Part shown: piece by piece, positions 1 to 64,000 of the stretch
Layout of the letters: each line of letters starts with the position of its first letter
Numbering within the stretch: position 1 is the stretch's first letter
Assembly (NCBI RefSeq): GCF_041261445.1
Contig: NZ_JBGCCU010000001.1
Span: forward strand, 434,001 to 498,000
Direction of reading: 5' to 3'
Source: Catenulispora sp. EB89
Lineage (GTDB): Bacteria; Actinomycetota; Actinomycetes; Streptomycetales; Catenulisporaceae
DNA length: 64,000 nucleotides
Made by a program: the position numbers and the translations under genes
The notes under the pieces: generated by a model
The model's input: only the letters and a program-made list of their open reading frames with translations
The model's database searches: none
What the model was told of the DNA's origin: nothing

Positions 1-66
1 GGCGGGGAACGCCGCGTCGGCGACGTCCGGGCGCATGGCGAAGAACGCGGCGGCGCGGTCGGCCAT
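1..66 (-). CDS. 5' end of an unidentified protein (partial)
   Basis: Only the first 22 codons are in the window, running off the left edge. The ATG follows a good GAGGGAGA ribosome binding site. The visible protein begins MADRAAAFFAMRPDV, with no signal peptide. It is divergent from the sugar ABC transporter operon and shares its control region, so a role in the same glycan locus is plausible. The family cannot be named from 22 residues. Confidence 0.6.
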   Translation of the reverse strand, partial: MADRAAAFFAMRPDVADAAFPA

Positions 67-87
67 CGAGTCTCCCTCTCAGTTCAG

Positions 88-98
88 GTAACCGTTTT
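88..98. promoter_or_regulatory. operator-like repeat GTAACCGTTTT
   Basis: This is an exact 11-base copy of the element inside the plus-strand promoter, 121 bases away, placed downstream of the minus-strand promoter. One regulator could bind both copies and control the divergent genes together. Confidence 0.4.
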
Positions 99-110
99 CG
101 TAGCTCCCGG

Positions 111-139
111 AGCGTAGGTCGTCGAAGGTGCGCGGTCAA
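111..139 (-). promoter_or_regulatory. putative promoter of the leftward gene
   Basis: Read on the minus strand, TTGACC (139-134) and TACGCT (116-111) lie exactly 17 bases apart, a good actinobacterial housekeeping-type promoter. The operator-like GTAACCGTTTT at 88-98 lies just downstream of it. Confidence 0.5.
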
Positions 140-195
140 GAAGGCCACGTCCACGTCACGTGAGATCACAAGTCGGCCACGCTGACGTCGATTGC

Positions 196-224
196 TTGAC
201 GCGGGACAGTAACCGTTTTAGGTT
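196..224 (+). promoter_or_regulatory. putative promoter of the sugar ABC operon with embedded operator
   Basis: TTGACG (196-201) and TAGGTT (219-224) are separated by 17 bases. The spacer contains GTAACCGTTTT (209-219), an exact copy of the 11-mer at 88-98. A related half-site, GAAAACGCTCC, lies at 240-250. The repeated CGTTTT/AAAACG half-sites resemble those of LacI-family operators, so I infer repression by the LacI protein encoded at 8275-9357. Confidence 0.55.
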
Positions 225-285
225 CGCGTCCCGTCGCAAGAAAACGCTCCACAGACCGAATGCTCCAGAGGTTGGGAGGTACCGC

Positions 286-1245
286 ATGGCCGCAACGGCC
301 GCCGCAGCCGCCACGTCATCCGCGGCCAAGCCCCGTGACCGGACCCGCTGGGCCCGCTTCCGGCGGGACAAGGTCCTGTTGCTGATGATGCTCCCGGGCG
401 TGCTGTACTTCGGCGTCTTCCAGTACGCGGCGCAGCTCGGCAACATCATCGCCTTCAAGGACTACGTGCCCTTCGTCGGCATCAAGGACAGCGCCTGGGT
501 CGGCTTCCAGCAGTTCTCGACGCTGTTCGCCGACCCGGACTTCTGGCACGCGGTCCGCAACACCTTCGAACTGGCCCTGATCCAGCTGGTCTTCTTCTTC
601 CCGGTACCGCTGGCGCTGGCGATGTTCCTGTTCAGCCTGAGCCGGAACTGGGTGCGCAAGCTGGTGGTCAGCTTCGTCTACCTGCCGCACTTCATCTCGT
701 GGGTGGTGGTGGTCGGGCTGTTCGTGCAGGTGCTCGGACCGTCCGGGATGGTCAACAGCTTCCTGACCCACGACAGCCACCACGTCGTGGTCAACGTCTT
801 CCGCGACCCCTCCTGGTTCAAGCCGATGATGCTGATCGAGCTGATCTGGAAGGACTGCGGCTGGGGCACGATCATCTTCCTGGCCGCGCTGTACCAGGTG
901 GACGACTCGCTCTACGAGGCCGCCTCGCTCGACGGCGCCGGCTGGGCCCGCCGCACCTGGCACGTCACCCTGCCCTCGATCCGGCCGGTCATCGTGCTGC
1001 TGCTGATCCTGCGGGTCGGCGACATCCTGTCGGTCGGCTTCGACCAGGTGATGCAGCAGCGCGACACGTTCACGCCGGCCGCGGCGGAAGTGATCGACAC
1101 CTACGTCTACAACCACGGCGTCGGCAGCGGCCAGTTCTCCGTCGCGGCGGTCGCCGGCCTGCTCAAGGGGCTGGTGGCGATGGTCCTGGTGATCGGCGCC
1201 AACAAGGTCGCGCACAAGCTCGGTGAGCAGGGGGTCTACCAGTGA
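286..1245 (+). CDS. ABC transporter permease, CUT1 sugar type (LplB-like)
   Basis: This is an inner-membrane subunit of a carbohydrate importer, 319 aa. The ATG at 286 is preceded by GGGAGG at 274-279; an upstream in-frame extension lacks a ribosome binding site and would start upstream of the promoter. A basic N-terminus is followed by a first membrane segment (about residues 28-50) and several more. The permease EAA loop is visible as EAASLDGAGWARRTWHVTLP near residues 210-230, the contact site for the ATPase. The type resembles LplB/YtcQ-associated polysaccharide permeases. The stop overlaps the next permease by 4 bases. No ATPase gene is present nearby, so a shared MsiK-like ATPase is probable (inference). 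Confidence 0.9.
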   Translation: MAATAAAAATSSAAKPRDRTRWARFRRDKVLLLMMLPGVLYFGVFQYAAQLGNIIAFKDYVPFVGIKDSAWVGFQQFSTLFADPDFWHAVRNTFELALIQLVFFFPVPLALAMFLFSLSRNWVRKLVVSFVYLPHFISWVVVVGLFVQVLGPSGMVNSFLTHDSHHVVVNVFRDPSWFKPMMLIELIWKDCGWGTIIFLAALYQVDDSLYEAASLDGAGWARRTWHVTLPSIRPVIVLLLILRVGDILSVGFDQVMQQRDTFTPAAAEVIDTYVYNHGVGSGQFSVAAVAGLLKGLVAMVLVIGANKVAHKLGEQGVYQ

Positions 1246-2141
1246 GCGTCGAGAGCTCGAATCTGCGCCCGGCGTGGATGGGCCGGCCCCGGCCGGCGGT
1301 CAGCGCGCTGAAGGCGGCCACGGTCGTGGTGATCCTGGCACTGATCGCGGTGCCGTTCTGGCTGGTGTTCGCCACCTCGGTGTCCTCCGACGCCAAGGTG
1401 AACGCCAACGGCGGCTGGTCGCTGTGGCCGGACGAGCTGGACTTCTCCGCCTACACCAACGTCTTCAAGGGCGGGACCATCGGCCACGCGCTGTGGGTCT
1501 CGGTCCTGGTGACCGTGCTCGGCACCGCGCTGAGCCTGGCCTCGACGACGTTCCTGGCCTACGCGCTGTCCCGGCCGAACGTGCTGGCCGGCAAGCCGAT
1601 CCTGCTGGCCGTCCTGTTCACGTTCCTGTTCCCGGCCGGCATGATCCCGAGCTTCCTGGTGGTCACCGACCTGCACCTGTTCGACCATCTGGCCGCGCTG
1701 TTCGTCCCGGTGATGATCAACGTCTTCAACCTGGTCATCATGCGCGGCTTCTTCCAGGGCATCCCGGAGGAGCTGTACGAGGCGGCGCGGCTGGACGGCG
1801 CCGGGGATCTCAGGACCCTGTTCCGGATCGTGCTGCCGCTGTCCAAGGCGATCATCGCGGTGGTCGGCCTGTACTACGCGGTCGGCTACTGGAACGACTA
1901 CTTCCGGGCGATGCTCTACACCAACGGCGGCTCGCTGAACCCGCTGTCCACGGTGCTGCGCGGCTTCGTCATCGCCGGCAACAACCCCAACGCCGAGGCC
2001 GGCGTGGACATCACCGGCATCGCCCCGATGAAGGCGATCTCCGCCCTGGTGGTCATCGCGATCGTGCCGATCGCCGCCGCCTTCCCCTTCCTGCAGCGCT
2101 ACTTCACCAAGGGCGTCATGACCGGCGCCGTCAAGAGCTAA
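1242..2141 (+). CDS. ABC transporter permease, CUT1 sugar type (AraQ/YtcP-like)
   Basis: This is the second membrane subunit of the sugar importer, 299 aa. The GTG start overlaps the stop of the preceding permease (GTGA), showing translational coupling. It has about six membrane segments. The EAA loop reads EAARLDGAGDLRTLFRIVLP around residue 180. It is the partner of the upstream LplB-like permease; together they form the channel for an oligosaccharide delivered by the lipoprotein encoded immediately downstream. Confidence 0.9.
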   Translation: MSVESSNLRPAWMGRPRPAVSALKAATVVVILALIAVPFWLVFATSVSSDAKVNANGGWSLWPDELDFSAYTNVFKGGTIGHALWVSVLVTVLGTALSLASTTFLAYALSRPNVLAGKPILLAVLFTFLFPAGMIPSFLVVTDLHLFDHLAALFVPVMINVFNLVIMRGFFQGIPEELYEAARLDGAGDLRTLFRIVLPLSKAIIAVVGLYYAVGYWNDYFRAMLYTNGGSLNPLSTVLRGFVIAGNNPNAEAGVDITGIAPMKAISALVVIAIVPIAAAFPFLQRYFTKGVMTGAVKS

Positions 2142-2155
2142 GGAGCCGCACTGTC

Positions 2156-3826
2156 ATGCCGCAGCAGATCTCTCGCAGGACCGTCCTGCGCACCACCGGT
2201 GCCGCCGCCGTCGCGGCCGCCGCCGCTCCCGCCCTGGCGGCCTGCGGCGGGTCCAAGACCTCCTCGGGCGCCGCGCAGTCCAACGTCGACAAGAAGCTGA
2301 TGGCCTGGCCGACGTACACGCCGGTCGCCGGCCTGCACCCGGACCTGCCGGGCACCGCGGCCGGCGTGCAGGACACCTTCCTGCGCTACCCGGCGAACCT
2401 GGTCCAGTCGGTGCCGACCAAGCCCGGCGACGGGTCGAAGGTGCGGGCCCTGATCGTCACCTACGGCACGCAGCCCAAGGGTCCGGACCAGAACAAGCTG
2501 TGGAAGGCCGTCAACGACGCCGCCGGGGTGGACCTGGAGCTCACGATGGTCACCGACGCCGACTGGCAGACCAAGCTCGGCGCCATGATGGCCGCCTCGG
2601 ACCTGCCGGACATCATCATGCTGGGCCTGTACCAGCTGCCGAACGAGGCGCAGTTCCTGCAGGCCAAGTGCGAGCCGCTGGGCCAGTACCTGTCCGGGGA
2701 CGCGGGGGCGAAGGCCTACCCGAACCTGGCCGCGATCCCGCCGTACAGCTGGGACTCGGTGGGCCGTGTCGGCGGCGACTTCTACGCGATCCCGATCCAC
2801 CGGCCACGGCTGGGGAACTCGTTCTTCGCGAACTCCGACCTGTTCCAGCAGGCCGGGATCTGGAATCCGACGCCGGGCGGCCTGACGAAGGCGGAGCTGA
2901 CCGCGGGGCTGCAGAAGCTGAACACCCAGGGCCACTTCGCACTCGGGACCAACAAGGTCGCCTCGTTCGGGTACCTCACGCACTCCGGGGTGCACGGCAC
3001 GCCGAACCTGTGGTCGCTGGCCAACGGCCAGTTCACCACCGCGTACGGCACCGACGCGATGAAGGCGTCGCTGGCGACCATGGCCGACTGGTACGGCAAG
3101 GGGTTCTACGACCCGGCTGCCCTGACGGTGTCGAGCACGCAGTGCAAGACCGACTTCCAGAACGGTACCTACGTCAGCACCACCGACGGGTTCGGCGGCT
3201 TCGGCGGCTACGCGACCGCCGTGAACGAGAAGTGGAAGGTCGACTTCGTCCGGCCCTTCGACGCCGGCACCGGTGCCAAGGCGACCCCGTGGCTGACGCC
3301 GGGCTACTTCGGTTACACGGCCTTGAAGAAGGCGTCGCCGGAGCGGATCAAAATGCTGCTCGGCGTCCTGAACTTCCTGGCGGCGCCCTTCGGCTCCAAG
3401 GAGTGGGAGCTGATCAACTACGGCATCGAGGGCGTGCACTTCACCCGCGGCGCCGACGGCGGTCCGTCCAAGCCGACCGACCTGGGCAAGATCGAGAACT
3501 CGGTGAACGTGCCGTTCAAGTACGTCATGGCCGCCCCGCTGGTGAACTACCTCGCCGGAGAGCCGGAGGCGGCCAAGCGCTGCTACCAGGCGCAGGTGGA
3601 CATCGTGCCGCTCGGCGTGCCGGACCCGAGCCTGGGCATCCAGTCCGCGACCCGGAACAAGCAGTGGCCGACGCTGTTGCAGCAGATCCAGGACGGGATG
3701 AACCAGATCATCACCGGGAAGGCGGCGCTGTCGTCGTGGGACGACGTCATCAAGAAGTGGAAGAGCAGCGGCGGCGACCAGATCGCGGCCGAGCTCGGGG
3801 CCGAATTCGCGAAGACCCACAATTAG
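2156..3826 (+). CDS. extracellular sugar-binding lipoprotein of the ABC importer
   Basis: This 556-aa substrate-binding protein is exported by the Tat route and lipid-anchored. The N-terminus has the twin-arginine motif SRRTVLR, an Ala-rich core and a lipobox LAAC near residue 29. The ATG at 2156 follows AAGGAG at 2140-2145, 14 bases after the second permease. The size (over 500 aa) fits the LplA/polysaccharide-binding group rather than the approximately 430-aa simple sugar binders, so the ligand is probably an oligosaccharide. It sits between the permeases and the lyase. The 3' end is tandemly repeated (see 3813-3880). Confidence 0.88.
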   Translation: MPQQISRRTVLRTTGAAAVAAAAAPALAACGGSKTSSGAAQSNVDKKLMAWPTYTPVAGLHPDLPGTAAGVQDTFLRYPANLVQSVPTKPGDGSKVRALIVTYGTQPKGPDQNKLWKAVNDAAGVDLELTMVTDADWQTKLGAMMAASDLPDIIMLGLYQLPNEAQFLQAKCEPLGQYLSGDAGAKAYPNLAAIPPYSWDSVGRVGGDFYAIPIHRPRLGNSFFANSDLFQQAGIWNPTPGGLTKAELTAGLQKLNTQGHFALGTNKVASFGYLTHSGVHGTPNLWSLANGQFTTAYGTDAMKASLATMADWYGKGFYDPAALTVSSTQCKTDFQNGTYVSTTDGFGGFGGYATAVNEKWKVDFVRPFDAGTGAKATPWLTPGYFGYTALKKASPERIKMLLGVLNFLAAPFGSKEWELINYGIEGVHFTRGADGGPSKPTDLGKIENSVNVPFKYVMAAPLVNYLAGEPEAAKRCYQAQVDIVPLGVPDPSLGIQSATRNKQWPTLLQQIQDGMNQIITGKAALSSWDDVIKKWKSSGGDQIAAELGAEFAKTHN

Positions 3827-3880
3827 CTACAGACCCACAATTAGACACAGATCCACAATTAGACACAGACCCACAGCTGA
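3813..3880 (+). repeat. 18-bp tandem repeat spanning the stop codon of the binding-protein gene
   Basis: Units of 18 bases begin at 3813, 3831, 3849 and, diverged, at 3867. The consensus is AGACCCACAATTAGACAC. The first copy holds the real TAG stop (3824-3826); the second and third copies repeat the same stop triplet. The array fills most of the gap before the lyase gene. It looks like a slippage duplication of the gene end. Confidence 0.85.
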
Positions 3881-3892
3881 GATGATCTGCGC

Positions 3893-5593
3893 ATGAACTA
3901 CCTGGCCGCCCTGGAAGACGAAGTCCGCGACGTCGTGGCGAGGGCGGCCGGGTCCGCCGCGCCCGAGCTGACGTTCACGCTCTACCGCGAGTTCGGTGAC
4001 ACCGGACACCGCTACGGCTACGAGCATCCCTACTTCGAACGGCGCGGACGGCTGGTCGCGGCCGGCGCGGCGGCGATGTTCGACGTGCGCGCGGACGGTG
4101 TCGTGAGCGCGGACGTGCTGAGCGTCCTGGCCGACGAGCTGTGGCGGGTCTGCGACGAGTACACCTGGGCCCTGCCCGCGCACGTCTACCACGCCCGCGA
4201 CGGGGACATGCGGCGCTGCGTCGACCTGTTCGCGGCCGAGACCGCGCACAGCGTCGCCGAGCTGATCGGCCGCTTCGGGAAGCAGCTGCCCGAGGACGTG
4301 ACGATGCGCTGCCGCGAGGAACTGCTGGACCGGGTCTTCATCCCGTTCGCCGACGACCAGCGGCCGATGGCCTTCGAGAGCATGACCAACAACTGGCTCG
4401 CGGTGGTCGCCGGCGGCGTCGGGATGGCCGCGCTGGCCTTCTTCCCGGACGACGCCAAGCGGCTGGCCATGATCCTGAAGCGCGCGCAGAAGTCGCTGCG
4501 CCGCTTCATCGAGCACTACCCGGACGACGGCGGCTGCTCGGAGGGCATGGACTACTGGGTCTACGGCTTCGGGTACTTCGCCTACTTCGCCGAGGCGTGG
4601 CGCGAGCACGGCGGTCCGGATCTGTTGCTGGACAAGAAGATCCGCGAGATCGCGGCGTTCCCGTCCCGGGTCGGATTCGGCGACGGCCGGTTCCCGAGCT
4701 TCTCCGACGGCTCGGAGACCGCGGAGATCCCGACCGGGTTGATGTCGCGGCTGGTCGAACGGCTCGGGGTGCCGGTGCCGTATCTGACGGCCGTGCCGAG
4801 CTTCGCGTCGGACTTCTGCCATCGCTGGCCGCACCTCGCCAAGAACATCGAGTGGACGACCGAGCGCGTCCTGGACCAGCCGACCGCACCGGGCGTCGCG
4901 TATCTGCCGGATCTGGCCTGGGTCGTGGACCGCGGCGGCGAGGCGGAGTTCGCGGCCAAGGGCGGGCACAACGACGAGTTCCACAACCATCTGGACGTCG
5001 GGCAGTTCATCCTCCGCGGTCACGGCGAGACGCTGCTGATGGATCTGGGCGCCGGCGAGTACAACGCCGCCTACTTCGGGCCCGACCGGTATAAGGACGT
5101 TCATACCGCGGCCGAGGGCCATTCGATCCCGCTGATCGACGGCCGGGGGCAGCTGCCGGGCGCCGAGTACGCCGCGAAGGTCGAGCGCTTCGCCGAGACC
5201 GGCCAGGGTGCGATCCTCACCCTGGACCTGACCTCGGCGTACGAAGTCCCCGGGCTGCTCGCCGTCGGCCGCCGGTTCACCTGGCAGCGGCACGGCAGCC
5301 TGGTCGTGGTCGACCGGATCGAGACCGACCGCCCGATGCCTTTCGAGGAGGTCTTCATCAGCCGGATCCGGCCGGCGGTCGAGGCCGATCGCGTGGTGTG
5401 GGAAGGCGAGAAGGCGTGCTGCGTCCTCACGTGGAGCGGGCCGGTCGCGATGGCTCCCGCGCTGGAGACCGTCGAGACCACCGGTCATCGCGGAGAGCTG
5501 GAAAGCGTTTTCCGGATTCGGCTACGATGCTCCCTTGAGGCTGGTGGCAGCCGGCTGGAGTCCGTGTTCACCGTCGCGAGCAAGGAGCGTTGA
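3893..5593 (+). CDS. heparinase II/III-family polysaccharide lyase, cytoplasmic
   Basis: This 566-aa protein belongs to the heparinase II/III-like lyases, which cleave uronic-acid-containing glycans by beta-elimination. The N-terminal two-thirds is helical, as expected for the alpha/alpha toroid, with EGMDYWVYGFGYF near residue 219. The beta-sandwich part starts near residue 340 and carries the family signature GGHNDEFHNHLD with H359, H364 and H366, followed by LMDLGAGEYN. No signal peptide or lipobox is present, so it should act inside the cell on imported oligosaccharides. It stops 1 base into the DUF2264 gene, indicating coupling. The exact substrate cannot be read from sequence. Confidence 0.85.
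   Translation: MNYLAALEDEVRDVVARAAGSAAPELTFTLYREFGDTGHRYGYEHPYFERRGRLVAAGAAAMFDVRADGVVSADVLSVLADELWRVCDEYTWALPAHVYHARDGDMRRCVDLFAAETAHSVAELIGRFGKQLPEDVTMRCREELLDRVFIPFADDQRPMAFESMTNNWLAVVAGGVGMAALAFFPDDAKRLAMILKRAQKSLRRFIEHYPDDGGCSEGMDYWVYGFGYFAYFAEAWREHGGPDLLLDKKIREIAAFPSRVGFGDGRFPSFSDGSETAEIPTGLMSRLVERLGVPVPYLTAVPSFASDFCHRWPHLAKNIEWTTERVLDQPTAPGVAYLPDLAWVVDRGGEAEFAAKGGHNDEFHNHLDVGQFILRGHGETLLMDLGAGEYNAAYFGPDRYKDVHTAAEGHSIPLIDGRGQLPGAEYAAKVERFAETGQGAILTLDLTSAYEVPGLLAVGRRFTWQRHGSLVVVDRIETDRPMPFEEVFISRIRPAVEADRVVWEGEKACCVLTWSGPVAMAPALETVETTGHRGELESVFRIRLRCSLEAGGSRLESVFTVASKER
5500..5513. promoter_or_regulatory. intragenic LacI-type operator GGAAAGCGTTTTCC
   Basis: This is a near-perfect 14-base palindrome in the last 100 bases of the lyase gene, about 80 bases before the DUF2264 start. 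It closely matches the perfect palindrome at 17851-17864 and the CGTTTT half-sites around 209-250 and 9371-9390. It could be an internal operator or roadblock site for the local LacI protein. Confidence 0.4.
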
Positions 5594-7491
5594 TGGCCGG
5601 CGCGTTGGATGTCCCCGAGGACCGGAACCTGTCCGAGCACACCGGCTGGACGCGGGCCCACTGGCTCGCGCAGGCCGACTACCTGCTCGACTCCTTGAAA
5701 CCGTTCGCCTCGCCGAGTTCGGCGCGCTTCGAGCTGCCGGGCCGGCCCAGCGTCTCGGGCTTCGACTCGGACGCCTTGGAGGGCTTCGCCCGCACCTTCC
5801 TGCTCGCGGCGTGGCGGATCGTCGCCGACCGGGGCCAGGGGCCGGTCGCCGAGGACCTGATCGCCCGGTATTCCTCGGGCCTCGCCGCCGGTGCGGACGC
5901 CTCGCATCCCGAGGCCTGGCCTCGGATCCCGCAGGGCCGGCCGGGGCAGCCGATGGTCGAGGCGGCCTCGATCGCGCTGGGACTCCACTACACGCGCGAA
6001 TGGCTCTGGGACCGGCTGGACCCGCGGGCCCAGGGGCTCGTCGCCGACTGGCTCGGCGAGTTCATCGGCAATCCGACCTGGCCGAACAACTGGATGCTGT
6101 TCCAGACGGTGACCGAGGAGTTCCTGTCCTCGATCGGCGCGCGATATGAGGAGTCCGAGATCCTTCGCGGTCTCGACGCGACCGAGGAGTGGTACGTCGG
6201 CGACGGCTGGTACACCGACGGCGCCGGCCGCAACTTCGACTACTACATCGGCTGGGCCATGCACCTGTATCCGCTGGTGTGGACGCAGATGGCCGAGGGC
6301 GGGGCGCGGGGTGAGCGGGCGCTCGCGGCGCGCGAGGTCTACCGGGACCGGCTGCGCCAGTTCCTGGAGCGCTACTTCGACTTCTTCGGCTCCGACGGCG
6401 CGCCGATCCACCAGGGCCGGTCGCTGACGTACCGGTTCGCGGCCGCCGCGCCGATCTGGGTCGGGGAGATGTTCGACTGTTCCCCTTACGACGCCGGGCT
6501 TTCGCGGCGCGCGGCCAGTGGCGTGCTGAAGCACTTCGCCGAGCACGGGGCGCCGGATGCGCGCGGTCTGCTGACCCTGGGGTGGCACGAGCCGTTCCTG
6601 CCGATGGTGCAGAACTATTCGGGCCCTGCTTCGCCCTACTGGGCCTCGAAGGGTTTCATCGGCTTGATGCTCCCGGCCGACCACAGGGTGTGGACGGCGC
6701 CGGAGTCGCCGCTGCCGGTGGAGGTCGGGAACTTCGACACCTCTATCGCGCCGGTCGGCTGGGCGCTGAGCGGGACCAAGGACGACGGCGTGGTCCGGCT
6801 GCTGAACCACGGCAGCGACAAGGCCTGGCACCACACGCCGCCGTTCGCCCCGCACACCGACGTGTTCTACTCGCCGCTGGCGTTCTCGACGGTGACCGCA
6901 CCGGACACCGCGCCGGAGGCGTGGGCCAAGCGGGTCGGGAACCACGTCGCGCTGATCGCGCCGGACGGCCGGGTATCCTCGCGGGCCGTGATCGAGCCGG
7001 GTGCGACGGCCGACGGGTCCGTCTCGTCGGAGCACGTCCCGGGCTTCGAGGCCGAGCCGGACGGCGCGGTGCTGCCGATCGAGGGCGCGCGGATCTCGAC
7101 CAGGGTGTCGGTGAAGGACGGTGTCGAGACCCGGGAGCACTCGGTGACGGCGCCGGCCGGCTGGACGGTGCGCGAGGGCGGGTATCCGGTCGCGGGACCT
7201 GAAGAGCCCCTGCGTGGCGAGAACGAGAAGCTGCCCGGGGCGTTCGCGGTCAACGATCTCGGGGTGATGTCGCGGATCGAGGGCCTGAGCACGTGGACCG
7301 CGGCCGGTGTGGACACCGAACTCGGCGCGAACGCGCTGGGGGCCTTCTCGGCGACGCCGTATCTGACGGCCGAGCATCCTGGCGGCACGGTGAGTTATCT
7401 GTCGAAGGTCATGGTGTATCGGCTTCCTGATGACGGTGCCGACGACGATGTCGATGGCGGAGCTGATGGCGGAGACGGGGTCGCGGAATGA
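5593..7491 (+). CDS. DUF2264-family protein, probable glycan-processing enzyme
   Basis: This 632-aa cytoplasmic protein is of the DUF2264 type, for which I know no firmly assigned reaction. The ATG at 5593 shares one base with the stop of the lyase gene and follows AAGGAG at 5582-5587. The N-terminal 400 residues are helix-rich with aromatic motifs such as GRNFDYYIGWAMHLYPLVW and GAPIHQGRSLTYRF, reminiscent of an alpha/alpha barrel glycoside enzyme. The C-terminal 220 residues look beta-rich. No signal peptide is seen. Tight coupling with the lyase and importer suggests it acts on the same imported uronide oligosaccharide (inference). The acidic GADDDVDGGADGG tail is low complexity. Confidence 0.75.
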   Translation: MAGALDVPEDRNLSEHTGWTRAHWLAQADYLLDSLKPFASPSSARFELPGRPSVSGFDSDALEGFARTFLLAAWRIVADRGQGPVAEDLIARYSSGLAAGADASHPEAWPRIPQGRPGQPMVEAASIALGLHYTREWLWDRLDPRAQGLVADWLGEFIGNPTWPNNWMLFQTVTEEFLSSIGARYEESEILRGLDATEEWYVGDGWYTDGAGRNFDYYIGWAMHLYPLVWTQMAEGGARGERALAAREVYRDRLRQFLERYFDFFGSDGAPIHQGRSLTYRFAAAAPIWVGEMFDCSPYDAGLSRRAASGVLKHFAEHGAPDARGLLTLGWHEPFLPMVQNYSGPASPYWASKGFIGLMLPADHRVWTAPESPLPVEVGNFDTSIAPVGWALSGTKDDGVVRLLNHGSDKAWHHTPPFAPHTDVFYSPLAFSTVTAPDTAPEAWAKRVGNHVALIAPDGRVSSRAVIEPGATADGSVSSEHVPGFEAEPDGAVLPIEGARISTRVSVKDGVETREHSVTAPAGWTVREGGYPVAGPEEPLRGENEKLPGAFAVNDLGVMSRIEGLSTWTAAGVDTELGANALGAFSATPYLTAEHPGGTVSYLSKVMVYRLPDDGADDDVDGGADGGDGVAE

Positions 7492-8261
7492 GTTGGCCGT
7501 TGGCGTTCTCCACCTTGGGCTGCTCCGGGATGCCGTTGGCGGATGTCGTGGAGCTGGCGCGGTCCACAGGGTGGCTCGGGCTGGAGCTGCGCGCTGCCGA
7601 TGACGAGCCTGTGCATATCGGGTTGCCTGTGGATGAGCGGGCCGCCGCGCGGGAGTTGCTGGAGTCCGGCGGCGTCACGGTGTTGGCGGTTGCTTCATAT
7701 GTCAAAGTGGCCAGCGGTGCTGTCGGCGACGACGAGTGCGTCGCGGATGCGTTGGCGCACGCGGAACTCGCTCGGGATCTGGGGGCGCCTTTCGTGCGCG
7801 TCTTCCCTGGCGCGGAGGAGCCCGGGACGGAGGCGGACGCGCGCGCTGTGCGCCGATTGAATGCGATTGCGGCGCAATTGCCCGAAGGCGTCACGATTCT
7901 GTTGGAGACTCACGACAGTCATCCACAGGGTGTGGATATCGCGCGGGTGCTGTCGCAGGTTTCCGGTGATGTCGGGACGATCTGGGACGTCATGCATCCG
8001 TGGCGGACCGGCGAGCCGATCGCCGTCACGAAGGAAGTGCTGGCGCCGTATCTGCGGCACGTGCAGGTGAAGGACGTGCTGTCGCCGGAGGAGCGGACGC
8101 CGTTGCCGCTCGGCGAGGGCACGATCCCGCTGCCCGAGTTCTACGCCGCGTTGCGGGAGCTGGGGTATGAGGGCTGGGTGTCGTTGGAGTGGGAGTCCAA
8201 GTGGCACCCCGAGGCGGTGCCGCTGGCCGAGGCGTTGAAGGTGAAGCCGGTCTTCGGCTGA
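7488..8261 (+). CDS. sugar phosphate isomerase/epimerase (xylose isomerase-like TIM barrel)
   Basis: This 257-aa TIM barrel of the AP endonuclease 2/xylose isomerase-like family isomerises or epimerises a small sugar or keto-acid with a divalent metal. Likely metal ligands are in LLETHDSHP, TIWDVMHPW, HVQVKDVL and SLEWESKW. The ATG overlaps the DUF2264 stop by 4 bases (ATGA), making it the last gene of the six-gene operon. In the locus it would convert the monosaccharide released by the lyase into a central intermediate (inference). It converges on the LacI gene with a 13-base gap. Confidence 0.82.
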   Translation: MSWPLAFSTLGCSGMPLADVVELARSTGWLGLELRAADDEPVHIGLPVDERAAARELLESGGVTVLAVASYVKVASGAVGDDECVADALAHAELARDLGAPFVRVFPGAEEPGTEADARAVRRLNAIAAQLPEGVTILLETHDSHPQGVDIARVLSQVSGDVGTIWDVMHPWRTGEPIAVTKEVLAPYLRHVQVKDVLSPEERTPLPLGEGTIPLPEFYAALRELGYEGWVSLEWESKWHPEAVPLAEALKVKPVFG

Positions 8262-8274
8262 GGCCGTCGCCGAC

Positions 8275-9357
8275 TCAGACGTTGATCCGCGGCCGCACCG
8301 AATCCCGCAGCACGATGTGGGTGCCCAGCATCACGTGCTGGTTCGGGGCGGCCGCTTCGTCGCGGTGCAGGGCCAGGCGGACGGCTTCGCGGCCGAGTTC
8401 CATGTGCGGGATCGAGACGGTGGTCAGCGCCGGGTAGAGGTCCTGCGCTTCTTGCTCGTCGTTGTATCCGATCACCGACACGTCGTCCGGCACCGATACC
8501 CCGGCCTCCCGGAACGCGACGAGTGCGCGGGCCGCGATGTGGTCGTCCCAGGCGAAGACCGCGGTGAAGTCCGGCGGGCCCGCGGCCAGCCGCTTCTTGA
8601 GCTCGGCGTAGGCGAACGGCGGGAGTTGGTTGCCGACGATCACCAGGCTCGGGTCCTCGGCGACGCCGTAAGCCTGGATGGCGCGGCGGTAGCCGTCGAG
8701 GCGGTCGCGGGTCGTGGTGTTCTGCGGGTCGCCGCCGATGAACAGGACCCTGCGATGCCCCTGGGACAGCAGGTGGCTGGTCGCGGCGAAGGCGCCGCCG
8801 GCGTTGTCGTACTCGACCACCGTCACCGGCAGGTTCTCGCCGGGCGAGGGGCGTCCGCAGACCACGAGGCGTGAGCCCGCGCTGTCCAGGAGTCGGGCCA
8901 GGCGCGCCATGTGCTCGCGGTACTCGGGGCCGTCGATGACGCCGCCGACCAGGACCACGGCGTCGACGCTCTGCTCGCGCAGCGTCTCGACCAGTTTCAC
9001 CTCGCGCTCCGGGTCGCCGCCGGTGGTGCTCACCATGCACAGCCGGTCCTCGGCGACCGCCTGCTGCTCCACGCCGGAGGCGACGCGGTTGTAGAAGGGC
9101 GAGGTGAGGTTGGAGAGCAGGACCGCGATGATCTTGGAGCGGTTGCCGGCCAGCGCGCGGGCGTGCGCGTTGACGACGTAGTCCAGGTCGCGGACCGCGC
9201 GCAGGACCCTGGTGCGGGTGGTGGCGGCGACCGGGTAGTTGCCGGTGAGGACCCGGGAGACGGTCGCGACCGAGACCCCCGCGCGGGTGGCCACGTCGCG
9301 GATGGTCGCCGCGCGGCCTTGGGGGGAACCGGCGTCGCTGTCAGGTCGTCTCGCCAC
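8275..9357 (-). CDS. LacI-family transcriptional regulator of the glycan locus
   Basis: This 360-aa protein has an N-terminal LacI helix-turn-helix (ATIRDVATRAGVSVATVSRV, residues about 17-36), then a hinge around DYVVNAHARALAGNRSK and a periplasmic-binding-protein-like effector domain. It converges with the transporter/lyase operon and is the obvious local regulator; the inducer would be a sugar from the imported glycan. Its own start is preceded by a palindromic region (9358-9390), consistent with autoregulation. Confidence 0.88.
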   Translation of the reverse strand: MARRPDSDAGSPQGRAATIRDVATRAGVSVATVSRVLTGNYPVAATTRTRVLRAVRDLDYVVNAHARALAGNRSKIIAVLLSNLTSPFYNRVASGVEQQAVAEDRLCMVSTTGGDPEREVKLVETLREQSVDAVVLVGGVIDGPEYREHMARLARLLDSAGSRLVVCGRPSPGENLPVTVVEYDNAGGAFAATSHLLSQGHRRVLFIGGDPQNTTTRDRLDGYRRAIQAYGVAEDPSLVIVGNQLPPFAYAELKKRLAAGPPDFTAVFAWDDHIAARALVAFREAGVSVPDDVSVIGYNDEQEAQDLYPALTTVSIPHMELGREAVRLALHRDEAAAPNQHVMLGTHIVLRDSVRPRINV

Positions 9358-9390
9358 GGGGAAAGAATACGTTTTCTAAAGCGTTTCCCC
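9358..9390. promoter_or_regulatory. palindromic operator region upstream of the LacI gene
   Basis: GGGGAAA (9358-9364) and TTTCCCC (9384-9390) form an outer inverted repeat. Inside lie AGAATACGTTTTCT (9364-9377) and AAAGCGTTT, both LacI-operator-like. The right arm touches the stop codon of the convergently placed LuxR-type gene's 3' end. It probably serves for autoregulation. Confidence 0.45.
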
Positions 9391-12300
9391 TAATCATCGC
9401 GCAGAAGCACGGCCAGCTGAGTGCGCGATCGGACGCCGAGCTTTCGGTAAACACCGGTCAGCACTGATTCCACAGTCTTCACCGACAGGAACAGGTTCGC
9501 GGCGATCTCGCGGTTCGGCAGGCCCTCGGTGACCAGCGCGACGATGCGCTGCTCGGCGGCCGTCAGATACAGATCCGGCGCCGGCGCCTCGACGACCACC
9601 TCCGCAGGCTCCCACAACGGCGCCTGCGCGCGTCGGAACACCGCCTCGGCCTGGTCGTGGAAGTGCCGCGCGGAGGCCGCGCGCCGCCGCCGCTTGTCGA
9701 GGGACGCACGGGTCAGCAGCACGCGGCCGCGCTCCAGCGGCAGTCCGAGCGCGCGGAACGTGTGGTCGGCGCGGTGCAGGAGCGCTTCGGCGCGGGCGTG
9801 ATCCCCTTGCGCCGCCTTGAGAACCGCGTCGGCCCGGTCCAGCGTCGCCAGCACCCCGCGCCGCTGTAGCCGCTCGGCCGCGCGCCGTGTCTCGGCGACG
9901 ACCGCCGCCGCCTCCTCGGCCTGCCCGGTCGCGACCAGCACCTCGGCCAGGTCGGCGTGGAAGCGCACGGCGGCGGGATCGGCGATGCCCTGCTCGTCGA
10001 CCAGGGTCCTGACCCGCTGCAGATCGTCGGCGGCGCCGGCGGTGTCGCGCAGCAGCAGGCGCACCTCGCCGGACAGCGCGAGGCAGCGCGTCATGAAGAT
10101 CTGGTCCTGCTCCTGCGCCGACGCGGCGGTCCCCCGATCGGCCAGCCGCAGCGCCTCCTCCAACGTCCCCCCGGCCACCTGCGCCAGCGCCGAGGTGAAC
10201 AACACCGGCCCGGGGGAGGCGCGCTCGGCACCCGGCAGCTCCTCGAGCCGCCGCGCAGCACGGATGGCGGCGGCACCGTGCCCGGCCCGCGCCTCGATCT
10301 CCACAGAACCGCGCAACAGCAGCGCCCGATCCCCATGGCTCCCGCTGCGCTCGGCATAGGAGATGAGCTGCCGGAGGTGATAGCGCGCCTCGTCGAGCTG
10401 GTCGGCGAAGAGCGCGAAGCGCACGGACAGCCAGCGCGCGGAGTTGATGAGCGAACCGGGCGCCGGATCGGGACTGTGCGCGAGCGCACGCCGCAGCACG
10501 CGCGGATAGGAGGCCTCGCCGAGCAACTGCTCGATCCGCGCGAGCATGACCAGAGCGTCGGCCTGCGACTCAGGATTCTGCGAAAGCTCCGCAGCCCGCA
10601 CCGCGGCCCGCGCGGCATCATGAGCCCGCCGGTTGTCCCCGAGCGCGAGATGCGCATGCCACGCGACGCGCAGATGCACGGCGGAAAGCAGCGCCGGATC
10701 AGCGGCGGCCTCGGCATCGGCCAACGCGCGGCCAAGAATGTCATCAAGCCCACCGACCGCCTGCCCGGCCGCATCGACCACAGCGAGCCGAGCCCGGGCG
10801 CGCGCCGCATGATCGGACTCGGTGCGATCCAACCGCGCGACCGCGGTACGCGCGAGGTGCGAGCGACCGGCGGCCGCGGCATCCGTCGCGGCGGCGAGGA
10901 GGAGAGCGGCGATGGCGGTGGGGCGCGCGGCGGGGGGCGGCGGGGCGGAGCCTGGGCTCGGCGGCGAGGCTGCGAGATGCGGCGGGCGGTCGGCGGCCAG
11001 CGAGGCAGGCCCGATGAGGTGCTGCGGCTGGTCGGCGGCAGGGCTGGTTGAACCGGCTGTGGGATCGGCGGTCGGCGGCGGCGAAGCGGCGAGGTGCGGC
11101 GCGTGCTCGGCTGCTTGCAAGGCCTGCGGCCCGGCGCCGAGGAGGGTCGAGCCAGCGGCTGGCGCAGGCGGCGGTGTGCCGGTGGAGTGTGGCGGGCCGT
11201 CGGTAGCGGAAGCGGCAGATCCGGCGAGGTGCGGCGCGTGCTCGGCGGTGGAATCAGTGGCGAGATCTGGTGCGGCGGCCGGATGCCCAGCCCGAGCCGT
11301 CCCGCTGACCGGAGCCGGCAGCGCCGCGAGCGAGCCGTTCGCCGCCTCCCGCGCGGCCGCCTCGTGCGTCTCCGCCTCCCGCGCCGGCATCATCTCCGCC
11401 GCCAGCAGCCACAACTCCGCCGCGCGGCCTGGATCCCCGCGTCGGCGTACTGCGCGGGCGGCGATGGCCAGGTCCGAGGCCATCTCCAGGTCGGGCCGGT
11501 CGCGGGCGGCGGAGGCCCGGTGCCACAGGCGGGCCGTTGGGTCCGTCGTGGTTTCGGCGAGCAGTAGGTGCGCGGTGCGCAGCGTCTCCTGCGATGCGTC
11601 GGCGAGCACTGTGTCGCGGACCGCTGTGGCCGGGAAGCTGACTGTTCCGTGCACGTCCACCGCGATCAGTCCGGCCTGCTCCGCACAGGACAGCGCCTCC
11701 AGCGTGTCCGGGCCGGCGGTGCGGCGCAGTGTCGTTATCGACGGATCTGCTGCCAGTGCGGCGATCAGCAGAGTGCGCCAGACTCCGTCCGGCGTCGGCA
11801 GTTCGTCGATCCAGCCGCGGATGCAGCGCCGTGCCGCCGCCGGTGTCGTCACCACGTCCAGGGCGCCTGATGACGCGTCCAGCCCGCGCGCGATCTCCAC
11901 CGTCAGCCGTGCGTTCCCGCCGGCCGCGGAGTGGACGCGGGCCGCGACGCGGAAGCCGATTCCGCGCTGCTGCAACAGTGTCGTGGTCTGCTCCGCCGTC
12001 AGCGGGGGGACCGTCAGTTCCAGGGCGTCGCGGCCCAGCAGGTCCACCGGGCCGCCGGGGCGGGTGGCCGCGACCACCGGGATGCCGTGTCGGGCGAGGT
12101 ACGCCACCACGTCCAGGCTCTCCGCGTCCCACCACTGCATGTCGTCGACCAGCAGGAGGATGCGTTTGTCCGGCGGCACCGCGTTGTCTATGCAGGCCCG
12201 CGCGGCTAAGCGAATCGCCACGCGGTCGGGCGTTCCGGGTATGCGCCGTAACGCCTGGCGGACTGCCGCGAGCCAGGGGTCGGGCAGATCGGGTGCCTCG

Positions 12301-12512
12301 GACAGGAGATCGGCTAATGCGGCGAAGGGGACATTGCGGTCAGCCGGCGCCGCCGTCAGCCACACCACATGATCGTCGCGGGTGATCCAGGGCTCTGCGA
12401 CCGCGTCCAGCAGGGCCGACTTGCCGCGGCCGGGCGGGGCGGCCAATGACGTCGGGAGGCCGTCGGCGGCGCGCGCGACCAGCGCGGCGACGAGCTCCCC
12501 ATGCCCGATCAT
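9390..12512 (-). CDS. large LuxR-family ATPase transcriptional regulator (LAL-like)
   Basis: This is a 1040-aa regulator of the LAL/MalT-like type. It has an N-terminal AAA-type ATPase with Walker A APPGRGKS and Walker B LLLVDDMQWWD, a long helical-repeat middle, and a C-terminal LuxR helix-turn-helix with LTAAEQRIVALVTEGLPNRE and IAANLFLSVKTVES. I place the start at the ATG at 12512 because AAGGA lies six bases upstream; longer in-frame starts to 12644 lack a ribosome binding site. An unusual Pro/Ala/His-rich degenerate repeat (about residues 405-530) splits the ATPase part from the helical part. Its targets are unknown. Confidence 0.85.
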   Translation of the reverse strand: MIGHGELVAALVARAADGLPTSLAAPPGRGKSALLDAVAEPWITRDDHVVWLTAAPADRNVPFAALADLLSEAPDLPDPWLAAVRQALRRIPGTPDRVAIRLAARACIDNAVPPDKRILLLVDDMQWWDAESLDVVAYLARHGIPVVAATRPGGPVDLLGRDALELTVPPLTAEQTTTLLQQRGIGFRVAARVHSAAGGNARLTVEIARGLDASSGALDVVTTPAAARRCIRGWIDELPTPDGVWRTLLIAALAADPSITTLRRTAGPDTLEALSCAEQAGLIAVDVHGTVSFPATAVRDTVLADASQETLRTAHLLLAETTTDPTARLWHRASAARDRPDLEMASDLAIAARAVRRRGDPGRAAELWLLAAEMMPAREAETHEAAAREAANGSLAALPAPVSGTARAGHPAAAPDLATDSTAEHAPHLAGSAASATDGPPHSTGTPPPAPAAGSTLLGAGPQALQAAEHAPHLAASPPPTADPTAGSTSPAADQPQHLIGPASLAADRPPHLAASPPSPGSAPPPPAARPTAIAALLLAAATDAAAAGRSHLARTAVARLDRTESDHAARARARLAVVDAAGQAVGGLDDILGRALADAEAAADPALLSAVHLRVAWHAHLALGDNRRAHDAARAAVRAAELSQNPESQADALVMLARIEQLLGEASYPRVLRRALAHSPDPAPGSLINSARWLSVRFALFADQLDEARYHLRQLISYAERSGSHGDRALLLRGSVEIEARAGHGAAAIRAARRLEELPGAERASPGPVLFTSALAQVAGGTLEEALRLADRGTAASAQEQDQIFMTRCLALSGEVRLLLRDTAGAADDLQRVRTLVDEQGIADPAAVRFHADLAEVLVATGQAEEAAAVVAETRRAAERLQRRGVLATLDRADAVLKAAQGDHARAEALLHRADHTFRALGLPLERGRVLLTRASLDKRRRRAASARHFHDQAEAVFRRAQAPLWEPAEVVVEAPAPDLYLTAAEQRIVALVTEGLPNREIAANLFLSVKTVESVLTGVYRKLGVRSRTQLAVLLRDD
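10920..11290 (-). repeat. degenerate coding repeat in the LAL regulator linker
   Basis: The encoded segment repeats the motif AEHAPHLA / ADQPQHLI / ADRPPHLA separated by Ala/Ser/Pro/Gly-rich stretches. At DNA level, GGCGAGGTGCGGCGCGTGCT occurs twice (near 11090 and 11229). Flanking ATPase and helical segments are normal, so this is an expanded linker. Confidence 0.7.
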
Positions 12513-12768
12513 GTCAAGTCCTTGGCGGTCGCGGTGCCGGTGACGGCTGCGGGTCCCGAACCCGGTGGGGCGTGGGGGCCGTTCGGGGAAGGTTACGCCG
12601 TGCATGCCCGCGGTCACAAGAGTTCTCGCTGTGTTCCGGGCCACGACGCCAGAAGTAAAGAGCTGGTCATGCCGGAGCTGTTCAAGGGTTTCCCCCGATG
12701 CGGTCGGACCGGGCCTTCAGCAAATTCTTAGCTCGCCACCTTTCCCCTCTACCCCACAGAAGGCGGAG

Positions 12769-14652
12769 ATGAAAAACACGTACACGCGGCGACGAGCCGC
12801 GGCGGCCGGAGCGGCTGTCGCCACCATGGCGGCCGGCTTCGGTCTCATGGCGGCCTCTGCGCAGACCGCGCAGGCCTGGGACATCAACCCGGCGTCCTGC
12901 AGGCACGCCCCGCACCACCAGCACAACCACGGCGTGCAGCTTACGGCGACACAGACTCTGTGCGACCGTATAAACGCCGCCGGAACGGCGGCCGCGACCG
13001 GCTCCGAGACGCTGTCGTACGGCGGCGGCACGGACGGCATCGGCGTGCTGGACGGCCACGCCAAGGTGTACCTCGTGTTCTACGGGACCCAGTGGGGTAC
13101 CCAGAGCACCGACTCCAACGGGCTCGCGAACTTCTCGGGCGACCCGGACAGCGCGGCCCCGGTCGTGCAGAAGATGTTCAAGGACATCGGCACCGGCGGC
13201 GAGACCTGGTCGGCCGACCTCACCCAGTGGTGCGACGGCCCCAACGTGGCCAGCGGCGCGACCAGCTGCCCGAGCAACGCCAGCTTCGTGCCCTACCAGA
13301 CCGGCGGCGTGCTGTCCGGTGTCTGGTACGACAACTCCGGGGCCTCCCCCTCGGCGGCGACCGGCCACCAGCTGGGCGTGGAGGCGGTGAACGCGGCCGG
13401 GCACTTCGGCAACACCACCGCGGCGGCGAACCGCGACGCGTACTACGTGATCCTGTCCCCGCACGGCACCGACCCGGACGGCTACCAGGACCCCAACACC
13501 GGCTACTGCGCCTGGCACGACTGGAACGGCGACACCACGCTGAACGGCGGCGCGGTCACCAGCAACTACGGCGACATCGCGTTCTCCAACCAGCCGTACA
13601 ACATGGACGTGGGCCAGACCTGCGGCACCAACTTCATCAACTCCGGCGGCAACGGCGTCCTCGACGGTTACACGATGACCCTCGGCCACGAGTGGCACGA
13701 GATGATGTCGGACCAGAACCCGGCCGGCGGCTGGACCAACCACGACTCGTCGAGCTCCTACTACCAGCAGGAGAACTCCGACGAGTGCGCGTGGCTGCAG
13801 CCCGGCACCACCGGCGGCGCGGCCAACGTCACCATGGGCTCGGACTCGTTCGCCGAGCAGGCCAGCTGGTCCAACGACACCAACGGCTGCGCGATCTCGC
13901 ACCAGATCCTGACGCACGGCAACGGCGGCGGCACCGGCACGGTGTCCGTCACGCAGCCGGCCGCGCAGACCTCGACCGTCGGCACCGCGGTGTCGCTGCA
14001 GGTCCAGGCCTCCGACTCGGACTCGACGCAGACCCTGACCTACTCGGCCACCGGGCTGCCCGCGGGCGTCACCATCAACAGTGGTAGCGGCCTGATCTCC
14101 GGCACCCCGACCACGGCCGGCAGCTCGTCGGTGACGGTCACGGCCACCGACGGCACCGGGGCCTCCGGCTCGGCGTCCTTCGGCTGGACCGTGAACTCCA
14201 CCACCGGCGGCGGCAACGTCATCGTCAACGGCGGCTTCGAGAACGGCTCGCTGTCCGGCTGGACCGCCTCCGGCGTCACCGCCGCGACCACCTCCGGACC
14301 GCACTCCGGCGGCTACGCGGCCGAGCTCGGCAACACCAACCCGAGCAGCACCTCGTCCATCGCCCAGACCTTCAAGGCCGGCACGGGCAACAGCAATCTG
14401 GCCTTCTGGTACAACGTGACCTGTGACGACACCGTCCAGTACGACTGGGCCACGGCGACGCTGAAGGACAACACCACCGGCACCACCAAGACCGTTCTGG
14501 CCAAGACCTGCACCAACCCGACTTCGGGCTGGAAGCAGGTGACCGCCGCGGTCACCGCCGGCCACAGCTACACGCTGACGCTGACGAACCACGACGACAA
14601 CTACCCGGGCGACCCGACGTACACGCTGTACGACGACGTGACGGTGTCGTAG
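12769..14652 (+). CDS. secreted putative zinc peptidase (HEWHE) with Ig-like and jelly-roll domains
   Basis: This 627-aa exported protein has a signal peptide at residues 1-37 with an RRR n-region and an AQA cleavage site. Residues about 80-385 form an unnamed domain beginning KVYLVFYGTQWG. It carries a metallopeptidase-like HEWHE at 307-311 (H-E-x-x-H would be HEWHE) followed by MMSDQNPAGGW. A putative Ig-like (He_PIG) domain spans about 391-480 (YSATGLPAGVTINSGSG). The C-terminal part (about 483-627) starts VIVNGGFENGSLSGWT, typical of a carbohydrate-binding-like jelly roll. Peptidase activity is inferred from the motif only. A strong terminator follows. Confidence 0.75.
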   Translation: MKNTYTRRRAAAAGAAVATMAAGFGLMAASAQTAQAWDINPASCRHAPHHQHNHGVQLTATQTLCDRINAAGTAAATGSETLSYGGGTDGIGVLDGHAKVYLVFYGTQWGTQSTDSNGLANFSGDPDSAAPVVQKMFKDIGTGGETWSADLTQWCDGPNVASGATSCPSNASFVPYQTGGVLSGVWYDNSGASPSAATGHQLGVEAVNAAGHFGNTTAAANRDAYYVILSPHGTDPDGYQDPNTGYCAWHDWNGDTTLNGGAVTSNYGDIAFSNQPYNMDVGQTCGTNFINSGGNGVLDGYTMTLGHEWHEMMSDQNPAGGWTNHDSSSSYYQQENSDECAWLQPGTTGGAANVTMGSDSFAEQASWSNDTNGCAISHQILTHGNGGGTGTVSVTQPAAQTSTVGTAVSLQVQASDSDSTQTLTYSATGLPAGVTINSGSGLISGTPTTAGSSSVTVTATDGTGASGSASFGWTVNSTTGGGNVIVNGGFENGSLSGWTASGVTAATTSGPHSGGYAAELGNTNPSSTSSIAQTFKAGTGNSNLAFWYNVTCDDTVQYDWATATLKDNTTGTTKTVLAKTCTNPTSGWKQVTAAVTAGHSYTLTLTNHDDNYPGDPTYTLYDDVTVS

Positions 14653-14679
14653 GTTGATCAGTTCCCTGTGAAACACAGG

Positions 14680-14708
14680 CGGATCCGGCCCTTCGCGGGC
14701 CGGATCCG
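14680..14708. terminator. bidirectional hairpin terminator
   Basis: A perfect 12-base stem, CGGATCCGGCCC/GGGCCGGATCCG, has a 5-base loop. It lies between the convergent HEWHE gene and the isomerase gene. Confidence 0.8.
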
Positions 14709-14728
14709 TTCTCGTGTGCGGGGCTGTC

Positions 14729-15559
14729 TCAGAGCCCCGAGGCGGCGCTGACCGCCTCGTGGCGGGCCCGGACGGTGGCGATGGTCCGGTCGCCGTCCGT
14801 GTCCCAGATCTCCTGGTTGAAGATCTCCACCTCGGCGTGGCCCTTCCACCCCGCGGCGGTGACCAGAGCCCGCATCCGCGCGAAGTCGATGTGGCCGTCG
14901 CCGACGTGCCCTCGGCCCAGCAGCATGTCGGCCGGCAGCGGCACGACCCAGTCGCACTCCTGGTAGGACAGGATCCGGTTCCCCGCGCCGGCACGGGCGA
15001 TCGACGCCTCCAGCCGCGGGTCCCACCACACGTGGTAGGTGTCGACGACGACGCCGACCTGCTCGGCCGGGAACGCCTCGGCGATGTCGAGGGCCTGCCC
15101 GAGCGTGGAGACCACGGCGCGGTCGGCGCAGAACATCGGGTGCAGCGGCTCGATCGCGAGCTTCACCCCGTGCTCGGCGGCGAACGGCGCGAGATCGGCG
15201 ATGCTCTCGGCGACCGTGGTGCGGGCGGCGGGCAGGTCCTTGGAGCCGGCGGGCAGCCCACCGACGACGAGGACGAGCACGTCGGTGCCGACGCCGGCGG
15301 CTTCCAGGACCGCCTGCTTGTTGTCGGCGAGCGCGGCGGCGCGTTCCTCGGTGTTGGCGGCGGTCATGAAGCCGCCCCGGCACAGGCTGGTGACTTCGAG
15401 GCCTGACTCGCGCACGATCTTGGCGGCGCCCTCGATGCCGATCTCCTGCACGCGGTCGCGCCACAGGCCGATGGCCGGGACGCCGGCGCGGACGCAGCCG
15501 TCGACGGCCTCGGCGAGGGTGAGGCGCTTGACGGTGGCCTGGTTCAGGGAGAGCTTCAT
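14729..15559 (-). CDS. sugar phosphate isomerase/epimerase (TIM barrel)
   Basis: This 276-aa xylose isomerase-like TIM barrel is the last gene of a three-gene minus-strand operon. Metal-site motifs are LAIEPLHPMF, VVVDTYHVWWDP, HVGDGHIDF and AEVEIFN. The ATG overlaps the stop of the DUF993 gene by 4 bases. It probably isomerises or epimerises a keto-sugar made by the upstream dehydrogenase (inference). It is clearly distinct from the other TIM barrel in the window at 7488-8261. Confidence 0.83.
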   Translation of the reverse strand: MKLSLNQATVKRLTLAEAVDGCVRAGVPAIGLWRDRVQEIGIEGAAKIVRESGLEVTSLCRGGFMTAANTEERAAALADNKQAVLEAAGVGTDVLVLVVGGLPAGSKDLPAARTTVAESIADLAPFAAEHGVKLAIEPLHPMFCADRAVVSTLGQALDIAEAFPAEQVGVVVDTYHVWWDPRLEASIARAGAGNRILSYQECDWVVPLPADMLLGRGHVGDGHIDFARMRALVTAAGWKGHAEVEIFNQEIWDTDGDRTIATVRARHEAVSAASGL

Positions 15560-16632
15560 GCGACGACCGCCGCGAACCGGGCCGCGGCCAGTTCCGGATC
15601 GTCGATGACCCCGGCGATCTCCGCCAGCCGCAACAGCTCCGTCAGGTGCTCCGCGTCGCGTGCCGTCTCCAGGCCGCCGACCATCGTGAAGTGGTCCTGG
15701 TGGCCGTTCAGGTAGGCCAGGAAGACCAGGCCGGCCTTGTAGTTGAACGTCGGCTTCTCGAAGATGTGCCGCGACAGCTCGACCGTCGGCCCCATCAGCC
15801 GGTCGTACGCCTCCAGGTCGCCGCGGTCCAGTGCCTGGAGGGCCTGTGAGGCGGGGCGCGCGATGCCGTCGAAGATGCCGAGCAGCGCGTCGGAGTGGCC
15901 GGCGTCGTCGCCCTTGATGAGTTCCGGGTAGTTGAAGTCGTCGCCGGTGTAGAGGCGGACTCTTTCCGGGAGTTCGCTGCGGAGTTCGAGTTCGTAGTCG
16001 GCGTTCAGCAGGGAGATCTTGATGCCGTCGACCTTCGCCGGGTTGGCGTTGATCAGCTCCAGGACCGTCGCCATCGCGGTCGGGATGTCCGGCGAGCCCC
16101 AGTAGCCGGCCAGGGCGGGGTCGAACATGTCGCCCAGCCAGTGCAGGATCACCGGGTTCGAGGCCTGATTCAGCAGGGATCCGTAGACGGTCAGGTAGTC
16201 CTCGGCCGACTGTGCGGACGCGGCCATGGCGCGGCTGGCCATCAGGATCACGCGGGCGCCGGCCGCCTCGACGACGCCGAGCTGCTCCTCGTACGCGGCT
16301 TTGATATCAGGGAGCGAATGCGCGCCCGGCGCCAGCTGGTCGGTGCCCGCGCCGCACGCGAGCAGCGCAGGCACGTTGGCTGAGTCAACCGCCTTCGCCG
16401 CCGCACCGCTGCGCCGGATCAGCTCCTGCGTCGCCGACCAGTCCAGCCCCATCCCGCGCTGCGCGGTGTCCATGGCGTCCGCGATGCCGAAGCCCAGCGA
16501 CCACAGGTGCTCGCGGAAGCGCAGCGTCGCGTCCCAGTCCAGGACCGCGGGCTTGCCCGCGCCGTTGTCCGCGTCCGGATCCGCCACAACGTGCGCGGCG
16601 GCATACACGACGCGCGAAGTGAAGCCGCTCAT
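15556..16632 (-). CDS. DUF993-family, dihydrodipicolinate synthase-like aldolase
   Basis: This 358-aa protein resembles the DUF993 group of DapA-like TIM-barrel lyases. The likely Schiff-base lysine is in VDGIKISLLNADYE, and the later RLYTGDDFNYPELIKGDD matches the ligand loop seen in DapA-type enzymes. The start at 16632 lies 8 bases after the dehydrogenase stop. It is flanked by a Gfo/Idh oxidoreductase and a TIM isomerase, so a retro-aldol or lyase step on an oxidised sugar or cyclitol is likely (inference). No reaction is established for the group that I know of. Confidence 0.8.
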   Translation of the reverse strand: MSGFTSRVVYAAAHVVADPDADNGAGKPAVLDWDATLRFREHLWSLGFGIADAMDTAQRGMGLDWSATQELIRRSGAAAKAVDSANVPALLACGAGTDQLAPGAHSLPDIKAAYEEQLGVVEAAGARVILMASRAMAASAQSAEDYLTVYGSLLNQASNPVILHWLGDMFDPALAGYWGSPDIPTAMATVLELINANPAKVDGIKISLLNADYELELRSELPERVRLYTGDDFNYPELIKGDDAGHSDALLGIFDGIARPASQALQALDRGDLEAYDRLMGPTVELSRHIFEKPTFNYKAGLVFLAYLNGHQDHFTMVGGLETARDAEHLTELLRLAEIAGVIDDPELAAARFAAVVA

Positions 16633-16640
16633 CGCGCCGC

Positions 16641-17801
16641 TCACTTCCCGGCCCGGTCGAGCTCCGGCACGGCGACCTTGCGCCCCTCGCGCCAGGACTG
16701 CGCGCCGAGCTCGGCCAGCTGTACGCCGCGCGCCCCGGCCCACAGGTCGTGGCGGTACGGCGCGTCGGCGACCAGGTGCGCGAGGAACATCTCCCACTGC
16801 ACCTTGAAGCCGTTGTCCATGACGGCGTTGTCCGGCACCTCCTGCCACTGCGCGAGGAAGTCCTCGGTCGCCGGGATGTCCGGGTTCCACACCGGCTTCG
16901 GCGTCGCGGCGCGGTGCTGCGCCTTGCAGGTGCGCAGCCCGGCGACGGCGCTGCCGTGCGTGCCGTCGATCTGGAACTCGACCAGCTCCTCGCGGTGCAC
17001 GCGCGTGGTCCACGAGGAGTTCAGCGAGGCGACGATCCCGCCTTCGAGCTCGAAGATGGCGTACGCGGCGTCGTCGGCCGTGGCCTTGTACTCCCGGCCC
17101 TGCTCGTCCCAGCGCGTCGGGATGTCCGTGCGGGCCTCGGCGTAGACGCTCCGGACCGGCGCGATCACGTGGTCCAGCACGTACCGCCAGTGCGGGAACA
17201 TGTCCAGGATGATGCCGCCGCCGTCCTCGCTGCGGTAGTTCCACGACGGCCGCTGCGCCGGCTGCCAGTCGCCCTCGAAGACCCAGTACCCGAACTCGCC
17301 GCGCACCGACAGGATGCGGCCGAAGAAACCGGAGTCCACGAGCCGCTTCAACTTCAGCAGGCCCGGCAGGAACAGCTTGTCCTGCACCACGCCGTGCTTG
17401 ATCCCGGCGGCGTCGGCGATCTGCGCGAGCCGGACCGCCTCCTGCAGCGTCTCGGCCGTCGGCTTCTCGGTGTAGATGTGCTTGCCGGCCTCGATCGCCT
17501 TGGTCAGCGCCGGGACGCGGGCCTGCGTGACCTGCGCGTCGAAGTAGACGGTGACCGACGGGTCGGCCAGCGCCTCGTCCAGGGAGGTGGTCCACTTGTC
17601 CAGGCCGTGCTGGGCGGCCAGCGCCTCGATCTTCTCGGCGTTGCGGCCGACCAGGACCGGCTCGGGCCAGACGGTGCGGCCGTCGGGCAGCGCCAGGCCG
17701 CCCTGCTCGCGGATCGCCAGGATCGACCGGAGCAGGTGCTGCCGGTAGCCCATGCGTCCGGTGACGCCGTTCATCGCTATGCCGATCACTTCGCGTGTCA
17801 T
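16641..17801 (-). CDS. Gfo/Idh/MocA-family NAD(P)-dependent oxidoreductase
   Basis: This 386-aa sugar/cyclitol dehydrogenase is the first gene of the minus-strand operon. The Rossmann motif is GIAMNGVTGRMGYRQ at residues 7-21, and the conserved EKP of the family is in YTEKPTAET near residue 100. The C-terminal alpha/beta substrate domain follows, with RGEFGYWVFEGDW. The ATG lies downstream of the LacI palindrome at 17851, so expression should respond to the divergent LacI regulator. The substrate is not deducible. Confidence 0.85.
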   Translation of the reverse strand: MTREVIGIAMNGVTGRMGYRQHLLRSILAIREQGGLALPDGRTVWPEPVLVGRNAEKIEALAAQHGLDKWTTSLDEALADPSVTVYFDAQVTQARVPALTKAIEAGKHIYTEKPTAETLQEAVRLAQIADAAGIKHGVVQDKLFLPGLLKLKRLVDSGFFGRILSVRGEFGYWVFEGDWQPAQRPSWNYRSEDGGGIILDMFPHWRYVLDHVIAPVRSVYAEARTDIPTRWDEQGREYKATADDAAYAIFELEGGIVASLNSSWTTRVHREELVEFQIDGTHGSAVAGLRTCKAQHRAATPKPVWNPDIPATEDFLAQWQEVPDNAVMDNGFKVQWEMFLAHLVADAPYRHDLWAGARGVQLAELGAQSWREGRKVAVPELDRAGK

Positions 17802-17850
17802 CGCTGCTCCCGAGATCTAGTTGTGATCACCGAAAGGCCCGATCGGCACT

Positions 17851-17864
17851 GGAAAGCGCTTTCC
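17851..17864. promoter_or_regulatory. LacI-family operator, perfect palindrome GGAAAGCGCTTTCC
   Basis: This is a perfect 14-base palindrome in the 93-base gap between the divergent Gfo/Idh and LacI genes. It matches the classic LacI/CcpA-like core and sits where it can control both directions. Confidence 0.75.
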
Positions 17865-17882
17865 GAACCCGTCCTGAGGCGA

Positions 17883-17888
17883 TAGGTT
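17883..17888 (+). promoter_or_regulatory. -10 box TAGGTT of the LacI gene, probably leaderless
   Basis: TAGGTT ends 6 bases before the GTG start, so transcription would begin at or next to the start codon. No ribosome binding site is visible. The operator at 17851-17864 overlaps the expected -35 position, giving simple autorepression. Confidence 0.5.
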
Positions 17889-17894
17889 ACGAGC

Positions 17895-19001
17895 GTGTCC
17901 ACGCAGAGGTCAACACCCTCGCCGGCCCCGCGCCGCGTCGGCGCCACGCTGCAGCAGGTGGCCGACGCCGCGGGCGTCTCGCTGGCCACCGCCTCGCGAG
18001 TGCTGAACGGCAGCACCCGGATCGTGAACGCGGAGCTGAGCGAGCACGTGCGCGAGGTCGCCACCCGGCTGCGCTACGTCTCGAACGGCCCGGCGCAGGC
18101 TTTGGCGCGCGCGACGACGTCGCTGGTCGGGCTGCTCGTGCACGACGTCAACGACCCGTACTTCTCGGCCATCGCGGCCGGTGCGATGCGGGTGGCGCGC
18201 GAGCGGGACCTGCTGGTGATGGTCGCGAACACCTACCGCGAGCCGGCTCTGGAACTGGACTACATCACCCGCCTCGGGGCCCAGCGGGCCCGCGCGATCC
18301 TGGTCGCCGGCTCGCCGCCGGTGGACCCGGCGCTGGCCGAGCCGCTGCGCGAGCGGCTGCTGGACTACCAGCAGGGCGGCGGACGCGTGGTGACCATCGG
18401 CGACCAGGGGCCGGAGATCGACGCGGTGCTGCCGGCGAACGTACAGGGCGCGCGGGAAGCGGCGCTGCATCTGACCGGGCTGGGGCACCGCGAGATCGGG
18501 ATGGTCGTCGGGCCGCGCGGACTCGTCACGATCGCCGACCGCTCCGAGGGGTTTCGCAGAGGGCTGGCGGAGAGCGCGGGGGATCCGGTCGTCGCGCACG
18601 AGATCGAGGGCGACTTCACGCGCGACGGCGGATACGACGCCACCCGGCGGCTGCTGGCCGAGCATCCCGGGGTGACGGCGGTGTTCGCGATGGCGGACGT
18701 GATGGCCATCGGGGCGCTGGCCGCGCTGCGCGAGGCCGGGCGGCGCGTGCCGGCGGACGTGAGCCTGGTCGGCTTCGACGACCTGCCGATCTGCGCCGAT
18801 CTGGTGCCCGCGCTGACGACGGTGCGCGTCGATACCGAGGGCATGGGGGCGCAGGCTATGCGGATGGTGGTCGAGCCGGTCGCTGAGGCTGCCGAGGATG
18901 CAGAGAGCGCGGAGGGCACGGAGGGCGAGGCCGAGGGGCGCACCGTCGTGCACAGTGCTACTGAACTGATTGTGCGGGGGAGCACAGGGCCGCCCGCCTG
19001 A
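17895..19001 (+). CDS. LacI-family transcriptional regulator
   Basis: This 368-aa regulator has a helix-turn-helix at residues about 17-40 (ATLQQVADAAGVSLATASRVL) and an effector-binding domain with DVNDPYFSAIAAGAM and the dimer-interface motif VSLVGFDDLPICADLVPALTTV. A GTG start is used, apparently on a leaderless transcript. It is divergent from the Gfo/Idh-DUF993-isomerase operon, with one perfect operator between them. The C-terminus carries an acidic AEAAEDAESAEGTEGEAEG insertion before the last beta-strands. Confidence 0.88.
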   Translation: MSTQRSTPSPAPRRVGATLQQVADAAGVSLATASRVLNGSTRIVNAELSEHVREVATRLRYVSNGPAQALARATTSLVGLLVHDVNDPYFSAIAAGAMRVARERDLLVMVANTYREPALELDYITRLGAQRARAILVAGSPPVDPALAEPLRERLLDYQQGGGRVVTIGDQGPEIDAVLPANVQGAREAALHLTGLGHREIGMVVGPRGLVTIADRSEGFRRGLAESAGDPVVAHEIEGDFTRDGGYDATRRLLAEHPGVTAVFAMADVMAIGALAALREAGRRVPADVSLVGFDDLPICADLVPALTTVRVDTEGMGAQAMRMVVEPVAEAAEDAESAEGTEGEAEGRTVVHSATELIVRGSTGPPA

Positions 19002-19047
19002 GACTGTTCGCAGGACACGAATACATGGGGGTAATAGGGGTGGGGAA

Positions 19048-19959
19048 TTGAGTCTGCTCAGCGCTGAGGCCACGGCTGCCGGTGCGCCCGGAATCCTGGT
19101 CCCCGTCGTCCTGTCCGCGGCCTTTCTGCACGCGAGCTGGAACGCGATCCTCAAGTTCATCCCCGACAAGCTGACCGCCTCGCTGCTGATGACGCTGTCC
19201 GCCGGCGCGCTGGCCGGGCTCGGCCTGTTCTTCGTCCCGGCGCCGGCTCAGGCCTCGTGGGCGCTGCTGCTGGTGTCGGCGGCGCTGCACGTCGGGTACT
19301 TCCTGATGCTGATCAAGACCTTCGAGATCGGCGACTTCAACCAGGTCTATCCGCTGGCGCGCGGGTTGTCGCCGGTGGTGGTGGCGGGGTTCGCGACGCT
19401 GCTGGGCGATCCGATGTCGCGGCACCAGACGCTGGGCATCGCAGTGGTCTGCGGCGGGCTGACGGTGCTCGTGTTCTCCGCCGGGCGGCCGAAGCGGACA
19501 CAGGGCAAAGCCCTGTTCTGGGCGGCGATGACCGGGCTGTCGATCGCGACGTACACGGTCACGGACGGTGTCGCGGTGCGGCATTCGGGCACGGCGGCCG
19601 GGTACACGGTGTGGATGATGCTCGCCGAGAGCACGATGATGACGGCGGCCTGCGTGACGATCATGATGCGGCGGGGCGCGACAGGCGCGGCCGCAGGCTT
19701 CCGGGTGACACTTCGCAAGCTGAGCCGCGGCGATGTGGTGCGGGGCGTGATCGCGGGACCGTTGTCCTTCGTGGCCTACGGATTGGTGCTGTGGGCACAG
19801 ACGCGGGGCGCGCTCGCCGCGGTGTCGGCGTTGCGGGAGACGAGCGTGATCTTCGGGGCGGCGCTGGGCTCGGTGTTCCTGCGCGAGCCCTTCGGGCGGT
19901 ACCGGATCTTCGCCGCGGTGACGATCGCGAGCGGGATCCTGATCCTCGAAGCGGCATAA
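19048..19959 (+). CDS. EamA/DMT-family membrane transporter
   Basis: This 303-aa protein has about ten hydrophobic segments in two homologous halves, as in EamA (drug/metabolite) transporters. The halves meet near GRPKRTQGKALFWAAMTGL. The typical proline/glycine helix end is present in QVYPLARGLSPVVVAGF, and a final helix runs in RIFAAVTIASGILILEA. The TTG start at 19048 is preceded by GTGGGG; no ATG fits before the first helix. It lies 46 bases after the LacI gene and may be co-transcribed, suggesting transport of the metabolite of that locus (inference). Confidence 0.78.
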   Translation: MSLLSAEATAAGAPGILVPVVLSAAFLHASWNAILKFIPDKLTASLLMTLSAGALAGLGLFFVPAPAQASWALLLVSAALHVGYFLMLIKTFEIGDFNQVYPLARGLSPVVVAGFATLLGDPMSRHQTLGIAVVCGGLTVLVFSAGRPKRTQGKALFWAAMTGLSIATYTVTDGVAVRHSGTAAGYTVWMMLAESTMMTAACVTIMMRRGATGAAAGFRVTLRKLSRGDVVRGVIAGPLSFVAYGLVLWAQTRGALAAVSALRETSVIFGAALGSVFLREPFGRYRIFAAVTIASGILILEAA

Positions 19960-19987
19960 GGGCTCTGGCAGCGCCGCACAACCCGCG

Positions 19988-20118
19988 CACCGCAAGCAGT
20001 CTCGCCAGCCGGAATGCCGCAGCCTCGCGGGCGCCACGCCGCTAAACCCGCACCGCAAGCAGTCTCGCCAGCCGGATTGCCGCAGCCTCGCGGGCGCCGC
20101 GCCGCTAAACCCGCACCG
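19988..20118. repeat. 63-bp tandem duplication including a stop codon
   Basis: A 63-base unit starting CACCGCAAGCAGTCTCGCC occurs at 19988-20050 and 20051-20113 with a few mismatches; a third partial copy starts at 20114. Each unit ends with CCGCTAAACCCGCACC, which on the minus strand is the last codons and TAG stop of the response regulator gene. The gene's 3' end has therefore been copied outwards into the intergenic space. Confidence 0.85.
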
Positions 20119-20721
20119 CGTCCAAAGCCGCCCGCATCCGCACCACCCGGCGCTCCAGCCGCCCGACCGTCCCCTCGCGGCCGTCCTGGTCGACCAGCAG
20201 CGCCAGCGTCCCCTCGATGGCGCCGAGCCGGTTCGACAGCTCGTCCAGCATCCGCGGCGTCACCCCCGCCGCCTCGCGCAGCATCTCCGCCTGCTCCTTC
20301 AGCTGGCGGTTCTTGCGGTGCAGCTCGGCGAAGACGCCGACCTTCGCGCGCAGGACCCAGGGGTCGAAGGGTTTGGTCAGGTAGTCCGCGGCGCCGGCCG
20401 CGTAGCCGCGCAGGGTCTGGTGCGGGCCGTCGCCGGCGGCGGTGAGGAAGATGATCGGGGTGTCGCGGGAGCGTTCGCGCAGGCGGACGTGCGCGGCGAC
20501 CTCGAAGCCGTCCATGCCGGGCATGCGGACGTCCAGGAGGATCACCGCGAAGTCCTCGCGCAGGACCGCGCGCAGTGCCTGCTCGCCGGAGGACGCGGTG
20601 ATCAGCTCGTGGCCCAGGGAGCCCAGGATGGACTCCAGGGCCAGCAGGTTCTCCGGGCGGTCGTCGACCAGCAGGATCTTGATGTCGGCGTCGGCCGGCG
20701 TCGAGGCGCGGTGGGCGTCGG

Positions 20722-20725
<4 letters not shown>
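20105..20725 (-). CDS. response regulator with receiver domain and helical C-terminus
   Basis: This 206-aa protein starts with GTG at 20725, overlapping the stop of the hybrid kinase gene by 4 bases. The receiver domain (residues about 16-135) has the acidic pair in LVDDRP, phosphoacceptor D65 in VILLDVRMPGMDG, and the lysine in DYLTKPFDP. The C-terminal 70 residues are helical (coiled-coil-like) and not a known DNA-binding domain. It is probably a phosphotransfer or protein-interaction regulator acting with the upstream HAMP-array kinase and perhaps the nearby SpoIIE phosphatase. Confidence 0.85.
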
Positions 20726-24081
<3,356 letters not shown>

Positions 24082-24275
24082 CGCCGCGCCTCCTTGACAT
24101 GGGCGGCCGGCCCGCGTCCTGATGTGCGACGCCAGATGACTCTCAGTTCTCGCGGAGTCACCCGACGTGCGGCGGCGGCCGCCCGGTGTTCTCTCGGTCT
24201 GTCACAGTCTCGCAGATCGTTCGGGCGGAAACGGATGAACCATACGATTAGCCCGCGCAGACACGTGGGCCGGGT

Positions 24276-24281
24276 TAGGCT
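24276..24281 (+). promoter_or_regulatory. -10 box TAGGCT before the SpoIIE phosphatase gene
   Basis: TAGGCT ends 8 bases before the ATG at 24290, so the transcript should have almost no leader, and no ribosome binding site is seen. The -35 is not clear. Confidence 0.4.
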
Positions 24282-24289
24282 CGAACGCG

Positions 24290-25573
24290 ATGGCCCCTCG
24301 CACCCCCCGTACGTCTCTTCCCCGAGACCGCCCCGAAGAAGCGGTCCGGCTCACCCTGCTTTCCCAGGCTGGCGAACTCTTGTCCGGCACGCTAGACCGG
24401 CGCCGCCTGGCTGCGTTGGCCGCCCAGCTCATGGTGCCGAGGCTGGCCGACTGGGTGGCACTGTATCCGCCCGCGGATCACTCGAACGTGTCCTCTTCAT
24501 GGACGCCGGAACACATTTGGCACCGCGAAGAGCGCAGGTTGGACGCCCTGCGCTCGGCGCTGGACGGTTGGCGGCCGCCGCTGCCCGAGGAAAGTGGCAG
24601 GGCTCACATCACCGGTCCGGCGTACGGCGAGTGGCCCGTCCCGGTGGCCTCGCCCTACGGCCAGGCGCTGCCGATCCCGCTCACCGCGCGCGGCGTGTCG
24701 CTGGGCACCATGGTCCTCGGCGGCCCCGGCAAGGGCGGCTTCGCCGGCGCCACGGTGCCGCTGGCGACGGAGCTGGCGTCCCGGATCGCCGCCGCGCTGG
24801 ACAACGCGCGGCAGTACGCCGAACAGGTGGAGATCGTCCGGGGCCTGCAACGCTCGCTGCTGCCGCCCTCGCTGCCGACGGTGCCGGGCCTGGACATCGG
24901 CGTGGTCTACGAGGCCGCGTCCAACAGCGACGGCGTGCACGTCGGCGGCGACTTCTACGACGTGTTCCCGATCAGCCGGAAGGTCTGGGGCTTCGCGGTC
25001 GGCGATGTCTGCGGCACCGGTCCGGAGGCCGCCGCCCTGACCGGCCTGGCCCGGCACTCGCTGCGGCTGCTGGCCCGCGAGGGGCGCTCGCCGGTCACGG
25101 TGGTCGAGCGGCTGAACCAGGCGGTGTTGGAAGAGGGCGAACTCGCCGGCGACGCCGGCCGTTTCATCACCCTGCTGTACGGCGAGGTCGAACCCCGCCC
25201 CGACGGCTCGGCGCAGCTGGTGCTGGTCTGCGCCGGCCATCCGCTGCCGCTGATCCTGCGCCAGGACGGCAGCGTCCGCGCCGCCGCGAACCCGCAGCCC
25301 CTGCTCGGCGTCCTGCCGGACCCCACGCTGTACGCCGAGGACGTGGAACTGGGCGCCGGCGAAGTGCTGCTGGTCTACACCGACGGCGCGAGCGAGCGCC
25401 GCAACGGTCGGCTGATGCTCGGCGACGAGGGCGTGGCCGCGGCCCTGTCCGGCTGTTCGGGCATGACCGCGCCGGGGGTGGTGGCGCGGGTGCGGCAGGC
25501 GGTCGTGGACTTCGGATCGTCGGGGACACGGGACGACCTGGCGCTTTTGGCGCTGCGCGCCTACAAGGGCTGA
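24290..25573 (+). CDS. GAF-SpoIIE PP2C-type serine phosphatase
   Basis: This 427-aa cytoplasmic phosphatase has an N-terminal GAF-like domain (residues about 25-190) and a C-terminal SpoIIE-type PP2C domain. The latter carries VGGDFYDVF, AVGDVCGTGPEAA and DGASERRNGRLMLG with metal-binding aspartates. Such proteins dephosphorylate anti-anti-sigma factors in partner-switching pathways. It is divergent from the HAMP-array kinase gene across a 208-base gap, suggesting joint signalling (inference). Confidence 0.88.
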   Translation: MAPRTPRTSLPRDRPEEAVRLTLLSQAGELLSGTLDRRRLAALAAQLMVPRLADWVALYPPADHSNVSSSWTPEHIWHREERRLDALRSALDGWRPPLPEESGRAHITGPAYGEWPVPVASPYGQALPIPLTARGVSLGTMVLGGPGKGGFAGATVPLATELASRIAAALDNARQYAEQVEIVRGLQRSLLPPSLPTVPGLDIGVVYEAASNSDGVHVGGDFYDVFPISRKVWGFAVGDVCGTGPEAAALTGLARHSLRLLAREGRSPVTVVERLNQAVLEEGELAGDAGRFITLLYGEVEPRPDGSAQLVLVCAGHPLPLILRQDGSVRAAANPQPLLGVLPDPTLYAEDVELGAGEVLLVYTDGASERRNGRLMLGDEGVAAALSGCSGMTAPGVVARVRQAVVDFGSSGTRDDLALLALRAYKG

Positions 25574-25592
25574 GCAGCGGCGGACACGGGTG

Positions 25593-25624
25593 CGGTCCCG
25601 AACCGGGGGGACCGCTCGGGACCG
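25593..25624. terminator. putative hairpin terminator between convergent genes
   Basis: CGGTCCCGA (25593-25601) pairs perfectly with TCGGGACCG (25616-25624), with a 14-base loop, 20 bases after the phosphatase stop. There is no clear T-run. Confidence 0.45.
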
Positions 25625-25678
25625 CTGTCGGCTTTCGCCGTACTTCTATAGACGCCTGGCGCCTGTCTTCGGGTTGTA

Positions 25679-26674
25679 CTACGGCAAGCCCTTGACATCC
25701 GGCCCGGTCAGGGCCCGCACGAGGCTGTCGTCGGTCCACGGGACCGGGTCCAGGCTCGGACCGGCCACGAAGGCCGGGGGCATGTCCTGCTCGCCGATGA
25801 CGGTGCTGGCGAGGATCTGCACCGACGAGTGGTCGGGGAACACGCGCGCCGCGACCGTCACCACGCCGGCGGGGAGGTTCAGGGAGTGGGTGACTTCGAT
25901 GGAGGAGCCGTCGCTCTGGGGTGACTGTATGCAGGGCGACCACGTGGTCGGCTTCGGAACCTGGCTGCTGTTCACCACGCTGGCCAGGCCGCACGGCTTG
26001 TTCTTCACATTGACTTGTTGGCCGACGTCAGGGCCCATCGGGGTGATGGACACGTATCCGAAGGGGGTTGTCGGAACGAACGAGGTTCCCGGCTTGGGAA
26101 AGGACGAGATGTCGCCCTTCGGCGCCCAGAAGCCCCCCGCGTATATTTCGGCGTTCGTGACGCCGGGGGGTTCCGGGCCGGTGTCGAGCTTGTGCGGGCT
26201 GGTCTGCGTGCGGATGTGCCCCAAGGTCGGGTCGAGGCGTTGCAGGACGGTGTTGATCGTGGCGACGCCGACCGGGGACAGCGTGCCCTTCGTCGTCCCG
26301 TTGCCCGAGGCGGAACTCCACTCGGGACTGATCGCCAGGTATTTGGTGATGTCCACGTCGTGCCGCGTGGTCGCGCTCGTGTTGGGCGTCGTGGGTGTGG
26401 CGGGTGTCGTCGGTGGCGTGCCCGTCGTGGGCGGCGCGAGGGTGCTCCGGCCGTGGGAGGCGTTGCCGCCCAGCGTGCCGAAAGCGGTCGCGGACAGGCC
26501 CACCACCGCCAGCGCGGCCAGGGCTCCGGACGCCCGGACCCGGGTCCGGTGCCGGCCGCTCAGCCGGGCTGCCGCCTCGGCGTCGGGGTGCCATCGCGGT
26601 TCGTGCTGACCGGTCCGTACGCGGTCGAAGACGCCGCGGGCCCAGTCGTCCTCTCGGGATTCGAGTTCTGGCAT
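25679..26674 (-). CDS. single-pass membrane protein paired with SigE-family sigma factor
   Basis: This 331-aa protein has a 45-residue charged cytoplasmic N-terminus (ELESREDDWARGVFDRV), one membrane helix (about residues 49-70, SGALAALAVVGLSATAFGTLG), a Thr/Pro-rich linker and an exported domain of unknown fold. It starts 23 bases after the sigma factor gene ends, in the same direction, the usual position of an anti-sigma or signal-sensing partner. No zinc-binding anti-sigma motif is seen, so the role is inferred. A second protein of identical length and layout is at 31867-32862. Confidence 0.7.
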   Translation of the reverse strand: MPELESREDDWARGVFDRVRTGQHEPRWHPDAEAAARLSGRHRTRVRASGALAALAVVGLSATAFGTLGGNASHGRSTLAPPTTGTPPTTPATPTTPNTSATTRHDVDITKYLAISPEWSSASGNGTTKGTLSPVGVATINTVLQRLDPTLGHIRTQTSPHKLDTGPEPPGVTNAEIYAGGFWAPKGDISSFPKPGTSFVPTTPFGYVSITPMGPDVGQQVNVKNKPCGLASVVNSSQVPKPTTWSPCIQSPQSDGSSIEVTHSLNLPAGVVTVAARVFPDHSSVQILASTVIGEQDMPPAFVAGPSLDPVPWTDDSLVRALTGPDVKGLP

Positions 26675-26697
26675 GGGTTCGTCCCTAATGTGTGGTG

Positions 26698-27210
26698 TCA
26701 GTGTTCTCTGGCGACGGGCTCGAAGACCGTGCCGGCCAGCAGAGGGCGCAGCGCGGCAAGCCCTTTGGCGGCCTGGCTCTTGACGGTGCCCGCGGCGCAC
26801 CCCAAGAGCCCTGCCGTCTCCTCTATGCTCAGGTCCTCCCAGTACCGCAGGACCAGGACCGCGCGCTGGCGGGGCGGGATCCGGCGCAGCGCCGCGACCA
26901 GGATGTCGCGGTCGTCGCTGGGTCCGGTGCCCCGCGCCTCGACGTCCGGCAGGTACTCCGCCGGGGTCTCTCGCCGCCACTTGGAACGGCGGGTGTCGAT
27001 GTACACGCGGAAGAGCGTTGTGCGCAGGTAGGCGTCAAAGGAGTCCTGACGCCGGATACGCCGCCAGTGCAGATGGACCTTTACGAAGACGGCTTGGACG
27101 AGGTCCTCGGCAAGATGCCAGTCCCCGCACATCAGATAGGCGGTGCGCCGGAGTGCCGCGCCCTTGGCTGCGACGACTTCGGCGAACTCCGCCTCGTAGG
27201 ACCTGTCCAT
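26698..27210 (-). CDS. SigE-family (ECF) RNA polymerase sigma factor
   Basis: This 170-aa protein belongs to the actinobacterial SigE-family sigma factors. Region 2 has RTAYLMCGDWHLAEDLVQ and TTLFRVYIDTRR; region 4 has AVLVLRYWEDLSIEETAGLL and GTVKSQAAKGLAALRPLL, the helix-turn-helix for -35 recognition. It is followed by its membrane partner gene and preceded, in the same direction, by the CFA synthase-like gene 71 bases upstream. Region 3 is absent, as expected for ECF factors. Confidence 0.9.
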   Translation of the reverse strand: MDRSYEAEFAEVVAAKGAALRRTAYLMCGDWHLAEDLVQAVFVKVHLHWRRIRRQDSFDAYLRTTLFRVYIDTRRSKWRRETPAEYLPDVEARGTGPSDDRDILVAALRRIPPRQRAVLVLRYWEDLSIEETAGLLGCAAGTVKSQAAKGLAALRPLLAGTVFEPVAREH

Positions 27211-27281
27211 CCCCCCACCTCTCCACTGTTCCTGCGCTGGCAGGAGTTATACGGAAGTGGGGGGCTCCGGGGTTGCCCGGA

Positions 27282-28553
27282 TCAGCGCCTCGTATAAGCG
27301 AGCTGTGAGACCCCGAGGTAGCCGGAGGCGAATCCGGCCTCGCAGTAGGCCAGGTAGAACCGCCAGGTGCGGCGGAAGACCTCGTCGAAGCCGCGCGCGG
27401 CGACCTGCGGCCAGTTCTCCTCGAAGCGGTGGCGCCAGGCCCGCAGGGTGCGGGCGTAGTCCAGGCCGAAGTCGCGGCGGGCGGCCAGCCGCAGGTCGGC
27501 GGTGCCGGCGGCGTAGTCGAGCTCGTCGATCGAGGGGATCAGGCCGCCGGGGAAGATGTACTTGTGGATCCAGGAGTACGAGTCCTGGGTGGCGATCATG
27601 CGGTGGTGGGCCATGGTGATGGCCTGGATGGCGACGCGGCCGCCGCGGGTCAGGTTGCGCTCGATGGCCTGGAAGTAGTCCGGGAGGTAGCGGCGGCCGA
27701 CGGCCTCGATCATCTCCACCGAGACCACGGCGTCGAACGGCTGTTCCTCGGCCACCTCGCGGTAGTCGGCCAGCCGCACCTCGACCCGGTCGGCCAGGCC
27801 GGCCGCGGCCACGCGCTTGCGGGCCAGCTCCTGCTGCTCCTCGGACAGGGTCACGGTCAGGACCGTGGCACCGCGCTCGCCGGCCGCCTTGATCGCCAGC
27901 GCGCCCCAGCCGGAGCCGATCTCCAGCAGCCGCGTGCCCTTGCGGACGCCGGCCGCGTCGAGCATCGCGTCGATCTTGCGGAGCTGCGCGGCGTGCAGGT
28001 CGCCGGGGCCGTCGGCGTCGGCGACCGGGTCGAACAGCGCCGAGGAGTAGGTCATGGAGGCGTCGAGGAACGCCTCGAACATGTCGTTGGACAGGTCGTA
28101 GTGCGCGTGCGCGTTGTGCCGCGCCCCGCGCCGGTCGCCGTCCTGCTCGCGCGGCATGTGCTGGGCCGCCAGGCTGCGCATGCGGTGCAGCGGCCGGGGG
28201 ATCAGGTCCTCCAGCCGGGAGGCCAGCTCGGTGAGCAGCGCCACCAGCTCGTCGCCGGTCTCGGTGTCCCAGGCGCCGGTCTGGTAGGCCTCGCCGAAGC
28301 CGATGAGGCCGTCGGCGCCGAGCCGGTTCAGGAACTCCTGGGGCCGCCGCACCCGCAGCACGGGCCCGCCGCCGCCGGGGACGCCGGCTCCGGCCAGCGC
28401 CAGGCCGTTGGGGGCGACCACGGTCACCGGGATGTCTTTCAGCGCGTGGGTGAACAAACGTCGTGCGACGCGCGCACGGACCGGGCGGTCCGGGATGCGC
28501 GCGAGGTCCGGCCAGCGATCGGTGTCGATCAGCGGGATGGACTGGTGAGTCAT
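27282..28553 (-). CDS. cyclopropane-fatty-acyl-phospholipid synthase-family methyltransferase
   Basis: This 423-aa SAM-dependent methyltransferase of the CFA/mycolic cyclopropane synthase family modifies unsaturated acyl chains of membrane phospholipids. Visible motifs are the SAM-binding [15 protein letters not shown] (about residue 217), the family hallmark [10 protein letters not shown], and a C-terminal [13 protein letters not shown] with the expected catalytic-type cysteine. The N-terminal 100 residues form the helical lipid-binding part. It lies just upstream of the sigma factor gene and could be part of the same stress response (inference). Confidence 0.87.
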
Positions 28554-28617
28554 CTTTCCGCTCCGAGATCGGGGTCAGTCTCTGAACGCCTTCAGTAACG
28601 TAACACGCTCTTGATCG

Positions 28618-29382
28618 TTAAGCGCGGACCCGCCCGGCCGGGGTCAGGACTCGTTGTAAGCCCTCGGGGGCGGCCGCGTGGAAGGCCTCGACGATCAGGT
28701 CGGCGTAGCGCGGCGGCCGGGTCGCGGGCGCCTGCGCCGAGCCGGGTTGATCGAGGAGACACGTATGGCTGAACGCCAGGACGAGTCGATTCCAATCCCG
28801 GGCCCGGGACAGAAGCGTGTGGCCGGAGCCCGGCAGCACGATCCGCGCCACGTCGTGCCCCTCGGACCGGGCGCGCGCGGCGTACTCGTAGGAGGAACGC
28901 GGCGAGGTGACGCGGTCGCGCGTCCCGTGCGCCAGCAGCAGGCGCCGCCCGGCCAGCTGCGCGGTCGGCTCGCTCTCCGGCAGCCACGGCGCGAGGCCCA
29001 TGACCCCCACCACATTCGGCGCGTCGGCGGCGTTCACCACGGCCCGGCCGCCGAGCGAGTGACCGCCCAGCACGATCGGCACCTCGCCGTACCGCTCGGC
29101 CAGCAGCGCGGCGGCCCACCGCACATCCGGCACCGGCGCCCGCTCGTCCCCGTTCCACCCCTGATACCGGAAGCACATGGTGTGCACGGCCACCCCGCGC
29201 CCGGCCAGCCGCGGCGCCACCGCCCGCGCGATCATGCGCACCCGCGTCACCGCCCCGCCCCGCCGGTGCGGCGCCTGGTGCGAGCGCTCCTTGCCGCCGT
29301 GCGCGAGCAGGACGACGCCGACCACGCCGTCCCGGACCGGGCGGATCGGCGGGTCGAGGCGGGGTTCGGATTCCCTGCTCAC
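28618..29382 (-). CDS. alpha/beta hydrolase (dienelactone hydrolase-like)
   Basis: This 254-aa soluble hydrolase has the oxyanion region VVLLAHGG, the nucleophile elbow GGHSLGGRAV, an acid in HGTRDRVTSP and the histidine in PGSGHTLLSRA, the order of a complete catalytic triad. No signal peptide is present. The substrate is unknown. It is not obviously linked to either neighbour. Confidence 0.8.
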   Translation of the reverse strand: MSRESEPRLDPPIRPVRDGVVGVVLLAHGGKERSHQAPHRRGGAVTRVRMIARAVAPRLAGRGVAVHTMCFRYQGWNGDERAPVPDVRWAAALLAERYGEVPIVLGGHSLGGRAVVNAADAPNVVGVMGLAPWLPESEPTAQLAGRRLLLAHGTRDRVTSPRSSYEYAARARSEGHDVARIVLPGSGHTLLSRARDWNRLVLAFSHTCLLDQPGSAQAPATRPPRYADLIVEAFHAAAPEGLQRVLTPAGRVRA

Positions 29383-29456
29383 GGGAGCGAGGGTACCGCT
29401 GGGAGGTTCGCGGTGCGAAGCATCGTCTCAAGACCTGGGCGCGTGCGGGCGTTACG

Positions 29457-29855
29457 TCAGCCGTCAGTGAGCAGCTGGTACACGCGCTGTTTGCTGATAC
29501 CGAGGAGAGCCGCCGCGTCGACCACTTTCACGCCGGCGGCTTTGAGCCTGCGGGCGGATTCGCGGAGCTTGCGTTGTTCGGCCGCGGCGGCTTCGTCGCG
29601 GGCGGCGCGGGCCTGGACGACCTCGCTTATCGTGTCCTCCGCGTGATCCGGAAGGCGTACGTCCATCGTGACGGCGATGCGGTCCGGGGCGACATCGAGC
29701 ATCGTGGCGATCGCGTCGCGCGCCATGGTCCGGGCCTGTTCGTAGGTCCGTCCTTGCGTGTACACGCCCCGCAGATCCGGGACGGTGACCACCCACCAGT
29801 CGCCGTCCAGCTCGGCGATGGCGCGGTAGGCCTCAGGGGCCGCGGGTCCGGTCAC
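29457..29855 (-). CDS. hicB: HicB-like antitoxin with C-terminal DNA-binding helix
   Basis: This 132-aa protein has an N-terminal HicB fold (YRAIAELDGDWWVVTVPDLRG, then an AR-x-MARDAIATMLDV helix) that blocks the HicA toxin. Its C-terminal Arg/Ala-rich helix leads into a helix-turn-helix-like AAALLGISKQRVYQLL. It starts 4 bases inside the end of hicA, so the toxin gene comes first, as in many hicAB pairs. It should autoregulate via the AT-rich palindromes at 30047-30092. Confidence 0.85.
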   Translation of the reverse strand: MTGPAAPEAYRAIAELDGDWWVVTVPDLRGVYTQGRTYEQARTMARDAIATMLDVAPDRIAVTMDVRLPDHAEDTISEVVQARAARDEAAAAEQRKLRESARRLKAAGVKVVDAAALLGISKQRVYQLLTDG

Positions 29856-30040
29856 TGATTCGCCTCCTTGAGAATCTTCTTGGCCAGGAGCTCGGAGATC
29901 TCAGTGTGACGGGGGATCGTCATCTGGGTGGCCCCGACACGGTAGATGTCATGACTTCCGCCATGACGGACCAGCTCGAAGTCGACGTCTGCGGCCGCAG
30001 CGACGTCGGCGAGTGCTTTCAGCAGGTCACGCCGTTTCAC
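29852..30040 (-). CDS. hicA: HicA-like mRNA interferase toxin
   Basis: This 62-aa HicA-type toxin starts with GTG at 30040. It shows the HicA layout: N-terminal KRRDLLKAL, then ELVRHGGSHDIYRVG with the conserved Gly-Ser-His, and TIPRHTEI. Members cleave mRNA and tmRNA in a ribosome-independent manner. It is coupled to hicB by a 4-base overlap. Confidence 0.85.
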   Translation of the reverse strand: MKRRDLLKALADVAAAADVDFELVRHGGSHDIYRVGATQMTIPRHTEISELLAKKILKEANQ

Positions 30041-30046
30041 ACCGGG

Positions 30047-30092
30047 ATTCTAGAAAGATTAGATCCAGCTCTTCTAGTCTAGCTAGATATCT
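30047..30092. promoter_or_regulatory. AT-rich palindromic control region of hicAB
   Basis: The region is unusually AT-rich for this genome and contains TTCTAGAA, CTAGTCTAGCTAGA and several TCTAG/CTAGA copies directly before the hicA start. It is a likely operator for HicB autoregulation. TAATCT on the minus strand (30061-30056) is a possible -10. Confidence 0.5.
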
Positions 30093-30111
30093 TCACTCTC
30101 GCGAGCGAAAA

Positions 30112-30152
30112 GGCCGGACCCCGCCGAAGCAAAGCTCCGACGGGCTCCGGCC
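30112..30152 (-). terminator. Rho-independent terminator of the ndh gene
   Basis: A 19-base stem with three mismatches (30112-30130 with 30134-30152) has an AAA loop. On the minus strand the stem is followed by TTTT. It lies 39 bases beyond the NADH dehydrogenase stop. Confidence 0.8.
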
Positions 30153-30191
30153 CGAAACCCGACCGCTCTGAGAAGTCAGACCGCCTCGACC

Positions 30192-31529
30192 TCAGGCAGC
30201 CTTGCGCTGGTCCCCCGCGGCCTCGGCGAACTCGTCGCGCGGGCGCTCGATGGAGCCCAGGCCGACGGCCTCGCGGCGGAAGAACAGCGCCAGCGTCCAG
30301 TCGGCGATGACGCGGATCTTGCGGTTGAAGGTGGGGACCCGGCTCATGTGGTAGGTGCGGTGCATGAACCAGGCCGGCCAGCCGCGCAGGCGGATGTTGT
30401 AGACGTCGGCGACGCCCTTGTGCAGGCCCAGGGAGGCCACCGAGCCGACGTGCTTGTGCTTGTACTCGCGGGGTTCGAAGCCGCGGACGGCCGCCACCAC
30501 GTTGTCCGCCAGCTGCTTGGCCTGGCGCACCGCGTGCTGCGCCGACGGGGAGCACCACTTGCCGGGGTTGGCCAGGTCCGGGACCTGTGCGCCGTCGCCG
30601 GCGGACCAGACGTTGGCGAAGCCCTCGACGCGCAGTGTGGCGTCGGCCTTGACGTGGCCGCGCTCGCCCAGCGGGACGCCGAACTTCTGCACCACCGGGT
30701 TCGGCTTCACGCCGGCGGTCCACACGATGGTGGAGGCCACCATCTTGGTGCCGTCCGAGAGCTGCACGCGGCGGTTGACGCAGGACTCCAGGAAGGTGTT
30801 CAGCTTGACCTGGATGCCGCGCTTCTCCAGCTCGTGGACGGTGTACTCGCCCAGCGCCGGCCGCACCTCGGGCAGGATGCGCCCGGAGCCCTCGACCATC
30901 ACCCAGCGCATGTCCTCCGGGCTGATGTTCGGGTAGATCTTGCACGCGTCGCGCGCCATGTCCTCCAGCTCGGCGATCGCCTCGATGCCGGCGAAGCCGC
31001 CGCCGATGAAGACGAAGGTGAGCGCGCGGCGGCGGATCTTCTCGTCCTTGGTGGTGGCCGCGATGTCCATCTGGCCCAGGACGTGGTTGCGCAGCGCTAT
31101 GGCCTCTTCGATCTGCTTGAAGCCGATGCCGTTCTCGGCCAGCCCCGGGATCGGCAGGGTGCGCGCGATGGAGCCGACCGCGATGACCACCTGGTCGAAC
31201 TCGATCTCGTACGGCTCGCCGGCGATCGGCTCGATCGAGGCGACCTTGCGCTCGTGGTCGATGTCGGTGACCCGCGCGGTGAGCACTTCGGCGCGCTTGA
31301 GCACCGAGCGCAGCGGCACCACGACGTGTCGCGGGGACAGGGAGCCGGCCGCCGCTTCGGGCAGGAACGGCTGGTAGGTCATGTACGAGCGCGGGTCGAC
31401 GACAGTGACCAGCGCTTCGTCCTTGCCGAGCTTCTTCAGGATGCGGTGCGCCGTGTACATCCCGACGTAGCCGCCGCCAACGATCAGAATCCGAGGGATC
31501 GCCTTGCCGTTCCCGCTCGCCTTGCCCAC
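30192..31529 (-). CDS. ndh: type II NADH dehydrogenase (NDH-2)
   Basis: This 445-aa FAD enzyme passes electrons from NADH to quinone without proton pumping, on the inner membrane face. The FAD-binding Rossmann motif is ILIVGGGYVGMYTA near the N-terminus, and a second NADH-binding motif is TFVFIGGGFAGIEA. The C-terminal membrane-associating region has GWPAWFMHRTYHMSR. I choose the GTG at 31529 because GGAGG lies nine bases upstream; a longer TTG start at 31595 has no such site. A Rex-like operator is seen upstream. Confidence 0.88.
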   Translation of the reverse strand: MGKASGNGKAIPRILIVGGGYVGMYTAHRILKKLGKDEALVTVVDPRSYMTYQPFLPEAAAGSLSPRHVVVPLRSVLKRAEVLTARVTDIDHERKVASIEPIAGEPYEIEFDQVVIAVGSIARTLPIPGLAENGIGFKQIEEAIALRNHVLGQMDIAATTKDEKIRRRALTFVFIGGGFAGIEAIAELEDMARDACKIYPNISPEDMRWVMVEGSGRILPEVRPALGEYTVHELEKRGIQVKLNTFLESCVNRRVQLSDGTKMVASTIVWTAGVKPNPVVQKFGVPLGERGHVKADATLRVEGFANVWSAGDGAQVPDLANPGKWCSPSAQHAVRQAKQLADNVVAAVRGFEPREYKHKHVGSVASLGLHKGVADVYNIRLRGWPAWFMHRTYHMSRVPTFNRKIRVIADWTLALFFRREAVGLGSIERPRDEFAEAAGDQRKAA

Positions 31530-31866
31530 TTGATGCTCGCCTCCGCCGCCTAGTCCAAGGCCGCCGTCTCGACGCTCGATCTTCTTACTTTTCAAGCGTA
31601 GAGAGGTTCAGGCAGTGCCCCGTGCGGTGCGAGTTAACAGCTGATGTCGGCGGGAAGATTTGGGCGCGTTTGGCATCAGATGCGCTGGTGACGCTGGTCA
31701 CACTGTGAGCAACATTACAGCTATTCCGACACAGTGTCAGGTAGTGAGACACATTCGACGTCTCGTAGAAGAATAGCGCCGCCCGGCTGTCCGGCCAGAC
31801 GCTGTGCGGCCTCACAAACAGACGAGCGACGCCACGGGAGAGTTCCCGGCTTCCTGGGCAGCCCGG
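31530..31866. promoter_or_regulatory. 337-base intergenic region upstream of ndh, with Rex-like site
   Basis: The region has lower GC than its surroundings and no convincing gene. CTGTGAGCAACATTACAG (31703-31720) is an imperfect inverted repeat resembling the TGTGA-N-TCACA Rex operators that control respiratory genes. GACACAGTGTC (31728-31738) is a perfect palindrome around one base. Both could respond to NADH/redox state. Promoter boxes are not clear. Confidence 0.35.
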
Positions 31867-32862
31867 TCAGCCTCCCGCACCGTCGTCGGTGAAGGGCCGG
31901 ACGACGGCGTCCGCGTGACCGACGAAGGAGCCGGCCATCCGCAGGCCCCAGTGCGGGTCGGACACGATCTGGTAGAGCTGGTCGTCGGTCAGCGGACCGT
32001 CGCTCCACTCCACGACGTTGATCGCGGCGTGGTCGGGCCGCGTGATCGACACCATGTTGTTGCGCGTCGGAGCGCTGGTGCCGGAGGGATAACCGGTGCC
32101 GTGCTGGACCATGACCACCGAACCGTCGGAGAGCGTCGCCGCCGCGCAGTAGTCCTCCTCGAAGGCCGGCACGCACTGCGACTGCGGGCTCTTGCCGTCC
32201 AGGGCGCCGTTGCTCACCGAGGCCGAGATCTGGATCGCGCCGTGCTGCGTGGTCCAGGTCAGGGTGGCGTTCGCGTTGACGCCGCTGATCGAGCTGCCGC
32301 TGAAGCTCGATCCCGTCCCCGGCCCGAACCGTTGCAGCGCTTCGATGACGAGCTCGGCGACGGACGGCCCGTCGGCGGCCGTCGGATCGGCCGGCGACAC
32401 CGGTACCGGCGGCTTCCAGGACGCCGGGATCGTGCCGATCACCGTGTTCGGCGGGCTCTGGGTGTTCGAGGGCTCGCCCAGGTACGACGGCGGCGAACCC
32501 GGGGACGAGTGCACCGACGTCGGCGAGGACGTACTCGAACTGCTCGACGTGCTCGGCGTGCTCGACGTGCTCGACGCCGGTGTCGGCGTCGGAACCGGCG
32601 CGTGCGTCGTCGTCCCCACCGCCACGCCCGGGCCCACCCCCGGCCCCTCACCGCCGGGGCCGAACCCGCCGCCCAGCGCGACCGCCCCGGCGGTGACCCC
32701 GGCCACCGCCGCCACCCCGCCGGCCACGCCGACCACCCGCTCCCGCCGCCGGATCCGGCGGCCGTGCGCCAGCGCCTCGCCGGCGATGCCGCCGATCGCC
32801 GGCGGGCGCAACCCCGCCAACTCCGATTCCAGTCGTTCCCGGAAACTGTCTTCAGACGTCAT
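31867..32862 (-). CDS. single-pass membrane protein paired with second SigE-family sigma factor
   Basis: This 331-aa protein has the same length and topology as the protein at 25679-26674. A short charged N-terminus (SFRERLESELAGL, GRRIRRRERVV) leads to one Gly/Ala/Val-rich membrane helix (about residues 43-67), then a Ser/Thr/Pro-rich linker (about 80-130) and an exported domain with two cysteines (QCVPAFEEDYC). It begins 44 bases after the sigma gene. Its role as sensor or anti-sigma partner is inferred from position; no recognised anti-sigma domain is visible. Confidence 0.68.
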   Translation of the reverse strand: MTSEDSFRERLESELAGLRPPAIGGIAGEALAHGRRIRRRERVVGVAGGVAAVAGVTAGAVALGGGFGPGGEGPGVGPGVAVGTTTHAPVPTPTPASSTSSTPSTSSSSSTSSPTSVHSSPGSPPSYLGEPSNTQSPPNTVIGTIPASWKPPVPVSPADPTAADGPSVAELVIEALQRFGPGTGSSFSGSSISGVNANATLTWTTQHGAIQISASVSNGALDGKSPQSQCVPAFEEDYCAAATLSDGSVVMVQHGTGYPSGTSAPTRNNMVSITRPDHAAINVVEWSDGPLTDDQLYQIVSDPHWGLRMAGSFVGHADAVVRPFTDDGAGG

Positions 32863-32906
32863 GAGGAAACTCCAATCGCGTCCGTGGGAAAGGGGCCGCC
32901 GGGTGC

Positions 32907-33407
32907 TCAGACCCGCAGGTCCTCGTCGAGCAGGACCCGCAGATCGGCCAGGGCGCGCAGGCTCGCGGACTTCACCGCGGACCTGCTCATCCGGAGCACG
33001 GACGCCGTCTCCTCGACACTGCGGTCCTCCCAGTACCGCAGGACGACGACGGCCCGCCGCTTCGGCGCCAGCCGCGCCAGCGCCGCCAACAGCGACAGGC
33101 GCAGCTCGGCACGTTCCTGCCCGCCGTCCAGCGCCTGCTCCGGCAGCGCGTCGGACGGCTGTTCGTGCCAAGAACGGCGGCGCTGCTGGGTCAGGAACTC
33201 GCGCACGATGATCTGCCGCACGTAGGCCTCGACGGCGCCGTCACCGTGGATCCGGTGCCAGGCCGCGTACGCCTTGGCCAGGCTGATCTGCGTGAGGTCT
33301 TGCGCGCGATGCCAGTCTCCGCACAGCAGGAACGCTGTCCGGCGGAGCTTCTCGGCGCGTGCAATCGCGAACTCCGTGAACTCCTGCTCCCTGATCGCCT
33401 GGTCCAC
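32907..33407 (-). CDS. SigE-family (ECF) RNA polymerase sigma factor
   Basis: This is a 166-aa sigma factor. Region 2 includes RTAFLLCGDWHRAQDLTQ, and region 4 includes AVVVLRYWEDRSVEETASVL and SAVKSASLRALADLRVLL. The GTG at 33407 is chosen because GAGGGAAG precedes it; an in-frame ATG at 33470 lies inside the terminator hairpin of the ppx gene. It closely parallels the sigma factor at 26698-27210 in sequence and setting. Confidence 0.87.
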   Translation of the reverse strand: MDQAIREQEFTEFAIARAEKLRRTAFLLCGDWHRAQDLTQISLAKAYAAWHRIHGDGAVEAYVRQIIVREFLTQQRRRSWHEQPSDALPEQALDGGQERAELRLSLLAALARLAPKRRAVVVLRYWEDRSVEETASVLRMSRSAVKSASLRALADLRVLLDEDLRV

Positions 33408-33439
33408 CCCGACCCGCTTCCCTCGTGTGAAAGCCCGAA

Positions 33440-33475
33440 GGCCGATGTCACCGGTGATACGCGGTGACATCGGCC
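33440..33475 (-). terminator. hairpin terminator after ppx
   Basis: A perfect 13-base stem, GGCCGATGTCACC/GGTGACATCGGCC, has a 10-base loop. It lies between the ppx stop and the sigma factor start. Confidence 0.75.
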
Positions 33476-33510
33476 TCAGGGTGCACTTCGCAGGTCAGAC
33501 GGCTGGGGCC

Positions 33511-34476
33511 TCAGGCGATGCTGGCCGCGATCCCGTCCAGGATGTCCCGCTCGCTGATCACGACCTCCGGCACCGTCAGGCTCGGCGCCACCCGCTCCAT
33601 GATCGCCAGCAGGATCAGCGCCCCGGCCCCGATCACGTCGGCGCGCCCGGGGTGGATCGCCGGGACCGCCTTGCGCTCCTCCGCGGTCATCCCGAGCAGC
33701 CGGGTGGTGAGGTCGCGGATCCGGCCCAGCGAGAGGTGCGAGAGGTGGACGCGCGCGGAGTCGTACTCGTCCAGGTCCAGCGCGACCGCGCCGAGCGTGG
33801 TCACGGTGCCGGCCAGCCCGACCAGGGTGCGCGCCTCGTCCAGCGGCACGGCTTCGGCGGCGCGGTCGATCAGCTTCTCGATGTCCGCGCGAGCCGCCTT
33901 GACCTGGGCCTCGGTCGCGATCGCGGCGCCCTTGAGGTGCCGCTCGTACATCCGCACGCTGCCCATGTCGACGCTGCGCGCCGCGATCACGCCGCGCTCG
34001 CCGTCGCCGAGCACGAACTCCGTCGACCCGCCGCCGATGTCGATGACCAGGTAGGGCGCCTGGTGCCGGTCGTGCGGCAGCTCGGAGGTGGCGCCGGTGA
34101 AGGAGAACCGCGCCTCCTCGTCGCCGGTGGCCACGTACGGCTCCACGCCCAGGATGCCCTTCACGCCCTCGACGAACTCCCGCCGGTTCTCGGCGTCGCG
34201 GGTGGCGCTGGTGGCGACGAAGCGCAGCGGGATCGGCGTGCCGCCGCTGTTCCGCTCGATCAGGTCCTGGTACTCCAGGCAGGCCGCGAAGGTGCGCTCC
34301 AGCGCGGCCGGCGCCAGCCGGCCGGTGGCGTCCACGCCCTCGCCGAGCCGGACGATGCGCATCTCGCGCACCACGTCCTCGGTCTTGCCGGACTTCGGGT
34401 GAACGTCGGCGATCAGCAGCCTGATGGAGTTGGTGCCGCAGTCGATCGCGGCGACGCGCTTGGTCATGTCGTTCAT
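33511..34476 (-). CDS. ppx: exopolyphosphatase/guanosine pentaphosphatase, Ppx/GppA family
   Basis: This 321-aa member of the short, actinobacterial Ppx type (acetate kinase-like actin fold) hydrolyses inorganic polyphosphate and possibly pppGpp. The first phosphate motif is AAIDCGTNSIRLLIAD at residues 9-24, and the second is LVIDIGGGSTEFVLGD near residue 140. It begins 6 bases after the DUF501 gene, so the two are one operon, a pairing well conserved in actinobacteria. Confidence 0.9.
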   Translation of the reverse strand: MNDMTKRVAAIDCGTNSIRLLIADVHPKSGKTEDVVREMRIVRLGEGVDATGRLAPAALERTFAACLEYQDLIERNSGGTPIPLRFVATSATRDAENRREFVEGVKGILGVEPYVATGDEEARFSFTGATSELPHDRHQAPYLVIDIGGGSTEFVLGDGERGVIAARSVDMGSVRMYERHLKGAAIATEAQVKAARADIEKLIDRAAEAVPLDEARTLVGLAGTVTTLGAVALDLDEYDSARVHLSHLSLGRIRDLTTRLLGMTAEERKAVPAIHPGRADVIGAGALILLAIMERVAPSLTVPEVVISERDILDGIAASIA

Positions 34477-34482
34477 GTTCCG

Positions 34483-35025
34483 CTATGCACCCGGTTCCAT
34501 GCCCGGTGTGACACATGGCCCGGCCTTCCACCACTCCGGCAGCAGCGCCAGCGCTTCGTCGCCCAGCGGGTTCACCCCGGGGCCGGCGGCCAGCGCGTGG
34601 CCGACCAGGACGTGCAGGCACTTCACCCGGTCCGGCATGCCGCCGGCGGTCGGGAAGCCCTCCAGCACCTCGATCTCGTCACGCCGGGCGCGGTACTCCT
34701 CGTCCGCGGCGCGGTAGGCCTCGGCCAGTTCCGGATCGGTCTGCAGCCGCTCGGTCATCTCCTTCATCAGGCCGGAGGCCTCCAGGGTGCCGATGGCCGA
34801 GGCCGCCTTGGGGCAGGTCAGGTAGAACAGCGTCGGGAACGGCGTGCCGTCGGGCAGCCGCGGCGCGGTCTCCACCACGTCCGGGTTGCCGCACGGGCAG
34901 CGGTGCGCGACCCGGCGTACGCCGCGCGGCGTACGGTTCAGCTGCGCCTCGACGGCGGCCAGGTCGAGCTGGTCGACCGGGGGCGCGGTCCGGGCGTGGT
35001 CGGGGGTGGGGGCGTCGTTCGTCAT
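34483..35025 (-). CDS. DUF501-family protein
   Basis: This 180-aa cytoplasmic protein has four conserved-looking cysteine positions (HRCPCGNPDVV, YLTCPKAASA, VKCLHVLVGHAL), suggesting metal binding, and the family end motif GVNPLGDEALALLPEWW. The function is unknown. In many actinobacteria it lies in an eno-divIC-DUF501-ppx cluster; here eno and divIC are not adjacent. It is probably co-transcribed with ppx. Confidence 0.85.
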   Translation of the reverse strand: MTNDAPTPDHARTAPPVDQLDLAAVEAQLNRTPRGVRRVAHRCPCGNPDVVETAPRLPDGTPFPTLFYLTCPKAASAIGTLEASGLMKEMTERLQTDPELAEAYRAADEEYRARRDEIEVLEGFPTAGGMPDRVKCLHVLVGHALAAGPGVNPLGDEALALLPEWWKAGPCVTPGMEPGA

Positions 35026-35173
35026 GGCCCGTCCAGCCTACGTCCTGGCAGGTACTTCCAGCGGAGTATGACCGCTGTCTTCCGCAGAGGGACGCATAGA
35101 TCAACTCCTGTGTGCCAGGGTCGTGAGGTCATCGCGAACAGTAAGAGACGTATACGTCGAGGGGGACGTACCG

Positions 35174-35590
35174 ATGCTTCCTGCCCTGCGCGTGGTCGCT
35201 GTGCTCCACGCGCTTTCCTTCCTGCTGCAACCGATCCTGGCCGGCCTGTTCCTGTCCGGACAGGACACGGCCATCGACTCGCACGCCACCAACGCCGTGG
35301 TCGTCGTGACCCTGTGCCTGGTCATGACCGTCCTGGCCTTCCCGGCCTGGCGCCGGGGCCTGATCCCGCGCGCGGCGTTCACGACGGCGACCGCGCTGTT
35401 CGTCGTGGAGATCCTCCAGATGGGGGCCGGATACGGCCACGTCATGTGGATCCACATCCCGCTCGGCGTCATCATGATGGGCGGCGTCGCCCAGCTCATG
35501 CCGCTGATCATGCGGCCCTACAAGCCGGCGGTCGCGGCCGGGTCCGGTGCCGCGGTCGTGGCTTTCCCCGCCGCGGAGGCCGGCGAATGA
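35174..35590 (+). CDS. small four-helix membrane protein coupled to multicopper oxidase
   Basis: This 138-aa protein starts at the ATG at 35174, with GAGGGG at about 35159-35164. It has four hydrophobic helices (about residues 5-30, 38-58, 68-85 and 95-118) and short loops; histidines in VLHALSF, DSHATNAV and GYGHVMWIHIP could bind heme or metal. The stop overlaps the start of the multicopper oxidase gene by 4 bases, implying joint function. I do not recognise a named family. Confidence 0.75.
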   Translation: MLPALRVVAVLHALSFLLQPILAGLFLSGQDTAIDSHATNAVVVVTLCLVMTVLAFPAWRRGLIPRAAFTTATALFVVEILQMGAGYGHVMWIHIPLGVIMMGGVAQLMPLIMRPYKPAVAAGSGAAVVAFPAAEAGE

Positions 35591-37173
35591 GTGGCCTCCG
35601 TCTGTCCCGCCGAGGCGCGCTGCGGCTGTTCGGCGGCGCCGGCGCGGCCGCGGTGCTGGCGCCGACGCTCGCCGGCTGCGCCAAGCCCGGCAACGACGGC
35701 ATCAACCCCGGGACCCTGACGAGCAAGGCGAAGCTGCCGCGGGCCTACACCGTGCCGCTGCCGATCCTGAAGCCGCTGGCCCCGGATTCGACCGACGCGC
35801 AGGGTGTCCACTACTCGATGACCCTGAAGCAGGCCGAGGTCGAGATCCTGCCCGGCTACCAGACGAAGATCTTCGGCTACAACGGGACGTTCCCGGGCCC
35901 GTACCTGGACGTGCACGCCGGCACGCCGATGGTCGTGCACCAGACCAACCAGCTGCCGGTGCCGATCGCCACCCACCTGCACGGCGCCCTGACCCCGCCC
36001 AGCGACGACGGATTCCCGACGGACCTGGTGTTCCCGCAGGCGCTCGCGGACATGGCGAACCCGGGTATGGCCGCCTCGATGCCGGGGATGGACGGCATGC
36101 CGTCGATGGCGGACCCGCAGGCGCACCTGACCGCGGTGCAGCGGGACTACGTCTTTCCGCTCAACCAACGCGCCGCCACGCTCTGGTACCACGACCACCG
36201 CATGGACTTCAGCGGCGTGCAGGTCTGGCGCGGCCTGTTCGGCCTCTGCGTGGTGCGTGACGCCGAGGACGACAAACTGCCGCTGCCCAAGGGCGAGCGC
36301 GAGATCCCGCTGATGATCTCCGACCGCGCCTTCGACGCCGACGGCCAGCTCATCTATCCGGAGAAGGACCCGACGCTGCTCGGCAAGCCGAGCATGGACA
36401 AGTCGATCTCCGCCGGCGCGCAGGGCGACGTGATCCTGGTGAACGGCGCGCCCTGGCCCTACCTGGAGGTCGCGGCCGTCAAGTACCGGCTGCGGATCGT
36501 CAACGCCTCCAACGCGCGCCGCTACGAGCTGAAGCTGGACGGCCCGGGCGGCGGGACGTTCATCCAGGTCGGCTCCGACGGCGGCCTGCTGGCCTCGCCG
36601 ATGACGCACTCCACGCTGCACATGTCCCCCGCCGAGCGCTTCGACGTGGTCGTGGACTTCTCCAAGTACCCGGTCGGCTCGACGGTGACCTTGCAGAACT
36701 CCGCCGACAGCGGGGGTGCGGGCCAGGTGATGCAGTTCAAGGTGACGTCCCGGGCCTCCGACGACTCCTCGGTCCCGAGCACGCTGTCCGCGATCGAGAA
36801 GCTGACGGTGGACGGCGCCAAGCGGCGCCTGGTCTTCGCGCTGGACGGCAGCCAGTGGCACGTGAACGGGAAGGCCTTCGACCCGGCGCATCCGTTGCTG
36901 AAGCCCGAGTTCGGCAAGACCGAGCAGTGGGCGGTGACCTCGGTCGAGCGGCATCCGGTCCATCTGCACGGCGCGCACTTCCAGGTCACCGGCCGGGGTT
37001 CCGGCGGCCTCGGCGAGTACGACCACGGCTGGAAGGACACCGTGGAGCTGTCTCCGGGTTCTGAGATCACCTTCTCGGTGCGGTTCGACTCCTACCGGGG
37101 GCGGTACGTCGCGCACTGCCACAACCTGGAGCACGAGGACATGGGGATGATGGCCACCATCCAGGTGGTCTGA
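35587..37173 (+). CDS. Tat-exported multicopper oxidase
   Basis: This 528-aa exported laccase-like enzyme has the Tat motif SRRGALRLF and a lipobox-like LAGC near residue 36. All four copper motifs are present: ATHLHGAL, LWYHDHRMD, HPVHLHGAHF and the C-terminal HCHNLEHEDMGMM, which supplies the type 1 copper site with a methionine axial ligand. A Met-rich loop (MANPGMAASMPGMDGMPSM) near residue 155 recalls the copper-sensing methionine-rich segment of CueO-type oxidases. It probably oxidises Cu(I), metals or phenols at the cell surface. It is coupled to the small membrane protein upstream. Confidence 0.9.
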   Translation: MSGLRLSRRGALRLFGGAGAAAVLAPTLAGCAKPGNDGINPGTLTSKAKLPRAYTVPLPILKPLAPDSTDAQGVHYSMTLKQAEVEILPGYQTKIFGYNGTFPGPYLDVHAGTPMVVHQTNQLPVPIATHLHGALTPPSDDGFPTDLVFPQALADMANPGMAASMPGMDGMPSMADPQAHLTAVQRDYVFPLNQRAATLWYHDHRMDFSGVQVWRGLFGLCVVRDAEDDKLPLPKGEREIPLMISDRAFDADGQLIYPEKDPTLLGKPSMDKSISAGAQGDVILVNGAPWPYLEVAAVKYRLRIVNASNARRYELKLDGPGGGTFIQVGSDGGLLASPMTHSTLHMSPAERFDVVVDFSKYPVGSTVTLQNSADSGGAGQVMQFKVTSRASDDSSVPSTLSAIEKLTVDGAKRRLVFALDGSQWHVNGKAFDPAHPLLKPEFGKTEQWAVTSVERHPVHLHGAHFQVTGRGSGGLGEYDHGWKDTVELSPGSEITFSVRFDSYRGRYVAHCHNLEHEDMGMMATIQVV

Positions 37174-37229
37174 TCCGCCTGCTGGTCTGCCTTCTGGCCA
37201 GCCTTCTGACCTGTCTGGATCGGGGGAGG

Positions 37230-37272
37230 AGCCCGGCTGCGGTGCGTGTGGTCGCCGCAGCCGGGCTCTTTT
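37230..37272 (+). terminator. Rho-independent terminator after the multicopper oxidase
   Basis: A perfect 13-base stem, AGCCCGGCTGCGG/CCGCAGCCGGGCT, has a 12-base loop and is followed by CTTTT. Confidence 0.85.
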
Positions 37273-37295
37273 GGCGCGCAGGGGTTGATGGCGCG

Positions 37296-37868
37296 CTATC
37301 CGGCCAGTGCTCGTACGAGGTCCAGGGCGTACGGAAGCTGAGTCCTGGTCCCCTCTCGATCGGGGAAGTGGCCGCCGTCCGGGGTGAGGGTGACGTCGGC
37401 CCCGAAGTCGGTCGCGAAGGCCATGACGTGCTCGGGGGTCGCGGATCCGGTGACCGGGTCGTCGGCGGCGTGCAGCACTCGGCGGGCTCGGGCCGCCGCG
37501 CGGATCCCCGGCCAGTCGAAGGCCGGGCGGAAGAACGGGACGAGGTGGTCGTAGCCGACCTCCTTGGTCATCGACGCCACGAGAAGCGCTCCGCGATAGG
37601 CGCCGAGTCCGGCGGTGTCGTGCTGGTGCAGCAGACGCAGGATGCTGATGCCGCCGAGGCTGTGGCCGACCAGGACGGTGTCGGCGGGTGCCGCGTCGGT
37701 GGCCGCGAGCAGCGTCTTGTGCCAGGCGTCCGGGTCGGGGGCGCCGGGATCGGGCAGGGCCGGCACCACGACCCGGTGGCCGGCGGCGGTCAGCCGGTCG
37801 GTGAGCCAGGGATACCAGTGGTGGGCCGGGGACATGGAGTAGCCGTGGGCGATCACGATCGTGGACAT
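37296..37868 (-). CDS. RBBP9/YdeN-like serine hydrolase
   Basis: This 190-aa alpha/beta hydrolase has an N-terminal IVIAHGYSMSPAHHWYPWL, nucleophile elbow VLVGHSLGGIS, acid in HAADDPVTG and catalytic histidine in DGGHFPDREG, a complete triad. The ATG at 37868 follows GAAGGAG. It is divergent from a TetR regulator across a large inverted repeat, so expression is probably TetR-controlled. Confidence 0.83.
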   Translation of the reverse strand: MSTIVIAHGYSMSPAHHWYPWLTDRLTAAGHRVVVPALPDPGAPDPDAWHKTLLAATDAAPADTVLVGHSLGGISILRLLHQHDTAGLGAYRGALLVASMTKEVGYDHLVPFFRPAFDWPGIRAAARARRVLHAADDPVTGSATPEHVMAFATDFGADVTLTPDGGHFPDREGTRTQLPYALDLVRALAG

Positions 37869-37876
37869 GCGGACTC

Positions 37877-37912
37877 CTTCAATCGAAACGCGACGCAGCG
37901 TTTTGATTGAAG
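37877..37912. promoter_or_regulatory. TetR operator, 15-bp inverted repeat
   Basis: CTTCAATCGAAACGC (37877-37891) and GCGTTTTGATTGAAG (37898-37912) are inverted repeats with one mismatch and a 6-base spacer, in the 69-base gap between divergent hydrolase and TetR genes. This is the standard layout of a TetR autoregulatory operator. Confidence 0.75.
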
Positions 37913-37937
37913 CTAACACGCGGGTACGCTGCCTGTC

Positions 37938-38591
37938 ATGAGCACCGACCAGCCGGCCGGGTCTGAGGGCCCTGAGCAGCCGGTGCGGCCCGAGCCCGCC
38001 CGGCGGATCCCCAGGACCGGCGGCCGGATCCGCAGCGCCGACGCCCACGCGGCGATCCTGGCCGCGACCGCGGACCTGCTGGAAGAGCACGGATACGCGG
38101 GCCTGACCATGGAGGGCGTGGCGGCCCGGGCCGATGTCGCGAAGAGCACCATCTACCGCTGGTGGAAGTCGCGGGGCATGCTGGCCATGGAGGCCTACGC
38201 CCACATCGTCGTGGCCTGGATGCCCGAGCCGGACACCGGTTCGTTGCGCGGGGACCTCGTCGCGTTCGTCGCGGAGCTCTACCGGATCAGCCAGTACCCG
38301 CTGCGCGTCAGGACCCTGCAAGGGCTGATGGCCGAGGCCCAGCTGGACGCGACCTTCGCTCCGGTCTTCCAGGAGTGGACCGGACAACGGCGCGAGGTGC
38401 TGAAGGCGATGTTCGCGCGGGCCGTTTCGCGCGGGGAGCTGGATCCGGACGTGGCCGTCGACCACGCCGTGGACGTGATCTTCGGGGTCTTCTGGTACCG
38501 GCTGCTGGTCGGACACGCGCCGCTCGAGCCCGCCGAGGCGGCCGAGCACGTGGACGCACTCCTGCGCACGCTCGGGTTTTCCACTCGCTGA
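37938..38591 (+). CDS. TetR/AcrR-family repressor
   Basis: This 217-aa protein has an N-terminal helix-turn-helix (AAILAATADLLEEHGYAGLT, then GVAARADVAKSTIYRWW, residues about 37-82) and an all-helical ligand-binding C-terminus (MLAMEAYAHIVVAW..., ending LRTLGFSTR). It is divergent from the serine hydrolase gene, which it most likely represses through the operator at 37877-37912. Confidence 0.87.
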   Translation: MSTDQPAGSEGPEQPVRPEPARRIPRTGGRIRSADAHAAILAATADLLEEHGYAGLTMEGVAARADVAKSTIYRWWKSRGMLAMEAYAHIVVAWMPEPDTGSLRGDLVAFVAELYRISQYPLRVRTLQGLMAEAQLDATFAPVFQEWTGQRREVLKAMFARAVSRGELDPDVAVDHAVDVIFGVFWYRLLVGHAPLEPAEAAEHVDALLRTLGFSTR

Positions 38592-38663
38592 GGTCGAGAG
38601 CGTCGCGGAAGGCCTTTGCCGGACAACAGCCGGGAAGCGCAACGGCTGCCGGTGCGACCGCGA

Positions 38664-39869
38664 CTACAGCGGCACGCGCCAGGTCACGCGGGTCCCCTGG
38701 TCGCCGTCGCCGGGCCCGGCGTGGAAGCTGCCGCCGAGCTCGCGGGCCCGGGCGGCCAGGTTCGACAGGCCCTGCCGGGCGGTGCGCGGGTTGGGGCGCC
38801 AGCGCGGCATCGGGCGGCCGCCGTCGTCGAGGACGTCGAGGGTCAGCGTGGTCGCCGGTCCCGTCTCCACCGTCACCACCACCTCGACCCGGGTCGCGCC
38901 GGCGTGTTTGGCCGCGTTGGCCAGGGTTTCGCGGACCGCGGCCACCAGGTGCGCGCCGGTGTCGCCGCCGACCAGGGAGTCCAGCGGGCCGGTGAAGCGG
39001 ACCGAGGGCTCGAAGCCGAGGACGCGGGCCGCGCGGGAGGCCTCGCGCAGCACCCGGGCCCGGGTCGACGTGGCCTCCTGGTCGGCGGTGAGCTGGAGGT
39101 CAAAGATCGTCGTGCGTATCTCGGCGATCGCGGCGTCCAGTTCGTCGATGACGCCGTCCAGCCGCTCGGTGGCGGACGGCAGGTCCGGCCCGGGGGTGCT
39201 GAGGCGGCGGCTCAGGGTCTGCAGGGACAGGCCGGCGGCGAAGATCCGCTGGATGGTGAGGTCGTGCAGGTCCCGGGCGATGCGCTCGCGGTCGGCGTAG
39301 ACGGCCAGCCGGTCCTCGGCGGCGCGGGCCTCGGTCAGGGCCAGCGCGAGTCCGGCCTGGTGCGCGAAGGCGGTGGCCAGGCGGGCGTCCTCGTCGTCGA
39401 AGGTGCGGCTTCCGGGTGCGTTGGCCAGGACCAGCGTGCCGATCGGCCGGTCGTCGCGTTGGGCCAGGGCGGCGTAGACGATGGCGCCGAAGGCCCGGTA
39501 GGGCGGCGCCAGTTCTTCGCGGTGCGCGTCGTCCGCCTCCATCGCGAACGCCCGGCCGGTGATCGCCACCTTCACCGACCGCCGGTACGGCTCCACGGCC
39601 GCGCCGCGTACCTTGTCGGCGGCCAGTCCGGTGGCCACGTCGATGCGCCAACTGCCGTCCTCGTGCTGGAGCAGCAGCGAGCAGTGGTCGGCGCCGGACG
39701 CCTCCCGGGCCCGCTCCGCGACCAGGGTGAGGACCTCGTGCGGGTCCTCGGCGATCAGCATCAGGGTGATGACGTCCGAGGCCGCCGAAAGCCAGGACTC
39801 GCGGCGGCGGGAGGCGGCCAGCGCGTCCTGCAGGTCGGCTATTGCGGGCGATTCACGCGATTCGGACAT
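38664..39869 (-). CDS. GAF-domain sensor histidine kinase (NarL/DevS type)
   Basis: This 401-aa soluble kinase has a GAF domain (residues about 30-185) and a HisKA_3 dimerisation box RERIARDLHDLTIQRIF with phosphoacceptor H202. The ATPase has LANAAKHAGATRVEV and GLSNLAARARELGGSF. No membrane helix is seen. It belongs to the DevS/NarX-like group and lacks an adjacent response regulator, so it is an orphan kinase or pairs with a distant partner. Confidence 0.87.
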   Translation of the reverse strand: MSESRESPAIADLQDALAASRRRESWLSAASDVITLMLIAEDPHEVLTLVAERAREASGADHCSLLLQHEDGSWRIDVATGLAADKVRGAAVEPYRRSVKVAITGRAFAMEADDAHREELAPPYRAFGAIVYAALAQRDDRPIGTLVLANAPGSRTFDDEDARLATAFAHQAGLALALTEARAAEDRLAVYADRERIARDLHDLTIQRIFAAGLSLQTLSRRLSTPGPDLPSATERLDGVIDELDAAIAEIRTTIFDLQLTADQEATSTRARVLREASRAARVLGFEPSVRFTGPLDSLVGGDTGAHLVAAVRETLANAAKHAGATRVEVVVTVETGPATTLTLDVLDDGGRPMPRWRPNPRTARQGLSNLAARARELGGSFHAGPGDGDQGTRVTWRVPL

Positions 39870-39989
39870 CGATCCGAGTCTAGGCCGAAGGCTGCGGGAC
39901 GGCGCTTTGTGCGGTGGCGGCGGTGCTGGTGCCCGCCGCCTGCCGCTGTCTATAGCTGCCTGCTATTGCTTTCTGTCGCCTGCTCCCGG

Positions 39990-41060
39990 CTAGTCCCGGA
40001 ACTCGGCCGCGACCCGCAGCAGGATGTCGTTCGCCTCGACCTCGCCGATGGTGACCCGCGCGCCCTCGCCGGCGAACGGCCGCACCACGATGCCGGAGAC
40101 CTCGGCCTTCGCGGCGAACTCCATGGTGCGCTCGCCGAGCCGGAGCCAGATGAAGTTGGCCTGGCTCTCCGGCACGGTCCAGCCCTGCTCGCGCAGCGCC
40201 CCGATGACCCGCGTGCGCTCCTGGACCAGCGCCTCGCAGCGCTCCAGCAGCTGCTTCTCGGCCCGCAGCGACTCGATCGCGGCGACCTGCGCCAGGCTGT
40301 TCACGCCGAACGGCACGGCGGTCTGGCGCAGCGCGGCGGCCACCGGCTCGTGCGCGATCGCGAAGCCGACGCGCAGCCCGGCCAGGCCGTAGGCCTTGGA
40401 GAAGGTGCGCAGGACCGCGACGTTCGGGCGGTCGCGGTAGATGTCCACGCCGTCCGGGATGCTGTCGTCCCGCACGAACTCCCGGTACGCCTCGTCGATC
40501 ACCACCAGGATGTCGCTCGGCACCCGGTCCAGGAACCGCACCAGGTCGTCCTCGGAGATCGCGGCGCCGGTCGGGTTGTTCGGGTTGCACACGAAGATCA
40601 GGCGCGTGCGGTCGGTCACCGCGGCGGCCATCGCGTCCAGGTCGTGGTGTTCGCCCGGGGTCAGCGGCACCCGCACCGAGGTGGCGCCGGAGATCTGGGT
40701 GATGATCGGGTACGCCTCGAAGGAGCGCCAGGCGTAGATCACCTCGTCCCCCGGACCCGAGGTGGCCTGCAGCAGCTGCTGCGCCACGCCGACCGAGCCG
40801 GTCCCGGTCGCCACGTGCTCCACCGGCACGCCGAAGCGCTCGGCGATCTCCGCGCTCAGCGCCGACACGCCCATGTCCGGGTAGCGGTTGAAGCTCTCCG
40901 CGGACTTCTGCACCGCCTCCAACACGCCCGGCAGCGGCGGGTAAGGGTTCTCATTCGAGGAAAGCTTGAAGGCGGAGGCGTCGGGGTTCTTTCCCGCCTT
41001 GTAGGTGGGGATGCCGCGCAATGCTTCACGGAGCTTCGGGGTCTGGACGTCGTCGGCCAC
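39990..41060 (-). CDS. hisC: histidinol-phosphate/aromatic aminotransferase
   Basis: This 356-aa fold-type I PLP transaminase has the PLP lysine K222 in [14 protein letters not shown], the cofactor aspartate in [10 protein letters not shown] and the Asn in [11 protein letters not shown]. The type matches HisC/aromatic aminotransferases (Pat). No other his genes are nearby, so it may be the aromatic-amino-acid enzyme rather than the biosynthetic HisC. The ATG follows GAAGGAGA. Confidence 0.83.
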
Positions 41061-41144
41061 GGCTGGAATCTCCTTCTCGGGTGTGATCTCAGATTAACCG
41101 CCCCGAGACTTTTCGCCGACCGCCCCGAGCGGGACAAATCAAGT

Positions 41145-42266
41145 GTGACCCTCAACGGATTTGCCTACGGAGAGTTGTCATTCGGAGCGGACGGTCAAGT
41201 GGCCGATCCCCTACAGCGAGGAGTCGCCCCGGAGGCGGCCCTCGGCGCGGACGTGACGGACCTGCTCGTGCTCTCGCACGGCTGGCTGGACGACCCGTTG
41301 CGCGCGCAGGACCTCTACACCGGCCTCACCGCGGCCATGGCGCAGGTCGGCGGGGCCCCGCCGGGACTGGCCGTGCTCGGGATCCTGTGGCCGTCCAAGC
41401 GATTCGACGCGGCGCCGGACGCCGAGGCGGCCGCGGCGGCCGTGAACGATCCGACCGGCCGGACCGCGGCGTCGTTCGTCACCCGGGTCCGGGACCGGGT
41501 GAGCGCCAGCATCGTCGGCCTGCCGGACGCGGCGGAGTACGCCAACCCCGGCGACCACCAGGCCGCGTTCTTCGGCCTGGACCCCGGGGCGCTGCTGGAG
41601 AAGTTCGGGCCGCTGGAGGACGGGATCTCCGCGGTGATGAACCTGTCGACCTACTACGAGATGAAGGCGCGGTCCGGTGCCGTCGGCAGGGGGCTGGTGC
41701 CGGTGCTGGCGGCGGTGCGCGCGGCGCGGCCGCAGGTGCGGCTGCACCTGGCGGGGCACAGCTTCGGGGCGCGGGTGATGGCCTCGGCGCTGGCGAACTG
41801 CGAGCCGTTCCCGGTGTCGTCGGCGATGCTGATCCAGGGGGCGTTCTCGCAGTTCGGGTTCGCCAAGCAGTGGGACGGCGTGCACGACGGGTTGTTCCGG
41901 CCGGGGTTGTTCGGCGGGCGGCTGCAGGGGCCGGTGGTCGTGACGTACTCGCACCACGACAACATGGTCGGGATCGCATACGAGCTGGCTTCGCGGATGG
42001 CCGGGGACGAGCCGGACACCACCGGGATGGTGCGCGACAGCGACGTGCGGGACGAGTTCGGGGCGATCGGGCGGCATGGGGCGCTGTCGACGCCGGAGTC
42101 GTGTTGGAGCGCGATGCTGCCGGCGGACGGGCCGGGGTACGCGTTTCCGGCGGGGGCGATCAGCAACTTGGATTCGAGTGCGTATGTCTCGAGCCATTAC
42201 CGGGTGCTGGGGCCCGAGGTCGGGAAGGCGATGGTCGCGGCGATCACCGCAGGTGAGGCGGGTTGA
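41145..42266 (+). CDS. alpha/beta hydrolase-like protein of unknown substrate
   Basis: This 373-aa protein starts with GTG at 41145 with only a weak purine stretch upstream. It has a LLVLSHGW oxyanion strand, a nucleophile elbow LHLAGHSFGARV and later histidine-containing loops (TYSHHDNMVG). About 130 residues lie between the first strand and the elbow. No signal peptide is seen. I do not recognise a specific family. Confidence 0.68.
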   Translation: MTLNGFAYGELSFGADGQVADPLQRGVAPEAALGADVTDLLVLSHGWLDDPLRAQDLYTGLTAAMAQVGGAPPGLAVLGILWPSKRFDAAPDAEAAAAAVNDPTGRTAASFVTRVRDRVSASIVGLPDAAEYANPGDHQAAFFGLDPGALLEKFGPLEDGISAVMNLSTYYEMKARSGAVGRGLVPVLAAVRAARPQVRLHLAGHSFGARVMASALANCEPFPVSSAMLIQGAFSQFGFAKQWDGVHDGLFRPGLFGGRLQGPVVVTYSHHDNMVGIAYELASRMAGDEPDTTGMVRDSDVRDEFGAIGRHGALSTPESCWSAMLPADGPGYAFPAGAISNLDSSAYVSSHYRVLGPEVGKAMVAAITAGEAG

Positions 42267-42277
42267 TTTAGGGCCGC

Positions 42278-42317
42278 GTGACGGATCCGGCCGGCCCTCA
42301 TGGCCGGATTCGTCACT
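42278..42317. terminator. hairpin terminator after the hydrolase
   Basis: GTGACGGATCCGGCC (42278-42292) pairs with GGCCGGATTCGTCAC (42303-42317) with one mismatch and a 10-base loop, 11 bases after the hydrolase stop. There is no T-run. It separates the hydrolase from the GlxA-like gene and may alternatively be an operator. Confidence 0.65.
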
Positions 42318-42379
42318 CACGTGTCATTGCGGACTTCGCCTGCGGCGGCGACGCTCTCACTGTGTTGGACAGAAAAGCT

Positions 42380-43360
42380 GTGAGCCGCCGCGTGGTGTTC
42401 CTGGTCTTTCCGCGGTTCCAGCTGCTTGATCTCAGCGGGCCGCTGGAGGTCTTCTCGCAGGCTGATCGGTTGTTTCCGTTGGACGGCGACCATCGGTACC
42501 GGTACCGGACCGAGGTCGTGGCCGCGTCGGCTGAGCCCGTGGTCGCGTCCGACGGCTTGGCTGTTGTGCCGCATGGCACCTTGGCCTCGGCCACCTCGTC
42601 GCCGATCGACACGCTGGTGGTCGTCGGCGGGATGGGGGTCCGCGATGCTTGCGATTCTCCGGAGTACGTCGAGTGGGTTCGGGCTGCGGCCGGTCGGGCC
42701 CGGCGGGTGACGTCGGTGTGTTCCGGGGCTTTTCTGCTGGCCGCGGCGGGGCTGTTGGACGGCCGGCGTGCCGTGACGCACTGGCAGTCGTGCGACGATC
42801 TGGCCGCTCGGTTCCCGCAGGTTCGGGTCGAGGCGGACCCGATTTTCGTGCGCGACGACCCGATCTGGACGTCGGCCGGGGTCACGGCCGGTGTGGACCT
42901 CGCACTGGCACTCGTCGAGGACGACCACGGTGCGGAGATGGCGCGGGCCATCGCCAAGCAGCTGGTGGTGTTCGTGCAGCGGCCCGGCGGGCAGGCGCAG
43001 TTCAGCACGCAGCTGGCGGCGCAGCGTCCGGGGCGTGACGCGCTGCGCGAGGCGCAGACGTGGATCGCGGACCACCTCGACGCGGACCTGAGCCTGCCGG
43101 CACTGGCGCGGCGTGCGGCCTTGAGCGAGCGGCACTTCTCGCGGGTGTTCCGGGCCGAGACCGGGATGACGGTCGCGGCGTACGTCGAGGCCGCGCGGAT
43201 CGAGGCGGCGCGCCGGCTGCTGGAGAGCACGCACGACGGGCTCGACCGCATCGCGCGCACCTGCGGCTTCGGCACGGTCGAGACCATGCACCGCACCTTC
43301 AACCGCACGATCCGGGTGACGCCCGGCGAATACCGGCGGCATTTCAGCTCCCGCACGTAG
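42380..43360 (+). CDS. GlxA-family regulator: DJ-1/PfpI-like domain plus AraC helix-turn-helix
   Basis: This protein is about 326 aa. The N-terminal DJ-1/PfpI-like domain has FLVFPRFQLLDLSGPLEVF and the nucleophile-elbow cysteine in TSVCSGAFLLAAAG. The C-terminal AraC-type domain has two helix-turn-helix units (LARRAALSERHFSRVFRAET and IARTCGFGTVETMHRTFNR). The start is uncertain; I prefer the GTG at 42380 giving VSRRVVFL, as in other GlxA proteins. Longer starts at 42362 or inside the hairpin at 42278 are less likely. It probably controls the neighbouring PfpI gene. Confidence 0.85.
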   Translation: MSRRVVFLVFPRFQLLDLSGPLEVFSQADRLFPLDGDHRYRYRTEVVAASAEPVVASDGLAVVPHGTLASATSSPIDTLVVVGGMGVRDACDSPEYVEWVRAAAGRARRVTSVCSGAFLLAAAGLLDGRRAVTHWQSCDDLAARFPQVRVEADPIFVRDDPIWTSAGVTAGVDLALALVEDDHGAEMARAIAKQLVVFVQRPGGQAQFSTQLAAQRPGRDALREAQTWIADHLDADLSLPALARRAALSERHFSRVFRAETGMTVAAYVEAARIEAARRLLESTHDGLDRIARTCGFGTVETMHRTFNRTIRVTPGEYRRHFSSRT

Positions 43361-43399
43361 ACCAAGTAGTCATCGGCAAGAACCACCAAGGAGTCGACC

Positions 43400-44041
43400 A
43401 TGGCCCGTCTCGCCATCCCCCTGTTCCCCGGCTTCATGCCCCTGGACCTCGTCGGCCCGTACGACGTCCTCCGCTTCCTGCCGGACACCGAGGTCGTGTT
43501 CGTGGCGACCGAACCGGGCCCGGTCCGCGGCGCCGACGGCGGCTTCGCCCTCGAAGCCCAAGCCACCCCCGAAGACATCACCTCCTGCGACATCCTCCTG
43601 GTCCCCGGCGGCCGCGGCACCCGCGACCACGAAGCCCGCAAGCCCCTGACCGACTGGATCGCCCGCATGCACGAAACCACCACCTGGACCACCTCGGTCT
43701 GCACCGGCAGCCTCCTCCTCGGCGCGGCAGGCATCCTCACCGACCTCGACGCCACCACACACTGGAACGCCATCCCCGAGCTAGAGGCCTTCGGCGCCCA
43801 CTACACACCCGACCGCGTGGTCCGCCGCGGCAAAGTGGTCACAGCAGCAGGAGTCTCCTCCGGCATCGACATGGCCCTCACCCTCGCCGGCCTGATCGAA
43901 GGCGACGAATTCGCCCAGGCGATCCAACTGTGGATCGAGTACGACCCCCAGCCCCCGCACGACACAGGCTCAGTCGCAAAGGCCGGCGCGGAGCTGGTGG
44001 CGCGGGCGCCGGGCCTGATCGCGGGCGCTCGGCGGGGGTAA
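43400..44041 (+). CDS. stand-alone DJ-1/PfpI-family protein
   Basis: This 213-aa protein is a single glutamine amidotransferase-like DJ-1/PfpI domain with IPLFPGFMPLDLVGPYDVL and nucleophile-elbow cysteine in TSVCTGSLLLGAAG. The ATG at 43400 follows AAGGAG. It looks like the sensor half of GlxA-type regulators without the DNA-binding part, and follows such a regulator by 39 bases in the same direction. It may be an isonitrile hydratase-like or protective enzyme; the function is uncertain. Confidence 0.84.
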   Translation: MARLAIPLFPGFMPLDLVGPYDVLRFLPDTEVVFVATEPGPVRGADGGFALEAQATPEDITSCDILLVPGGRGTRDHEARKPLTDWIARMHETTTWTTSVCTGSLLLGAAGILTDLDATTHWNAIPELEAFGAHYTPDRVVRRGKVVTAAGVSSGIDMALTLAGLIEGDEFAQAIQLWIEYDPQPPHDTGSVAKAGAELVARAPGLIAGARRG

Positions 44042-44365
44042 GCGGCACGCGCCGCGGGATTGCCCTGGGCTTGGGGCTGCACTGAGTTCGGGCGCGCGCC
44101 GGCGAGGGCGAGATCGGCTGAGTCGCCGAGCGAGCTGGATAGGCGCTGGCTGGTCGGTCGGTGGCTGGCAGATTTCGAGGCGCGCGCTGCTTGTTCGGCC
44201 GCGCGGGTCGGGCGGCGGCAGAATCCGAGGCGCGCTGCTCCTCTGGCCCGGTGCGCATGCTGCCGAGATGACCGGTCCGAAGCCCGCCAGCGCCGCCACC
44301 GCGCGCGGCGCAAGATCGAGGAGTGGTTGCGATTTCAACCACTTCATCGATCTCAAGGAGTCCGT
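44042..44365. promoter_or_regulatory. 324-base intergenic region with MarR/TetR-like operator before the SDR gene
   Basis: I see no convincing gene in the GC-rich first 280 bases. At 44322-44343, AGTGGTTG and CAACCACT are a perfect inverted repeat around CGATTT, 23 bases before the SDR start. This shape fits MarR- or TetR-type operators found before SDR genes. The regulator is not encoded adjacent to it. Confidence 0.5.
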
Positions 44366-45169
44366 ATGGACCTCGCGTTGCGTGGCCGCGTCGCTGTCGT
44401 CACCGGTGGCAGCAAGGGTATCGGCCTTGCCGTTGTTCGAACTCTGCTGGAGGAGGGCGCTTTCGTCGTTGCCGCCTCTCGCTCGGGCTCGGCGGGGCTT
44501 GCGGAGCTTGCCGGGCCGAATCTGCTGCATGTCGCCGGTGACCTGATGGATACGGCCTTTGCGGCGGAGCTTGTGGAGCGCGCTGTTGGGGCCTTCGGTG
44601 GGCTCGACATCCTCGTCAACAATGCCGGTGGGCCGCCGCCTGGTGTCGTGTTGCCGCGTGGGCCGTTCCTGGGTGGGAGCGACACTGATTGGCAGGCCGT
44701 CTTCGAGTTCAACCTGTTCGCGGTCATGCGGTTGACGCGGGTGGCGCTGCCGCATCTGGTCGGGCGCGGGGGCACGGTCGTCAATGTCTCGTCGAGTCTG
44801 GCGCGGCAGCCGGGGACCAACAACTACGAGTACGCCGCCGCCAAGGCCGCGCTCAGTCATGTCTCCAAGGGCCTGTCTGAGGAGTTCGGGCCGCGGGGGG
44901 TGCGGGTCAACACCGTGTCGCCGGGGGTCACGCGGACCAACTGGTGGACCGACGAGGGCGGGGTCGCGGACATGTTCGCCGGGGCGATGGGTGTCGATCG
45001 GGACACGCTGCTCGACAAGACGTTGCCGGAGATGCTGCGGCTCAGTACCGGGCGGTTCGTGGAGCCGCAGGAGGTGGCCGATGCGATCGTGCTGTTGGCC
45101 TCGCCGCGGTCGGGGAGTACCAACGGCTCGGAGTTCGTCGTCGACGGGGGGATGCTCAAAGAGATCTGA
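44366..45169 (+). CDS. short-chain dehydrogenase/reductase
   Basis: This 267-aa classical SDR has the NAD(P)-binding TGGSKGIG at residues 14-21, a NNAG in ILVNNAGG, the active-site serine in VNVSSSLA, and the YxxxK motif as YAAAK in YEYAAAKAALSHV. The ATG at 44366 follows AAGGAG at 44355-44360. The upstream palindrome suggests dedicated control. It precedes the acyl-CoA carboxylase operon, which has its own promoter. The substrate is unknown. Confidence 0.87.
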   Translation: MDLALRGRVAVVTGGSKGIGLAVVRTLLEEGAFVVAASRSGSAGLAELAGPNLLHVAGDLMDTAFAAELVERAVGAFGGLDILVNNAGGPPPGVVLPRGPFLGGSDTDWQAVFEFNLFAVMRLTRVALPHLVGRGGTVVNVSSSLARQPGTNNYEYAAAKAALSHVSKGLSEEFGPRGVRVNTVSPGVTRTNWWTDEGGVADMFAGAMGVDRDTLLDKTLPEMLRLSTGRFVEPQEVADAIVLLASPRSGSTNGSEFVVDGGMLKEI

Positions 45170-45173
45170 TCGA

Positions 45174-45202
45174 TTGCGTGCCTGGCCGGGCCGGTTTAGG
45201 TT
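45174..45202 (+). promoter_or_regulatory. putative promoter of the acyl-CoA carboxylase operon
   Basis: TTGCGT (45174-45179) and TAGGTT (45197-45202) are 17 bases apart, 56 bases before the carboxylase beta-subunit start. This agrees with the actinobacterial housekeeping consensus. Confidence 0.5.
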
Positions 45203-45258
45203 ACCGACGAGTAGTGCCCGCACCCCGCACCGCACCGCACCACAACCCGGAGGCCGCC

Positions 45259-46851
45259 ATGCCAGTGCTCCGCTCCCAGCTGGACCTCGCCTCGGAGACG
45301 GCGCTGGCCGACCGCGAAGCGGTGCTGGCCGCACTGGCGCGCATCAGGGAGCTGCAGCACAAAGTCCTCGCCGGCGGCGGGGAGAAGTACGCCGAGCGCC
45401 ACCGCTCGCGCGGCAAGCTGCTCGTGCGCGAGCGCCTGGACCTCCTCCTCGACGAGGACGCGCCGTTCCTCGAACTGGCCGCGCTCGCCGGGACGCACGA
45501 TCCGGCCGAGACCGTCGGCGGGGTCTCCGGCATCGGCACCGTGGCCGGGGTCGAGTGCATGATCGGCGCCAACGATCCGACCGTGAAGGGCGGCGCGGTC
45601 GGGCCGTCGGGTGTCGCCAAGCAGCTGCGGATGCTGGAGATCGCCGAGCGGAACCGGCTCCCGCTGATCTCGCTGACCGAGTCCGCGGGCGCCGATCTGC
45701 CGCGGCAGGCGGACATCTTCGTGCCGGGCGGTGCCTCGTTCAAGGGCATCTCGCGGCTGTCGGCCGCCGGGATCCCGACGCTGTCCATCGTGTTCGGGTC
45801 CTCGACGGCCGGCGGCGCGTACGTGCCCGGCATGAGCGAGTTCACGGTCATGGTGAAGAACCAGGCCGCCGTCTACCTCGGCGGGCCGCCGCTGGTGAAG
45901 ATGGCGATCAACGAGGACACCGACGACGAGACGCTCGGCGGTGCCGACATGCACGCCCGCGTCTCCGGCCTCGCCGACTACCTCGCCCGCGACGAGCGCG
46001 ACGCCATCCGCATCGGCCGCCAGATCGTCGCCGATCTCCGGTGGCGCAAGGCTGGCCCGGGCCCCACCGAGCGCCCCGACGAGCCCCTCTACGCCGCCGA
46101 GGACCTGTTGGCGCTCGCCCCGATGGACCTGCGCCGCCCCGTGGAGGTGCGGGAGATCCTGGCCCGGGTGCTCGACGGCTCGCGCTTCTCCGAGTTCAAG
46201 CCGCTCTACGGCACCACGCTCGTCTGCGGCTGGGGCTCGATCCACGGCTATCCCGTCGGCATCCTCGCCAACAACGGCATCCTGTTCTCCGAGGAGGCCA
46301 ACAAGGGCGCGCACTTCATCCAGCTCGCCAACGCCCGCGAGGTCCCGCTGCTGTTCGTGCAGAACATCACCGGCTTCATGGTCGGCTCGCGCTACGAGCG
46401 CGGCGGCATCATCAAGGACGGCAGCAAGCTGATCAACGCCGTCTCCAACTCCGCCGTCCCGCACGTGACCCTGATGGTCGGCGCCTCCTACGGCGCCGGC
46501 AATTACGGCATGTCCGGCCGCGCCTACGACCCGCGCTTCGTCTTCACCTGGCCGAACCACCGCATCGCCGTGATGGGCGGCCGGGAGCTGGCCGGGGTGA
46601 TGTCGATCGTGCAGCGCCAGAAGGCCGAGAAGGCCGGGCAGCCGTACGACGAGGCCGCCGACGCGCAGACCCGCGAGTTCGTCGAGGCCATGGTCGACGG
46701 CCAGTCCGACGCCGTCTACGCCAGCGGCCGGCTCTGGGACGACGGCGTCATCGACCCGCGCCAGAGCCGGACCGTGCTGGGGCTCGCGCTGTCCGCGATC
46801 GACTCCGGACCGGTGGTCGGGACCCGCCAGTTCGCACCCTTCCGGATGTAG
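45259..46851 (+). CDS. acyl-CoA carboxylase beta subunit (carboxyltransferase)
   Basis: This 530-aa carboxyltransferase beta subunit transfers carboxyl from biotin to an acyl-CoA. Visible features are LTESAGADLPRQADIF (a typical MCC/GCC-like segment), VFGSSTAGGAYVPGMSE with the oxyanion-forming Gly-Gly-Ala, and MGGRELAGVMS near the C-terminus. The segment ANDPTVKGGA matches methylcrotonyl/geranyl-CoA carboxylases better than propionyl-CoA ones. The ATG follows CCGGAGG. It is paired with the biotinylated alpha subunit downstream. The exact acyl-CoA is uncertain. Confidence 0.87.
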   Translation: MPVLRSQLDLASETALADREAVLAALARIRELQHKVLAGGGEKYAERHRSRGKLLVRERLDLLLDEDAPFLELAALAGTHDPAETVGGVSGIGTVAGVECMIGANDPTVKGGAVGPSGVAKQLRMLEIAERNRLPLISLTESAGADLPRQADIFVPGGASFKGISRLSAAGIPTLSIVFGSSTAGGAYVPGMSEFTVMVKNQAAVYLGGPPLVKMAINEDTDDETLGGADMHARVSGLADYLARDERDAIRIGRQIVADLRWRKAGPGPTERPDEPLYAAEDLLALAPMDLRRPVEVREILARVLDGSRFSEFKPLYGTTLVCGWGSIHGYPVGILANNGILFSEEANKGAHFIQLANAREVPLLFVQNITGFMVGSRYERGGIIKDGSKLINAVSNSAVPHVTLMVGASYGAGNYGMSGRAYDPRFVFTWPNHRIAVMGGRELAGVMSIVQRQKAEKAGQPYDEAADAQTREFVEAMVDGQSDAVYASGRLWDDGVIDPRQSRTVLGLALSAIDSGPVVGTRQFAPFRM

Positions 46852-46907
46852 GGTGACGCGGCTCACAGCTCCATGAACGGCTGTCCGACCTGTGAGACAG
46901 TGACGCC

Positions 46908-48896
46908 ATGCCGACGTATCCGACGTTCTCGACAGTGCTGGTGGCCAACCGTGGCGAGATCGCCCGGCGGGTCTTCCGCACCGCCAAGGCGATGGGCCTG
47001 CGCACCGTCGCCGTGTACTCCGACCCGGACGCCGACGCGCCGCACGTGCGCGAAGCCGACGTCGCGGTGGCCCTCGGCGGCAGCACCAGCGCCGAGTCCT
47101 ACCTGGACGTCGCCAAGATCCTGGACGCCGCCCGCAAAACCGGCGCGGACGCCGTCCACCCCGGCTACGGCTTCCTGTCGGAGAACGCCGCCTTCGCCGA
47201 GGCCTGCGCCGAGGCCGGGATCGTGTTCGTCGGCCCCTCGCCCGACTCGATCAGGAAGATGGGCATCAAGCACGAGGCGAAGGCCATCGCCAAGGCCGCC
47301 GGCGTGCCGGTGCTGCCGGACGCGCTGCTGACCACCGACGAGCCGGATGACTGGCGCAAGGCCGGCGAAGGCGTCGGATTCCCGTTGCTGGTCAAGGCTT
47401 CCGCGGGCGGCGGCGGCAAGGGCATGCGCCTGGTCTCCGGCGTGGACGAGCTGGAGAACGCGGTCTCCGGGGCCCGGCGCGAGGCGGCCGCGGCGTTCGG
47501 AGACGGCACCGTCTTCCTGGAGCGCTACCTGACCGCTTCCCGGCACATCGAGATCCAGGTCTTCGGAGACAGCCACGGCAACGCCGTGTTCTATGGCGAG
47601 CGCGAGTGCTCCGTGCAGCGGCGCCACCAGAAGGTCGTCGAGGAGGCGCCGTCCCCGGTGGTCGGCGCGGCGGTCCGGACCCGGATGGGCGAGGTCGCGT
47701 GCGCGCTGGTGCGCGAGCTCGGCTACGTCGGCGCCGGAACCGTGGAGTTCCTCTTCGACGACACCGACGACTCCTACTACTTCCTGGAGATGAACACCCG
47801 GCTCCAGGTCGAGCACCCGGTCACCGAAGAGGTCTGGGGCCAGGACCTGGTCCGCAAGCAGTTCGAGGTGGCCTCCGGCGCGCAGCTCACCGCGCCTGAC
47901 CCCGAAGGCCTGCACGGCCACGCGATCGAGGTCCGCCTTTACGCCGAGGACCCGGCGCGCAAGTACATCCCCTCGCCCGGGACCCTGGCTCTGTATGAGC
48001 ACGCTGACGTACCCGGGATCCGTTACGAGGACGGCGTTCGCAGCGGCAGCGTCGTCTCCCACTACTACGACCCGATGCTGGCGAAGGTGGTCGCCACCGG
48101 CGCCACTCGCGGCGAGGCGGCGCTGAAGCTGGCGTCGGCGCTGGCCGGCATGCGGATCCAGGGCCTGAAGACCAACCGCGACCAGCTGGTCGCGATCCTG
48201 CGCGACCCCGACTTCCTGGCCGGGACCACGCGGACCGACTTCCTGGACCTGCACCCGGCCCTGGCCGCGCCCGAGGACCGGACCGACGTCACCGCGCACC
48301 TCGCGGCGGCCATCGCGGTGTCCGTCCACCGCCGCCGTACCGCCGGCGGCGCGACCGCCTTCGCCCCGGCCGGCTGGCGGCTGCTCCCCTACGACGGCGC
48401 CAACGCGGCGTGGACCCGGCAGGACGTCCGCCGGGCGCCGGAGACGCCGGTGACCTACCGGCTCGACGGCTCGACGCTGTACGTGATCCACGGCGGAGCC
48501 GAGTACGAGGTATCACTTAGGGATCTGGGTCCTGAGTCGGTCCGGGTCGCGGTGGACGGCGTCGACCGGCTGTGCCGGGTGCGGGTCGCGGACGACACCG
48601 TCGTCTGGATCGACGACAGCGACGGCGGACACTCGGCCTGGAAGCCGACGCCGCGCTTCCCGGAGGACGCTGACGCCTTCGCCGCAGATGACGGCGCCGC
48701 CGAGGTGCCCGGGACGGTGGTCGCGATCGCCGTGGCGGCCGGCGATCCGGTGAAGGCCGGGCAGGTCCTGGTGACCATGGAGGCCATGAAGATGGAACAT
48801 CACGTGAAGGCTGGGCGTGACGGCGTGGTCGCCTCGGTCGACTGCGGGGTCGGGCAGTTCGTGGACGCGCACCAGATTTTGGTGACTTTGGCCTGA
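46908..48896 (+). CDS. acyl-CoA carboxylase alpha subunit (biotin carboxylase + biotin carrier)
   Basis: This 662-aa subunit has a biotin carboxylase N-terminus (VLVANRGEIARRVFRTAK; ATP-grasp glycine-rich SAGGGGKGMRL; EMNTRLQVEHPVTEEV) and a C-terminal biotinyl domain with the lysine K628 in MEAMKMEHH. The linker (about residues 445-585) is the BT-like domain that binds the beta subunit. The ATG lies 56 bases after the beta gene. Together they form an alpha-beta carboxylase for leucine or isoprenoid/acyl-CoA catabolism (inference). Confidence 0.9.
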   Translation: MPTYPTFSTVLVANRGEIARRVFRTAKAMGLRTVAVYSDPDADAPHVREADVAVALGGSTSAESYLDVAKILDAARKTGADAVHPGYGFLSENAAFAEACAEAGIVFVGPSPDSIRKMGIKHEAKAIAKAAGVPVLPDALLTTDEPDDWRKAGEGVGFPLLVKASAGGGGKGMRLVSGVDELENAVSGARREAAAAFGDGTVFLERYLTASRHIEIQVFGDSHGNAVFYGERECSVQRRHQKVVEEAPSPVVGAAVRTRMGEVACALVRELGYVGAGTVEFLFDDTDDSYYFLEMNTRLQVEHPVTEEVWGQDLVRKQFEVASGAQLTAPDPEGLHGHAIEVRLYAEDPARKYIPSPGTLALYEHADVPGIRYEDGVRSGSVVSHYYDPMLAKVVATGATRGEAALKLASALAGMRIQGLKTNRDQLVAILRDPDFLAGTTRTDFLDLHPALAAPEDRTDVTAHLAAAIAVSVHRRRTAGGATAFAPAGWRLLPYDGANAAWTRQDVRRAPETPVTYRLDGSTLYVIHGGAEYEVSLRDLGPESVRVAVDGVDRLCRVRVADDTVVWIDDSDGGHSAWKPTPRFPEDADAFAADDGAAEVPGTVVAIAVAAGDPVKAGQVLVTMEAMKMEHHVKAGRDGVVASVDCGVGQFVDAHQILVTLA

Positions 48897-48916
48897 TAGG
48901 GCGTGCGGAGAATGTA

Positions 48917-48951
48917 AGTCCTGCGCGCGCATACTGCTGGCGCGCAGGACT
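48917..48951 (+). terminator. hairpin terminator after the carboxylase operon
   Basis: A perfect 12-base stem, AGTCCTGCGCGC/GCGCGCAGGACT, has an 11-base loop, 20 bases after the alpha-subunit stop. Confidence 0.75.
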
Positions 48952-48972
48952 GATTCAGCCCAGAATCGGGGC

Positions 48973-49734
48973 ATGCCTGCCACGCAAAGTGCTGAGACGC
49001 GCGACCCGGTGGAGTTCCACTGGCTCGGCGACATCGTGCGCGTGAACCTCGACGAGAACGCGCGCGGGTCCGTCCTCGCCTACGGGGACGAGGAGTGGGA
49101 CTGGACGGGCTTCGACGCCCGGATTCGCAAGTGTGTGACCGGGATCCGCAGCGACCGGCTGCAGCGCGGCCAGCGGGTCGCCGTGCTGGCCCGCAACCAC
49201 CCGGTCCATTTCGAGACGCTGTTCGCGGCCAGCAACATGGGCCTGGTCTGCACCTGGCTCGACTGGCGCCTGGACCGCGCGCACCTGGTCCACGCCCTGA
49301 ACGAGGCCGAGGCCCGGATCCTGTTCGTCGGCGACGAGTTCGTGGACCTGATCGAGGACTCGATGATGGAGATCTCGTCGGTGGTCAGCACGATCACCGT
49401 CGGCGGCCGCGAGGACGAGTACGAGGAGTGGCTGGAGACCCACGAGACGCACGAGGCGCTGCTGCGCGCGGCCCGCGAGGTCGCGGCCAGCTCCGGCCGC
49501 GGCGACGACCCGGTGCTGCGGCTGTACTCCTCGACCGGGAAGAAGGGGCCCACGCGCGGCGAGTACACGCACCGCGCGCTGCTGGCTTCGGCGTCGGAGA
49601 CGTTGCGTCGCAAGGCTTTGAGCCGGGGAGACGTGGAGGCCGTGGACGCGCCGGTGACGGTGCACGAGGCGGCGGTGCGGGTGCTGGCGAACATGTCGGC
49701 GGGGGCTGAGACGGTGCTGGTGCGGGAGGATTAG
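48973..49734 (+). CDS. isolated N-terminal half of an AMP-binding acyl-CoA synthetase-like protein
   Basis: This 253-aa protein resembles the N-terminus of acyl-CoA synthetases: QRVAVLARNHPVHFETLFA, LGLVCTWLDWRLDR-like substrate region, and LNEAEARILFVGDEF. A degenerate P-loop (LRLYSSTGKKGPTRGEYTH instead of the usual YTSGTTGxPKG) follows at about 178-196, after which only 60 residues remain. The ATP-binding core and C-terminal lid are missing, so it cannot be a normal ligase. It may be a remnant, a decoy or a regulator. Base composition is typical and no frameshift is evident within the reading frame. Confidence 0.65.
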   Translation: MPATQSAETRDPVEFHWLGDIVRVNLDENARGSVLAYGDEEWDWTGFDARIRKCVTGIRSDRLQRGQRVAVLARNHPVHFETLFAASNMGLVCTWLDWRLDRAHLVHALNEAEARILFVGDEFVDLIEDSMMEISSVVSTITVGGREDEYEEWLETHETHEALLRAAREVAASSGRGDDPVLRLYSSTGKKGPTRGEYTHRALLASASETLRRKALSRGDVEAVDAPVTVHEAAVRVLANMSAGAETVLVRED

Positions 49735-49814
49735 GCCGTACGGCAGCCGCGGCCGGCGAGATCCGGCGGGCTACGGCGAGCGGTGGTGAACGCCTGGCAG
49801 GCGCGCCGTCGGTA

Positions 49815-50648
<834 letters not shown>

Positions 50649-50755
50649 GGCATTCTCTCAGGTTTCTCGCGACATGACGCGACCGGGGCGGAGGTTGCCT
50701 CCGTCTGTGCCGCCGGAAGCGGCCGGGCGCCCGGCCCGGCCGCGGTGGCGCCGCG

Positions 50756-51718
50756 TCACGGAGTCGCTTCGCGGCCCAGCTTCATGGCGATCCGCTCCTT
50801 GGACGGCCAGCGCACGTCGCGCACCCAGCCGAACTTCTCGAACACCCAGATGATCCGCGCCGAGGAGTCGATCTGCCCGCGCAGCACCCCGTGCCGGGCC
50901 GCGGTCGGGTCCGAGTGGTGCAGGTTGTGCCAGGACTCGCCCATCGACAGCACCGCCAGCCACCACACGTTCCCGGACCGGTCCCGGGAGCGGAACGGCC
51001 GCTCGCCCACGGCGTGGCAGATCGAGTTGATCGACCAGGTGGTGTGGTGCAGCAGGCTGATGCGGACCAGCGAGCCCCAGAAGAAGGCGGTCAGTATCCC
51101 CTGCCAGCTCCAGGTCACCAGGCCGCCGATGACCGCGGGCACCAGGAGCGAGGCCAGCGCCAGATAGGGGAAGGCCCGCGAGACGCGCACGATCGCCCGG
51201 TCCTTGAGCAGGTCCGGGGCGTACTGCTGCTGGCTGGTCTGCTCCAGGTCGAACAGCCAGCCGATGTGCGCGTGCCACATGCCCTTGATCAGCGCCGGCA
51301 TGGTCTCGCCGTAGCGCCACGGCGAGTGCGGGTCGCCGTCGCGGTCGCTGTAGCGGTGGTGCTTGCGGTGGTCGGCGACCCAGCGGATCACCGGGCCCTG
51401 GACCGCCAGCGAGCCGGCGATCGCCAGCCCCACGCGCAGTGCTTTCTTCGCTTTGAAGGAAGAGTGGGTGAACAGACGATGGAAGCCGACCGTGACACCG
51501 TGTCCGCTGATCGCGTACATCACCACCGCGATGATCAGATCGGTCCAGGTCAGCCCCCACCCCCAGACCACCGGGACGGCGGCCACCAGGGCCACGAACG
51601 GGACTCCGATGAACAGGCTGAGGGCGATCCGTTCCTTGAAGGACTGGGTCTCGCCCCCGAGCGTTCCCAGGGCAGGGGCTTCGGCGGTGGACTGCTGGGG
51701 CACTGAGGTTGCTGTCAT
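50756..51718 (-). CDS. membrane fatty acid desaturase (acyl-CoA delta-9 type)
   Basis: This 320-aa membrane desaturase has the three histidine boxes HRLFTH (HxxxxH), HRKHH (HxxHH) and HNLHH (HxxHH) that bind di-iron, with four hydrophobic segments. It introduces a double bond into acyl chains, using electrons from ferredoxin or cytochrome b5-like partners. I choose the ATG at 51718, spaced ten bases from GAGG; an in-frame ATG nine bases earlier is too close to it. Upstream in-frame extension to 51820 is unlikely. Confidence 0.88.
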   Translation of the reverse strand: MTATSVPQQSTAEAPALGTLGGETQSFKERIALSLFIGVPFVALVAAVPVVWGWGLTWTDLIIAVVMYAISGHGVTVGFHRLFTHSSFKAKKALRVGLAIAGSLAVQGPVIRWVADHRKHHRYSDRDGDPHSPWRYGETMPALIKGMWHAHIGWLFDLEQTSQQQYAPDLLKDRAIVRVSRAFPYLALASLLVPAVIGGLVTWSWQGILTAFFWGSLVRISLLHHTTWSINSICHAVGERPFRSRDRSGNVWWLAVLSMGESWHNLHHSDPTAARHGVLRGQIDSSARIIWVFEKFGWVRDVRWPSKERIAMKLGREATP

Positions 51719-51973
51719 CGCGATCATGCCTCGAGGGGGAAGCACCCTTGCGGGGCTGGCGGATCGGGCGGGAACTGACCGAAACTTACGCTGCCGTAGG
51801 TTGGGTGACAAGGATGACACGGCGGGTGACGCCTGGATGTCGGATCGGAGTACGTCTCGGCCGCGTCGGAACGGCGGCCGAAACCGGACCGGGACCCGGC
51901 CCGGAACCGGACCGCGCCGACCCGAAACCGCGGCGCGCGCAGACCCCCGGATGTGGGAAACTGGCGGCGACGA

Positions 51974-52045
51974 TCCGCCATGGGGTAATTGGCAGCCCAG
52001 CAGACTTTGGATCTGTTTGTCCAGGTTCGAGTCCTGGTGGCGGAG
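51974..52045 (+). tRNA. tRNA-Gln (anticodon TTG)
   Basis: The acceptor stem pairs TCCGCCA (51974-51980) with TGGCGGA (52038-52044). The anticodon loop CTTTGGA gives TTG for glutamine. The T-arm is CCAGG-TTCGAGT-CCTGG at 52021-52037. The 3' CCA is not encoded. It lies just upstream of glmU, as in many actinobacteria. Confidence 0.92.
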
Positions 52046-52186
52046 CTCTGGCGGCGTTCGGCGAGCCTGGCCTGCCGTGCGGCGAGTGCTTCTCGCGAAC
52101 CCCTCCCCGCGATCGCTACCCTCCTAGGGAACCGACGCCGCCCCCGCGCGGCGCGCAGCATCGCACCCACCGCTAGGAGTCACTTC

Positions 52187-53713
52187 ATGACCGACCAGCA
52201 CGCGCCGACCGTCGTCATCCTGGCCGCCGGCGAGGGCAAGCGGATGAAATCGGCGACGCCGAAGGTGCTGCACGAGCTGTGCGGGCGCACGATGCTCGGC
52301 CACGTGGTGGCCGCGGCGCAGGAGCTGGCGCCGCGCCGGCTCGCGGTGGTCGTGGGCAAGGGCCGCGACCTGGTCGCGCCGCACGTCGAGGCCATCGCGC
52401 CGGAGGCGCGGATCGTCGTGCAGGACCCGCAGAACGGGACCGGGCAGGCCGCGCGGCTGGCCCTGGAGGCGCTGGCGGCCGGCGGCGAGGAACCCGAGGG
52501 CACGGTGCTGGTGCTGCTCGGCGACGGCGCCATGGTCACCGGCGACACGCTGCGGCACCTGATCGCCGTGCACGAGCAGGCCGGGAACGCGGTCACCGAC
52601 CTGACGGCCGTGGTGCCGGACCCGAAGGGGCTGGGCCGGATCCTGCGCGAGCCCGACGGCACGGCCGAGGGCCGCGTGCTCGGGATCGTGGAGGAGAAGG
52701 ACTGCACGCCGACCCAGGCCACGATCCACGAGATCAACTCCGGGATCTTCGCCTTCGACGGCAAGATCCTGCGCGAGGCGCTCAGCCGGCTCACCACGAA
52801 CAACGCGCAGGGCGAGGAACTGCTGACCGACGTGCTGGCGATCGCCGTCGGCGACGGCCTGCCGGTCGGCGCCGTGGTCGCCGCCGACTACCACGAGGTG
52901 CTGGCCGCCAACGACCGCGCGCAGCTGGCCGACCTGCGGCGGCTGATGAACCAGCGCATCACCCGGCGCTGGATGGTCGAGGGCGTGACCATCGTCGACC
53001 CCGCGACCACGTGGATCGATGTGCACGTCACCCTGGAGCCGGACGCCACCATCCGGCCCAACACCCAGCTGGAGGGCGCGACCCGGATCGCCTCCGGGGC
53101 CGACGTCGGGCCGAACTGCACGCTGAAGGACACCGTCGTCGGCGAGCGCGCGCGGGTCACCAACGCGACGACCGACGGCGCCGAGATCGGGCCGGAGGCG
53201 AACGTCGGGCCGTACACCTACCTGCGCCCCGGGACCAAGCTCGGCCGCAAGGCGAAGGCCGGCGGCTTCGTGGAGATGAAGAAGTCGACGATCGGCGACG
53301 GCACCAAGGTCCCGCACCTGGCCTACATCGGCGACGCGACGATCGGCGAGGGCTGCAACATCGGCGCCGGCGTCATCACCGCCAACTACGACGGCTATGA
53401 CAAGTTCCCGACGCGCATCGGGGACCACGCCTTCGTCGGCACCAACACCACGCTGATCGCGCCGGCGGAGGTCGCCGACGGCGCCTACATCGCGGCAGGT
53501 TCCGCGGTGAACATGCCGGTGGGTCCCGGCGAACTCGCGGTGGCCCGCGGACGGCAGCGGAACATCGCCGGCTACGTCGCGCGCAAGCGCCCGGGTTCGG
53601 TCGCCGCGCAGGCGGCGGAGCGTGCGATCGAGCGCGCCGCGGAGTCGGTGCAGACGGCCGTTGAGACGAATCCCACAGGCAGCGAGGCGGAAGCGCAGGG
53701 GGACACGGTCTGA
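52187..53713 (+). CDS. glmU: bifunctional GlmU: N-acetylglucosamine-1-phosphate uridyltransferase/acetyltransferase
   Basis: This 508-aa enzyme makes UDP-GlcNAc for peptidoglycan. The N-terminal uridyltransferase has LAAGEGKRMKSATPKVLH (residues about 12-29). The C-terminal left-handed beta-helix carries hexapeptide repeats (IGEGCNIGAGVITANYDGYD) for acetyl transfer. A short acidic tail (ETNPTGSEAEAQGDTV) is added. The ATG at 52187 follows TAGGAG. It is followed by prs. Confidence 0.93.
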   Translation: MTDQHAPTVVILAAGEGKRMKSATPKVLHELCGRTMLGHVVAAAQELAPRRLAVVVGKGRDLVAPHVEAIAPEARIVVQDPQNGTGQAARLALEALAAGGEEPEGTVLVLLGDGAMVTGDTLRHLIAVHEQAGNAVTDLTAVVPDPKGLGRILREPDGTAEGRVLGIVEEKDCTPTQATIHEINSGIFAFDGKILREALSRLTTNNAQGEELLTDVLAIAVGDGLPVGAVVAADYHEVLAANDRAQLADLRRLMNQRITRRWMVEGVTIVDPATTWIDVHVTLEPDATIRPNTQLEGATRIASGADVGPNCTLKDTVVGERARVTNATTDGAEIGPEANVGPYTYLRPGTKLGRKAKAGGFVEMKKSTIGDGTKVPHLAYIGDATIGEGCNIGAGVITANYDGYDKFPTRIGDHAFVGTNTTLIAPAEVADGAYIAAGSAVNMPVGPGELAVARGRQRNIAGYVARKRPGSVAAQAAERAIERAAESVQTAVETNPTGSEAEAQGDTV

Positions 53714-53776
53714 ACAGCTCGTTGCGTCTGAGAGTATGAAAGAGCTACGGCCCCTCGTCTCTTAGGAGAACCCACC

Positions 53777-54757
53777 GTGACCGGCCTCAAGACCACCGGT
53801 GAGAAGAAGCTCATGCTCTTCACCGGACGTGCCTATCCCGAGCTGGCCCAGGAAGTCGCCGAAGAGCTGGGGGTCGAGATCGCCCCCATGAAGGCGCACG
53901 ACTTCGCGAACGGGGAGATCTACACCCGTTTCGAGGAGTCGGTGCGCGGCAGCGACGCCTTCGTGATCCAGTGCCACTCGGCTCCGATCAACCACTCGAT
54001 CATGGAGCAGCTGATCATGGTGGACGCGCTCAAGCGCGCCTCCGCCAAGCGGATCACCGTCATCACGCCGTTCTACGGCTACGCGCGCCAGGACAAGAAG
54101 CACAAGGGCCGCGAACCGATCTCGGCCCGTCTGATGGCGGACTTCTTCGCCACCGCCGGCGCCGACCGGCTGATGGCCGTGGACCTGCACACCGACCAGA
54201 TCCAGGGCTACTTCGACGGCCCGGTGGACCACCTGTTCGCGCTGCCGCTGCTGGTGGACTACATCCGCGGCAAGTACGACACCTCGAAGCTGACGGTGGT
54301 CTCCCCCGACGCCGGCCGGGTGCGCACCGCCGACCGCTGGACCGACCGCCTGAACACGCCGCTGGCGATCGTGCACAAGCGCCGCGACCCGAACATCCCG
54401 AACACGGTCTCCGTGCACGAGATCGTCGGCGACGTCAAGGGCCGCACCTGTGTCCTGGTCGACGACATGGTGGACACCGCCGGCACCATCTGCGCCGCCG
54501 CCGAGGCGCTGTTCGAGAACGGCGCCGCCGAGGTCATCATCGCCGCGACGCACGCGGTGCTGTCGGACCCGGCCGTGGACCGGCTGAAGAACTCGCGGAT
54601 CAGCGAGGTGATCTTCACCAACACGCTGCCGATCCCGGACGAGAAGCGGTTCGACAAGATGACGGTGCTGTCGATCGCGCCGATGCTGGCCCGGGCCATC
54701 CGCGAGGTGTTCGAGGACGGTTCGGTCACGTCGATGTTCGACGATCACAAGCACTGA
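53777..54757 (+). CDS. prs: ribose-phosphate pyrophosphokinase (PRPP synthetase)
   Basis: This 326-aa class I PRPP synthetase starts with GTG after TTAGGAG. Motifs include DLHTDQIQGYFDGPVDHL (ATP/metal site) and the PRPP-binding loop CVLVDDMVDTAGTICAAAE. It supplies PRPP for nucleotide, His and Trp synthesis. It lies 63 bases after glmU. Confidence 0.94.
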   Translation: MTGLKTTGEKKLMLFTGRAYPELAQEVAEELGVEIAPMKAHDFANGEIYTRFEESVRGSDAFVIQCHSAPINHSIMEQLIMVDALKRASAKRITVITPFYGYARQDKKHKGREPISARLMADFFATAGADRLMAVDLHTDQIQGYFDGPVDHLFALPLLVDYIRGKYDTSKLTVVSPDAGRVRTADRWTDRLNTPLAIVHKRRDPNIPNTVSVHEIVGDVKGRTCVLVDDMVDTAGTICAAAEALFENGAAEVIIAATHAVLSDPAVDRLKNSRISEVIFTNTLPIPDEKRFDKMTVLSIAPMLARAIREVFEDGSVTSMFDDHKH

Positions 54758-54767
54758 GCTTTTTTCG

Positions 54768-54804
54768 CGAGTGCTCCTGACCACGACGTGGTCAGGAGCA
54801 CTCG
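54768..54804 (+). terminator. strong hairpin terminator after prs
   Basis: An 18-base perfect inverted repeat (54768-54785 with 54787-54804), preceded by TTTTTT and followed by TTTG, works in both directions. Confidence 0.85.
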
Positions 54805-54890
54805 TTTGTGCAGGCTAAGCTGGACCTTTGTCCGGCGAGGGCGTGGGACGGTTGTCCCGGCGCCGTTATCGACGAAACAAGGAGAACGAA

Positions 54891-55505
54891 ATGGCTGAGA
54901 TCCGCATAAGCGCAGAAGACCGCACCGAGTTCGGCAAGGGCTTCGCCCGCCGCGCCCGCGCTGCCGGCAAGATCCCGGGTGTCGTCTACGGCCACGGCGA
55001 GTCCGTGCGGCACGTGCTGCTTCCGGGCCACGACCTGATGATCGCGCTGCGGACCCCGAACGTCCTGCTGAACCTGGACTTCGGCGACGGCAAGGGCCAG
55101 ATGGCGCTGCCGAAGGACGTGCAGAAGGACCCGGTCAAGCGGACCCTGGAGCACGTGGACCTGCTGCTGGTGCGCAGCGGCGAGAAGGTCACTGTGGACA
55201 TCCCGATCACCATCGTCGGCGAGGTCGTCGGCGGCGCGGTCCTGGACCACTCGCTGAACAACCTGACCGTCACCGCCGAGGCCACGCACATCCCGACCGG
55301 CATCGAGGTCGACGTGGACCGCAAGGAGGAGGGCTTCCAGCTCTTCGTCCGCGACCTCCCGCTGCCCGCCGGCTCGGAGCTGGTCACCGACGGCGACCAG
55401 CTGGTGCTGCAGGTCGTCGTGACCCGCGCCGAGGCCGCCGCCGAGGGTGCCGAGAGCGCCGAGGGCGAGGCCGGCGAGGCCGGGTCCGAGGCGTCTGCGG
55501 AGTAA
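54891..55505 (+). CDS. rplY: 50S ribosomal protein L25/general stress protein Ctc
   Basis: This 204-aa protein has the 5S rRNA-binding N-terminal domain ([20 protein letters not shown]) and the TL5/Ctc-type C-terminal beta domain, then an Ala/Glu-rich tail. The ATG at 54891 follows AAGGAG. It precedes pth, as is usual in actinobacteria. Confidence 0.92.
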
Positions 55506-55534
55506 GTACTCCCAGCCCCGCTATTCTGGTCGTC

Positions 55535-56131
55535 ATGACCACCGCCGAGGCCCGCGATCAGCTCTATTTGATCGCGGGCCTCGGCAACCCCGGGCCCGGT
55601 TACGCCGGGAACCGGCACAACGCCGGCTTCATGGTCGTGGACCTGCTGGCCTCGCGCGTCGGCGGCAAGTTCAAGTCGCACAAGGCGCGGGCGGACGTCG
55701 TCGAGGGCCGGCTCGGTGTCGGCGGGCCGCGGGTGGTGCTGGCCAAGCCGAAGACGTTCATGAACCTGTCCGGCGGGCCGGTGAAGGCGCTGCGGGACTT
55801 CTACAAGATCGAGCCGGCGCACATTATTGTCGTCCACGACGAACTCGACGTGGACTACGGCACGCTGCGGCTGAAGCTCGGCGGCGGCGACAACGGCCAC
55901 AACGGCCTGCGCTCCATCACCTCGGCGCTCGGGACGAAGGACTACTACCGCGTGCGCTTCGGCGTGGGGCGGCCGCCGGGGCGGCAGGATCCCGCGGACT
56001 TCGTGCTGAAGGACTTCTCCTCGGTGGAGAAGAAGGAGCTGGACTACAACGTGGACCGGACCGCGGACGCGGCCGAGGACCTGATCCGGCGCGGGCTCGT
56101 GGACGCGCAGAACATCTACCACGCGGCCTGA
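55535..56131 (+). CDS. pth: peptidyl-tRNA hydrolase
   Basis: This 198-aa enzyme recycles peptidyl-tRNA. Motifs are [21 protein letters not shown] with the catalytic histidine (residue about 28), [13 protein letters not shown], and [20 protein letters not shown]-like [11 protein letters not shown]. It starts 29 bases after the L25 gene and is probably co-transcribed. Confidence 0.94.
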
Positions 56132-56242
56132 CGGCGTCAGGGGTATCCACCGATCGGTTGATGCCCGTCTCCACCGCATCGCCTCCCAGGACGAGCCGGC
56201 CGGTCGATCCGTCGCAGGGTGCCCGACCGCCAATCTTGAGGC

Positions 56243-57190
56243 ATGGCAGCGATCGAGGTACGGAACCTCACCAAGACCTACGGCGACACGATCGCCGTGG
56301 CCGACGTCTCCTTCGAGGTCGGCGCGGGGGAGATCTTCGGGATCCTCGGGCCGAACGGCGCCGGGAAGACCACGACCGTCGAGTGCATCAGCGGCCTGCG
56401 GACGCCCGACGGCGGCGAGGTCCGGGTGCTGGGCCTGGACCCGCGCCGGGACCGTGAGGACGTCCGGCAGCTGCTCGGGGTGCAGCTCCAGGAGAGCCAG
56501 CTGCCGGCGAAGATCCAGGTGCGCGAGGCGCTGGAGCTGTACGCGTCCTTCTACCGCGAGCCGGCCGACGTGGGGCGGCTGCTGACGCAGTGGGACCTGA
56601 CGGAAAAGGCCGGGGCGCGCTTCGGGAAGCTGTCCGGCGGGCAGAAGCAGCGGCTGGCCGTGGCGCTGGCGATGGTGGGCAATCCGCGGGTGGTGGTGCT
56701 CGACGAGCTGACCACCGGTCTGGACCCGCACGCTCGGCGGATCGCGTGGGAGATGGTCGAGCAGGTTCGCGCGGCCGGCGTCACGGTGCTGCTGGTCACC
56801 CACTTCATGGAGGAGGCCGAGCGGCTCTGCGACCGGGTCGCGATCATCGACGCCGGGCGGGTGGTGGCCGTGGACACGCCGGCCGGGCTGGCGGCGCGGG
56901 GGCCGGCGGCCGGGCAGCGGATGCGGTTCCGGCCGTCGGAGCCGGTGGCGGACGAGTTGTTGCTGGCGCTGCCGGAGGTCCGCGGGGTGGCGCGGCACGG
57001 CGTGTATCTGGAGGTGACGGGTACCTCGGAGGTGATCGGGGCGGTCACCGCGTACCTGGCCCGGCGGCAGATCATCGCCGCCGAGCTGCGGGTCGAGCAG
57101 ACCAGCCTCGACGACGCCTTCATCGCCCTCACCACCCACACCGCCGCAGCCGCTTCCGCCAACACCAACACCACCGCCGAGGAGTCCTGA
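56243..57190 (+). CDS. ABC transporter ATP-binding protein (DrrA/multidrug type)
   Basis: This 315-aa ATPase has Walker A GPNGAGKTTT, Q-loop VQLQESQLP, signature LSGGQKQRL, Walker B VVVLDELTTGLDP and H-loop LVTHFMEEAE. A C-terminal ~90-residue extension is typical of DrrA-type exporters. The stop overlaps the permease start by one base. It forms a four-gene unit with the permease, kinase and regulator. Confidence 0.9.
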   Translation: MAAIEVRNLTKTYGDTIAVADVSFEVGAGEIFGILGPNGAGKTTTVECISGLRTPDGGEVRVLGLDPRRDREDVRQLLGVQLQESQLPAKIQVREALELYASFYREPADVGRLLTQWDLTEKAGARFGKLSGGQKQRLAVALAMVGNPRVVVLDELTTGLDPHARRIAWEMVEQVRAAGVTVLLVTHFMEEAERLCDRVAIIDAGRVVAVDTPAGLAARGPAAGQRMRFRPSEPVADELLLALPEVRGVARHGVYLEVTGTSEVIGAVTAYLARRQIIAAELRVEQTSLDDAFIALTTHTAAAASANTNTTAEES

Positions 57191-57969
57191 TGACCACCGC
57201 GACCCACGCTCCACGCCTGCTGCCCGAATTCCGCATGACCGGCAACGGATTCCGCACCCTGGTCCGCACCCAGGCCCGCCTGCTGTGGCGGGAGCCGGCG
57301 GTGGTCCTGTCCGGGATCGTCCTGCCGATCGCGCTGATCACCGTCTTCGGCTTCATCCCGGCCTTCGGGAAGCCGGCGGCCTCGCTCGGCGGCAAGACGA
57401 CGCTGGACGTCTACGTCCCCACGTTCGCGATGCTCTCCTCGGTCCTGACCGCGTTCACCGCACTTCCGGTGATGTTCGCCGATCTGCGGGAGCGCGGGGT
57501 GCTGCGGCGTCTGGCGGTCTCGCCGGTGCCGGCCGCCGGACTGCTCGCCGCGCAGGTGACCGTCATCGCCGCGACCGCCGCCGCGACCGCGGCCGCGGTG
57601 GTGCTGATCGGCGTCGGCGGGTTCGGTGCCGCGCTGCCGGCCCACCCGCTGGTGATGCTGGCGTCCTACGTCCTGGGCACCACCGCGCTGCTGGCGCTGG
57701 GCCTGCTGATCTCGGCCCTCGCCCCCTCGGCCGGGGTTGCCACCGGGATCGGGGTGCCTACGATGATCCTGAACTTCTTCTTTGCCGGCGTCTATGTCCC
57801 GCTCCAGTCACTGCCGCATGTGCTCCGCACCATCAGCGGGTTCGTGCCGTACGGCGCGATCGTGGACACCTGGTCCGGCAGCGGCGCGGCCTGGCAGCAT
57901 CTGGCCGTGCTGGCCGCGTACACGGTCGTCGGCGCACTGGCGGCGGCCCGACTGTTCAAGTGGGAGTAA
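57190..57969 (+). CDS. ABC-2-type transporter permease
   Basis: This 259-aa protein has six hydrophobic segments (first about residues 40-58, last about 238-255) and the ABC-2 motif region RRLAVSPVPAAGLLAAQ. The ATG overlaps the ATPase stop by one base (TGATG). It pairs with the DrrA-like ATPase to export a drug or lipid. Confidence 0.88.
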   Translation: MTTATHAPRLLPEFRMTGNGFRTLVRTQARLLWREPAVVLSGIVLPIALITVFGFIPAFGKPAASLGGKTTLDVYVPTFAMLSSVLTAFTALPVMFADLRERGVLRRLAVSPVPAAGLLAAQVTVIAATAAATAAAVVLIGVGGFGAALPAHPLVMLASYVLGTTALLALGLLISALAPSAGVATGIGVPTMILNFFFAGVYVPLQSLPHVLRTISGFVPYGAIVDTWSGSGAAWQHLAVLAAYTVVGALAAARLFKWE

Positions 57970-59228
57970 TGGAGACGGCGAAGGCCCTGAGGTGGATCCC
58001 GTACGCGGGCCTGGCCATCTCCCTGCCGCTGGCGCTGATCATCGGCCCCGGGACCGCGGTGTACTACGCCGTGGTCCTCGGGGCCTCGGCGGCCGCGGTC
58101 CTGTGGCTGTACCGGGGCGATTCCGTGGTGCAGAGTCCGAAGCCGCCCGCGGCTCGGGCGACGGTCTACTACACGGTCCTGCTGGCGCTGCTCGCCGTGC
58201 TGATCCTGACCAGCCCGCTGTTCGGCATCCTGGGCTTCACCGGCTACCTGCACACCGTGGTCCTGCCCGGCCGGACGAAGCTCTTGGGGGTCGCGGGTAC
58301 GGCGGCGCTGATGGCGACCTCGCAGATGGGCGGCGTCGTCTTCATCCACGGGCTCGGCGTCCTCCTCTACCTCGTCCTGTTCGTCGTCAACCTGGTCATC
58401 GCCAGCGCCATGACGATCAGCGCGGTGGCCGAGGAGAAGCACCGGCGCGAACTGGCCGAGGCCAACGCGCGGCTGCACGAGATGCTGGAGGAGAACGCGG
58501 GCCTGCACGCCCAGCTGGTCGCACAGGCCCGCGAGGCCGGCGTCCTGGACGAGCGGCAGCGGCTCGCGGGGGAGATCCACGACACCATCGCGCAGGGCCT
58601 GACCGGCATCGTGCGGCAGCTGGAGGTCGTGGAGCGCTTCGACGACCCCGCCGATGCCGACAAGCGCCGGCACCACCTGACCCTGGCCCGGGAACTCGCG
58701 CGCGAGAGCCTGGCCGAGGCGCGCCGCTCGGTGCAGGCCATGCGGCCGGGCCCGCTGGCGGCGGCCCAGCTTCCGGAGGCGCTGACCGAGCTCACGCAGT
58801 CCTGGTCGCGCACCGCGGGGATCCAGGCCCGGGTCGAGATCAGCGGCGAGGCCGTGGCCCTCGCGCCGGACATCGAAGTGGTCCTGTTCCGCGCGGCGCA
58901 GGAGGCGCTGGCCAACGCCGGCAAGTACTCGGGCGCGGGGCGCGTCGGAGTCACGCTGTCGTACACGAGCGACGTGGTGGTGCTGGACGTCGTGGACGAC
59001 GGCGCCGGCTTCGATCCGGGGAACACCGCCGCACCGGCGAACGGGACCGGCTACGGTCTGACGGCGATGCGCTCGCGGCTGCGGCAGATCGGCGGCACGC
59101 TCACGATCGAGACCGAGCCGGGTGACGGCACGGCGATCAGCGCGGCGGTGCCGCTGGCGGTGATGCCGGCGCCAGCACCGGCACCGGCACAGGCATCGCC
59201 GCCGGTGACGGTCGCTGTCGCGATCTGA
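57969..59228 (+). CDS. membrane sensor histidine kinase (NarL type)
   Basis: This 419-aa kinase has about five N-terminal membrane segments (residues about 10-150), a coiled coil, the HisKA_3 box RLAGEIHDTIAQGLTGIVRQLE, and an ATPase with EALANAGKYSGAGRV and GYGLTAMRSRLRQIGG. The ATG shares one base with the permease stop (TAATG). It likely senses the antibiotic or envelope stress handled by the adjacent exporter (inference). It ends with a Pro/Ala-rich tail. Confidence 0.9.
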   Translation: METAKALRWIPYAGLAISLPLALIIGPGTAVYYAVVLGASAAAVLWLYRGDSVVQSPKPPAARATVYYTVLLALLAVLILTSPLFGILGFTGYLHTVVLPGRTKLLGVAGTAALMATSQMGGVVFIHGLGVLLYLVLFVVNLVIASAMTISAVAEEKHRRELAEANARLHEMLEENAGLHAQLVAQAREAGVLDERQRLAGEIHDTIAQGLTGIVRQLEVVERFDDPADADKRRHHLTLARELARESLAEARRSVQAMRPGPLAAAQLPEALTELTQSWSRTAGIQARVEISGEAVALAPDIEVVLFRAAQEALANAGKYSGAGRVGVTLSYTSDVVVLDVVDDGAGFDPGNTAAPANGTGYGLTAMRSRLRQIGGTLTIETEPGDGTAISAAVPLAVMPAPAPAPAQASPPVTVAVAI

Positions 59229-59286
59229 GCGGGAGAACCTGCCGGGCGATTCCAGTCCGGGCCGTGATCGCGAGATGATGGCCCGC

Positions 59287-59931
59287 ATGACGAGCATCCG
59301 CCTGCTGATCGTGGACGACCACCCGATCGTCCGCGACGGTCTGCGCGGCGTCTTCGACGGCGAGCCGGGCTTCGAGGTGGTCGGGGAGGCCGCCGACGGG
59401 GCGCAGGCGCTCGTCCAATCCGCCGAGTCGGGTCCCGATGTGGTGCTGATGGATCTGCGGATGCCGACCATGGGCGGCGTCGACGCCATCCGGCGGCTGC
59501 GGGTCGAGCAGCCGGCGGTCCGGGTGCTGGTGCTCACCACGTACGACACCGAGTCCGACGTCCTGCCCGCGATCGAGGCCGGCGCCACCGGCTATCTGTT
59601 GAAGGACGCCCCGCGCGAAGACCTCATCCGGGCCGTGCGGGCCGCGGCGGCGGGCCAGCCGGTGTTGGCTCCGACGGTCGCGCAGCGCCTGATGACCCGG
59701 GTCCAGGCTCCCCCTGCGGCTGCCGCGCCGGCCACCGACGCGCTGACCGAGCGCGAGCTGGAAGTGCTCCGCCTGGTCGCGGCCGGGACCACCAACCGGG
59801 AGACCGCCCGCAGCCTGTTCATCTCCGAGGCCACGGTCAAGACCCACCTCCTGCACGCCTACGCCAAGCTCGGCGTTCGCGACCGGGCCGCCGCGGTCTC
59901 CGAGGCGTACAAGCGCGGCCTGCTCAGCTGA
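59287..59931 (+). CDS. NarL/FixJ-type response regulator
   Basis: This is a 214-aa regulator (the start could also be 59275 or 59278). The receiver has LIVDDHPIVRDGL, the phosphoacceptor aspartate in VVLMDLRMPTMGG and the lysine in GYLLKDAPRE. The C-terminal LuxR helix-turn-helix is LTERELEVLRLVAAGTTNRE and ARSLFISEATVKTHLLH. It is the cognate partner of the kinase upstream and probably controls the ABC exporter. Confidence 0.92.
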   Translation: MTSIRLLIVDDHPIVRDGLRGVFDGEPGFEVVGEAADGAQALVQSAESGPDVVLMDLRMPTMGGVDAIRRLRVEQPAVRVLVLTTYDTESDVLPAIEAGATGYLLKDAPREDLIRAVRAAAAGQPVLAPTVAQRLMTRVQAPPAAAAPATDALTERELEVLRLVAAGTTNRETARSLFISEATVKTHLLHAYAKLGVRDRAAAVSEAYKRGLLS

Positions 59932-59938
59932 CCGCCGG

Positions 59939-60277
59939 TCACAGCAGCGTGGCCAGCTTCGCGGCGGTCTCGCCGACCTGGTAGTCCTTCGGCAGCGTGT
60001 CGAAGAGCACGATGTCGGCCGCCATGTGGTCGGTCCGCAGGTGCTTGATCGCCTGGTACTCCGGCGACGTCCACCAGCCGCGCACCGACTCCAGGTCGGG
60101 GAACTCGATGAGGATCAGGTCCTGGGCCCACGAACCCTCCACGACCTCCTTCTCGCCGCCGTGGAAGGCGAAGCGTCCACCGAAGGGATCCATCGTCGCC
60201 TGGATCCGCTCCAGGTACTCCACGATGTCCGGGCAGAGCTCGACGGAACGAACGTTTGCCAATGCGTAGGCGGTCAT
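59939..60277 (-). CDS. DUF1330-family protein
   Basis: This 112-aa protein is of the DUF1330 dimeric alpha/beta-barrel type. The family-like segments VVEGSWAQDLILIEFPDLES and AIKHLRTDHMAADIVLFD are visible. No catalytic role is established. It converges on the response regulator gene with 7 bases between stops. Confidence 0.85.
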   Translation of the reverse strand: MTAYALANVRSVELCPDIVEYLERIQATMDPFGGRFAFHGGEKEVVEGSWAQDLILIEFPDLESVRGWWTSPEYQAIKHLRTDHMAADIVLFDTLPKDYQVGETAAKLATLL

Positions 60278-60418
60278 CTCGCTGGTCTCCTCAAGCTGTC
60301 GTATTCGCTGACGAGATCAAGCTTCGCAGGGGCGTGACACTGGCGCGATTACCCGCCAGGTAATAGATTCCTAGATCACGGGGCGGGCCGAAAACAGTGC
60401 TTAACCTGGGAGTTGTGG

Positions 60419-60565
60419 ATGTCGTCGATGGGAATGGTCCTGAACGGTTTCATCGCCGCGGCGGTCGGCGGGATCTGTGTGTCGGGACTGTTCAAGCGCG
60501 GCAGGGAGCGCCGGGTGTCGCGGATCAGCGGCACCGCCGAACGGTACGAAGCGCCCGTCAGATAG
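60419..60565 (+). CDS. small 48-residue membrane protein (hypothetical)
   Basis: This is a short ORF, 48 aa, with an ATG at 60419 preceded by GGGAG six bases upstream. Residues about 5-24 form one hydrophobic helix (MVLNGFIAAAVGGICVSG), followed by a basic tail (FKRGRERRVSRI). GC-rich third positions favour coding. No family is recognised. It fills an otherwise empty gap. Confidence 0.5.
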   Translation: MSSMGMVLNGFIAAAVGGICVSGLFKRGRERRVSRISGTAERYEAPVR

Positions 60566-60594
60566 CAGCGGCCTCAGTGGCCTCATAGACCTCG

Positions 60595-60636
60595 AGAACC
60601 AACAGAGCTTCAGAACCAACAGAGCTTCAGAACCAA
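60595..60636. repeat. 17-bp tandem repeat
   Basis: AGAACCAACAGAGCTTC occurs twice head to tail (60595-60611, 60612-60628), followed by a partial third copy (60629-60636), just next to the ppc terminator. Confidence 0.85.
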
Positions 60637-60639
60637 GAA

Positions 60640-60663
60640 GGCGGCGTCCGTGTGGACGCCGCC
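60640..60663 (-). terminator. hairpin terminator after ppc
   Basis: The stem GGCGGCGTCC/GGACGCCGCC (10 bases) has loop GTGT, followed on the minus strand by TTCTTGG. It lies 27 bases beyond the ppc stop. Confidence 0.75.
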
Positions 60664-60689
60664 CTCTGCCTTGTTACCGCCGCACCCGC

Positions 60690-63488
60690 TCAGCCGGTGT
60701 TCTTCAGCCCCGCAGCGATCCCGTTCACCGACAGCAGCAGCGCCCGCGCCAGGTCCGGGTCCACCGGCCGGCCCGCCTTCGCCGCCTCCCGCTGCCGCTT
60801 GAGCAGCGAGACCTGCAGGTACGAGATCGGGTCCAGGTACATGTCGCGCACCCGCAGCGTGCGGGCCAGCGTCGCGTTCTGCCCCAGCAGCTCCGACTCG
60901 CCGGTGATGCGCAGCACCTCGGCGACCGTGCGCTCGTACTCCTCGGTGATGGTGTCGAAGAAGTGGTGCAGCTCGCGCGGGACCAGGGTCTCGACGTAGT
61001 GCCGGGCGATCCGCAGGTCGGTCTTCGCCAGCGTCATCGAGACGTTGCTGAGGAAGTTGCGGAAGAAGTGCCAGCGCTCGTACATGTCCTGCCAGTCGAT
61101 GCCGGCGAACTCGGGGTTCTGCCGCACCGCGGCCAGCCCGGTGCCGACGCCGAACCAGCCCGGCACGATCTGCCGCGACTGCGTCCAGCCGAACACCCAC
61201 GGGATCGCGCGCAGGCCGTCGATGCCGGCCGAGGTGTCCGGGCGGCGCGAGGGCCGGGAGCCCAGGTGCAGGTCGCCGAGCAGGTCCACGGGCGTCGAGG
61301 CGAAGAAGTACGCCGGCAGGTCCGGGTGCTCGACCAGCTCCCGGTAGCGGTCCTGGCCCGCCGCCGAGACCCCCTCCATGGTCGCCGACCACGTCGCCAG
61401 GTCCTCCGCGGACTGGCGCGGCGCCCGGTGCAGGACCGTGGCCTCCAGCGTCGCGGCGAGCGTCAGTTCCAGGTTCTCCCGGGCCAGCGCCGGGATCGCG
61501 TACTTGTCGGAGATGACCTCGCCCTGCTCGGTCACCTTGATCTCGCCGTCGAGCGTGCCCCACGGCTGGGCCAGGATCGCGTCGTGCGAGGGGCCGCCGC
61601 CGCGCCCGACGCTGCCGCCGCGGCCGTGGAACAGCCGGATCCGGACGCCGTGCCGCAGCGCGGTGTCGCGCAGCTCGCGCTGCGCGCGGTGGATCTCCCA
61701 CTGCGAGGTGGAGATCCCGCCCATCTTGTTGGAGTCGCTGTAGCCGAGCATGACCTCCTGCACGCCGCCGCGCGCCGCGACGATCGCCGCGTAGGAGGGG
61801 TCGGACAGCATCTCGTCCAGGATCGCCCCGGCGATCTTCAGCTCTTCCGGCGTCTCCAGCAGCGGTACGAACCCGATCGCGGCGGTGTGCGCGTGCACGT
61901 CCACCAGACCCGCCTCGCGCGCCAGCACCACGGCCGCGAACAGGTCGTCCACGCCGCGGGTCATCGACACGATGTAGGACTCGATGACGTCCGGGCCGTA
62001 CTTCTCGAACGCCGTGCGGATCGCGGTGAACACCCCGAAGGTCTTCGCCCCGGCGGCGTCCAGCAGGGTCTCGGACGGCACCTGGCCCAGCGGGGACAGC
62101 GGCCGCGAGGAGGCCAGCTCCTTGGCCAGCAGCCGGGTCCGGTAGTCGCGCGGCAGGTCGGCGTAGCGCCAGGGCTGGTCGCCGAGCCGGTCGAAGAGCT
62201 GCGCCAGCACGTGGTGGTGGGCGTCGGCGTGCTCGCGCACGTCCAGCACCGCGTGGTGCAGGCCGAAGGCGGCGACGGTGCGGATCGCGGTCTCCAGCTC
62301 GCCGGTGGCGATCAGCTCGCCGCGGTCGGCGTGCAGCGAGTCGCGCATCAGGCTCAGGTCGCGCAGCAGCTCCGAGGTGCCCAGGTAGTCCCGGCGCGGG
62401 TCGTGCTGGCGGCCCTCGGCGATCCGGGTCCGGGTGTTGAGAAGCTTCTGCCGGATCGTCGTCGCCTTGAGCCGGTACGGCTCCTCGGCGTTGAGCCGCT
62501 TGTAGCGGTTCGGGATCTCCGGCAGCGCCTCCAGGTCGGCGTCCAGGGACGCCCGCAGCGCCTCGGTCGGCGCCGCGATCCGCTCGGAGGTGGACAGCAG
62601 GTCGCGCAGCGAGTCCATGGTGGCCAGCGCGGTGCGGATCGCGTGCTCGTGCTGGAGCTCCAGCACGTCCAGCGTCATCTGCGGCGTGACGTTCGGGTTG
62701 CCGTCCCGGTCGCCGCCGATCCACGAGCCGAAGCTCAGCGGCCGTGCGGACAGCGGCAGCTCCACGCCCAGCCGCCGCAGCTCGAAGGCCAGCTCCTCCA
62801 GCACCTCCGGGGCGGCGTGCGCGGCCAGCTCGTCCAGGTAGTAGACGGCGTTGCGGGCCTCGTCGACCGGCTCGGGCCGGGTGATCCGGAGCTCGTCGGT
62901 CTGCCACAGCTGCTCGACCGTCTCGGCCAGGCGGCGCTCGTTGTACGCGGTCTGCGGCGCCTCGAGCAGCTCGGCCACCTTGCGCAGCTTGGCGAGCACG
63001 GTGCGCCGCGCGGCCTCGGTCGGGTGCGCGGTGAAGACCGGCCGGACCGACAGGTGCGACACCGCGTCGGCGGCCGTGCCGGCCAGCCCCGCGGCCTGGA
63101 TCCGGTCCACCGCCTGGCCCAGCCACGAGCCCTCGGCGGCCCGGGTGGCGGCCAGCTCGCGGCCGCGGTGCACCTGCTCGGCGGTGTTGGCCAGGTTGAA
63201 GTACGCGGTGAAGGCCCGCACCAGCATGATCGCCTGCTCCGGGGCCACCGCGGCCAGCAGTTCGGACACGTCCGCGCCCTGCTTGCCCAGCGCGCGCACG
63301 GCCTCGACCTGCTCCAACAGGTCCGGACCGTGCTGGCGGACCAGGGTCTGGCCCAGCAGGTCCCCCAAGCGGCGGATCGCGGCGCGCAGCTCGGCGTCGT
63401 CGGCCGGGCGCGGGGAATTCTCGGTCGGGGGGTCTGTCGGGGTCTCTACGGCGGCGTCGTCGTTCTGGGGCGACGGTACGGCGGACAC
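60690..63488 (-). CDS. ppc: phosphoenolpyruvate carboxylase
   Basis: This 932-aa enzyme makes oxaloacetate from PEP and bicarbonate. Conserved motifs are [15 protein letters not shown] (catalytic histidine), [38 protein letters not shown] and the C-terminal NTG needed for activity. I place the start at the GTG at 63488 after AGGAGG; longer in-frame starts lack a site. Confidence 0.93.
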
Positions 63489-63659
63489 AAGAGCCTCCTG
63501 ATGCCTGGCTGGATCGTCCCGATTGCTGCCCACTCTAAGCTGGGGTGCGGTTCTTGCCGATCTCCGTCCGGTTACTGGACTGAACCAGTGGGCTCTTCCT
63601 AGACCCGGAGATCGGCCATAAAGTGAACCGATATCCCAGGACTGGAAACGGGGGCGCAC

Positions 63660-64000
63660 GTGGCCGCTACTGATCCCGGCGCGGCCGTGGGCTCCCAGCC
63701 CGCGGAACCGCCTTTCGGCGACGGCAACGGCTATGGCGGTGGCAACGGCTATGGCGAGGGCTATCGCTACGGTGAGTCAGGCGACCTGCACGCGACGTCC
63801 GGCGGCCTGGAGCCCGAGACCGACCCGGTCGGGGCCGGCGGGGCGGGCGGGGATCCCGAGGACCCCACGACGCCCGGCCGCGGCCGCGGCCGCGGCCGGC
63901 GCGCGGCCCGGACCCGGCCGACGAAGCGCCGCCGGATCCCGGCCTGGCTGGAGATCCTCGGCTATGTGGTCATCTCGCTCACGCTGACCTCGCTGATCAA
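63660..64000 (+). CDS. N-terminal part of a membrane protein (partial), possibly signal peptidase I-like
   Basis: The visible 113 residues start with GTG after GGGGGCG and run off the right edge. Residues 1-90 are Gly/Tyr-rich, then acidic, then Arg-rich ([10 protein letters not shown]), followed by [20 protein letters not shown], a start of a membrane helix. A long hydrophilic tail before WLEI- and a first helix occurs in actinobacterial signal peptidase I, but the catalytic parts are outside the window. Identity uncertain. Confidence 0.5.

Follow-up and report, generated by a model that had tools for sequence, protein, structure and literature searches.

Where a permease pair, a lipoprotein and a polysaccharide lyase are encoded side by side, and the importer has no ATPase gene of its own while the lyase has no export signal, the question arises which glycan is taken up, what drives its uptake and on which side of the membrane it is cut. 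Such a locus lies at the left end of the DNA analyzed here, a window of 64,000 nucleotides (C1:434001–498000) from the 11.9 Mb genome of the soil actinobacterium Catenulispora sp. EB89, whose closest named relative in our lyase comparison is Catenulispora rubra (96%). Import of acidic glycans before cutting is best known from the uptake of alginate by Sphingomonas. We consider it probable that the locus is a LacI-linked catabolic unit for oligosaccharides containing glucuronic acid (GlcA), which would first be imported and then cleaved by elimination inside the cell; substrate, transport, ATPase partner, enzymatic activities and regulation are all putative assignments in this reading.

A Conserved Operon of Six Genes

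The six plus-strand genes form one operon, the coordinates of which were read directly from the sequence (Table 1). Three of the five junctions overlap by 4 bases, and the remaining gaps measure 14 bases between the second permease and the lipoprotein and 66 bases between the lipoprotein and the lyase. Because the same gene order is found in four other Catenulispora genomes (protein identity 78–97%), this layout is not a product of chance. The six coupled or tightly spaced genes proposed in a preliminary description of this DNA are confirmed by the coordinates, the Pfam assignments and the order kept in congeners. The unit continues to the left of base 1: A divergent dehydrogenase gene is followed by a phosphodiesterase-like gene, and both are kept in Catenulispora.

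Two further observations concern the same window. A tandem repeat of 3.5 copies of 18 bp (window 3813–3875) contains the last bases of the binding-protein gene a second time, stop included, and was not seen in the congeners examined. Farther to the right, a second sugar cluster (window 14729–19001) comprises genes for a TIM isomerase, an oxidoreductase-like protein and a LacI protein, all of them named from their N-termini only.

Table 1. Features of the locus; positions refer to the window unless C1 is given.
Feature	Position	Strand	Basis
D-2-hydroxyacid dehydrogenase, 5′ end; runs off the left edge	1–66 (whole gene C1:433044–434066)	−	PF02826, E 1.7e-42
Phosphodiesterase-like gene, beyond the window, after the dehydrogenase gene	C1:432181–433020	−	PF01663, E 9.3e-21
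Operator-like site GTAACCGTTTT, dehydrogenase side	88–98		conserved in importer-bearing congeners
Apparent promoter TTGACG-17-TAGGTT, second GTAACCGTTTT at 209–219 in the spacer	196–224	+	read from sequence
CUT1-type permease 1	286–1245	+	PF00528 (BPD_transp_1), E 2.6e-12
CUT1-type permease 2	1242–2141	+	PF00528 (BPD_transp_1), E 2.5e-11; 4-base overlap with permease 1
Tat-type lipoprotein, putatively sugar-binding, AlgQ/Smon0123-like fold	2156–3826	+	profile matches; model of pLDDT 71 matched by Foldseek
Leaderless PL33_2-like lyase (predicted)	3893–5593	+	Hepar_II_III_C (Pfam); PL33 structures nearest; no export signal
DUF2264 protein, predicted GH154-type glucuronate dehydratase	5590–7491	+	PF10022, E 2.9e-112; catalytic residues kept; overlaps lyase gene by 4 bases
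Xylose-isomerase-like TIM-barrel protein	7488–8261	+	PF01261 (AP_endonuc_2), E 2.3e-33; overlaps DUF2264 gene by 4 bases
LacI-family regulator, presumed repressor	8275–9357	−	PF00356, PF13377

A PL33-Like Lyase and a Predicted Glucuronate Dehydratase

The solved proteins nearest to the lyase are the PL33 enzymes 8r75, 8r6z and 8r70 (E 2e-26 to 4e-25), to which its sequence likeness is only distant. In PL33, the catalytic residues N238, Y291 and H444 (BtPL33 numbering) are invariant, R103 and H154 are ligands of GlcA, and the −1 site is occupied by Trp242 in PL33_1 and by Val in PL33_2 (PMC11848413). The window lyase has N167, Y221 and H364 at the catalytic positions, R40 and H97 in place of the GlcA ligands, and V171 at the W242 site, and each of these residues is kept in all 80 relatives that we read; W239, Y470 and F475 of BtPL33 are present as well. 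Eight more distant paralogues carry Trp at the W242 site, and the V-type clade is monophyletic against the W-type paralogues in a tree. At aligned position 224, 75 of the 80 relatives have Tyr and the other five Phe; site 301, for which the PL33 paper describes a covarying His-to-Tyr exchange, was matched here to His294 by alignment. From these residues, the protein is predicted to be a PL33-like lyase with a PL33_2 signature and an eliminase acting on a GlcA glycan.

A comparison with the PL33 lyases already described, BT4410/BtPL33HA and the ObPL33 enzymes for gellan and chondroitin sulfate, shows a common set of catalytic Asn, Tyr and His, GlcA-binding Arg and His, a second Tyr and a Phe; the Val at the W242 site is common to the window lyase and PL33_2 (PMC11848413). 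Unlike those enzymes, the window lyase is leaderless and adjoins an ABC importer. Characterized PL33_2 enzymes act on gellan or chondroitin sulfate, one of them with some activity on glucuronan (PMC11848413). Since the window lyase has PL33-like residues and a +1 site of the GlcA type, pectin and alginate, which the preliminary description had listed among the candidate substrates, are unlikely, and gellan-, chondroitin- or glucuronan-type glycans would fit better.

The lyase had been described as lacking an export signal, and this holds for the window protein and the 80 relatives: As a proxy we took the best 15-residue Kyte–Doolittle mean rather than SignalP, and none of these proteins exceeds 1.57, while five of six exported controls score 1.9–2.5. 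The sixth control, a Tat lipoprotein, scores only 1.31, so that the proxy may miss weak Tat signals. By the same scan, the DUF2264 protein has no export signal either. The solved members of its family are GH154, and for two of them, BcGDH and BT_3677, glucuronate dehydratase activity has been demonstrated (PMC12269599). The window protein is a longer form (633 aa) than BcGDH but has the family and the three catalytic residues (Y229, R285 and Y289 of BcGDH) in common with it; it belongs to GH154 and, as judged from these residues, is predicted to be a glucuronate dehydratase rather than a protein of unknown role.

The Importer and Its Candidate ATPase

The N-terminus of the binding protein has a Tat-like RR and a lipobox-like LAAC, and the protein matches no Pfam or NCBIfam family. 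Profiles built from its relatives match several sugar binders, Smon0123 and AlgQ1 included. Smon0123 was the top match in the first profile search; neutral-sugar binders are close to the acidic-sugar binders by profile. An AlphaFold model from 12 sequences reached a pLDDT of 71 (an earlier model only 45), and in a Foldseek comparison of this model AlgQ2 and Smon0123 come out first. Comparison by profile and modeled fold would make the lipoprotein a CUT1-type sugar-binding protein, and the comparison with LplA-like structures suggested earlier points to an LplA/AlgQ-like protein. In VIA-align, acidic- and neutral-sugar binders are nearly tied in Z; the specificity is therefore not readable from the fold.

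No ATPase gene was found in the operon or among the neighbors read on its left. The own genome encodes seven MalK-type ATPases, two of which (on C2 and C33) have no recognized importer genes beside them. These two orphans are 91% identical to each other and 73% (C2) and 71% (C33) identical to the sequence taken for MsiK of S. coelicolor; in support of these figures, both contain one published MsiK peptide, TQIASLQR. The genome presents the pattern of MsiK-dependent CUT1 systems: The importer genes encode a binding protein and a pair of permeases, no ATPase is encoded with them, and an MsiK-like ATPase stands on its own elsewhere. In line with the earlier proposal of an MsiK-like ATPase from elsewhere, we infer from these sequences that the C2 or the C33 protein is the candidate, shared import motor. 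Two other MalK-like ATPases of the genome, L066:775–1869 (C47) and L070:7164–8249 (C21), are without LSGGQ and have a seemingly changed H-loop; they are possibly degenerate or repurposed.

Operator-Like Sites and Presumed Regulator

The two operator-like sites between the dehydrogenase gene and the operon are 121–122 bp apart, and the pair is kept in the five importer-bearing Catenulispora loci. Outside this pair, just one further exact copy of GTAACCGTTTT was found in the genome. This third copy and two GGTTT variants were considered as additional sites of the unit and rejected, as their neighbors are apparently unrelated genes. We infer that the LacI protein encoded directly downstream of the operon is the regulator of the unit; LacI genes lie near 18 of the 80 lyase relatives.

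Proposed Pathway and Known Systems

In the pathway that we propose, the AlgQ/Smon0123-type lipoprotein would capture a GlcA-containing oligosaccharide, which the two CUT1 permeases would bring into the cell, powered by an orphan MsiK-like ATPase encoded elsewhere in the genome. The cytoplasmic PL33_2-like lyase would then cut at GlcA by β-elimination and not by hydrolysis, and the GH154-type dehydratase would take water from the saturated terminal GlcA, whereby both kinds of chain end would become 4,5-unsaturated. The resulting 2-oxo-acid products would probably be processed by the divergent D-2-hydroxyacid dehydrogenase, together with the TIM-barrel protein in Catenulispora.

The alternative is the usual order of events, in which the polymer would first be cut by an exported enzyme encoded elsewhere, short and already unsaturated oligomers would pass through the importer, and the leaderless lyase would only finish the degradation. 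Short oligomers are the usual cargo of such importers; moreover, unsaturated disaccharides are bound by Smon0123, in whose system the first cut is made outside (PMC5430744). However, no secreted lyase is encoded in the locus itself, and a dehydratase acting on saturated ends is a better fit with the import of saturated oligomers. We judge this order possible but unlikely, and prefer import followed by cutting.

Each of three known systems shares part of this logic. In the alginate import of Sphingomonas sp. A1 (AlgQ1/Q2, AlgM1M2SS), import also comes first, the lyase is inside, and the binding-protein fold is similar (PMC8286568, PMC8778563); there, however, the ATPase AlgS belongs to the system, whereas the locus described here has none and would use a shared MsiK-like ATPase, the substrate is alginate instead of a predicted GlcA glycan, and there is an outer-membrane pit, which is absent here. 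Smon0120–0123 of Streptobacillus moniliformis is likewise an ABC importer for acidic sugars whose cluster contains PL genes, but this glycosaminoglycan cluster places its lyases outside and encodes its own ATPase (PMC5430744). CebEFG of Streptomyces resembles the unit in that a binding protein and two permeases are encoded but no ATPase, with a repressor nearby and MsiK elsewhere on the chromosome, and differs in its sugar and in having no lyase (PMC4890002). The predicted GlcA-glycan module, which is real, conserved and LacI-linked, is a variant of such import-then-cut systems. A literature search for PL33 together with Paenibacillus importers found no paper, and none of the papers found on Catenulispora and polysaccharide lyases, judged by title, deals with a system of this kind.

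The Last Breakdown Steps

In the known GH154 pathway, a GH88/105 partner acts in the same compartment; none was found here, and this partner is a trait of that pathway and not of the family. No leaderless GH88/105 was found in Catenulispora: Each Catenulispora genome examined has a single GH88/105, which looks exported by hydropathy where the start is readable, and in three other lyase-bearing genomes none was seen. Since the sole GH88/105 of Catenulispora is apparently exported, there is no known cytoplasmic enzyme for removing the unsaturated residue. For KduD, the own genome gave no match at E ≤ 1e-60, with 13 of 163 candidates unscored, and five congeners have matches of 320–336 bits, just below the cut-off; for both reasons we do not claim that KduD is absent. 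One PF04962 match on C4 of the own genome may be KduI or IolB.

How the unsaturated residue is released in genomes where no leaderless GH88/105 was found is a puzzle, and a concrete candidate for its solution is the D-2-hydroxyacid dehydrogenase. A GH88-independent intracellular route, in which this enzyme (with the TIM protein in Catenulispora) would replace the steps of unsaturated uronyl hydrolase, KduI and KduD, is offered tentatively, and we hold it to be rather doubtful. The bacterial DEH reductases listed in a review all fall into the SDR and β-HAD superfamilies (PMC8778563).

Recurrence in Other Genomes

A survey for the lyase confirmed at least 563 related stretches, and the 80 that were read come from Actinomycetota, Bacillota and Chloroflexota. 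Around these 80 lyase genes, which are not phylogenetically independent loci, a permease pair recurs in about 41, and thus in about half of them and in three phyla, DUF2264 in 23 and the dehydrogenase in 25; in a control sequence of 255 kb, mostly from the own genome, DUF2264 was matched nowhere and the dehydrogenase once, partially. Gene order around the lyase varies between genera, and the TIM-barrel gene is found in Catenulispora loci only. An Anaerolineae locus (L131) has the order KduD, GntR, leaderless GH88/105, binding protein, permease, permease, DUF2264 and lyase, its KduD lying above the curated cut-off. The import-then-cut logic put forward in the preliminary description gains from this adjacency of importer and lyase in other phyla. 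From our analysis we expect leaderless PL33-type lyases to form a large clade, with many members adjoining ABC importers, and the newly recognized glucuronate dehydratases are paired with such lyases.

The adjacent importer is, however, missing from five of ten Catenulispora genomes, which retain the enzymes; C. rubra and a MAG keep only a stub of the binding protein. In C. pinisilvae, a 70% relative of the importer is encoded elsewhere in the genome, where importer, dehydrogenase and LacI genes lie apart from the lyase genes. The dN/dS values of lyase, dehydratase and TIM genes are 0.07–0.20 against importer-less strains and 0.10–0.23 against importer-bearing ones, comparisons in which a recent loss would not show; the three genes look to be under purifying selection in the importer-less strains. 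Since these genomes keep the enzymes, the coupling between importer and lyase is not strict. One could therefore suppose that the glucuronide enters by another route and that the adjacent importer, being only loosely linked, serves different or broader sugars, in agreement with relatives of the binding protein that adjoin GH42 genes. Against this, permease pairs recur near the lyase as described above and the twin operator-like sites accompany the importer, and we regard such a separation as improbable. A role of the lyase-fold protein as an epimerase, or a loss of its activity, is very improbable, for although the uronyl epimerase DS-epi1 has the same fold and an actinobacterial PL33_2 enzyme was inactive on the panel tested (PMC11848413), every catalytic or ligand residue that we tested is present in all 80 relatives.

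In the own genome, a sister cluster (L063:8447–19501, on C6) has DUF2264, LacI and dehydrogenase genes divergent from permease, permease, binding protein and, in place of the PL33-like lyase, a leaderless PL8-family lyase. The latter has no export signal, and its best solved match is 2wco, a Streptomyces-type "putative secreted lyase". In Streptomyces (locus L060), a W-type PL33-like lyase and an importer are accompanied by a GH38 α-mannosidase and an HTH-ROK regulator, and the genes flanking the third DUF2264 gene of the own genome (L064, about 3.5–11 kb, on C4) resemble those of L060, judged by N-termini only, which hints at a GlcA-mannose glycan at loci of the L060/L064 type.
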